Source: a virus
Length of the DNA stretch: 31,646 nucleotides
IMG/VR virus record: IMGVR_UViG_3300034066_001592
Span: 1-31,646 of that record
Strand: one strand, 5' to 3'
Made by a program: the position numbers and the translations under genes. How positions within the stretch are numbered: the stretch's first letter is position 1; each line of letters opens with the position of its first letter. Positions 1-31,646 of the stretch are shown one piece after another. The notes below the pieces were generated by a model. That model searched no databases. It was not told the origin of the DNA and worked only from the letters and a program-made list of their open reading frames with translations.

Positions 1-314
1 AAGATTATTCGGAAGCGGGGCGTAGAAAGAATGTAGAATTAGCTCAACATCTTGCACACTTTATCCATAACAAAGGTGGAGTTGCATTAGTATCATTAGT
101 ATCCCCATATAAAGACCAAAGAGATTCATTCAAACAATTAATAGGGGATGATAATATCAAAGAAATATATATTCATACAACGGAGAGTAGAGGTAGGGAG
201 CATTTCTTTGTAGAAGGATATCAGCCTCCAATTGAAAATTTTATAGATTGTGATACGACAATTGATAATGAATTTCAATCATATAGAAAATTATTGGAAA
301 AATTAGATTTATGA
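1..314 (+). CDS. cysC: Adenylylsulfate (APS) kinase, C-terminal part
   Basis: The open frame enters from the left edge (first full codon at base 3) and stops with TGA at 312-314, giving about 103 residues. The visible part starts with DYSEAGRRKNVELAQ, matching the conserved (D)xSExxRxxNxxxx helix of APS kinases. It continues with VALVSLVSPYKDQRD, the counterpart of the family's VSFISPFRxxRD segment. APS kinase phosphorylates adenylylsulfate to PAPS, the sulfate donor for sulfotransferases. The P-loop half lies outside the window. A sulfotransferase gene sits in the same operon (3933-4670) and a DUF2061 gene, a known companion of APS kinases, is three genes on. The stop overlaps the next start as ATGA. 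Family call is firm; activity cannot be judged without the N-terminus. Confidence 0.8.
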   Translation, partial: DYSEAGRRKNVELAQHLAHFIHNKGGVALVSLVSPYKDQRDSFKQLIGDDNIKEIYIHTTESRGREHFFVEGYQPPIENFIDCDTTIDNEFQSYRKLLEKLDL

Positions 315-880
315 TTTATCAACATCCATTATTTAATAAAGAGGAATGTGATTTAATAAAATCATATATAAAATTACAACCTACTAAATTAAGTGAATAT
401 TTTAATTTATCTAATAATTTTAAATTAATAGATGGTAATAAAATTGTGACAAATAACACATCATATAGAGTATCTATCATACCAAATATATCAGAAACGG
501 AATGGATGTTTGAAAAAATATTAATATGGTTTAGTCATACTAATAATATTGAATTAAATACTATTAACAAAGTAGAATATTGTACTTTACATCAATATGG
601 AGTTGGGGATTCTTTTTCAAAACATATAGATTTAGCCGAAGGGTTCGATACTAGACGATATAATTTAGGAATCCAATTAAACGATTCGTATGAAGGAGGA
701 GAATATGTATGTTGGGATGATAATAACAATGAAGTTCTAATCTCGAAACAAATCGGAACTGCATTATCATATCATTGTAGAATTTGGCACGAAATAAAGA
801 AAATTACAAATGGTGAAAGGTGGTCAATTGTGATGCCAATTAAAAAACAACATATAAATGAAAAAATAAATTTAATATAA
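311..880 (+). CDS. 2-oxoglutarate/Fe(II)-dependent oxygenase, prolyl-hydroxylase-like
   Basis: This 189-aa protein has the double-stranded beta-helix signature of 2OG/Fe(II) dioxygenases. The iron-binding H105-x-D107 lies in KHIDLA, a distal His (most likely H160, in RIWHEI) follows, and R170 (GERWSIVM) is placed to bind 2-oxoglutarate. The core phrase LGIQLNDSYEGGEY resembles prolyl 4-hydroxylase-type proteins common in marine T4-like phages. The substrate is unknown and could be a peptide, a small molecule or a glycan. The start overlaps the APS kinase stop (ATGA), and the next gene begins one base after this stop, so it is translated within the same operon. Confidence 0.85.
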   Translation: MIYQHPLFNKEECDLIKSYIKLQPTKLSEYFNLSNNFKLIDGNKIVTNNTSYRVSIIPNISETEWMFEKILIWFSHTNNIELNTINKVEYCTLHQYGVGDSFSKHIDLAEGFDTRRYNLGIQLNDSYEGGEYVCWDDNNNEVLISKQIGTALSYHCRIWHEIKKITNGERWSIVMPIKKQHINEKINLI

Positions 881-881
881 T

Positions 882-1259
882 ATGAAAAAATACGCATTGT
901 ACATCGGAAGATGGCAGAATTGGCATAAAGGACATGAATGGTTAATTAATCAACAATTAAATCAAGGTAAAAATGTTTGGGTAGCAATTAGAGATGTTCA
1001 GCAAGATGAGAACAACCCAAAGACAGCTCATCAAATCCTTAAAGAATTATCAAACGAACCATTCTTTACAAACAATTTCGATAAGATTTTGTTATCTATT
1101 ATTCCAGATATAGAATCGGTAAACTATGGTAGAGGTGTAGGGTATGATGTAATCTATCATGAACCACCATCCGATGTAGCAGTAATTAGTGGAACTGCAA
1201 TCAGAACAGGTCATATGACACCAGATGGAAATATTACTTATGATGAAACTAAAGGATAG
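882..1259 (+). CDS. Small cytidylyltransferase-like nucleotidyltransferase
   Basis: The 125-aa protein opens with YIGRWQNWHKGHEWLI, the (T/H)xGH nucleotide-binding motif of the HIGH superfamily (NMNAT, cytidylyltransferase, ATP sulfurylase). It ends with VISGTAIRTG, the counterpart of the ISxTxxR motif. Such enzymes transfer an NMP from an NTP and release pyrophosphate. Its position beside APS kinase makes a role in sulfate activation attractive, since ATP sulfurylase belongs to the same superfamily, but at 125 aa it is far shorter than known ATP sulfurylases. NMN or a sugar/alcohol phosphate are alternative substrates. The TAG stop shares its G with the next gene's GTG start. Confidence 0.75.
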   Translation: MKKYALYIGRWQNWHKGHEWLINQQLNQGKNVWVAIRDVQQDENNPKTAHQILKELSNEPFFTNNFDKILLSIIPDIESVNYGRGVGYDVIYHEPPSDVAVISGTAIRTGHMTPDGNITYDETKG

Positions 1260-1471
1260 TGATAGTACAACGTAAAAGACATATCGCTAAGACCATCTCA
1301 TATCGTATTATATCAACTCTAATCGGATTTGGTATAATGTGGTGGGTAAGTGGTTCAATTAAAGTAGGGGCTGCATTTGGAGTGGCAGAATTAGTGTATA
1401 AACCCATTCAATATTATCTACATGAAAGAGTATGGTATAAGTGGATTAAATATGGATTAAAAGATAAATAA
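1259..1471 (+). CDS. DUF2061 family small membrane protein
   Basis: The 70-aa protein resembles the DUF2061 family: basic N-terminus (QRKRHIAKTISYRIISTL), two short hydrophobic stretches (about residues 17-31 and 36-48) and the typical KPIQYYLHERVW ending. DUF2061 proteins are often encoded next to, or fused with, APS kinases in bacteria; their biochemical role is not known. It begins with GTG, whose G is the last base of the preceding TAG stop, and its own TAA overlaps the next ATG. Both overlaps support real translation despite the small size. The location is predicted to be the inner membrane. Confidence 0.8.
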   Translation: MIVQRKRHIAKTISYRIISTLIGFGIMWWVSGSIKVGAAFGVAELVYKPIQYYLHERVWYKWIKYGLKDK

Positions 1472-2040
1472 TGTTTTACAAATTTATTCAAAACTTTTTA
1501 AGTAAAGAAGAATGTGATTATATAATTTCCGTTGGAGAAGCTAATGGATTACATCAAATGAAATCGTCTAGAATCCTAAATGGAGTGGTGGTGGAAGAAG
1601 ATACTGAATACATTGGTAATAAAAGAATGGGTGGGTATTTCATAGATGATGTATTATCAGATTCCCGTATAAAGAGTATATCAGATAAAATTTTATCAAT
1701 TTCAAATGGGTTAAATCCATTCAATGGTGTAACATATACTTCTATTCCAAAGTATTCATTTAATCGTTATTCCGATGGAGATTTTTTGGATTCACATGAA
1801 GATAAGCATGAGATAATAAATGGTGCAACTATAACACTTATTATTCAGTTAAATGATAATTATGAAGGAGGGTTGGTTAAATACAATATAAATAAAGTAG
1901 AGTATTCAGTACCGAAAGAATTGGGAAGTGTGTTTATATTTGATTCTAATATAACACATTCGGTTGATACTATAGAATCTGGTCTAAGATATTCGTTGAA
2001 TGTTTGGCCATCATCAATTAAAAAAGTTAGTTTAATATGA
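1471..2040 (+). CDS. 2-oxoglutarate/Fe(II)-dependent oxygenase, prolyl-hydroxylase-like
   Basis: A second 189-aa dioxygenase. NRYSDGDFLDSHED contains the iron ligands H109-E110-D111 (HxD); H163 (ITHSV) is the distal His, and R173 (GLRYSLNVW) is the expected 2-oxoglutarate ligand. The N-terminus FYKFIQNFLSKEECDYII matches the leader seen in prolyl 4-hydroxylase-like proteins. It shares the QLND-YEGG phrase with the product of 311-880, so the two are distant paralogues rather than recent duplicates. Substrate unknown. It overlaps the halogenase gene start by four bases. Confidence 0.85.
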   Translation: MFYKFIQNFLSKEECDYIISVGEANGLHQMKSSRILNGVVVEEDTEYIGNKRMGGYFIDDVLSDSRIKSISDKILSISNGLNPFNGVTYTSIPKYSFNRYSDGDFLDSHEDKHEIINGATITLIIQLNDNYEGGLVKYNINKVEYSVPKELGSVFIFDSNITHSVDTIESGLRYSLNVWPSSIKKVSLI

Positions 2041-3284
2041 AAAATATAATTGTTATAGGTGGAGGTACTGCTGGTTGGTTAACCGCTTTATCTGTTAATA
2101 AATTTTGGAAAGATTCATCTGTTACTCTAATAGAGAGTTCTAAGATTGGAATATTGGGAGCAGGTGAGGGTGCTACTCCTAACTTTGGCGCATTTTTATC
2201 TTTGCTGGAAATAAACCAAAATGATTTTTTTAAAAGAACTGGATGTACTAGCAAACTCGGATTAACTCTATCAAATTGGACAGGTGATGGTAAAAGTTCA
2301 TCACATCTTTTTACCGGACCTAAACCAAATGAATATAAACAGAACTACGCATATCATTTTGATGCTAGAATGGTAGCGGAATATCTAAAGGAGGTATCGT
2401 TATCAAGAGGTGTTAAGTGGATTGATGGTGAAGTTGATAATGTAAGTAAAGATGGTGATGATATTCACTCTATTTCACTTAAGGAAGGAATTGATATTAA
2501 AGATGTGGATTTTGTGTTTGATTGTAGTGGATTCGCTAAAGTTATTATAGGTAAGGTTCATAATGAGGAATGGATTGATTATTCTAAATATCTTTTGTTG
2601 AATACAGCTATGGCATATTTCTTACCACAAGAAAATCAATACTCAATAGGAGATGTAACACATACTAATATGATTTCAATGAATTCAGGTTGGATGTGGC
2701 AGATACCATTACAACACCGATGGGGATGTGGATATACATTCAATTCAGAATTCATTACTGTTGAAGAAGCTAAGAAGGAAGTAGAGGATTATATTGGTAA
2801 AGAAATTACTATACAAAAAGTATTTGATTTTAAACCAGGTAGACATAAAAGAAGTTGGATAGGTAATAGTGTTGCTATTGGTTTATCTTCTGGATTTATA
2901 GAGCCGTTAGAGGCTACCTCATTGATGTCGACAATAATGCAGTTAAAGAGATTGATAAGTGCTAAATTTGATGTATCTTATAGAGATAGGTTTAATGATT
3001 CATGTGCAAGTGTTAATGAACAGAATATGATGTTTGTTAGGTATCATTATTTAGCAGAAAGATTCGATACTCCATTTTGGAAAGCATCATACGAAATGCC
3101 TATTCCAGAAAAACTAAAATTAATATTAGATGATAATAATAATTTGATACCAAAAACAAATGCTGAATTACTAAAAATGTTTGATTTAAAAGAGGTTGGT
3201 GAAACCGAATTAACTTTCTTTATATACAATTACCAAATGATTTTTAAGAAAAACAAAAAGGTTTTACACAAAGAATTAATATAA
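2037..3284 (+). CDS. Flavin-dependent tryptophan-halogenase family protein
   Basis: The 415-aa protein has the full set of flavin-dependent halogenase marks. The FAD dinucleotide motif is GGGTAGW (residues 8-14), GEGATP (43-48) is the counterpart of the family's GExTxP, and WMWQIP (219-224) is the WxWxIP signature that separates halogenases from monooxygenases. K73, in KLGLTLSNW, sits where the catalytic lysine of PrnA/RebH is found. E292, in FIEPLEATSL, aligns with the catalytic glutamate, with ATS replacing the usual STG. Such enzymes use FADH2, O2 and halide to make hypohalous acid. No flavin reductase is visible here, so the host must supply FADH2. Viral halogenases are known from cyanophage (VirX1). 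Substrate unknown: free indole, peptide Trp or a phenol are all possible. Confidence 0.88.
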   Translation: MKNIIVIGGGTAGWLTALSVNKFWKDSSVTLIESSKIGILGAGEGATPNFGAFLSLLEINQNDFFKRTGCTSKLGLTLSNWTGDGKSSSHLFTGPKPNEYKQNYAYHFDARMVAEYLKEVSLSRGVKWIDGEVDNVSKDGDDIHSISLKEGIDIKDVDFVFDCSGFAKVIIGKVHNEEWIDYSKYLLLNTAMAYFLPQENQYSIGDVTHTNMISMNSGWMWQIPLQHRWGCGYTFNSEFITVEEAKKEVEDYIGKEITIQKVFDFKPGRHKRSWIGNSVAIGLSSGFIEPLEATSLMSTIMQLKRLISAKFDVSYRDRFNDSCASVNEQNMMFVRYHYLAERFDTPFWKASYEMPIPEKLKLILDDNNNLIPKTNAELLKMFDLKEVGETELTFFIYNYQMIFKKNKKVLHKELI

Positions 3285-3285
3285 T

Positions 3286-3933
3286 ATGGAAAAGGTCTAC
3301 TTCGATGATACTACATTTATATGGAAAGGTAAATTAAATTTATCATCTCATAAAGATACCATCTTAAAGGAAGCTAATAATTTAATAAGCTCTTTAAAAG
3401 AAGTAGTTCGTACCGATGGTTTTGGATATAAAAAAGAATGGATTAATGATATAAATTTCAATGGAAACTTTACAATAGAAAACAAATTGGATGAGGTTTG
3501 TCAATATGGAATTGATAAATGTAAAGAAATATACAAATCACAATTTCATAAAGAATTTAATAAGATTAATACGGATGCGTGGGTAAATGTAGTTCGCTCA
3601 AAAGAACCTGTACAAGAAAATTTCTATGATGAAAAGAACAAATTCCATACTCATACAGAAATTAATAAAAAAACAAAATCATTCATTCCACATTACACCT
3701 ATGTATATTATATACAAATGCCTGATATAATGGAAGGTGAAGATGGTGTATTATATTTTAAAGGAGAAAATGGTAAAGAATATTGGATACGACCTGAAGA
3801 AGATGATTTAATAGTAATGGAAGGTTGGATGCCACACTCTCCAAATAATGCTCCAAATTCTACAATAGATAGAGTTGTATTAGCAGGTAATGTTGGGTTT
3901 GATATGATTAAAAAAGAAAAAAGTTTGGTATAA
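3286..3933 (+). CDS. 2OG/Fe(II) oxygenase-like protein (PF13759-type)
   Basis: In this 215-aa protein HTHTE (121-125) provides candidate iron ligands, followed by YVYYIQMPD, GVLYFKG, then MEGWMPHSPNNAPN (distal H184) and R196 in DRVVLAGNVGF. That order, H-x-H/E then xVYYxxxP then a lone H before a conserved Arg, is typical of the putative 2OG-Fe(II) oxygenase family often annotated in T4-like phages. The N-terminal 90 residues carry no recognised domain. It starts two bases after the halogenase stop and ends in a TAATG overlap with the sulfotransferase, placing it inside the tailoring operon. Substrate unknown. Confidence 0.7.
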   Translation: MEKVYFDDTTFIWKGKLNLSSHKDTILKEANNLISSLKEVVRTDGFGYKKEWINDINFNGNFTIENKLDEVCQYGIDKCKEIYKSQFHKEFNKINTDAWVNVVRSKEPVQENFYDEKNKFHTHTEINKKTKSFIPHYTYVYYIQMPDIMEGEDGVLYFKGENGKEYWIRPEEDDLIVMEGWMPHSPNNAPNSTIDRVVLAGNVGFDMIKKEKSLV

Positions 3934-4670
3934 TGTTAGTAGATAATAAATTTTTATATATTTCATTACCTCGTTGTGGTTCAACTTCATTTCATTATTC
4001 TTGTATAGTAAATGGTATAGATGTAAAAAACTTAGATACTAAAGGTGATTTTGATAATTCTAAAATAGATTTTAATTCTATGAATGAATCGGATATAATG
4101 AATTTTATACAACATGCACACGAACCTCTATCGGAATTGCAAAAGAAATTTGGTTATGATTTACCTATAATCTCGGTAAATCGAAATAAGTATGATAGAT
4201 TTTATTCCCTATATAAGCATATTATATTTGATTTAGATAGAATTGAGTTAAAAGAATTATCATATAAGTTTTCTAAATTTACATTGGATGAATTATTTTT
4301 TTTTCATACAAGTGATGTTATGACAAAGAAAAATAGATACGATATTATAAAAGAATATTTATTTGATATAATGCCTGAATTAAAGTATAATGACTCATAT
4401 CGATACGTTGTTAATATAATTGATATTTTATTGACTCCTCTTTCACATTGGCACACTCATCATAAAAATATTATTTGGTTTAATATCGATGAAATGTATA
4501 AATTGGAAGAATGGGTATCTAACATCACTAATAGTGAATTTAAATTGAAACATATAAATTCAAGTTCATTCATAGAAACTAATATACAATTGGATAGTAA
4601 ATTTATGTTAAGATATGATTCTATATACGAACGTTATGAATCTCCAAAGAGTAATAACTCAATAATATGA
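3933..4670 (+). CDS. PAPS-dependent sulfotransferase family protein
   Basis: This 245-aa protein begins with FLYISLPRCGSTSFHY. PRCGSTS (13-19) is the 5'-phosphosulfate-binding loop of sulfotransferases. SVNRNKYDRFYSLYKH (81-96) matches the 3'-phosphate-binding segment, with R84 and S92 in the conserved spacing and the RFxSxYxH pattern. It would transfer sulfate from PAPS to a hydroxyl or amine. APS kinase, the enzyme that makes PAPS, is encoded at the start of the same operon, so donor supply and use are genetically coupled. The acceptor is unknown: glycan, tyrosine in a peptide, or a small molecule. Start overlaps the previous stop (TAATG). Confidence 0.82.
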   Translation: MLVDNKFLYISLPRCGSTSFHYSCIVNGIDVKNLDTKGDFDNSKIDFNSMNESDIMNFIQHAHEPLSELQKKFGYDLPIISVNRNKYDRFYSLYKHIIFDLDRIELKELSYKFSKFTLDELFFFHTSDVMTKKNRYDIIKEYLFDIMPELKYNDSYRYVVNIIDILLTPLSHWHTHHKNIIWFNIDEMYKLEEWVSNITNSEFKLKHINSSSFIETNIQLDSKFMLRYDSIYERYESPKSNNSII

Positions 4671-4957
4671 TACCAAACTATAGAGAAATATTTGAAGCTT
4701 GGGTGATTTCAAAAAATCCAACAGAAACCCAAAAATCTATGGCACAGGATAGATTAGAAATATGTAAATCTTGTGAACATAGAAAAGAGACACTTAAGGG
4801 AATTAAATGGTCTACGGTATGTAAGTTATGTGGATGTCCATTGAGTAAAAAAGTATTTTCTCCTATGTTTAATCCCTGTCCAATGGAGAAATGGGAAGAA
4901 ATTGATTCTAAATATATGAAGCGAATACCTAAAAAAACTAAAGACACTATAATATAA
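4667..4957 (+). CDS. Small zinc-ribbon-like protein
   Basis: The 96-aa protein has two Cys clusters, C33-x2-C36 and C52-x2-C55-x-C57, plus C71, arranged as a zinc ribbon (CKSCEHR ... CKLCGCPL ... NPCPMEKW). Similar short Cys-rich proteins are frequent in T4-like marine phages. It could be a DNA-, RNA- or protein-binding adaptor, but nothing in the sequence decides this. It overlaps the sulfotransferase gene by four bases (ATGA) and is the last gene of the coupled run that starts left of the window. Confidence 0.7.
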   Translation: MIPNYREIFEAWVISKNPTETQKSMAQDRLEICKSCEHRKETLKGIKWSTVCKLCGCPLSKKVFSPMFNPCPMEKWEEIDSKYMKRIPKKTKDTII

Positions 4958-4964
4958 AAAACAG

Positions 4965-4973
4965 ATATTTATA
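4965..4973 (+). promoter_or_regulatory. ATATTTATA motif, candidate phage promoter element
   Basis: The motif ATATTTATA lies in the 36-base gap before the 493-aa gene, ending 20 bases upstream of its ATG. The core TATTTATA is also found at 14120, 18259 and 26983, each time upstream of a start. It could be this phage's late-promoter -10 element; the reverse complement of the core is TATAAATA, the T4 late box. No experimental support. Confidence 0.35.
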
Positions 4974-4993
4974 CTAAATTAACAGAATACTAT

Positions 4994-6475
4994 ATGAAAG
5001 GAGTGATAATTGGCAGTGATTTATTGGAACACAATGGAGATGTCAAGTTTATAGAAACTAACACAAATACAACTATTTATAATCGTGGAGCTGAAATGCT
5101 TGAGTATGATAGTTTGTTTGATATGCTTAATTCAAATGGGATAACCGAATTTCATTTTATTTGGACGGAAACCGATGCATTCATTCCTCTTTATGAACCA
5201 TATAAGTTTAAGGAAATTTTAGAACAAAAGTGTTCCGAAAATGGTATCTCATTTAATGATTATGTTGTACCAATGGGTTCTATTACTGTACCTTATATAG
5301 AAGATTCTTCGACTAAGTTTATCTTAAGACAATCTTATGATACAACTGCACTAATAGATGAAACGTATTGTGCTGATAAATTTGGTTTTTTTAATCTAAT
5401 GAGTGGTTCAGACTATATACCAAACACATATCAATCTCATTCAGAGTTGGGAATCGATACATTATCTAATGTAGATACATCTGATTTATCAAATCCAAAT
5501 GTTGTGGTAAAGGCAAGGTATCCTCAGTATGATAGGGGTACATATCCTGAAATTCATACAGTTTCTGATTTAGACCAATTAAATAATATAAAGGTAAGTT
5601 TACCAACCGATTATTTAGTTCAAGAATTCATATATTCATCTGATAATGTAGTTGAGGATAGATATTCTATAATTAGAAGTATTGATATTGTATATGGAAG
5701 TGAATTGGATGTTATTAATATGGGAGGGTATAGACACTCTTCTATTTTGCCAATGGCAACATTTGAAAATGAATTTAAAAGTGGGTCAACAAAATTAGAC
5801 CAAAAAAGTAGATATAAGTATATCACAAAGGTAGTAGATGATGTAAAACAAGAATATCATACTGATGAAGATTCTTTAATTGTAGATTATACCGGTTCAC
5901 TACAAAGAGCAGATACTATACAATTAGGTACTTATATTCGTTCTATTGATTTTGTTGATTTCAATGGTAATCATGGAGCTAATTTTGAAGAAGGAAAATT
6001 AGATGTATTAGGGTGGGAAAGTACATTACAACAATCTAGAGATACATTAACTCAGACCTCATCAAGTTTAAACCACATTACATCTGCTTCAGTTGATACA
6101 ATGTTTATTAGAGTTACTCTTACAGATGGTAGAAGTTGGATAGATTCTCCTGCGTGTACATACTATATAGAAGAATCAGGTTCATCTGCAACTAGATTTG
6201 AGATTTTAAATAAAATGTATGTGGGTGATAAAATAGTAATCACAAATGCTGAAACTTCTGAATTAACTACATTAGAAATTGCAGAATTGGAAATGGAACA
6301 CACAAAGATGATGGTATATGCTTTAGATTTTGAACCATCTGACCTTTTCTTAGTTGATTTAGGAGCAGGTAATTATGGAGTTATGCATAATCCGTGTTGG
6401 TGTCCATGGAGTTTCTGCGGAGACTGGTGTTATTCAGCGTGGTGTCCTAACTGTATTGTGAATCCAATAAAATAA
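4994..6475 (+). CDS. ATP-grasp-like protein with Hint-like domain and Cys/Trp-rich tail
   Basis: The 493-aa protein is probably modular. Residues 1 to about 250 look like a pre-ATP-grasp/ATP-grasp arrangement: KFIETNTNT near the N-terminus, then NVVVKARYPQYDRGTYPE (168-185), DYLVQEFI (206-213) and IIRSIDIVY. This call is tentative. Residues about 300-466 resemble a Hint (hedgehog/intein) domain: VTLTDGRSWIDSPAC in the block-B position (the usual TxxH reads SPAC), MYVGDKIVI (408-416), VYALDFEPSDLFLVD and a final MHN (464-466), the His-Asn pair that ends Hint domains. A 27-residue tail follows, with C468, C470, C475, C479, C484 and C487, four Trp and one Tyr. No Cys is obvious at the expected N-terminal Hint nucleophile. 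The role is unknown; possible self-cleavage after N466 would release the tail. Confidence 0.55.
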   Translation: MKGVIIGSDLLEHNGDVKFIETNTNTTIYNRGAEMLEYDSLFDMLNSNGITEFHFIWTETDAFIPLYEPYKFKEILEQKCSENGISFNDYVVPMGSITVPYIEDSSTKFILRQSYDTTALIDETYCADKFGFFNLMSGSDYIPNTYQSHSELGIDTLSNVDTSDLSNPNVVVKARYPQYDRGTYPEIHTVSDLDQLNNIKVSLPTDYLVQEFIYSSDNVVEDRYSIIRSIDIVYGSELDVINMGGYRHSSILPMATFENEFKSGSTKLDQKSRYKYITKVVDDVKQEYHTDEDSLIVDYTGSLQRADTIQLGTYIRSIDFVDFNGNHGANFEEGKLDVLGWESTLQQSRDTLTQTSSSLNHITSASVDTMFIRVTLTDGRSWIDSPACTYYIEESGSSATRFEILNKMYVGDKIVITNAETSELTTLEIAELEMEHTKMMVYALDFEPSDLFLVDLGAGNYGVMHNPCWCPWSFCGDWCYSAWCPNCIVNPIK

Positions 6476-6497
6476 TATAATATTAAAAATAAACAAA

Positions 6498-6635
6498 ATG
6501 CTTGTAAATAAAATAGATAGACCTCAAACCGTTATTAAAGTTTTAATTGTACCAATTACAACTGAAGTAAAGGTTAAAACAGCTAACGCAATACAATCTT
6601 TTATAAATAAAGTTAAAGAAAAACATTTATCTTAA
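6498..6635 (+). CDS. Small hypothetical protein, 45 aa
   Basis: A 45-codon frame from ATG to TAA sits between the 493-aa protein and the epimerase gene. It begins MLVNKIDRPQTVIKVLIV and ends KEKHLS. The start is preceded by AAAATAAACAAA, the same A-rich leader used by other genes here, and the next gene starts three bases after its stop. No domain is recognised; the protein is basic, with a central aliphatic strand. Coding status is likely but not proven. Confidence 0.5.
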   Translation: MLVNKIDRPQTVIKVLIVPITTEVKVKTANAIQSFINKVKEKHLS

Positions 6636-6638
6636 AAA

Positions 6639-7208
6639 ATGGAAAAGTTATTTTACAAAAACCAAAATTGGGATGAGTTTCATGTCAATAGTGGTAAGGT
6701 TTTGACGGATGTAAAGATTATATCCAATTCAGTTTATCATGAATTTAGAGGTTCTATATGGACTACATTTCATTCGGATTATTTCCCAAAAGTATTACCA
6801 ACTGATTTACAATTTAAGCACGATAGATTCTCACAATCATATAAAGGTGTATTGAGGGGATTACATTATGATGATAAGACTTGGAAACTACTAAGTTGTC
6901 CTTTGGGTTCATTATATACGGTGTTAGTTGATATGAGACCAGATTCGGAAACATATTTAAAATCAGAAACATTTATAATGTCTCCTCAAACTCAAATACA
7001 GATACTTTGCCCTCCGATGTTTGCAAACGGTCACTACGTTCTAACAGATGATTCTCTTTTCACATATAAAATGGCATACGAAGGAGAGTATAACGATGAT
7101 ACTAAACAAAAAACAGTTAGATGGGATGACCCTAAGTTAGGAATAGATTGGCCTACACAAACTCCTATTCTTTCTAAGAGGGATGCTAAAGCAGCATTTA
7201 TTGATTAA
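6639..7208 (+). CDS. rmlC: dTDP-4-dehydrorhamnose 3,5-epimerase-like protein (RmlC)
   Basis: The 189-aa protein is of usual RmlC length. SQSYKGVLRGLHYDD (65-79) contains the family's KGVLRGLHYQ motif with R74 and the catalytic base H76. It is followed by GSLYTVLVDMRPDSETY, PPMFANGHYVL, a Tyr-containing YEGEYND, and DPKLGIDWP near the end. RmlC-type cupin epimerases invert C3/C5 of a dTDP-4-keto-6-deoxy sugar on the way to rhamnose and related sugars. No rmlA, rmlB or rmlD is in the window, so it may act on host nucleotide sugars. Two bases separate its start from the A-rich end of the preceding small gene. Confidence 0.85.
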   Translation: MEKLFYKNQNWDEFHVNSGKVLTDVKIISNSVYHEFRGSIWTTFHSDYFPKVLPTDLQFKHDRFSQSYKGVLRGLHYDDKTWKLLSCPLGSLYTVLVDMRPDSETYLKSETFIMSPQTQIQILCPPMFANGHYVLTDDSLFTYKMAYEGEYNDDTKQKTVRWDDPKLGIDWPTQTPILSKRDAKAAFID

Positions 7209-7209
7209 T

Positions 7210-8238
7210 ATGAGTATCAAACCTTATATAAGAAATGAATGGGGCAAACTAAAAGAGATAATAGTTGGCAGACCAGAGTTTGCTCAGATTCCTACTATAA
7301 GAGATAAATCTTTACATACGATTGATTACGCTAATTATACAGACGACCAATTTCGTAAGATACCCTATGGAACTTATCCTAAATGGATGATTGAGGAAAC
7401 GAAAGAGGATTTAGATAACCTATCAATTACATTAGAAGGGTTGGGTGTTAAAGTACATAGGCCTTCTCTAATTGATTGGAGTGAGAAGTATTCAACTGAA
7501 AATTGGGAAGTAGATGGATACTATGGATACTGCCCTAGAGATTCTATGTTGATTATAGAAGATAAAGTTATTGCTACTCCTATGGCTCTCCGCCAAAGAC
7601 AAAATGAAACTAGAGCATTTAAACATTTATTCGATGAATCACATTGGGTGGATTTTCCTAAACCAAAATTATTAGATTCAATATACGATAGGGGGTTATT
7701 ACCTGCACCTACATTAAGGAACGATGAACCCGTATTTGATGCGGCTAACATCCTTAAGTGTAATAACGATATACTATTCCTAATTTCCAACACCGGTAAT
7801 AGAGCAGGAGCAGAATATCTTCAAAAATGGTTAGATGATAATATGAAAGAAAAGTATAATGTACATCCAATAGAAGATGTGTATGCATTCATTCATATTG
7901 ATACCACTTTTGTACTCATTAGAGAGGGACTGGTCTTAGTTAATCCGAAAAGGGTAAATAGTACTAACCTACCTAAAATCTTTCAATCGTGGGAGGTTAT
8001 ATACTCTCCTGAGATGGTGGAGACAAATTGTTTAGAACATTGGGCAGAAGCATCACCCTGGTTGGGAATGAATACACTATCTTATGATGAGAATACAATG
8101 ATAGTAGAGGAAAGACAAATCCCTCTTATGAAAGAATTAAAGAAGTATGGGGTAGATTCTATACCCGTCCGTATGAGGCACGCTAGAACCTTTAGTGGTG
8201 GCCCTCATTGTGTAACATTGGATACAATTAGAGAATAA
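7210..8238 (+). CDS. Glycine amidinotransferase-like protein
   Basis: The start is set at ATG 7210, just after the epimerase stop; a longer in-frame start at 7183 would overlap that gene. The 342-aa protein has the guanidino-group-modifying fold of the amidinotransferase family. It has EWGKLKEIIVGRPEF at the N-terminus, YCPRDSMLIIEDKVI, EPVFDAANILKCNNDILF (catalytic Asp region), YAFIHIDTTFVLI (catalytic His) and SGGPHCVTLD with the nucleophilic Cys334 close to the C-terminus. The family moves an amidino group from arginine to an amine, giving for example guanidinoacetate, or the guanidino groups of aminoglycosides. Next to RmlC it may decorate a sugar, but the acceptor is unknown. Confidence 0.85.
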   Translation: MSIKPYIRNEWGKLKEIIVGRPEFAQIPTIRDKSLHTIDYANYTDDQFRKIPYGTYPKWMIEETKEDLDNLSITLEGLGVKVHRPSLIDWSEKYSTENWEVDGYYGYCPRDSMLIIEDKVIATPMALRQRQNETRAFKHLFDESHWVDFPKPKLLDSIYDRGLLPAPTLRNDEPVFDAANILKCNNDILFLISNTGNRAGAEYLQKWLDDNMKEKYNVHPIEDVYAFIHIDTTFVLIREGLVLVNPKRVNSTNLPKIFQSWEVIYSPEMVETNCLEHWAEASPWLGMNTLSYDENTMIVEERQIPLMKELKKYGVDSIPVRMRHARTFSGGPHCVTLDTIRE

Positions 8239-8242
8239 TTTA

Positions 8243-8274
8243 TTTGGATATATGGATTTTTTTTCGTATCTTTA
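8243..8274 (+). promoter_or_regulatory. Host-type (Bacteroidota) promoter, TTTG-N20-TATCTTTA
   Basis: TTTG at 8243-8246 and TATCTTTA at 8267-8274 are separated by exactly 20 bases, matching the Bacteroidota -33/-7 consensus (TTTG / TAnnTTTG) with one change in the last base. The methyltransferase ATG follows 19 bases downstream. The transcript may continue through 9864-10073 and the tmRNA, since no terminator is seen between them. Confidence 0.75.
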
Positions 8275-8292
8275 AAGACTAATAAAACTATA

Positions 8293-9852
8293 ATGTCAGA
8301 AAAGAAGTATTTTTACGAAAAGTGTGATTATTTTAACGAACCCCATATTAACTTAAAATATGAGGATGTACTTAAAATGACACTTACCGAATTTGAAGAG
8401 TGGGTTGCTATGTTCCGTAAGACCGTAGTTGATGAGTGGAACAAAACAGGTGCACCTCCACGTATCGGTTCTTCGGAGGCTGAGATTATAGACCAATTCT
8501 CTAAACTACAAACCTATAAGGTGGAAAAGTTTGAGGAGAAAGATGATGAGGGTAATGATGTAATTTTTAATTTTAATAAATTTGCAACACCCGTAAATCA
8601 ATTCTTTCCCGCGATGTATAAGACGGGAATCGGTGGCTCTTCTTATGATAAACCAAAACCATCTATCTACGATATATTTTGTAATGATGAATTTCTTCCT
8701 GAGTTTGCAAAACAAATGAGGAGATTGACAAGACAAGATGCTATGTATCGTTTCTCTAAAACATTGGAGAAGGATAATAAAGAACATCACAATACACATT
8801 TAGCTAGTGGTAAAGAGTGGATTGAAAAATGGATGAGTGGTGATGTATGGGATGGACATGATTTTTGTTTAGCTCAAACTGATAGTAGAATTCCATCTCT
8901 TCCAATTACTGCCGAAGAGGTAAAGGAATTATACAAAGCAGGTGTGATTGAATATAAGCATATTTCATCACTTAAAACTGCTAATTGGGGAGAAGATATT
9001 GATGCATTAACTGAATTAGAAAAACAACCTATTCAATTAAAGTGGTATCCATTAGGGCAAACTATTTTTCCTGAAGCAACTGCGGCATTTAGAATTGGAA
9101 TGGGTACACAAGCAGCTGTAAACTTTCCTCCACTAACTGCAAAGTATTTGTATCAGAAATATACAAACCATATTAAAGACCAAAAACAAATTAATATCTA
9201 TGACCCATCTTCTGGTTGGGGAGGTAGAATATTAGGTGCGTTATCGGTTGATGATAGAAACATTCACTACATAGGTAATGACCCTAATACAGAGAATTAT
9301 ATTCCTGAAATTGGTAAGAGTAGATATGAGTACTTAGCTGAATTCTTTAACTCTAAAATACCTGGAGCGTGTAATCCATTTTGGGGACATAAAAATACCT
9401 ATGAGATTTACAGAACAGGCTCAGAGATTATTAGTGAGCAAGAAGGATTCCAAAAGTATAAAGGTAATTTAGATTTTATATTTACTTCACCTCCTTACTT
9501 TGATAGAGAAAGATATTCCGATGATGAAACTCAATCATTTAAAAAGTTTGGAAACTATGAGAGCTGGAGAGATGGGTTCTTACGACCTACTTTAGTAACT
9601 GCATTTGAGTATTTGCGAAATGACAGATATATATTATGGAACATTGCTGATATTAAGATAGGAAAAAGTTTCTATCCATTGGAACAAGATTCAATTGATA
9701 TACTAACCGAATTAGGTATGGAGTATCAAGGTAAAATCCGAATGACAATGTCTCCTATGACTGGAGTTGATTTAAGTGGTGTTAAAAATAGTATGAAGAT
9801 AGGTGGTCAGTTCTACAAATATGAACCGATATTTATATTCTATAAAAAGTAA
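8293..9852 (+). CDS. DNA methyltransferase, N6-adenine/N4-cytosine type
   Basis: In this 519-aa protein DPSSGWGGRIL (304-314) is the AdoMet-binding motif I of amino-methyltransferases. FTSPPYF (397-403) is motif IV, the (D/N/S)PP(Y/F/W) catalytic motif, and KYEPIFIFYK closes the fold. The N-terminal 250 residues carry no known signature and could form the target-recognition part. No restriction endonuclease gene is adjacent, so this appears to be an orphan methyltransferase, as often seen in phages, probably protecting phage DNA or marking it for regulation. The target base and site cannot be read from the sequence. It has its own host-type promoter, which suggests early expression. Confidence 0.8.
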   Translation: MSEKKYFYEKCDYFNEPHINLKYEDVLKMTLTEFEEWVAMFRKTVVDEWNKTGAPPRIGSSEAEIIDQFSKLQTYKVEKFEEKDDEGNDVIFNFNKFATPVNQFFPAMYKTGIGGSSYDKPKPSIYDIFCNDEFLPEFAKQMRRLTRQDAMYRFSKTLEKDNKEHHNTHLASGKEWIEKWMSGDVWDGHDFCLAQTDSRIPSLPITAEEVKELYKAGVIEYKHISSLKTANWGEDIDALTELEKQPIQLKWYPLGQTIFPEATAAFRIGMGTQAAVNFPPLTAKYLYQKYTNHIKDQKQINIYDPSSGWGGRILGALSVDDRNIHYIGNDPNTENYIPEIGKSRYEYLAEFFNSKIPGACNPFWGHKNTYEIYRTGSEIISEQEGFQKYKGNLDFIFTSPPYFDRERYSDDETQSFKKFGNYESWRDGFLRPTLVTAFEYLRNDRYILWNIADIKIGKSFYPLEQDSIDILTELGMEYQGKIRMTMSPMTGVDLSGVKNSMKIGGQFYKYEPIFIFYKK

Positions 9853-9863
9853 AAATAAACTAT

Positions 9864-10073
9864 ATGAATGAAAAATTAATTTTAATGTTGAAAACCTCAG
9901 CTGAAGCGGATAAAGCTAAAGCATTACTCACATTAGACCTTTTAGGAAATAAAGGTGTGGGTATTGGTGACCACTCTACAAAAGATTTCTATAGCAATGC
10001 AGAGGAAGCTCTTCATACGTTAATAGATGCCGATGATAGATTGGAAGCAATTGAAAAATACTTTTCTAAGTAA
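9864..10073 (+). CDS. Small hypothetical protein, 69 aa
   Basis: This short, largely helical acidic protein begins MNEKLILMLKTSAEADKA and ends RLEAIEKYFSK. No domain is recognised. It starts 11 bases after the methyltransferase stop behind AAAATAAACTAT, and its stop lies 8 bases before the tmRNA gene, so the three are probably co-transcribed. The composition suggests a small soluble all-helical protein; function unknown. Confidence 0.65.
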   Translation: MNEKLILMLKTSAEADKAKALLTLDLLGNKGVGIGDHSTKDFYSNAEEALHTLIDADDRLEAIEKYFSK

Positions 10074-10081
10074 AAATAATT

Positions 10082-10457
10082 GGGGGTGCCTGGTTTTGAC
10101 AGGTACGATGAGTTGGTAAGTTGCAAGCAGGGTTAGATGGAAATCCTTAAATACCTATCGAACAATAAATGACGTAGAATTATCTACAATGACCTTCGAA
10201 GATGCTATGGCATTCGTTGGTGCTGATTACGCTCTAGCAGCCTAATCCCTCCCGCACACATCGTGGGACTTAAAATAGAATGTGTACCAAGGTGGAAAAG
10301 TGATTGAACCCAAAATCGAATCACCCATTGTTTATCGGTTGCCGATGGTGAAGAACCAACCGAATATTTTGTTAGTTAAGAAAAACTAACTAAGCTTGTG
10401 AATGATGTTTATTGAATCCGTATTTGGACGAGGGTTCGACTCCCTCCACCTCCACCA
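10082..10457 (+). ncRNA. ssrA: Transfer-messenger RNA (tmRNA)
   Basis: A complete one-piece tmRNA of 376 bases. The 5' GGGGGUG pairs with CACCUCC before ACCA at the 3' end, with a G-U pair at the third position, which is the alanine identity element. CCA is encoded. The T-arm reads GAGGG-UUCGACU-CCCUC (5 bp stem, 7-base loop), and ACUAAGCUUGU upstream of it matches a conserved tmRNA segment. After the tag stop, UCCC (10250-10253 or 10246-10249) with GGGA (10265-10268), and ACACAU (10256-10261) with AUGUGU (10280-10285), interleave as a pseudoknot. tmRNA rescues stalled ribosomes and tags the nascent chain for proteolysis. It lies on the same strand as its neighbours and has no clear promoter of its own. 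Confidence 0.95.
10171..10245 (+). other. tmRNA tag reading frame with long proteolysis tag
   Basis: The frame ends with GCT-CTA-GCA-GCC-TAA, coding ALAA, the ClpXP-type degron end; the last eight residues are GADYALAA. Reading back, the frame is open to GAC at 10171. Aligning the upstream AATAAAT with the AATAGTC that precedes the E. coli resume codon makes GAC the likely resume codon. The tag would then be 24 residues, starting DVELS, compared with roughly 8-15 in most bacteria. The resume codon is inferred and could lie downstream of this. Confidence 0.65.
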
Positions 10458-10466
10458 ATTTAATTT

Positions 10467-11156
10467 ATGATAAATAGCATTATATCCTTTGGTTGTTCTT
10501 TCTCTTGTTGGAGACAGGATTTTACCAAAGGATTTGTTGATTTGGTTGCCAATGATTATGGAGTTCAGTATCAGAATCATTCTATACCTGGAAACTCCAA
10601 TGAGGCTATCATAAATGAATTCAATAAACGATACCACCAATATGAATTAAAAGATTCACTAATCCTATTTCAACCTACATTTCTAACTAGATATTCTTAC
10701 TACGATTCTAAGTTTAGAAACCTAATATCTTTACAGAATATGGTTAATGCTAAAAGAGGAGATGAAGTTGTTTCTAATTTTCAAGTAATGTTTAATGAGA
10801 ATGAAGTTACTTCAATTGATTTTTATGAAAAAAAATTACAATTGTATAGAGATTACCAAAAATATTTATACAATGATGAATATGAGTACAATAAATTATT
10901 GTATTCATTATATAACATACAAAGTAGCATTGAAAAAATAGGTTCTAAAATTATATTCATATACTTTGATAGTTGGTACAAGTCTACTCCATTACTTAAT
11001 AAAATTAATTTCATCCGATTCGGAAATGAGTTATCTTGCCTTAATTGGGCTAAGAAAAATGATTTAACTTACTCAAAGGAAGATTTACATCTATCGGAGG
11101 AAGGTAATAAAGTTTTAGCGGAAAAGTTGATTAGTATGGGTCGTAGTATGGAGTAA
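10467..11156 (+). CDS. SGNH/GDSL-like hydrolase
   Basis: The 229-aa protein has block I as SFGCSFS (7-13, Ser at the nucleophile position), IPGNSNEAI as the Asn-containing block, and EDLHLSEEGN with D206 and H208 as the catalytic pair near the C-terminus. SGNH enzymes cleave or transfer acyl esters on lipids and glycans. A second, differently built SGNH protein is encoded at 23189-23971. It starts nine bases after the tmRNA 3' end. Its last 26 bases overlap the end of the convergent minus-strand gene. It could act on O-acetylated host surface polysaccharide; this is inference. Confidence 0.65.
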   Translation: MINSIISFGCSFSCWRQDFTKGFVDLVANDYGVQYQNHSIPGNSNEAIINEFNKRYHQYELKDSLILFQPTFLTRYSYYDSKFRNLISLQNMVNAKRGDEVVSNFQVMFNENEVTSIDFYEKKLQLYRDYQKYLYNDEYEYNKLLYSLYNIQSSIEKIGSKIIFIYFDSWYKSTPLLNKINFIRFGNELSCLNWAKKNDLTYSKEDLHLSEEGNKVLAEKLISMGRSME

Positions 11157-12093
11157 ATGCTCTACCTACATCACTAAATTTCATTCGTATAATTTGCGGA
11201 TGATTTCTAATACCATCAATTATATTTTCTTTATCCAACGTACTAAACTTATTCTGTCCCTTAATATCAAATACAGGACAATATCCCAATCTTAAACTTT
11301 TATCTTCTGGTGTTTTTTCAAATTTAGCGAGTTTATCTCTCATACCAAATGCCTCAATCATTCCTTCGTGAGTTCTGTCAAATAAAGAAAATTGTAAATC
11401 AAATTCTCCACTAAGTAATCGGTGTTCGGAAATATTACCTGGTTCTATTTGGTCATCATCATCAATACACACTTCTTGCCACGTCTTTCCTAATTGCGCG
11501 TAGTGAAGATAACCTCTACCAAATGCACCATCTAATGTAAACCATTCATCTGCTTCTTTTGGTAGCTCTACTTTTTGTATAGGAGAAACTCCATTCATAA
11601 AGGTAGTATAAATTGTAGCATCTCCCCTCATATTCCATTCTTCTATTTCATGTGAAAGGTCGTTTAATCCTCTAACCGCATTTATAAGAGCCCAATCTTG
11701 TCTTTCACATATTCTATTCCAATATTCGGATGGCCTCCACACTTGTCCAATTAGGGTTTCAAAATGGTGGTGGATTATATTATGAACCTCCATTGGATAA
11801 TCCTCAGTAATCATATCGGATTCTATAATATGATACTCAAACCAATCAGAGTTGTTAATCGTTTCGACACATCGTTTTAACTTATCTACTAATATCTTAG
11901 GATGACGGGTTGGTAGTTTAAATGCTCCCCAACGGGTTTCCAACTTCCAGGTTTCATCCCTAAGTAGTCCCTCTAGCATTTCATACCATAATTTGGCAAT
12001 GGGATTTTCTTGTACTTCAAAATCCAATGAATATTCGGAAGTTAAACGGTTCTCATCAAACTTACCGAAATCTATAGTGAAGGTTTTTTTCAT
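11131..12093 (-). CDS. Conserved phage hypothetical protein, 320 aa
   Basis: This is the only convincing minus-strand gene in the window. The protein is acidic and rich in Trp, His and Glu. It begins MKKTFTIDFGKFDENRLTSE, has a His cluster VHNIIHHHFETL near the middle and DDDDQIEPG later. No domain is recognised; similar proteins of unknown function occur in large marine myoviruses, from memory. It converges on the SGNH gene with a 26-base overlap and diverges from the 2OG oxygenase gene at 12150, with 56 bases between them. No good host-type promoter is seen upstream of its start. Confidence 0.7.
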   Translation of the reverse strand: MKKTFTIDFGKFDENRLTSEYSLDFEVQENPIAKLWYEMLEGLLRDETWKLETRWGAFKLPTRHPKILVDKLKRCVETINNSDWFEYHIIESDMITEDYPMEVHNIIHHHFETLIGQVWRPSEYWNRICERQDWALINAVRGLNDLSHEIEEWNMRGDATIYTTFMNGVSPIQKVELPKEADEWFTLDGAFGRGYLHYAQLGKTWQEVCIDDDDQIEPGNISEHRLLSGEFDLQFSLFDRTHEGMIEAFGMRDKLAKFEKTPEDKSLRLGYCPVFDIKGQNKFSTLDKENIIDGIRNHPQIIRMKFSDVGRAFTPYYDPY

Positions 12094-12149
12094 ATCAAAA
12101 CATTTTAATAAAACGATTATATGTATAATTATAACATAAATACAAAATT

Positions 12150-12806
12150 ATGGAAGGTGCGTACCACAAAGAGAATTTATACGATGTAAATCATTTAAAG
12201 GAAGAATTAGATGAGATATATAGTATATCAACTGATTTAGAACGATACACTAAAACACTTCATAGAGGGTCTGCGCATTTTGGTATGATGGAGGTACATG
12301 AATCGCATACCAAAGCTAAATCTTTTATGGATATGATTGTCAATTGGTATGTGGATAAAGGAGATTCTAGAATAGGTCAATTATGTTTAAATGGTGGAGA
12401 ATTAAATTGGCAGGATTATCCTACCACACATAAATGGATAATTGATAAATCTTTTGAATTATTTGGTGAACAATGTAAAAAGAAACATACGTTATTTTCA
12501 GGAAATCCATTATTAACACTTTACACAAAAGGATGTTTATTAGGAGGTCATAGGGATGGAAAGCCAGATGGATATGAAAAATTTCCACATCAAAAACCTG
12601 CCAATGTATTAATATATTTAAATAAAGATTATAAAAAAGAATATGGTGGGTTGTTCATAGTTGATGATGAAGAAATAGTTCCAAACTTCGCTGATATATT
12701 GTTTCTTAATTTCACCGAAGATTCCGACCCGTTTCATGAAGTAAGTAAAGTAACGGAAGATGTAAATAGGTTTGCATTATTGTTTAATATTCAGTATAAT
12801 AAATAA
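12150..12806 (+). CDS. 2-oxoglutarate/Fe(II)-dependent oxygenase
   Basis: A fourth 2OG oxygenase, 218 aa, away from the main cluster. LGGHRDGKPDG carries the H-x-D iron pair, NVLIYLNKDYKKEYGGLFIVDD is the characteristic beta-strand segment, PFHEVSKV supplies the distal His, and NRFALLFNIQY the 2-oxoglutarate Arg. The N-terminal third is helical and unrecognised. The layout resembles SM-20/prolyl-hydroxylase-type proteins. It is followed at once by the promoter of the metallophosphatase gene, with the stop TAA touching the TTTG box. Substrate unknown. Confidence 0.8.
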   Translation: MEGAYHKENLYDVNHLKEELDEIYSISTDLERYTKTLHRGSAHFGMMEVHESHTKAKSFMDMIVNWYVDKGDSRIGQLCLNGGELNWQDYPTTHKWIIDKSFELFGEQCKKKHTLFSGNPLLTLYTKGCLLGGHRDGKPDGYEKFPHQKPANVLIYLNKDYKKEYGGLFIVDDEEIVPNFADILFLNFTEDSDPFHEVSKVTEDVNRFALLFNIQYNK

Positions 12807-12838
12807 TTTGGTTTTATCAGATTTTTTTCGTATATTTG
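12807..12838 (+). promoter_or_regulatory. Host-type promoter, TTTG-N20-TATATTTG
   Basis: TTTG at 12807-12810 and TATATTTG at 12831-12838 match the Bacteroidota consensus perfectly, with a 20-base spacer. The downstream ATG is at 12842, only three bases past the -7 box, so transcription would begin at or next to the start codon. Confidence 0.85.
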
Positions 12839-12841
12839 GTT

Positions 12842-13621
12842 ATGAAATATAATATTACAGCAATATCAGATACCCACAATAAACACAATCAGCTTAATGG
12901 TAAGTTGCCAGGTGGGCATATCCTTATTCATAGTGGGGATATATCTTCATTGGGTAGAAAGCACGAAGTTGAACAATTCATTAAATGGTTTGATAAGCAA
13001 GATTACACTCATAAAATCTTCATAGCAGGTAATCACGATATGTCGTTTGATAGAGAGATTCTATTGAGGGATAAATTGGCTCATTTTGAGGGTAGGGGTA
13101 GAAACGATTATGATACATCTTGTTCTGAAGGTAAGCCACAATGGTTAGAGGATACTCTAAACAATCTACCAAACGGAGTTTACTATTTAGAAAATACCTC
13201 AGTTAAGATAGAAGGATTGAATATATGGGGTTCTCCTTATTCACCTACATTCGGATATGGATGGGGATTCAATGTAGATAGAGGTTATGATGCGGCTCAA
13301 ATATGGAATCAAATACCATTGGATACCGATATAGTAATTACTCACTCTCCAATTTATGGATATAATGATAGAACATCTAATACAAACGAAAATGTAGGTT
13401 GTGCTGATTTGTATCATAGATTGCACGAAGTTAAACCTCACTTACACTTTGCTGGACACATTCACGAAGGATATGGATGGGGAACTATACCATATAAAGA
13501 TGAGTGGGGTGATATTTATACCTTTAATGGTAGTACCTGTAACTTAAGATATGAAGCAATTCAAGACCCTATCAAATTCAACTATGATTTTGTTAGTAGG
13601 GAAATTGAGTTCCTTATGTAA
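12842..13621 (+). CDS. Calcineurin-like metallophosphoesterase
   Basis: The start is set at ATG 12842; an in-frame TTG at 12836 falls inside the promoter box. The 259-aa protein has the five metallophosphatase motifs: ISDTH (D10, H12), HSGD (D33), AGNHD (N64, H65, D66), THSP, and HFAGHIH. The GNHDMSFDR form resembles the MPPED1/2 type. These are dinuclear-metal phosphodiesterases or phosphatases; a role in degrading nucleotide signals or defence second messengers is possible but not shown. It has a perfect host-type promoter and is followed by a rho-independent terminator, so it is a single-gene unit, probably expressed early and possibly from a leaderless mRNA. Confidence 0.9.
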   Translation: MKYNITAISDTHNKHNQLNGKLPGGHILIHSGDISSLGRKHEVEQFIKWFDKQDYTHKIFIAGNHDMSFDREILLRDKLAHFEGRGRNDYDTSCSEGKPQWLEDTLNNLPNGVYYLENTSVKIEGLNIWGSPYSPTFGYGWGFNVDRGYDAAQIWNQIPLDTDIVITHSPIYGYNDRTSNTNENVGCADLYHRLHEVKPHLHFAGHIHEGYGWGTIPYKDEWGDIYTFNGSTCNLRYEAIQDPIKFNYDFVSREIEFLM

Positions 13622-13628
13622 GTAATTG

Positions 13629-13660
13629 ACCTCTAATGTTTTACATATTAGGGGTTTTTT
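13629..13660 (+). terminator. Rho-independent terminator after metallophosphatase
   Basis: CCTCTAAT (13630-13637) pairs with ATTAGGGG (13647-13654), with one G-T pair, across a nine-base loop, followed by six T. It sits eight bases after the metallophosphatase stop. The rest of the gap to 13725 is AT-rich with no gene. Confidence 0.8.
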
Positions 13661-13725
13661 ATTACATAACTCATTGATAATCAACGAAAAATATTTCAAT
13701 TTTCCTAAAAATAATTGATTAAATG

Positions 13726-13757
13726 CTTGGATATATCATACCGATTTAGTACCTTTA
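13726..13757 (+). promoter_or_regulatory. Host-type promoter, CTTG-N20-TACCTTTA
   Basis: CTTG at 13726-13729 and TACCTTTA at 13750-13757 keep the 20-base spacing, each with one mismatch to TTTG / TAnnTTTG. The ATG of the next gene is 24 bases downstream. Confidence 0.6.
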
Positions 13758-13780
13758 CTATGTACTAAGAGATAAACATT

Positions 13781-14128
13781 ATGAGAACAACAAACGAAAA
13801 GGCTATCAATTATTTGGAAACAAATCCAATAGTAAAAAACTTCATTTCAAAGGTAAATGAACTTCGTAAAGAACGTTACAAAGATATGAGTCATATGTGG
13901 GGTAAAACCGATTTGACCGTTGAAATTGGTAATAAGTTCATTCGTTTATGGGATGGAACTTCTTGTTGGGGATTCATCAGTAGAGTAGATGGTGATTTAA
14001 AAGGAGCACCAATTAAGAAAGGTGACTTACTAAAACCAGCGAGTTGGAAATCACCAGCAAAGCATGCGAGGGGAAACATTATGGATGGAACTGCTCGTTA
14101 TAGTGCATACGGACCGGAGTATTTATAA
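13781..14128 (+). CDS. Hypothetical protein, 115 aa
   Basis: Basic N-terminal half (AINYLETNPIVKNFISKVNELRKERY) and a C-terminal half rich in Gly, Trp and Lys (IRLWDGTSCWGFIS, LLKPASWKSPAKHARGNIMDG). The composition of the second half, with W, K, R and H clustered and RGNIMDGTARYS at the end, suggests a small beta-rich nucleic-acid- or ligand-binding protein. No family is recognised. It has its own host-type promoter and is followed, after a 32-base gap, by the HAD gene, so it probably heads the unit 13781-15407. Confidence 0.75.
   Translation: MRTTNEKAINYLETNPIVKNFISKVNELRKERYKDMSHMWGKTDLTVEIGNKFIRLWDGTSCWGFISRVDGDLKGAPIKKGDLLKPASWKSPAKHARGNIMDGTARYSAYGPEYL
14120..14127 (+). promoter_or_regulatory. 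TATTTATA motif, candidate phage promoter element
   Basis: TATTTATA overlaps the last codons of the 115-aa gene and lies 33 bases before the HAD phosphatase ATG. It is the same core as at 4966, 18259 and 26983. Because it overlaps the coded Tyr-Leu-stop, chance occurrence is more likely here than at the other sites. Confidence 0.25.
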
Positions 14129-14160
14129 AATAAGAAAATAACAAAATAAACAAAAAGAAA

Positions 14161-14544
14161 ATGAGTGTAAGAGAAAAAGGATTTAAAACAATTTTTAGTG
14201 ATATTGATGGTACTTTAATTGAGCAAGTAGATTTCAATGATTTAAACCCAAATGTAGTAAATGTTCTACCTGGTGTTAAAGAAAAGATGACCGAATGGAT
14301 GAACGCCGGACACTACATTGTTTTAACTACTGCGAGACCAGAAGAGTTGAGAGAGATTACTAAACAACAAATGATAACTGCGGGAATTCTTTATCATCAA
14401 TTGGTGATGGGAATCGGAAGAGATGAAAGAATCTTAATCAACAACAACTCCAAAGGAACTCCGGAAGTACCGAGAGCATTAGCAGTTGATGTTAAAAGAG
14501 ATGAGGGATTTAATTCAGAACGATTTGCTAAAGTTGGTTTATGA
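14161..14544 (+). CDS. HAD-superfamily phosphatase-like protein
   Basis: In this 127-aa protein FSDIDGTLIE has the nucleophile and acid Asp pair D14 and D16 of the DxDGT motif, and VLTTARPEE (54-62) is motif II with T56/T57. The C-terminal third (RILINNNSKGTPEVPRALAVDV) stands where motifs III and IV belong. It is short for a full HAD enzyme, having the core but no cap domain. This form resembles small phage and bacterial HAD proteins acting on phosphorylated sugars or polynucleotide ends. It overlaps the lipoprotein start by four bases (ATGA). Confidence 0.8.
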   Translation: MSVREKGFKTIFSDIDGTLIEQVDFNDLNPNVVNVLPGVKEKMTEWMNAGHYIVLTTARPEELREITKQQMITAGILYHQLVMGIGRDERILINNNSKGTPEVPRALAVDVKRDEGFNSERFAKVGL

Positions 14545-15083
14545 TAAAAAAGTTAATACCGATATTATTTTTATTTGGGTGTACAAAAGATGTAGATATA
14601 CCAACTCCTGTTAAAACTTACACATTAAAAATTAATGGTGTAATGAATCAAAACGGAATAGGTTCACTCCCTAAAGATGCAAATGGGTATTATCATCTTA
14701 AATTAGATAGAACTAAAAATCAAACGGTACACAGAGTAAATGGTACGATATTAGTAAATGGAAAAGAACCATATCCCGCTGAAAAAGTAGAATGGGAAAG
14801 TAATTTGTATTGGTTACTTAGGAGAAATGATACCGTTGCTACAATTACAAAGACGTATATCAATTACTTCACAGGTCAGTACCAAATCGTTAAGCTGCCA
14901 CCTTTAATTGCTTCCAAAGATGAATTAGTACCAACAATCAATTCATCCTCTTACAGTGGAGACAATGGAGAAATAAACACTATGATTGCACCTATCTATA
15001 ATATGAAAGGAGATACTATGATTATCAAAGTTAGTAATTATAACTCTAGGTTATTTATATTAGAAAAAATTGTATTAGAATAA
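14541..15083 (+). CDS. Predicted lipoprotein
   Basis: The 180-aa protein begins MIKKLIPILFLFGCT: two Lys, a short hydrophobic core and the lipobox LFGC, with Cys14 as the lipidation site. This predicts export and anchoring in the host membrane. The mature part is polar and beta-rich (TYTLKINGVMNQ, YYHLKLDRTKN, GTILVNGKEP), and no domain is recognised. Phage lipoproteins such as T5 Llp and TP-J34 Ltp block superinfection, so a similar role is possible here; that is inference from location alone. It overlaps the HAD gene and abuts the next gene (TAAATG). Confidence 0.75.
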   Translation: MIKKLIPILFLFGCTKDVDIPTPVKTYTLKINGVMNQNGIGSLPKDANGYYHLKLDRTKNQTVHRVNGTILVNGKEPYPAEKVEWESNLYWLLRRNDTVATITKTYINYFTGQYQIVKLPPLIASKDELVPTINSSSYSGDNGEINTMIAPIYNMKGDTMIIKVSNYNSRLFILEKIVLE

Positions 15084-15407
15084 ATGAAGCAATCTAAAAT
15101 AGAATTAGAATTGACTCCTATTACGGAGCAAAAATTAGAAGAGTTGGGGTTTGAGAAAGTATTGGAAGATGATGGTGGTGGATTCTATAATTATTTACTT
15201 AGATTACCAAAAGATTCATTAGACCCGAATTGCATGTGCCTTATTTCCTCATATAACAATGAATGGAAAGAGATTGGATTAGATGAGGGTGAATATATTG
15301 TAGAATTATTCGATAGTGGTGGGTTAGGTTTTTGCACATCGGTAGAGGAGGTTGATATACTGTATTATGTACTTACGAAACTTACCATATACCCACTCGA
15401 AAAATAA
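15084..15407 (+). CDS. Hypothetical acidic protein, 107 aa
   Basis: A strongly acidic protein starting MKQSKIELELTPITEQKLEEL, with DDGGGFYNYLLRL and DEGEYIVELFDSGG in the middle and a hydrophobic C-terminal helix (VDILYYVLTKLTIYPLEK). The ATG follows the lipoprotein stop directly, so it belongs to the 13781-15407 unit. The acidic composition could fit a DNA mimic or a small inhibitor, but nothing specific is recognised. Confidence 0.7.
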   Translation: MKQSKIELELTPITEQKLEELGFEKVLEDDGGGFYNYLLRLPKDSLDPNCMCLISSYNNEWKEIGLDEGEYIVELFDSGGLGFCTSVEEVDILYYVLTKLTIYPLEK

Positions 15408-15418
15408 ATTGGGGAAAA

Positions 15419-15450
15419 GTTGTAAAATTGAAAAATTTTTTGTATATTTG
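15419..15450 (+). promoter_or_regulatory. Host-type promoter, GTTG-N20-TATATTTG
   Basis: TATATTTG at 15443-15450 is a perfect -7 box, with GTTG at 15419-15422 exactly 20 bases upstream. The leader to ATG 15541 is about 85 bases, very A-rich, with a weak inverted repeat TGGTAT (15451-15456) / ATACCA (15474-15479). Confidence 0.7.
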
Positions 15451-15540
15451 TGGTATCTTTTTATAGTATCATAATACCAGGACAGATAAAAGAAAAGCTT
15501 AAAAAAATAAAACTTAAAACACAAAAAAAAAGAAAAGAAT

Positions 15541-16200
15541 ATGAAAAGTTACACGAATCAAGAGCTAGAGACTAATTACAAGAAATTCTTAGGAATCGTA
15601 GATAAGTACATCACAGGAGAAAGAAAGGAAAAACTTTTGAATATGTACTCAATGGACGAATTAGGTCCTAATTTGATGTTATCACCTGCAAGTGGTAATA
15701 AGAACTTTCACTACGCATATGAGGGTGGTTATATTGACCATATTTTTAATGTTTGTAAACACTCTCTGAAGATGAAGAATCTTTTTATTGAATGTGGGGG
15801 TACTATTGATTTCACAGATGAAGAATTAATCTTCTCAGCTTTACATCATGATTTAGGTAAGTTAGGCACTAAAGGAGAGCTTCATTATGTTGCTAATGAT
15901 TCAGATTGGCACATTAAGAACAGAGGTGAATACTTTAAAAGAAATGAAGCAATTCCTTTTATGGCTATTACAGATAGAGGATTCTTTACACTAGGTCAAT
16001 ATGGTATTACTTTATCAGATAAAGAATGGTTTGGTATCAAATTAACAGATGGTGTTTATGATGAAGACAATGAAAAGTATTACAAAGTATATGATACTTC
16101 TAAGTACCTTCGTTACACTATTCAGTATATCCTACATTGGGCAGACCATATGAGTACTGTTATTGAAAGACAGCAAGGATTGAAGGGAGACTTATTTTAA
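15541..16200 (+). CDS. HD-domain phosphohydrolase
   Basis: The 219-aa protein contains the HD metal-binding series: YEGGYIDHIFNV (H67), SALHHDLGKLG (H103-D104) and a late Asp in LHWADHM (D202). The layout, with a glycine-rich GGxxxH lead-in, resembles the HD domain of YhaM-type nucleases and of nucleotide hydrolases. Possible substrates are nucleoside phosphates, cyclic nucleotides or RNA ends. It has its own promoter and long leader, and is followed by another promoter, so it is a single-gene unit. Confidence 0.8.
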   Translation: MKSYTNQELETNYKKFLGIVDKYITGERKEKLLNMYSMDELGPNLMLSPASGNKNFHYAYEGGYIDHIFNVCKHSLKMKNLFIECGGTIDFTDEELIFSALHHDLGKLGTKGELHYVANDSDWHIKNRGEYFKRNEAIPFMAITDRGFFTLGQYGITLSDKEWFGIKLTDGVYDEDNEKYYKVYDTSKYLRYTIQYILHWADHMSTVIERQQGLKGDLF

Positions 16201-16206
16201 AATTAA

Positions 16207-16238
16207 TTTGGTAGATTAGGCATAAAGTTGTATATTTA
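16207..16238 (+). promoter_or_regulatory. Host-type promoter, TTTG-N20-TATATTTA
   Basis: TTTG at 16207-16210 and TATATTTA at 16231-16238 with a 20-base spacer, one mismatch in the last base. The ATG of the ParB-like gene is 69 bases downstream behind an A-rich leader. Confidence 0.75.
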
Positions 16239-16306
16239 CAAAATAAAAATAAAGGTTATAGTGAACACCTATTCTAAAGTTTCACACAATTTAAAACCAA
16301 AACAAA

Positions 16307-17698
16307 ATGGCAAAATCGACAATCGGTGGTGTATCCACTAAACAGTTGGCCAGCGAAGTTATGAAAGCCCGATATATTCATGGTGATGAGTGGCAGGATT
16401 ACATAGCTGACAAATTTGAAGAAGCGGGAATTCAACCCGAATTTTTTACAATCAATGATGGTTTCTCTGATAGAGAAGCTGATTATCAGTATGAAAAAAA
16501 TTGGATAGAAGCAAAAACTTTTATTAATTCAGCTGAAGTAACAAAAATTGTAACATTGTTTAATGTTCTCAAGACAATGGATATCAGAATGGTTATTATG
16601 TGTGAATGGAATAAAGGGGATAAGGCATATGCTAAGAATGTTAAAGACTTAGTATCCAGAGGAATCTATGTATTAGAAGGTCAATCAGAATGTGAATCTT
16701 TCATTATTAATGAAAGTGTTATATTAAATCCTGATAAGGTAGTTAAAATGGCTGAGCCTAAATCTATTCCTTTTGATAGAATTATACCTCATCCAAATAA
16801 CAGAGATTTGAATGTTAAGAATATCCCAACTATTAAGGGTTCTATTCTAAAAAACGGATTTTTTACTCAACTTAATGTTGTACCAGTTGGACCTGAAACA
16901 AAAATAAAGATGTGGGAGGAAAAGGTTAAACTACCAATTGGTATTACGGAAGGACAATGGTTTAATGAAGATTTTTATATGATTTTTGAAGGTCATACTA
17001 GATATTATTCTTTGAAAGAGTTATCCGAAAAGAAATATGTTATACCTGATATAGCTTGTACTAATGTACCTTGGGTTACTTCAGATGATATTGATTTGTT
17101 ACATAAAATTCTGATTACTACCAATACTACATATGCTGGCTGGAAATTGAAAAATTATGTTTCCTCTCATAAAGGTAATTTAGAATTGCTAAATGATTTA
17201 GATGGTGTATATTCATATGGTAAAATATTACACGCTATGAACTTAGCTAAAAAACAAAAATGGGGAGAAGCCAATCCAGTTTATTTATTCTGTCATACTG
17301 ATTCACTTGATTTCGATGATATGAAGCAAATAAAAAACGGAACATATCGAATTACTGAGACTGAATATTCGGAACAAATAAAACCTTTATTAGATTTTAT
17401 GACAGAATTAACTAATAATAATAGAAATTTTAGTGGTACTGTTATGAGAGATATTATAGTTGATATACGAATATTATACAATACTAATCAGGCTATTAAA
17501 GATAGGTATCATCAATTTTTATCTTGGCTTAGAATGAAATTTACCAATGAATATACAAATGATAGATTTCCTGATACAAAAGAAACTGGCCAAGCTTTTT
17601 GGAAAGGAATTAAGAATGAATATGATTATCTTATCAATAATAATATGGCTCCAATTGTACCATATACACCCCCTAAGACCATAAATTCATTTGCATAA
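16307..17698 (+). CDS. Nuclease-like/ParB-like domain fusion protein
   Basis: 463 aa. Residues about 25-130 look like a PD-(D/E)xK nuclease fold: helix with E27 (DEWQDYIADKFEE), D59 (READY), E68-A-K70 (NWIEAKTF), then beta-strands MVIMCEW and GIYVLEG. Residues about 150-245 are ParB-like: SIPFDRIIPHPNNRDLN, TIKGSILKNGFFTQLNVVPV, then FEGHTRYYSLKEL, the counterpart of the ParB GxRRxxA motif. The remaining 200 residues are helical and unrecognised. ParB folds bind DNA or hydrolyse CTP, and related phage proteins act as nucleases or regulators. It has its own host-type promoter and a strong terminator. Confidence 0.65.
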   Translation: MAKSTIGGVSTKQLASEVMKARYIHGDEWQDYIADKFEEAGIQPEFFTINDGFSDREADYQYEKNWIEAKTFINSAEVTKIVTLFNVLKTMDIRMVIMCEWNKGDKAYAKNVKDLVSRGIYVLEGQSECESFIINESVILNPDKVVKMAEPKSIPFDRIIPHPNNRDLNVKNIPTIKGSILKNGFFTQLNVVPVGPETKIKMWEEKVKLPIGITEGQWFNEDFYMIFEGHTRYYSLKELSEKKYVIPDIACTNVPWVTSDDIDLLHKILITTNTTYAGWKLKNYVSSHKGNLELLNDLDGVYSYGKILHAMNLAKKQKWGEANPVYLFCHTDSLDFDDMKQIKNGTYRITETEYSEQIKPLLDFMTELTNNNRNFSGTVMRDIIVDIRILYNTNQAIKDRYHQFLSWLRMKFTNEYTNDRFPDTKETGQAFWKGIKNEYDYLINNNMAPIVPYTPPKTINSFA

Positions 17699-17733
17699 TA
17701 CTGACACTTTTTCACTAATATACTGACAATTTT
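17698..17733 (+). repeat. Direct repeat ATACTGACA(C/A)TTTT
   Basis: Two 14-base copies, 17698-17711 and 17720-17733, differ at one position and start 22 bases apart, about two helical turns. They lie directly after the ParB-like gene. They could be binding sites or chance AT-rich repeats. Confidence 0.45.
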
Positions 17734-17767
17734 ACCATATCACTTCGGTGGTATGGTAATTGTTTTT
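17726..17767 (+). terminator. Rho-independent terminator with UUCG loop
   Basis: TTACCATATCAC (17732-17743) pairs with GTGGTATGGTAA (17748-17759) around a TTCG tetraloop, with ACAATT/AATTGT extending the stem outside a small bulge, then a T-run. This is the strongest hairpin in the window and ends the ParB-like unit. Confidence 0.9.
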
Positions 17768-17792
17768 ATATAATAAACTAAACAAAAAAATT

Positions 17793-18194
17793 ATGTACAA
17801 CACAACTAAAAAAAATTACACAACACTTGATGAAGTGTTTGATTCGTTTTTCAACAATGCAGTTTTTACACCACCAACTGTGAAATACCAAAACTCAAGA
17901 TTATCTATTGATGTAACAGAAGAAGAGGCAGTTATTGCTTTATCAGTTTTAGGTCATAGTAAAGATGATATTACTATTGAATTGGAAGAAGATGCAATAT
18001 TTGTAAAATCAATAAAAAGAGAATTATCAAAAGTTGAAAATGAATTAATTCAAACTATTAATGATAGAATTTCAGTAGGAGATAAATTTGATGGAGAGAA
18101 AACTTCAGCTAAAATCACTAATGGAATTCTGTATTTAACTATTCCTAAGAAGGAAGAACTAAAACCAAAAAAGGTTACGATTAAAGTTGGTTAA
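17793..18194 (+). CDS. Small heat-shock protein, Hsp20/alpha-crystallin family
   Basis: The start is set at ATG 17793, behind AAACAAAAAAATT; an upstream in-frame start at 17760 falls in the terminator hairpin. The 133-aa protein has a short helical N-terminus (LDEVFDSFFNNAV), an alpha-crystallin domain (RLSIDVTEEEAVIALSVLGH, DDITIELEEDAIFVKS) and the family's C-terminal strand NGILYLTIPKKEE. Hsp20 proteins form oligomers that hold unfolding proteins. Phage versions occur in T4-like cyanophages and may help capsid or tail folding. No host-type promoter precedes it; the upstream TTTTTATATAATAAAC may serve as a phage promoter. Confidence 0.88.
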   Translation: MYNTTKKNYTTLDEVFDSFFNNAVFTPPTVKYQNSRLSIDVTEEEAVIALSVLGHSKDDITIELEEDAIFVKSIKRELSKVENELIQTINDRISVGDKFDGEKTSAKITNGILYLTIPKKEELKPKKVTIKVG

Positions 18195-18217
18195 TTGAAA
18201 AATTATACCTATCTTTG
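18186..18217 (+). promoter_or_regulatory. Host-type promoter, GTTG-N20-TATCTTTG
   Basis: GTTG at 18186-18189 lies in the last codons of the hsp20 gene, and TATCTTTG at 18210-18217 is a perfect -7 box at the usual 20-base spacing. The predicted transcription start falls in the left arm of the terminator at 18221-18248. Confidence 0.7.
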
Positions 18218-18220
18218 TAA

Positions 18221-18248
18221 GGAAGACTAATACTAGTCTTCCTTTTTT
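18221..18248 (+). terminator. Rho-independent terminator after hsp20
   Basis: GGAAGACTA (18221-18229) and TAGTCTTCC (18234-18242) form a perfect nine-base-pair stem with loop ATAC, followed by six T. It ends the hsp20 transcript 26 bases after its stop. Confidence 0.9.
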
Positions 18249-18257
18249 ATTTAATAT

Positions 18258-18266
18258 ATATTTATA
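18258..18266 (+). promoter_or_regulatory. ATATTTATA motif, candidate phage promoter element
   Basis: ATATTTATA ends 22 bases before the ATG at 18289, just after the hsp20 terminator. It is identical to the sites at 4965 and 26982. With the host-type promoter at 18186 this region may have both an early and a late start. Confidence 0.4.
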
Positions 18267-18288
18267 ATATACAACAAACAAAACAATT

Positions 18289-18465
18289 ATGGCAAAGTTT
18301 CAACAAAGAATCATTGATAACAATGATGCAGCAAAACAAAGACTTCGTATCGTATTAGATATGATGAATGGTGGGAGACCGGCTAATAACGTAGAAGCAA
18401 TTCGTTTATTAGAAGAAGTTAAGAACTTAATCGACACAAACAACGATTTAATTACATTAGGATAA
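18289..18465 (+). CDS. Small hypothetical protein, 58 aa
   Basis: A 58-codon helical protein (starts MAKFQQRIIDNNDAAKQRLR, ends LIDTNNDLITLG) behind the leader ACAACAAACAAAACAATT. The next gene begins three bases after its stop, so the two are co-transcribed. No family recognised; the length and clean start context support a real gene. Confidence 0.65.
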   Translation: MAKFQQRIIDNNDAAKQRLRIVLDMMNGGRPANNVEAIRLLEEVKNLIDTNNDLITLG

Positions 18466-18467
18466 GA

Positions 18468-19364
18468 ATGAATTGGTTAAAGGTATTAGTTGGATTATCA
18501 GCTATTATTATAGCGGGTTGTGCTGCATACTTTTCCGTAACAGGATTAGGTGTTCTCTTCGCAGGAGCATCTATTTCTGTGATGGTAATGGCTGGTGCAT
18601 TAGAATTCGCTAAATTAGTGGCTGCAACCTACCTAAAACAGACTTGGGATGAGATTAAGGGGTTTAATAAGTGGTATTTAACGATTTCGGTGGGTATCCT
18701 GATGATAATTACCTCTGCGGGTATATTTGGTTACCTTTCCAATGCATTCCAACAGCAATCCTTACAATTACAACAAGTGGATAGGGAAGTTGCGGTGTGG
18801 CAAACGAAAATTGACCAAAATAACACCCAAATTACCCAATTATCCACTCAAATTACTGAATCTAACACCAATCAGGGTAAAATTTTGGATGGTGGTAAGG
18901 TAAATAGTAGATTACTTCGTTCAGTTGATAATAGAGATAGAGAAATCAGTAAATTGAACGATAAAATTGGTAAATTACAGGAGGCTAATGCTAAAAATAC
19001 CGAAGAAATCAACAAAATTAAGATTGCTAACATCGATTTAGAGAAAGAAGTAGGCGGATTTAGGTTTGTGGCGGATGCTTTTGGTATAGAACTCAAAAAT
19101 GTGGTTAAATTCTTCATATTTTTGATTGTCTTTGTGTTTGACCCACTCGCAATTGCTCTTATTATCGCATTTAATGGGTTAGTAATGAAAAGAGAGGAAG
19201 AAAAAGTACCTTCTATGTATGAGGTTTACGGAGAAACACCGATATTGAAATCAGAGAAGGATGCTGAGGTGTTTTTTAATGAAATAGAGAATCCAACCCC
19301 TCCTAATGAAGCTTTAGTTGAAGCAAAAGAGAAATATGACGAAGAATTAAAAAAAAAGTCGTAG
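18468..19364 (+). CDS. Membrane protein with central coiled coil
   Basis: 298 aa in the zero frame. Hydrophobic segments at about 5-25, 27-50, 69-91 and 212-240 predict four membrane spans. Residues 95-195 form a long Gln/Asn/Lys-rich coiled coil between spans 3 and 4 (QQVDREVAVWQTK, ITQLSTQITESN, DREISKLNDKIGKL). The C-terminal tail from 241 is charged. Similar 'coil-containing' membrane proteins of unknown role are known from marine T4-like phages. The gene ends in a nine-A run two codons before its stop, and that run contains a -1 slippery heptamer (19352-19358), so a longer product is likely. Two genes, 18289 and this one, share the upstream promoters. Confidence 0.8.
   Translation: MNWLKVLVGLSAIIIAGCAAYFSVTGLGVLFAGASISVMVMAGALEFAKLVAATYLKQTWDEIKGFNKWYLTISVGILMIITSAGIFGYLSNAFQQQSLQLQQVDREVAVWQTKIDQNNTQITQLSTQITESNTNQGKILDGGKVNSRLLRSVDNRDREISKLNDKIGKLQEANAKNTEEINKIKIANIDLEKEVGGFRFVADAFGIELKNVVKFFIFLIVFVFDPLAIALIIAFNGLVMKREEEKVPSMYEVYGETPILKSEKDAEVFFNEIENPTPPNEALVEAKEKYDEELKKKS
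19352..19358 (+). promoter_or_regulatory. Slippery heptamer A-AAA-AAG, probable -1 frameshift site
   Basis: A-AAA-AAG lies in frame as X-XXY-YYZ, with zero-frame codons AAA (19353-19355) and AAG (19356-19358), the same heptamer used in E. coli dnaX. The zero-frame TAG stop follows six bases later. No obvious stimulating hairpin or upstream Shine-Dalgarno-like element is seen. Confidence 0.6.
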
Positions 19365-19624
19365 AAGAGGATTATGATTTAAATAATTTAACTCAAGATT
19401 TTAGTATAAGGGGTATAGATTTAGATGGAGATGGTTCTATTGATGGAATTGATACCAATGGAGATGGGATGATTGATAAAGTTACTGCGCATCCAAATAG
19501 AGCATATGTAGTCAAAGATATACTTCCCTATTACGCTAGACCTGATTTTGATTGGAACGATAAGGATAAATGGATTAACGACCAAAACGCAGTTAATTAT
19601 TGGATTACTCATAGGAAAATTTAA
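19358..19624 (+). CDS. -1 frame extension of the membrane protein, with calcium-binding loops
   Basis: An open frame of 88 codons lies -1 relative to the membrane protein and overlaps its end, stopping with TAA at 19622-19624. It has no usable ATG near its beginning, so it is best read as a frameshift extension: 297 residues plus 88, giving 385. It contains two adjacent Asp/Gly-rich loops, DLDGDGSIDGID (318-329 of the fusion) and DTNGDGMID (329-337), matching EF-hand-like or type 3 thrombospondin calcium loops. An aromatic end follows (YYARPDFDWNDKDKW, NYWITHRKI). The alternative is a broken gene or a base-call error in the nine-A run. Confidence 0.6.
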   Translation, partial: VVEEDYDLNNLTQDFSIRGIDLDGDGSIDGIDTNGDGMIDKVTAHPNRAYVVKDILPYYARPDFDWNDKDKWINDQNAVNYWITHRKI

Positions 19625-19640
19625 ATTCTATATCAATTTA

Positions 19641-19672
19641 TTTGTAAATTTAAAATAATTTTAGTATCTTTG
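19641..19672 (+). promoter_or_regulatory. Host-type promoter, TTTG-N20-TATCTTTG
   Basis: TTTG at 19641-19644 and TATCTTTG at 19665-19672 match the Bacteroidota consensus perfectly with a 20-base spacer. ATG 19693 is 21 bases downstream. No terminator is seen before it. Confidence 0.85.
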
Positions 19673-19692
19673 TATAATATCAAATAAAAAAT

Positions 19693-20244
19693 ATGAAATT
19701 AACTAAGATTGAATCAACTCCTTTTACAAAATCAGATGAGGAATTGATATTAAAAACATTAAAGCGTTACGCTAGTAGCACAAAACTTTCAGCAGTTTGT
19801 ACCAGAAGTGTTAATCTACCATTCAGAGCATTTTATCTTAACACAGAAACTCCTCTTCTTTTAATTAATCCATACATCACAAAATATTCTAATGATGCAT
19901 TTCAATCTACGGAAATGTCTGAATTTGATACCAATGGTAAATCTAGAATTGTAGTTAGAGCATTTTCAATTGAAGTGCAAACTGATAATTTGGGATTAGT
20001 TGTGTTCAAGGGTGATGTGGAAAAAGATAGAGAAGGATTAGATGAATGTATTTTTGCACAACAAATGATTGACCTATTAGATGGTATAACAATTGCTGAT
20101 AAAAACATAAATCAACCTATTAAAAAACAAGTTCAATACGAAAGAAATCAATTAGTTATGGCGAAAGACCCTAGTGGTAATATTGAACAAATTAAATATA
20201 AACATATATCTAAATACATTGATAAAGGATATATTTTGATGTAA
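19693..20244 (+). CDS. Peptide deformylase-like protein, active site degenerate
   Basis: The 183-aa protein follows the peptide deformylase outline: a helical N-terminus, PLLLINPYIT (the NPxI strand), VVRAFSIEVQTDNLGL (counterpart of VxRxxxIxVxxxDxxG), and CIFAQQMIDLLDGI in the place of the metal-binding HExxH helix (normally xxQHExDHLxG). In that helix both metal His and the catalytic Glu appear replaced, reading QQMID, and no EGCLS motif is present. It is therefore probably not a deformylase. The retained fold may bind nascent chains or act as a structural protein. It has a perfect host-type promoter and leads the run toward the late sigma factor. Confidence 0.6.
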   Translation: MKLTKIESTPFTKSDEELILKTLKRYASSTKLSAVCTRSVNLPFRAFYLNTETPLLLINPYITKYSNDAFQSTEMSEFDTNGKSRIVVRAFSIEVQTDNLGLVVFKGDVEKDREGLDECIFAQQMIDLLDGITIADKNINQPIKKQVQYERNQLVMAKDPSGNIEQIKYKHISKYIDKGYILM

Positions 20245-20247
20245 ACT

Positions 20248-20529
20248 ATGGAAGGATTACCACAGACACAAAAGGAACTGAATGATTTCCTTACTTCTAA
20301 AATGTTAGAACAGAGTAATCAATTATTATCTACTCAGATATTATTATATTCAATAGTTGATTTGGTTATAGAAAAAGAATTAGTTTCAAAAGAGGATTTA
20401 GAATCTATGATAGATACTAAAAAAGAAATTCTAGAAAACTGGATTAAAGATGAAGTAAAAATTCATAAAAAAAAGAAAAAAGATGATTCTCCGTTTATGA
20501 TGCATTTCGGAGAACCTGGAGAAGCTTAA
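20248..20529 (+). CDS. Hypothetical protein, 93 aa
   Basis: A helical protein starting MEGLPQTQKELNDFLTSKML, with a central amphipathic helix (LLSTQILLYSIVDLVIEKEL), an acidic linker and a Lys-rich patch (KIHKKKKKDDS) before a C-terminal HFGEPGEA. The start is three bases after the previous stop. Function unknown; the basic patch could contact DNA. Confidence 0.65.
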   Translation: MEGLPQTQKELNDFLTSKMLEQSNQLLSTQILLYSIVDLVIEKELVSKEDLESMIDTKKEILENWIKDEVKIHKKKKKDDSPFMMHFGEPGEA

Positions 20530-20540
20530 AATAAAAAATT

Positions 20541-20789
20541 ATGGAATACATGTTGATAACGGTGTTAATTGTAATAATTGGTGTATTGTTTTATACACTA
20601 AAAACTGCTTTAGATAAAATAGAAGTATATGAACAATTTATATTAGATAGAAGAGATGCGTATTATCAACTATTGCAGAATATTAGAGATATTGATGCAA
20701 AGCAAATATTTGAAAAAGATGATGAGGTAGGAGTTACGTTTGATGAAATCAAAACTGAGATAGAAGAATTTAAAAATATTATAGAATAA
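20541..20789 (+). CDS. Small single-span membrane protein, 82 aa
   Basis: Residues 3-22 (YMLITVLIVIIGVLFYTL) form one membrane span or signal anchor. The rest is an acidic coiled-coil-like helix (DKIEVYEQFILDRRDAYYQLL, KTEIEEFKNIIE). It ends one base before the late sigma factor gene. The layout resembles small phage proteins of the spanin or membrane-anchor type, but there is no lysis gene nearby and no function can be assigned. Confidence 0.65.
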   Translation: MEYMLITVLIVIIGVLFYTLKTALDKIEVYEQFILDRRDAYYQLLQNIRDIDAKQIFEKDDEVGVTFDEIKTEIEEFKNIIE

Positions 20790-20790
20790 A

Positions 20791-21510
20791 ATGCCGAGAA
20801 AACCAAAAACACCGAAGAGTAAAATGTATTTCACTCTCGAAACGGAAGAAGCGATAATTGCATACAATAAATCGGATAATCTTAGAGAGAGAAATGTATT
20901 ATATACGGAGAAAATTAAGTATCCATTTGAAAAAATAGCAGAGAACGTACTTAATACTTATAAATTCTCATACTTCGATGATGGGCATTCAGATGTAAAA
21001 AGAGAAGTAGTATCTCAGATGATTTATAAAATCCATATGTTTCAGGAGGGTAAAGGTAAAGCGTTCTCTTACTTTACTAGAATGGCATTAAATCATTTAA
21101 TACTTTTAAATAATTCAAACTATAAGCGATATAAACAAAATGAATTGATGTCAGCAATGCCTGAGAGTTGGAATCCATCGGAGGATACAATGGCAATGGA
21201 AACCGCTGATAACCACATTGAATTTAGAACTCTTATGTTATCATATTGGGATGTAAGATTGAATGTGGTATTTGATAAGAAAAGAGATATTCAAATTGCG
21301 GATGCTATATTAGAATTATTTAGGAGAGTTGATTACATTGAAAATTTTAACAAAAAAAGTTTATACCTGTTAATAAGAGAAATGACAGGTCATAAAACAC
21401 ATTACATAACAAAAGTGATATCTACTATGAAAACTCATCAGGATGCGATATTAGAAGAATACCTTAACACAGGAGATATCACTATAGAAGAAGACATATT
21501 TTATAAATGA
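20791..21510 (+). CDS. 55: Late-transcription sigma factor, T4 gp55-like
   Basis: The 239-aa protein has the marine T4-like gp55 pattern. After a short basic N-terminus comes FTLETEEAIIAYNKSDNLRERNVLYTEKIKYPFEKIAENVLNT in outline (residues 14-56). Then follow DVKREVVSQMIYKIHMFQ and GKAFSYFTRMALNHLILLN, the sigma region-2-like helices that contact RNA polymerase and the late -10 box. The C-terminal part carries helices ending in EEDIFYK. In T4, gp55 directs host polymerase to TATAAATA promoters, working with the sliding clamp. It overlaps the carbamoyltransferase gene by four bases (ATGA). The motif TATTTATA found upstream of several genes may be its target. Confidence 0.85.
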   Translation: MPRKPKTPKSKMYFTLETEEAIIAYNKSDNLRERNVLYTEKIKYPFEKIAENVLNTYKFSYFDDGHSDVKREVVSQMIYKIHMFQEGKGKAFSYFTRMALNHLILLNNSNYKRYKQNELMSAMPESWNPSEDTMAMETADNHIEFRTLMLSYWDVRLNVVFDKKRDIQIADAILELFRRVDYIENFNKKSLYLLIREMTGHKTHYITKVISTMKTHQDAILEEYLNTGDITIEEDIFYK

Positions 21511-23192
21511 TACAATTAGGAATAAGCTGTTATTATCATGATTCATCGGTATCCTTAGTTAAGGATGGTAAGGTGGTCTTAGCAGTAGAAGAAGAAAGAT
21601 TTAGTGGGATAAAGCATGATAGTTCATTTCCAGAAAAATCAATCAAATGGATTATTGAAGAATCAGGATTTAGTTTTGAAGATATTGAAGAGGTTTGTTT
21701 TTATGAAAAACCATTAATAAAAACACACAGAATAGTAACCACCTGTTTAAAAAACCTACAAATAGTAGATGCTTTTAAATTCGCATTTAAAGGAGTTAGT
21801 CAATATAACGAATTAAGGAAAAAATTGAAATGGATGTTTTCCAAAGCCCAAATTAAATTTACATCACACCACAATTCACATATTGGATATTCGTATTTAA
21901 CCTCTCCATATAGAGAATCGGCAATATTAAGTATTGATGGAGTTGGAGAATGGGATACCACTGTTTTAGCGCATGGAAATGGAAATAGTTGGGAAACATT
22001 AGAGGCTACAAAATTTCCACATTCGTTGGGTATGTTATATTCTACGTTTACCGCCTTCTTAGGATTCAAACCTAATGAAGGTGAGTATAAAGTAATGGGT
22101 TTAGCTCCATACGGTAACCCCAAAACATTTTCGCACAAATTTAGAGAAATAATTTTTCCTTCTAAGAAAGGTGGTTATACTCTTAATATGAAAATGTTTC
22201 AATATGATAAAAGTGATGAAGTGATGTTCACTTCGGAATTAGCAAATCATTTGGGTATTCTACCTCGTTTGCCGGAAGAAAAAATAACTCAAGAACATAA
22301 AGATTTAGCAGCTACCGTGCAATTCATTTATGAGATGTACTTTTTTCGTTTATTAAAAGATTTGCATCGCAGAACTAAATGTGATAATTTAGTATTAGGG
22401 GGAGGATGTGCATACAACGGAACTGCTAACGGAAAGATTTCAAAGAAGACAGGATTTAAAAATGTATGGATACCAAACGCGCCATCTGATGCAGGTTCAT
22501 CTATTGGAGCGTGTTTAATATCATATTATAATAATACTCATCCACATAGAGTTGATAATACAAATCCTTATTTAGGTCCAAAATATCCTACAGATATTAT
22601 CAAAAAGGAATTACAAAATTATAATAAAAAATTAATATATAATAAATTATCTGATGATGAAATTATTTCAGTTGTTGCAAACGCAATATCAAATGGTGAA
22701 GTTGTGGCTTGGTTCGAAGGTAGATTGGAATTTGGTGCTAGAGCCCTTGGGCATCGTTCTATTTTGGCTGACCCTACAAATGGGGAAATAAAAAGTAGAA
22801 TAAATAGGATAGTAAAAAAGAGAGAAGGATTTAGACCATTTGCACCAATTGTAAAGTTGGAAGATGTTTCTAAGTATTTTGAATGGGATAAATCAGTTCC
22901 ATATATGAATCAAATAGTAGGTGTTAAAAAAGAATATAGAGATATGTTACCTGCGATTACTCACGTTGATGGAACTGCTAGAATACAAACTTTAGATAGA
23001 GAACAATGTGTAAGAATTTATGATTTACTCACAGAGTTGGAAAAGCAAAACGAATACCCTATAGTTCTTAACACATCATTCAATATTAAAGACCAAACAA
23101 TGATTAGAGACCCAAAAACGGCAATAGATACATTTTTGGATATTGGATTAGATATGTTGGTATTAGAGGATTATGTTATAACTAAGAAATGA
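21507..23192 (+). CDS. Carbamoyltransferase, NodU/CmcH family
   Basis: The 561-aa protein has the full-length two-domain NodU/TobZ layout. The N-terminal Kae1/YrdC-like part begins LGISCYYHDSSVSLVKDGKV, with EEERFSGIKHD, TSHHNSHIGYSY and LSIDGVGEW, then LVLGGGCAYNGTANGKI. The C-terminal part has EFGARALGHRSILADP and IVLNTSFNIKDQTMIRDP. These enzymes transfer a carbamoyl group from carbamoyl phosphate, via carbamoyl adenylate, to hydroxyls on sugars or antibiotics. Homologues are known in T4-like cyanophages. The acceptor is unknown. It is coupled by ATGA overlaps both to the late sigma gene upstream and to an SGNH protein downstream, which suggests late or mid-late expression. Confidence 0.92.
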   Translation: MIQLGISCYYHDSSVSLVKDGKVVLAVEEERFSGIKHDSSFPEKSIKWIIEESGFSFEDIEEVCFYEKPLIKTHRIVTTCLKNLQIVDAFKFAFKGVSQYNELRKKLKWMFSKAQIKFTSHHNSHIGYSYLTSPYRESAILSIDGVGEWDTTVLAHGNGNSWETLEATKFPHSLGMLYSTFTAFLGFKPNEGEYKVMGLAPYGNPKTFSHKFREIIFPSKKGGYTLNMKMFQYDKSDEVMFTSELANHLGILPRLPEEKITQEHKDLAATVQFIYEMYFFRLLKDLHRRTKCDNLVLGGGCAYNGTANGKISKKTGFKNVWIPNAPSDAGSSIGACLISYYNNTHPHRVDNTNPYLGPKYPTDIIKKELQNYNKKLIYNKLSDDEIISVVANAISNGEVVAWFEGRLEFGARALGHRSILADPTNGEIKSRINRIVKKREGFRPFAPIVKLEDVSKYFEWDKSVPYMNQIVGVKKEYRDMLPAITHVDGTARIQTLDREQCVRIYDLLTELEKQNEYPIVLNTSFNIKDQTMIRDPKTAIDTFLDIGLDMLVLEDYVITKK

Positions 23193-23971
23193 AACGAATA
23201 GTTGCATACGGAGATAGTTGGACAGTTGGAGAGGGATGTAATCGAGAAATTGAGGATACCCTCTCTAAACACGAAAAGATAATCTATCAAAAAGAAAATA
23301 GTTGGGTTAAACACCTAAGTGATAAATTGGGGTTACCTTATCAAAATAACGGGATAAGTGGTAACCCCAATAATGTTATATTCAACCAAATAGTAGATGA
23401 TATAAAAAGTGGAGAGACTACAAAAAACGATTTTGTTATTGTTATGTGGTCTTCATCACTTAGAGATTACCTACCATTTTTTCCAAAAGGCCCAAAAGGA
23501 GAATGGTTAAGTTGGAGTACTAAACATCTTATGGAAACACCTGATAGATTCTTCACATCTACCCAAACACAAAATAGATATTATGATTTCTTTATGGAAG
23601 ATTATAAAAAATTCTATTTAACTAATCTATATAACGAAAATTATTATAGTATAGTTAATCAAAACTATATTATATTCCTACAAGAATTTTTTAAACATTA
23701 TAAAATTAAACATATGTTTATAGATGGTATAGAAGATATGTTTATGGGTGTTTTGCCTCACTACGATAGAACGGATTTGATAGATGGTAGAGTTTATTGG
23801 CAATTCAAAAAACAAACCGCTAGAGGGTATCTAAATGAGTTTAATAGAGTAGATTTATGGGAACACACAGAGCGATGGGATACAAGAGGAACACAGCATC
23901 CTAATTTAGAAGGATATATATTATTATCAGATGAGTTATGTAGATTCATCAATACACAAAAAATTATTTAA
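23189..23971 (+). CDS. SGNH/GDSL-like hydrolase or acyltransferase
   Basis: In this 260-aa protein AYGDSWTVGEG (6-16) is block I with Ser10, GISGNPNNV the Asn block, FVIVMWSSSLRDY the central strand, and GTQHPNLEGY near residue 237 the catalytic His block. It is related in outline to the SGNH protein at 10467-11156 but not a recent copy. It overlaps the carbamoyltransferase by four bases, which suggests the two act on the same carbohydrate or lipid-linked substrate. Position before the tail genes would also fit a virion-borne esterase. Confidence 0.7.
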   Translation: MKRIVAYGDSWTVGEGCNREIEDTLSKHEKIIYQKENSWVKHLSDKLGLPYQNNGISGNPNNVIFNQIVDDIKSGETTKNDFVIVMWSSSLRDYLPFFPKGPKGEWLSWSTKHLMETPDRFFTSTQTQNRYYDFFMEDYKKFYLTNLYNENYYSIVNQNYIIFLQEFFKHYKIKHMFIDGIEDMFMGVLPHYDRTDLIDGRVYWQFKKQTARGYLNEFNRVDLWEHTERWDTRGTQHPNLEGYILLSDELCRFINTQKII

Positions 23972-23987
23972 TAAGGTATTTATTGAT

Positions 23988-24419
23988 ATGGCAAAACAAC
24001 AATCTACAGATTTTGTAATGTTTGGGGAAAAAAAGTTATCTGACTTATTCGGTGAGATATATTCCAACCAACATTCAAAAAAACAAAAAATAAGTGATTT
24101 GATTGAGGAATTTAAAAAACAAATCAGACATGCGGGGGATATTGCTGCAATAGGGCCGGTTATCAAAGATTTGGTTAAGTTCTCGGTAGAGAATGATGAT
24201 ATACTGATTAGATTAGCAACAATTGGACAACGATTCGTTGCAATGGAATATAAAGGAACTAACGATGGAGGATTATTATCCGACAAAGAAAAGGAAGAGT
24301 TACTGGGTGAATTGGAGAAGATTTCAAAAGATGTTCAAGCAAAAACTATGGATAAAGTAGATGATATTGAATATGAATTGGAAGAAATCCAAAGGAAACT
24401 TGAACAAACTAAAAAATAA
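23988..24419 (+). CDS. Helical phage protein, 143 aa, tail region
   Basis: The start is set at ATG 23988, 17 bases after the SGNH stop, rather than ATG 23931, which would overlap that gene by 41 bases. The protein is mostly charged helix: KISDLIEEFKKQIRHAGD, DIAAIGPVIKDLVKF, and a C-terminal coiled coil (VDDIEYELEEIQRKLEQTKK). No family is recognised. The start of the next gene overlaps its stop (TAATG). The place just before baseplate genes suggests a structural or assembly role. Confidence 0.65.
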   Translation: MAKQQSTDFVMFGEKKLSDLFGEIYSNQHSKKQKISDLIEEFKKQIRHAGDIAAIGPVIKDLVKFSVENDDILIRLATIGQRFVAMEYKGTNDGGLLSDKEKEELLGELEKISKDVQAKTMDKVDDIEYELEEIQRKLEQTKK

Positions 24420-25615
24420 TGGCAAATGACCATTTAGCCACCGGAGGTGGTTATAACGTAAGTACATCTGGTAATATATCCACAAATAAAGCGGGTGCAT
24501 ATATTGCGCAGGTTACGGAGGTTTTTCTTGTATTTGATAAAGATGATACAGGTAGACCTATTATTCCTGGTTCAATAATGGTTCAGGGTAGCGGTCCTGG
24601 TAGAAGTGTTGATACTATTATACGACCGTTAGATGAGAATTTTTACGGAATTCCTCTCGTTACGGAATTAGTTGAAGTTGTAACTCAATCAGGAGTTCCT
24701 TATTATAGAAGATTTAATTTTAATTCAAATTTATTTTCTTCATCGGATGGTGAGACAGAAACTTCCGCAAATGATAATGCTGCAAAAGTAAATCCTAGTA
24801 TAAGTATAAAGGATTATAAAACAGATTTTCAACAAACTAACTCTGGTAAAGATGTTAAGAAAAAATTAGGGGAGTATTTTAAAATTGGAAAAAGCAGAAG
24901 ATTAAAATTATATGAGGGAGACCATTTAATTCAAAGTAGATTTGGACAATCTATACGATTTAGTGCATTCAATAATGATAAAAAATCAATTAGCCCTACT
25001 ATTATAATAAGAAATAGTGAGTCACCTGAATTTTCTTCGGTAGACCTGAATAAGGAGATTGAAGAAAACATCAATAAAGATGGTTCTACGATTGCGATGA
25101 CAAGTGGTGATTATGTATCTAAATTCAGTCCATCCTATATAACTAATAAGAAAGAATCGCTTGAAGAATACCCATCTGAGTTAAAAGGAAATCAAATAAT
25201 AATTACATCTGATAGATTATTATTTTCTACCAGAACCGCAGAAACAATCTTCTTTTCAAAAGGAAATTATGCAATTGTAACGGATGGGGTGTTTTCGGTT
25301 GATACTAATTTAGGAATAACAATAGAATCAAAAGGAGATATTGATATTGGTGCGGTTGATAAAAAAACTACACTTTACATAGGGGATGGTGGGACTATAA
25401 ATTTAGGAGATAAAAATATACAACCTGCCGTATTGGGTAATGCATTAGAAAATATTCTAATAGAAATAATTACGGAAATCATAAATCTACAAGCAGGGGG
25501 ATTATTAACACCAGCAGGACCTACAAGTGGAATGAACCCTGCAAATCTTAATGCTTTGAAAGCTATTCAGAAAAAGTTAGTAACTATCAAATCTAAGAGA
25601 GTAAATGTAGCTTAA
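24419..25615 (+). CDS. Baseplate/tail structural protein, gp5-like central spike candidate
   Basis: The 398-aa protein has an N-terminal part (AYIAQVTEVFLVFDKDDTG, IIPGSIMVQGSGPG) resembling the OB-like portion of baseplate hub proteins. LKLYEGDHLIQSRFGQSIRFSA, seen in structural proteins of marine T4-like phages, follows. The C-terminal half is Gly- and Ile-rich with short beta-strands (GNYAIVTDGVFSVDTNLG, GITIESKGDIDIGAV, TTLYIGDGGTINLGD), as in the beta-helical needle of gp5/VgrG proteins. No lysozyme domain is present; the next gene carries a candidate cell-wall hydrolase instead. Expected to be part of the virion. Confidence 0.6.
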   Translation: MANDHLATGGGYNVSTSGNISTNKAGAYIAQVTEVFLVFDKDDTGRPIIPGSIMVQGSGPGRSVDTIIRPLDENFYGIPLVTELVEVVTQSGVPYYRRFNFNSNLFSSSDGETETSANDNAAKVNPSISIKDYKTDFQQTNSGKDVKKKLGEYFKIGKSRRLKLYEGDHLIQSRFGQSIRFSAFNNDKKSISPTIIIRNSESPEFSSVDLNKEIEENINKDGSTIAMTSGDYVSKFSPSYITNKKESLEEYPSELKGNQIIITSDRLLFSTRTAETIFFSKGNYAIVTDGVFSVDTNLGITIESKGDIDIGAVDKKTTLYIGDGGTINLGDKNIQPAVLGNALENILIEIITEIINLQAGGLLTPAGPTSGMNPANLNALKAIQKKLVTIKSKRVNVA

Positions 25616-25616
25616 T

Positions 25617-26975
25617 ATGAGTTGGCAAATTTTTAAAAATGAGGTATTGTCGTTAATGAGTTCAGGACCACCTGACATTGATACCGTTGCCGAAGGTATA
25701 ACAAACTCATATAATAAAGCGGTAACATCTCTTTCAGCTGGTGATAGGAGTTTTAGAAATTCCGTAGATAAGGGTAATACCGAAGCTATGAAAGCTTGGT
25801 TAGTAACCGTACTTACCCAACAATCGACTAGTGTAGTTCAGCTTCCGATAATTAATATGTTCGTAACTGGATTTATACAATATTGGACGGGTGCAACTTT
25901 GAAAAAAACAAATCTACCACCTATTCCTGCCGTGGGAGCAGTTCAGAATATATCTGTAACAAGTGTAATTGTAACGAATCCTGGAGTACCTGTTCCACAG
26001 ATATATGATATGGATGGTTTAAATCAAATTGAACCATTTCTTGATAAACTGATAAATGCTGCGACAAAACATTTATTAACTGTTAGTGGAGTTGTGAATG
26101 TTAAGGCATTATATGGAGCACCTCCTACTCAAACTATTATGGATGGGTTAGTACCATGGGCTGGGTTTGAAGTGGAAAGAGCAGAAACATCACCGGCAGT
26201 AAATGATATATTAGAGCAATCTCCGAGAGAAACTACAGAGCCAGATGTTGATGAATCGGTTGTCACAACCGAACCAACTGCAAAGGAGTATCATGGTGGT
26301 AAACTAAATAAAAACGATACAAAGGCGGAAAAAGAGTACAATGAAAGATTGCCCGAAAGTAAGGGTCAGGAATTCCAAAAAGAAGATATAGATGTATATT
26401 ATGGACAGGATGTAGGTTTTGCTGCTCAAAAAACCAATTGGGCTTGTTTGGTTACCAGTTTATCTAATTTACTTAAAAAGTATAAAATAAAGGATAAGAA
26501 TGGAGTTGATGTGGTTAATGAATCAACATTCATAGATTTTAAAGGTGGGTATCAATATTCAGATAAAAATGTTGCAAAAGGAAAATATATGTCAGGTAAC
26601 AATTTTAGTTCTGGAGTATTTTTTGCAGATGCACCTAAGCTATTGGGTGGTAAATTTACCAGAAGCCAGAAAAATATCAACACAAAAACTAGCCAAACAG
26701 ATGTATATGAGGGATATAAAACTTTATTAAGAGCTATAAAAGCACCGATGATTATCAGAGTATCGGGTACATCTAGGAGACCTAGAGGCCATTTTGTGAT
26801 AATGGTTGGTATAACTAAGAAAGTTGGAAATGCAGGTGGAGAGATAATTGTAAGGGATTGTGGTAGTCAAAAATCGGTTAGGTCGGATAAAACATATACA
26901 GTTGGAAGGATGTTAGCTGGAGGTGAAGCGGATGCTGGTTATAACTTCGATGCAATGTATTTTACCAAATCATAA
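25617..26975 (+). CDS. Tail structural protein with C-terminal cysteine peptidase domain
   Basis: 452 aa. Residues 1-180 are an uncharacterised structural region (LPIINMFVTGFIQYW, VTSVIVTNPGVPVPQ). Residues 185-255 form a Glu/Thr-rich linker, and 260-452 look like a papain-like (C39-type) peptidase: AAQKTNWACLVTSLSNLL gives Q271 and C277, PRGHFVIMVGI gives H392, and EIIVRDCGS gives D414. That Q-C-H-D order is the full catalytic set. In a tail protein it would most likely cut peptidoglycan cross-links during injection, or process another virion protein. It lies right after the gp5-like gene, where T4 gp5 would carry its lysozyme domain. A shorter open frame at 26545-26730 inside this gene is a shadow. 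Confidence 0.65.
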   Translation: MSWQIFKNEVLSLMSSGPPDIDTVAEGITNSYNKAVTSLSAGDRSFRNSVDKGNTEAMKAWLVTVLTQQSTSVVQLPIINMFVTGFIQYWTGATLKKTNLPPIPAVGAVQNISVTSVIVTNPGVPVPQIYDMDGLNQIEPFLDKLINAATKHLLTVSGVVNVKALYGAPPTQTIMDGLVPWAGFEVERAETSPAVNDILEQSPRETTEPDVDESVVTTEPTAKEYHGGKLNKNDTKAEKEYNERLPESKGQEFQKEDIDVYYGQDVGFAAQKTNWACLVTSLSNLLKKYKIKDKNGVDVVNESTFIDFKGGYQYSDKNVAKGKYMSGNNFSSGVFFADAPKLLGGKFTRSQKNINTKTSQTDVYEGYKTLLRAIKAPMIIRVSGTSRRPRGHFVIMVGITKKVGNAGGEIIVRDCGSQKSVRSDKTYTVGRMLAGGEADAGYNFDAMYFTKS

Positions 26976-26981
26976 AACTAA

Positions 26982-26990
26982 ATATTTATA
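26982..26990 (+). promoter_or_regulatory. ATATTTATA motif, candidate late promoter element
   Basis: ATATTTATA lies in the 32-base gap before the gp25-side tail genes and ends 17 bases before ATG 27008. Same motif as at 4965 and 18258. Its position ahead of a baseplate run is where a late promoter is expected. Confidence 0.45.
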
Positions 26991-27007
26991 TAAACAATAA
27001 ACAATGT

Positions 27008-27478
27008 ATGGACACGAACAAACTATTTAAAGCAATTCAAATAATCGTTCAGGAGGAAGTAAAAAAGGAAATTTCTCTTATTAAAGAAGAAATAAGAAAA
27101 GAGGTATTAGCTGAGGTTAAAAGAATACAACCGGTTAAACAACAATCTTCTCTTAAATCATTAGTAGAGGAAAGTGCTGACCCGTTCGATTTAGCTAACA
27201 AAATCTTAAGCAGAGATAGAGAAGATAAACAATACTCTAGTAATCCTCTGTTAAATCAGGTTTTAAATGAAACCTCTATTAGACCTAATTTTTCTAGAAC
27301 AGATGGGGAGTATGGTACTATTACTCCGGATATGATTGGATATGGTAATCCACAAATCGGTATGCAACAGCAATATGTTAACACATCTGCTCCAATTAGT
27401 ACCGGAAACGATATATTAGATAAAGCGATAGCAAGAAGTGCTAAGGTTTTGGCGGCGAGTAAAGATAAGAATAGATAA
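27008..27478 (+). CDS. Hypothetical structural-region protein, 156 aa
   Basis: The first 45 residues form a long charged helix (VQEEVKKEISLIKEEIRKEV), followed by a disordered middle rich in Gln, Ser and Asn (SSNPLLNQVLNETSIRPNF, GYGNPQIGMQQQYVN) and a short final helix. No known domain. It is followed six bases later by the gp25 gene. Proteins of this layout precede gp25 in several marine myoviruses, from memory; the role may be in baseplate assembly. Confidence 0.65.
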   Translation: MDTNKLFKAIQIIVQEEVKKEISLIKEEIRKEVLAEVKRIQPVKQQSSLKSLVEESADPFDLANKILSRDREDKQYSSNPLLNQVLNETSIRPNFSRTDGEYGTITPDMIGYGNPQIGMQQQYVNTSAPISTGNDILDKAIARSAKVLAASKDKNR

Positions 27479-27484
27479 TAAACT

Positions 27485-27913
27485 ATGGCAATTGTAATTG
27501 ATAGAAAAAATACCTTAGACCTTATTGAAAACGAAAGAGTTGCAATAGGAATAACTCTTCCACTTCAAAGGGGTTCAAATGGATATTTTTCTCAATCATT
27601 TCAAACTAAAGACCAAGTTAAATCAAATATTAAAAATTTGATATTAACTAGTAAAGGGGAAAGATTGATGCAGCCTGATTTTGGTACAAATTTATATGAT
27701 GTATTGTTTAGTCAAAACACAGATGATTTGGAACAAAGCATACAGGATAGTATTGAAGATGCTATATCAATTTGGATGCCTTATATTAATATTGTTGAAA
27801 TATTTGTAGACCAAAATAATACAAACATTGATAGAAATATCTTTGCGGTTTCATTGAAATATCAAATTTCAGGACAACAAACCCTGGAGACAGTAACATT
27901 TAATGTTGGATAA
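27485..27913 (+). CDS. 25: Baseplate wedge protein, gp25-like
   Basis: The 142-aa protein has the GPW/gp25 family pattern: LQRGSNGYFSQSFQTKDQV, then IKNLILTSKGERLMQPDFGTNL in outline (residues 49-70), where the TxxGERxxxPxFG signature is clear, and YDVLFSQNTDD. The C-terminal half is VEIFVDQNNTNI and a beta-hairpin end. gp25 is the conserved core of contractile-tail baseplates, equivalent to TssE in type VI secretion, and joins gp6 and gp53. It is followed two bases later by the gp6-like gene, as in T4-like phages. Confidence 0.93.
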   Translation: MAIVIDRKNTLDLIENERVAIGITLPLQRGSNGYFSQSFQTKDQVKSNIKNLILTSKGERLMQPDFGTNLYDVLFSQNTDDLEQSIQDSIEDAISIWMPYINIVEIFVDQNNTNIDRNIFAVSLKYQISGQQTLETVTFNVG

Positions 27914-27915
27914 TA

Positions 27916-29955
27916 ATGGCGTTCAAAATAACAAATAAAAAAATAGGAAGAAATAGTAGGGATATTTCCTACCTTTCTAAAGATTTTACCTCATTTAGAG
28001 ATAATCTTATAGAATATTCTAAAACCTATTTCCCTAACACATATAATGATTTTAATGAAACATCACCTGGTATGATGTTCATTGAAATGGCTTCCTATAT
28101 AGGAGATGTGTTGAGTTATTATACCGATTCATCATTAAGAGAGAGTTTAATTCAATATGCTGCGGAAGAAAGAAATGTATTTGCTTTGGCAAATCTTTTA
28201 GGATATAAACCAAAATCAACCTCTCCGGCAGTAACTACACTATCAGTTTATCAGTTATGTAAAGCGGATAGTGTTGGTGAATTAGATACTAGATATTTAG
28301 TAAGAATACAACAAGGATTTAGTGTATCATCTACTGCAAACTCTGATATAACGTTCAGAACAACTGAAGCATTGGATTTTAATGACCCAACTGATAGAGA
28401 TATAAGTGTATATAGTATAGATGAGAGTACTAAGCTTCCTGATTATTATTTAATAAAAAAGAAAATACAAGCAATATCTGCAAATGCACAGACAATTACT
28501 CGTGTTATCGGTTCAACTGAATCATTTCAATCTATAAAATTAGATGAAACTAATATCATTACAATAGAATCTGTAACCGATGATAACGGAAATAAGTGGT
28601 ATGAAGTTCCATATTTGGCACAAGAAACGATTTATATAGATTACCCAAATGTAGAACAAAACGACCCAGATTTGTATCAATTTAAAGATACAGTTCCGTA
28701 TCTTTTGAAATTACTGAAAACTAGTAGAAGATTTGTAACAAAGGTAAATGATGATTTCACTACTTCAATTCATTTTGGTGGAGGGGATAGTTCATTATCA
28801 GATGAGTTACTTATACCTAATATTAAGAATGTTGGGCTTGGATTGAATAATTCTATAGACAGAATGGCAGAATCTTATGACCCTACGAATTTTCTTAAAA
28901 CAAAAACATACGGACAATCTCCTAGTGCGGGAACTATATTAAATATAATTTATTTAACGGGTGGAGGAGTTTCTTCAAATGTACCTCAAAGTGATTTAAC
29001 AACGATACAATCAATTTCGTTTGATGATGATTTGATTAATAATTTGGAATTAGATGATTCTGTTTACAATTATGTTAAAAGCTCAATAGCGGTAGAAAAT
29101 GAAATACCTGCTAAAGGTGGTAGAGGATTGGAAAACATAGATGAAATAAGAGAAGCCGCGTTGGCAAACTTTGCATCACAAAATAGAGCAGTAACTGCAA
29201 AAGATTATCAAATTAGAGCATTATCAATGCCTTCTAAGTTTGGTTCTATTGCAAAAGTATTCGCTATAGGTGATAATTCTCTCAATGCAAATTCACCTGA
29301 GAGTATTTTAAATTCAACCGATAATGTTACTCAATTTGCAGAAATAACTAAAACAATAGTTCAGAAGGCTATATCAAAAGGAAATAAAGTTCCTACAACC
29401 GATGAGATTAAAACAGAAGTTAGAAATTTTGTACAAAAAACAACACAAAATGCGGAACAAATTAATCCTTTTGCAATAAATTTATATACCCTTGGATATG
29501 ATACTAACGGTAATCTAACTACTCTAAATAGAGCTGTAAAGCAAAACTTAAAAACATATATCAATGAATACAGAATGTTGACGGATGGAGTTAACATCAT
29601 AGATGGTTTTATTATTAACGTAGGTGTGAACTTTGATGTAACGGTTTACAAAAATTTTAATAGTAGAGAAGTAGTTCTTACTTGTATCGAAGAAATAAAA
29701 GAATTTTTCAATATAGCTAACTGGCAATTTAACCAAACCATAAATCTTTCCGATATAGAATTGGTTATTGCTATGGTTGAAGGAGTTGCATCAGTTCAAA
29801 AAGTTGAAATTGTAAATAAGTGTGGAGGGATATACGCTAGAAATAGTTACGATATAAACTCAGCTACAAAAAATAAGATAATTTATCCATCGTTGGACCC
29901 ATCTATATTTGAAGTTAAGTTTCCTGATAAAGATATTAAAGGAAGAGCAATATAA
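27916..29955 (+). CDS. 6: Baseplate wedge protein, gp6-like (Baseplate_J family)
   Basis: The 679-aa protein has the long marine T4-like gp6 layout. The N-terminus ISYLSKDFTSFRDNLIEYSK, NETSPGMMFIEMASYIGDVL and YYTDSSLRESLIQYA is diagnostic. The central region carries GGRGLENIDEIREAALANFA and AVTAKDYQIRAL, typical of the Baseplate_J family. The C-terminal half (IDGFIINVGVNFDVTVYKNF, NLSDIELVIAMVEGV) forms the gp6 dimer region. It builds the inner ring of the baseplate. The stop overlaps the next ATG (TAATG). Confidence 0.92.
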   Translation: MAFKITNKKIGRNSRDISYLSKDFTSFRDNLIEYSKTYFPNTYNDFNETSPGMMFIEMASYIGDVLSYYTDSSLRESLIQYAAEERNVFALANLLGYKPKSTSPAVTTLSVYQLCKADSVGELDTRYLVRIQQGFSVSSTANSDITFRTTEALDFNDPTDRDISVYSIDESTKLPDYYLIKKKIQAISANAQTITRVIGSTESFQSIKLDETNIITIESVTDDNGNKWYEVPYLAQETIYIDYPNVEQNDPDLYQFKDTVPYLLKLLKTSRRFVTKVNDDFTTSIHFGGGDSSLSDELLIPNIKNVGLGLNNSIDRMAESYDPTNFLKTKTYGQSPSAGTILNIIYLTGGGVSSNVPQSDLTTIQSISFDDDLINNLELDDSVYNYVKSSIAVENEIPAKGGRGLENIDEIREAALANFASQNRAVTAKDYQIRALSMPSKFGSIAKVFAIGDNSLNANSPESILNSTDNVTQFAEITKTIVQKAISKGNKVPTTDEIKTEVRNFVQKTTQNAEQINPFAINLYTLGYDTNGNLTTLNRAVKQNLKTYINEYRMLTDGVNIIDGFIINVGVNFDVTVYKNFNSREVVLTCIEEIKEFFNIANWQFNQTINLSDIELVIAMVEGVASVQKVEIVNKCGGIYARNSYDINSATKNKIIYPSLDPSIFEVKFPDKDIKGRAI

Positions 29956-30920
29956 TGATATACTTTGTAACCGCATCAAAAGATGCATCTGTTTATAGTT
30001 TAACTCCTACGAAAAATACGGGGTTAGATGAGATATTAACTATATCAAAGCATTATAATAGATTTGAAGAAAGAGATAATGCTAGAACTTTTATTCATTT
30101 TGATATAGATAATATACCATCTTATGTAACCGCATCAAATGTTGAATTACACTTATCACTTGCTCAACCAGAAGAGTTAGCGGGTTCATATACTCTATAT
30201 GGGTATCCGGTAACAGAAAGTTGGGAAATGGGTAGAGGAACTTGGCCGGAGACCATAAACACCGATGGTATAAATTGGGAAATTCAAACTGGGGTTGATT
30301 TTACAACCGAAGTATCTCAATCTTTTACTTATTTTGGTGGAGATGTTAATATGAATATTAAACCTATCTATGATTATTGGACAGGTTCTACAAATTATGG
30401 AATAAGATTATCCCATACATCTTCTATAGAAGAATCTGGATTGGAATACGGTGTGTTAAAATTTTATTCCAAAGAAACAAACACTTTCCTACAACCTTTG
30501 ATGAAACTTCAATGGGATGATTCTATATTTACAACAGGTTCATTATTACCATTAAGCGATTCGCAGATAATAATAAGAAGTAAAGAATTGAGAGATTCAT
30601 ATAATGAGGGTAATAAAATAAAGATAAAAGTTATAGGTAGGGGTTTATATCCAACTAAAACTTTTACAAACACCTTTACCTACAATGATATTAAATACCT
30701 ACCTCAAACTTCATATTATGCAGTGAGAGAAGAGATAACTAAAAGAGTAATAGTAGATTTTTCAGAATATACAAAAATAAGCTGTAATTCCGATGGAAAC
30801 TTTATTGTAATGGATACATCAAATTTTCCTACAAATAGAGTTTACAGATTATTATTTAAAGTAGTAAGAGACGGTATAAGTGAATTTATTGATGATGATT
30901 TAACATTTATAATTAAGTAA
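29955..30920 (+). CDS. Tail/baseplate protein with DNRLRE-like beta-sandwich
   Basis: In this 321-aa protein the first 190 residues resemble the DNRLRE (disaggregatase-related) beta-sandwich. They start VTASKDASVYSLTPTKNTGL, then ARTFIHFDIDNIPSYVTASN, VELHLSLAQPEELAGSYTLYG and GIRLSHTSSIEESG. The C-terminal 120 residues are a second beta-rich region. DNRLRE modules are usually found in surface or fibre proteins, where they may bind glycans or stabilise fibres. Right after gp6 this place is held in T4 by gp7/gp8, so it may be a wedge component that also carries a binding module. Confidence 0.7.
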   Translation: MIYFVTASKDASVYSLTPTKNTGLDEILTISKHYNRFEERDNARTFIHFDIDNIPSYVTASNVELHLSLAQPEELAGSYTLYGYPVTESWEMGRGTWPETINTDGINWEIQTGVDFTTEVSQSFTYFGGDVNMNIKPIYDYWTGSTNYGIRLSHTSSIEESGLEYGVLKFYSKETNTFLQPLMKLQWDDSIFTTGSLLPLSDSQIIIRSKELRDSYNEGNKIKIKVIGRGLYPTKTFTNTFTYNDIKYLPQTSYYAVREEITKRVIVDFSEYTKISCNSDGNFIVMDTSNFPTNRVYRLLFKVVRDGISEFIDDDLTFIIK

Positions 30921-31646
30921 TGGAGTTTGAATTGATAAAAAAACATTTACAGATGAGTGGCTCACTGGCAGCTAGAGATAGGGTCGGTGTAAACTTTCAG
31001 GCTGCTATGGATAATGATGCGGAGGGATACATCTATGCTGCTACAAAGAAAAGAATCTATAATATAGATGAACTTAAAAAAGCAATCGATGTAAACATTA
31101 CGGAATTAATACCTGAAACTCAAGCCAATGAATTAGATTTAGTACCGAGACCTTTGTATAATGAAGTAACTCAATCATTAAACGATGCATTAGGTATAAT
31201 CGATGAACAATCAATTACTATATCAAATTTAGAAGCAGATGTTTCTAGCTTATTAGCAGTTTCAGCGGCTTTGGATATTAAATTAGATAGTGAGAGGTTA
31301 TTAAGAGTAACAGCCGAAGCTAATACAGAACAGATAAGAAAGCAGTTTACGTTAACAAACGATTCATTGCAGGTATCGTTAGAACGTTCTGTTATAGAGG
31401 GTATAGAAAGAGTTTCACTTCAATCTAGAAATGAGGGACAGGGTTCTACAATTCAATCTCTTCAAAAGCAGGTAGATAGTTTAACTCAACAATTATTAGG
31501 TAAAAACGCTAGAATTGCTGAAGGAGCTAAAGTTGGTGGGGAATTAACTGTTAGAGTTATTGAAAAGGGTGATGCGAATATTAAAGATATTCATTTTGAT
31601 TATAAGAATCGTTCACCGAAAGGTGTTTTCATAAACGGTCCATCGA
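30920..31646 (+). CDS. Large structural protein, N-terminal part (runs off window)
   Basis: The frame opens with ATG 30920 inside a TAATG overlap and stays open to the window edge, giving 242 residues. It starts MEFELIKKHLQMSGSLAARD. A region of predicted coiled coil follows (IIDEQSITISNLEADVSSLL, STIQSLQKQVDSLTQQLLG), and the visible end, GGELTVRVIEKGDANIKDIHF, turns to beta-strands. This mix of globular N-terminus, coiled coil and beta structure is typical of tail-fibre or baseplate-attached fibre proteins. The full length and receptor-binding end are outside the window. Confidence 0.7.
   Translation, partial: MEFELIKKHLQMSGSLAARDRVGVNFQAAMDNDAEGYIYAATKKRIYNIDELKKAIDVNITELIPETQANELDLVPRPLYNEVTQSLNDALGIIDEQSITISNLEADVSSLLAVSAALDIKLDSERLLRVTAEANTEQIRKQFTLTNDSLQVSLERSVIEGIERVSLQSRNEGQGSTIQSLQKQVDSLTQQLLGKNARIAEGAKVGGELTVRVIEKGDANIKDIHFDYKNRSPKGVFINGPS

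Follow-up and report, generated by a model that had tools for sequence, protein, structure and literature searches.

What do the tailoring enzymes encoded in this locus act on, and could they share one acceptor? The window analyzed here is the whole 31,646-nucleotide stretch of DNA in the IMG/VR record IMGVR_UViG_3300034066_001592 (positions 1 to 31,646), whose contig start cuts the APS kinase gene, and the carriers of the gene block are a group of uncultured tailed phages. The initial annotation had described a run of nine genes supplying PAPS and carrying out sulfation, halogenation and hydroxylation; all of these open reading frames are of the families described and are spaced by 1- or 4-base overlaps or 1-base gaps. 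The described order holds overall, except that one oxygenase (oxyA) sits between the APS kinase and the nucleotidyltransferase (Table 1). The acceptor had been left as a peptide, glycan or host metabolite; the evidence presented here favors a peptide, and a likely acceptor, the C-terminal tail of the protein encoded by the adjoining gene 10, had been missed. We consider it an evenly balanced proposition that the block encodes a phage system for peptide tailoring with this tail as acceptor.

Table 1. Block genes, parts of gene 10 and copies of the C-terminal tag in the window, with the basis of each assignment
Feature	Position	Strand	Basis and remarks
APS kinase (cysC-like), C-terminal 103 aa only	3..314	+	Pfam APS_kinase 7.7e-9; untagged; family makes PAPS, the sulfate donor
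oxyA, 2OG-Fe(II) oxygenase	311..880	+	Pfam 2OG-FeII_Oxy_3 1e-10; C-terminus ..EKINLI
Small NMNAT-like nucleotidyltransferase	882..1259	+	NCBIfam 1.7e-5, PHROG 10255, synteny; untagged
DUF2061 membrane protein	1259..1471	+	Pfam 1e-15; untagged
oxyB, 2OG-Fe(II) oxygenase (group ox1)	1471..2040	+	Pfam 2OG-FeII_Oxy_3 2e-10; tag ..KKVSLI
Flavin-dependent tryptophan-halogenase-family enzyme, short, 415 aa	2037..3284	+	Pfam Trp_halogenase 5e-92; tag ..LHKELI
oxyC, 2OG-Fe(II) oxygenase-like (group ox0)	3286..3933	+	Pfam sub-threshold 0.0042; tag ..KKEKSLV
PAPS sulfotransferase	3933..4670	+	Predicted structure, PAPS motifs; tag ..SNNSII
Zinc-ribbon protein	4667..4957	+	PHROG 13558; tag ..KTKDTII
Tag example KDTII (zinc-ribbon protein)	4940..4954	+	Family counts, codon variation
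Other tag copies	863-877, 2023-2037, 3267-3281, 3916-3930, 4653-4667	+	Family counts, codon variation
Gene 10, whole	4994..6475	+	Directly 3' of the zinc-ribbon gene
Predicted ATP-grasp domain, glutathione synthetase/YgiC type (gene 10 residues 1-255)	4994..5758	+	AlphaFold2, VIA-align, alignment
Predicted intein-like Hint domain (gene 10 residues about 289-466)	5858..6391	+	Foldseek and VIA-align on predicted model
His465-Asn466 codons, candidate Asn-cyclisation cleavage site	6386..6391	+	Unchanged across the 41 homologues aligned
Gene 10 tail PCWCPWSFCGDWCYSAWCPNCIVNPIK, proposed acceptor (core) peptide	6392..6472	+	Tails of all homologues; exceptional composition
Pro471 codon	6404-6406	+	Within gene 10 tail

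The proposal that these activities form one functional unit is supported by the conservation of the cluster. The order oxygenases, halogenase, oxyC, sulfotransferase, zinc-ribbon protein and gene 10 is kept in 56 distinct phage clusters, with gene 10 the next gene after the block in every covered cluster. As the same order recurs in contigs whose halogenases are 40-100% identical, the arrangement is more than chance. When oxyC was used as the probe instead, gene 10 was found in 52 of the 55 newly fetched evaluable loci. Scattered genes in relatives, or broken halogenase and PAPS sites, would have spoken against a common pathway; the order proved conserved and the sites invariant, and the enzymes of the block would plausibly act on one substrate. 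Among clusters, oxyC is the most universal tailoring enzyme and the zinc-ribbon protein is present in nearly all, while oxyA is missing from some relatives. The neighbors of the block differ between genomes; an RmlC-like epimerase, a carbamoyltransferase, methyltransferases and radical-SAM proteins are encoded nearby in this or related genomes, and baseplate-type proteins are also encoded in the window. Cyanophages often carry a halogenase, a 2OG oxygenase or a carbamoyltransferase by itself (PMC3037559, PMC10452541). This would suit a set of auxiliary metabolic genes of the usual kind that move as a group but have no substrate in common, a reading that is very improbable here in view of the fixed order with gene 10, a C-terminal tag confined to some of the operon members and the co-occurrence of oxyB with a tail proline, the last two detailed below.

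For the sulfation branch, a full-length APS kinase in contig L200, which carries the same genes, contains the P-loop GQPGAGKTT and gives a profile match to solved APS kinases in the PDB (2e-17), so that both the P-loop and the family profile are found in a complete copy of the enzyme cut in the window. This kinase would provide the PAPS. The nucleotidyltransferase, with the motifs GRWQNWHKGHE and ISGTAIR, usually adjoins it in relatives. The sulfotransferase has no Pfam match, and its AlphaFold2 model (pLDDT 89) was compared by VIA-align, where all 50 matches listed are sulfotransferases; the best is NDST1 (Z 9.3), and among the matches listed the fold is closest to the heparan-sulfate enzymes. 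Both PAPS-binding segments noted previously, the 5'-PSB loop and the 3'-PB Arg/Ser, are borne out by residues invariant in 26 homologues (P13, R14 and S17, with R84 and S92). The predicted fold and the PAPS motifs thus identify a PAPS-dependent sulfotransferase, which is universal across clusters, and a tblastn search of cultured phages returned no copy of it.

Judged by its sequence, the halogenase is assignable to the flavin-dependent tryptophan halogenases of the PrnA type through its family profile, its FAD motif GGGTAGW with invariant glycines, and the catalytic Lys and Glu already pointed out in the initial annotation, K73 and E292, which are invariant in 21 homologues. The WxWxIP motif, likewise reported there, reads GWMWQIP in the window, the second W often being F in relatives. 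Its matches in the PDB are BrvH, RebH, PrnA and VirX1. In oxyB, H109, D111, H163 and R173, a set that covers the Fe ligands, are invariant, and its profile gives a weak match to the PKHD-type hydroxylase 3dkq (E 0.0095). The match of oxyC to Pfam is below threshold as a single sequence (E 0.0042), and its H121, H123, H184 and R196 are invariant in 19 homologues.

A feature overlooked in the otherwise confirmed enzyme run is a C-terminal tag, roughly K-[S/T/E]-[L/I]-[I/L]-COOH, common to the halogenase, the oxygenases, the sulfotransferase and the zinc-ribbon protein, which have unrelated folds. It occurs in 55/61 sulfotransferases, 46/52 zinc-ribbon proteins, 45/50 oxyC, 35/41 halogenases and 35/39 oxyB proteins, compared with 1/20 APS kinases, 0/21 nucleotidyltransferases, 0/26 DUF2061 proteins and 0/55 gene 10 proteins. 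Across whole genomes few proteins carry the tag, and most of those belong to the cluster (7/131, 9/114 and 14/158 open reading frames). An origin as a by-product of gene overlaps or ribosome-binding sites was rejected because synonymous codons at the tag vary, the zinc-ribbon gene is tagged without a downstream overlap, and genes for the APS kinase, nucleotidyltransferase and DUF2061 protein lack the tag even though they mostly adjoin the gene that follows. The tag would bring the oxygenases, halogenase, sulfotransferase and zinc-ribbon protein together, perhaps onto gene 10 as its reader. Class I PDZ ligands have the form S/T-x-hydrophobic-COOH, which the tag resembles, and it is short and probably disordered (in the sulfotransferase model, pLDDT is <50 over the last six residues). 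These properties would also suit a trafficking, virion-packaging or proteolysis signal in place of gene 10 docking, a serious possibility that falls somewhat short of probable and under which the tail may still be the acceptor. The tag, however, marks the putative acceptor-modifying proteins and not the APS kinase, nucleotidyltransferase, DUF2061 protein or structural genes, a distribution that fits recruitment best while naming no partner. If recruitment is correct, unrelated enzymes bearing one C-terminal tag would represent a simple recruitment code that is directly testable.

Gene 10 itself appears to join two domains to its tail. For the N-terminal part, prediction gives an ATP-grasp domain of the glutathione synthetase kind, its modeled fold matching glutathione synthase 1m0w (VIA-align Z 8.2) and YgiC (8.0), with E21-x-N23 of the E-x-N metal site invariant in the alignment. 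Such an E-x-N motif near the N-terminus occurs in the permuted glutathione synthetase fold. The middle part is predicted to be an intein-like Hint domain: Foldseek matched a low-pLDDT region to BIL2 6tmm (E 7.4e-4) and to many inteins and hedgehog proteins, and residues 361-440 align with inteins in VIA-align (Z about 6), including 7oec at 1.9 A over 54 residues. As Pfam, PDB profile and hhalign searches, the last against the Npu DnaE intein (a query confirmed by matching PDB 2keq along its whole length), gave no match to a Hint domain, this assignment is a purely structural one. The structural alignment does not extend to the invariant His465-Asn466, whose register the model does not give. 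At the expected block A start there is no invariant Cys or Ser among gene 10 homologues, and the His position of the block B TxxH is Cys, Thr or Ala. Gene 10 was found neither in cultured phages by tblastn nor in the bacterial genomes searched, and in the part of the literature covered no paper joins a Hint domain with an ATP-grasp and a phage, or a Hint domain with a precursor peptide and ribosomal synthesis.

The tail that follows is rich in Cys, Trp, Tyr and Pro, residues that the block enzymes could modify (for example, CWCPWNYCGHWCNSWYCPSC), and its Cys spacing is regular in the alignment. Homologues retrieved with the tail excluded from the query still end, with few exceptions, in HNx-C-[WY]-C tails, and most tails, those of these sets among them, retain W469, P471 and W472. 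The pattern HNxCWCPW occurs in 69 viral contigs, always within gene 10, although the search pattern itself biases the conservation of CWCPW among these 69 hits, a bias from which the sets retrieved without the tail are free. In 257 Gb of cellular genomes it occurs four times, in short chance frames, and none of 1043 distinct open reading frames of at least 150 aa besides gene 10 has such a tail. Of all gene-by-column-by-residue tests, the best was the association of oxyB with the proline of CWC-P: 40 clusters have both, 12 have neither, 2 have the proline without oxyB and none has oxyB without the proline. Among scoreable clusters, an oxyB orthologue thus accompanies the proline in 40 of 42 cases and occurs in none of the 12 that lack it. 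On the tree this association amounts to only 4-5 independent changes (sign test p 0.25). OxyB is a candidate prolyl hydroxylase of the tail Pro. Halogenase presence shows no association with tail Trp across clusters, and since Trp is retained in clusters lacking the halogenase (L121, L132, L178 and others), the halogenase target cannot be pinned to it. No tail Tyr is invariant despite the universal sulfotransferase.

The Cys pattern of the tail might serve no more than metal binding or disulfide formation. In one alternative, which we hold to be unlikely, the tail is a structural zinc, iron-sulfur or disulfide module of a peptide-ligase gene 10, the product of the operon is a small molecule or glycan bearing sulfate and halogen, and the tag assembles the enzyme complex; the regular Cys spacing, the nearness of the sulfotransferase to heparan-sulfate enzymes among the matches listed, the neighboring epimerase, carbamoyltransferase, methyltransferase and radical-SAM genes, and the tail Trp kept where the halogenase is missing would all agree with it. 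It accounts less readily for the non-Cys residues W469, P471 and W472, retained even in homologues collected independently of the tail, for the tracking of P471 with oxyB, and for the location of the tail after a Hint-type His-Asn, the C-extein position of an intein. Alternatively, the gene 10 protein could be part of the virion or be displayed at a surface, with its tail modified to change host recognition or to shield the particle and no peptide set free. The baseplate-type proteins in the window and the adjacency of a cyanophage halogenase/oxygenase run to tail-fiber genes lend this some weight, but gene 10 resembles an enzyme plus a Hint domain and not a fiber or sheath, and the cluster neighbors vary among genomes, making it improbable.

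In the peptide-tailoring reading, gene 10 would itself carry the acceptor as its Cys/Trp/Tyr/Pro-rich tail. OxyB would hydroxylate the Pro of CWC-P-W, a Trp or Tyr of the tail would be the target of the halogenase, and the sulfotransferase would add sulfate to a Tyr or to a side chain that has been hydroxylated. The Hint domain, with its His-Asn kept but no invariant N-terminal nucleophile and no block B His, may then cut after Asn466 to release a modified peptide of ~27 residues, or the tail may stay attached and be displayed. We are more doubtful that the system is a virus-encoded class of modified peptides in the full sense, in which a self-contained ATP-grasp, Hint and core protein has its tail halogenated, hydroxylated and sulfated through tag recruitment and a splicing-dead Hint domain frees that tail by Asn cyclisation. 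If the tailoring reading is true, phages would produce a peptide, or a surface protein, that is extensively modified by chemistry elsewhere familiar from antibiotic and toxin pathways, and it would hint at the type of substrate of the many phage halogenases and 2OG oxygenases with no assigned target.

A halogenase beside 2OG oxygenases is already known from cyanophage runs (PMC3037559, PMC10452541), and VirX1 of cyanophage Syn10 and the prnA/2OG-oxygenase runs belong to the same flavin-dependent tryptophan-halogenase family, often beside 2OG-Fe(II) oxygenases (PMC8407142, PMC3037559). The cyanophage runs differ in having no APS kinase or sulfotransferase annotation in the inspected regions of P-SSM2, syn9 and HTVC008M. 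Profile searches found no gene 10 in the whole genomes of these three phages or in Mel-JY01, and the enzymes checked lack the C-terminal tag. In RiPP pathways, peptide halogenases such as MibH of NAI-107 and other families like those of the block act on Trp or Pro of a ribosomally made peptide; here, in contrast, the system is viral, predicted ATP-grasp and Hint domains precede the putative acceptor in one polypeptide, the enzymes carry a common C-terminal tag, and Pfam, NCBIfam and PHROGs named no RiPP class-defining enzyme or recognition element. Borosins are enzyme-precursor fusions with the core peptide at the C-terminus of the catalytic domain, whereas gene 10 would have ATP-grasp and Hint domains in place of the N-methyltransferase, with separate tailoring enzymes. 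Gene 10 is like bacterial intein-like (BIL) and hedgehog Hint domains in predicted fold and in its terminal His-Asn before a C-terminal extension, but differs in its block A and block B positions and in the fused ATP-grasp. Glutathione synthetase and the YgiC-YjfC ligases share its predicted fold and N-terminal E-x-N at about 15% identity, gene 10 being a multidomain phage protein.

Checks of open reading frames and Pfam matches in the window bore out the initial annotation, in that all nine genes it listed are real and spaced as described; the two doubtful assignments among them were resolved. The window copy of the annotated APS kinase is truncated, and a complete copy from a contig with the same genes matches solved APS kinases. 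The sulfotransferase, credited with both PAPS-binding segments, has no Pfam match; its model (pLDDT 89) has the predicted fold of a PAPS sulfotransferase, in agreement with that assignment, and both segments are invariant in the homologue alignment, as are the catalytic Lys and Glu proposed for the halogenase, which at 415 aa is a short representative of the PrnA/RebH/VirX1 family. The record is a viral contig of 31,646 bases carrying no completeness estimate, and the closest relatives of its baseplate protein are from Microcystis and Flavobacterium phages (39-43% identity).

A search of IMG/VR with the halogenase as probe yielded 18 loci in which an oxygenase, the halogenase, the oxygenase-like oxyC, the sulfotransferase, the zinc ribbon and gene 10, which in the window starts 37 bases past the zinc-ribbon gene, keep a constant order within contig reach; some of the loci have additional oxygenases or a second sulfotransferase in between. 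Additional probes (the gene 10 tail pattern, gene 10 minus its tail, and oxyC) brought 56 distinct clusters, and a later set comprised 61 gene 10 rows. Most often the genes run [APS kinase - nucleotidyltransferase - DUF2061 - oxygenases] - halogenase - oxyC - (oxyB, a 2OG-Fe(II) oxygenase) - sulfotransferase - zinc ribbon - gene 10; the segment in square brackets is located elsewhere in some phages, and the halogenase is missing from some clusters. Gene 10 was present in 52/55 newly fetched evaluable loci found with oxyC, and in the other three, which place oxyC outside the block, its neighbours are the nucleotidyltransferase and DUF2061. The genes had been proposed as a coupled set and behave as one unit: given the constant order and the 52/55 loci, the relatives covered do not carry them scattered and independently. 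Homologues of oxyC (60-62%) stand outside the block, between nucleotidyltransferase and DUF2061 genes, in L276, L286 and L287.

We propose that gene 10 is the partner missing from the enzyme block, with its C-terminal tail as candidate acceptor. In the AlphaFold2 model residues 1-255 are fair and the rest poor. In structural comparison, residues 1-255 resemble ATP-grasp ligases (glutathione synthetase, YgiC, glutathionylspermidine synthetase; Z about 8), and E-x-N at residues 21-23 is invariant among homologues. For the poorly modelled C-terminal half, Foldseek ranked a bacterial intein-like domain first (E 7e-4), ahead of inteins and hedgehog, and residues 361-440 of the predicted model match inteins on superposition (7oec, 1.9 A for 54 residues). 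An invariant His465-Asn466 directly precedes the tail, typically CWCPWNYCGHWCNSWYCPSC followed by a segment rich in Gly or Pro and, at the end, Lys-Leu/Ile. As sequence-profile searches of gene 10 did not recover this relation, the assignment of a putative Hint domain rests on predicted structure and the His-Asn pair. Intein splicing is unlikely, since the alignment has no invariant Cys or Ser at the expected first-residue position and the block-B His is replaced by Cys, Thr or Ala. Cleavage after Asn466 is possible.

Several unrelated proteins of the block align at similar C-terminal ends: ..KKELI (halogenase), ..KKSLI (oxyB), ..KEKSLI (oxyC), ..NKTLI (sulfotransferase) and ..KNTII (zinc ribbon). 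The strict motif of this tag occurs in 55/61 sulfotransferases, 46/52 zinc ribbons, 45/50 oxyC, 35/41 halogenases and 35/39 oxyB, and in 1/20 APS kinases, 0/21 nucleotidyltransferases, 0/26 DUF2061 and 0/55 gene 10 proteins. Its codons vary synonymously. The tag is rare genome-wide (14/158, 7/131 and 9/114 ORFs in three genomes) and lies mostly within the cluster; it was absent from the cyanophage halogenases and oxygenases checked. Neighbour families outside the window mostly divide into largely tagged and untagged ones, though some are intermediate; among the largely tagged are further sulfotransferases and 2OG oxygenases, as well as a radical-SAM protein and an FkbM methyltransferase. Radical-SAM proteins lie near the cluster in relatives, at L162 12433-13494 (from a mostly tagged family) and L159 511-1980. 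A recruitment tag would give the observed partition, in which acceptor-modifying enzymes are tagged and the PAPS-making enzyme and proposed acceptor are not. The tag resembles a class I PDZ ligand. Gene 10 is a possible tag reader, peptide carboxylates being substrates of ATP-grasp ligases of its type.

The composition of the gene 10 tail is unique among 1043 distinct ORFs of these loci. W469, P471 and W472 seem invariant in the set found by tail pattern, where the search pattern forces this; the exceptions in sets found independently of the tail are CWCSW, CWCSY, CWCSN, CWCTW, CWCC, CYCPW, CWCPY, CWCPN and CYACGYS. Among the 54 clusters in which oxyB could be scored, all 40 with oxyB have Pro after CWC or CYC, all 12 lacking that Pro lack oxyB, and two, one of them L181, have the Pro and no oxyB. 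This was the strongest of all gene-by-position-by-residue tests (p 5e-7, uncorrected for relatedness). On the tree, Pro state changes four times and oxyB five, and wherever the two change together the directions agree; as a sign test needs six changes, the association falls short of proof. No such link joins the halogenase to the tail Trp, which clusters lacking the halogenase keep. In L181, which keeps the Pro, a 381-residue gene with no Pfam match (4055-5197) occupies the oxyB position and is a candidate replacement enzyme. The L262 homologue of gene 10 (from base 3) has a very different tail, HNPPLGCIWCTGASTSPECPKAAPKCSAYGECVDYDTYCP, which may offer a view of how the tail diversifies.

Phage halogenases (VirX1, cyanophage Syn10; PMC8407142) and phage 2OG oxygenases (PMC3037559, PMC10452541) have been described. 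A literature search with partial coverage found no account of a phage protein that combines ATP-grasp and Hint with a Cys/Trp tail. We know of no infection-time substrate for either phage enzyme class, and of no system matching the acceptor architecture or the tag-based enzyme set. For this system the substrate, what reads the tag and the cleavage are inferred. In its mode of action the block would resemble a RiPP pathway whose precursor is fused to an enzyme.

Further features of the window
Feature	Position	Remark
Small nucleotidyltransferase	882-1259	APS kinase usually adjacent in relatives
RmlC-like epimerase, then arginine deiminase/amidinotransferase-family protein	6639-8238	~95-98% conserved in some relatives
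Phage tmRNA gene	10082-10457	Tag peptide ends ADYALAA
NodU/TobZ-type carbamoyltransferase	21507-23192	No C-terminal tag

The small nucleotidyltransferase could supply APS in a sulfurylase-like role, as a candidate function. The same pathway could include O-carbamoylation, since several relatives encode a carbamoyltransferase homologue upstream of the APS kinase, although the enzyme itself lacks the tag.
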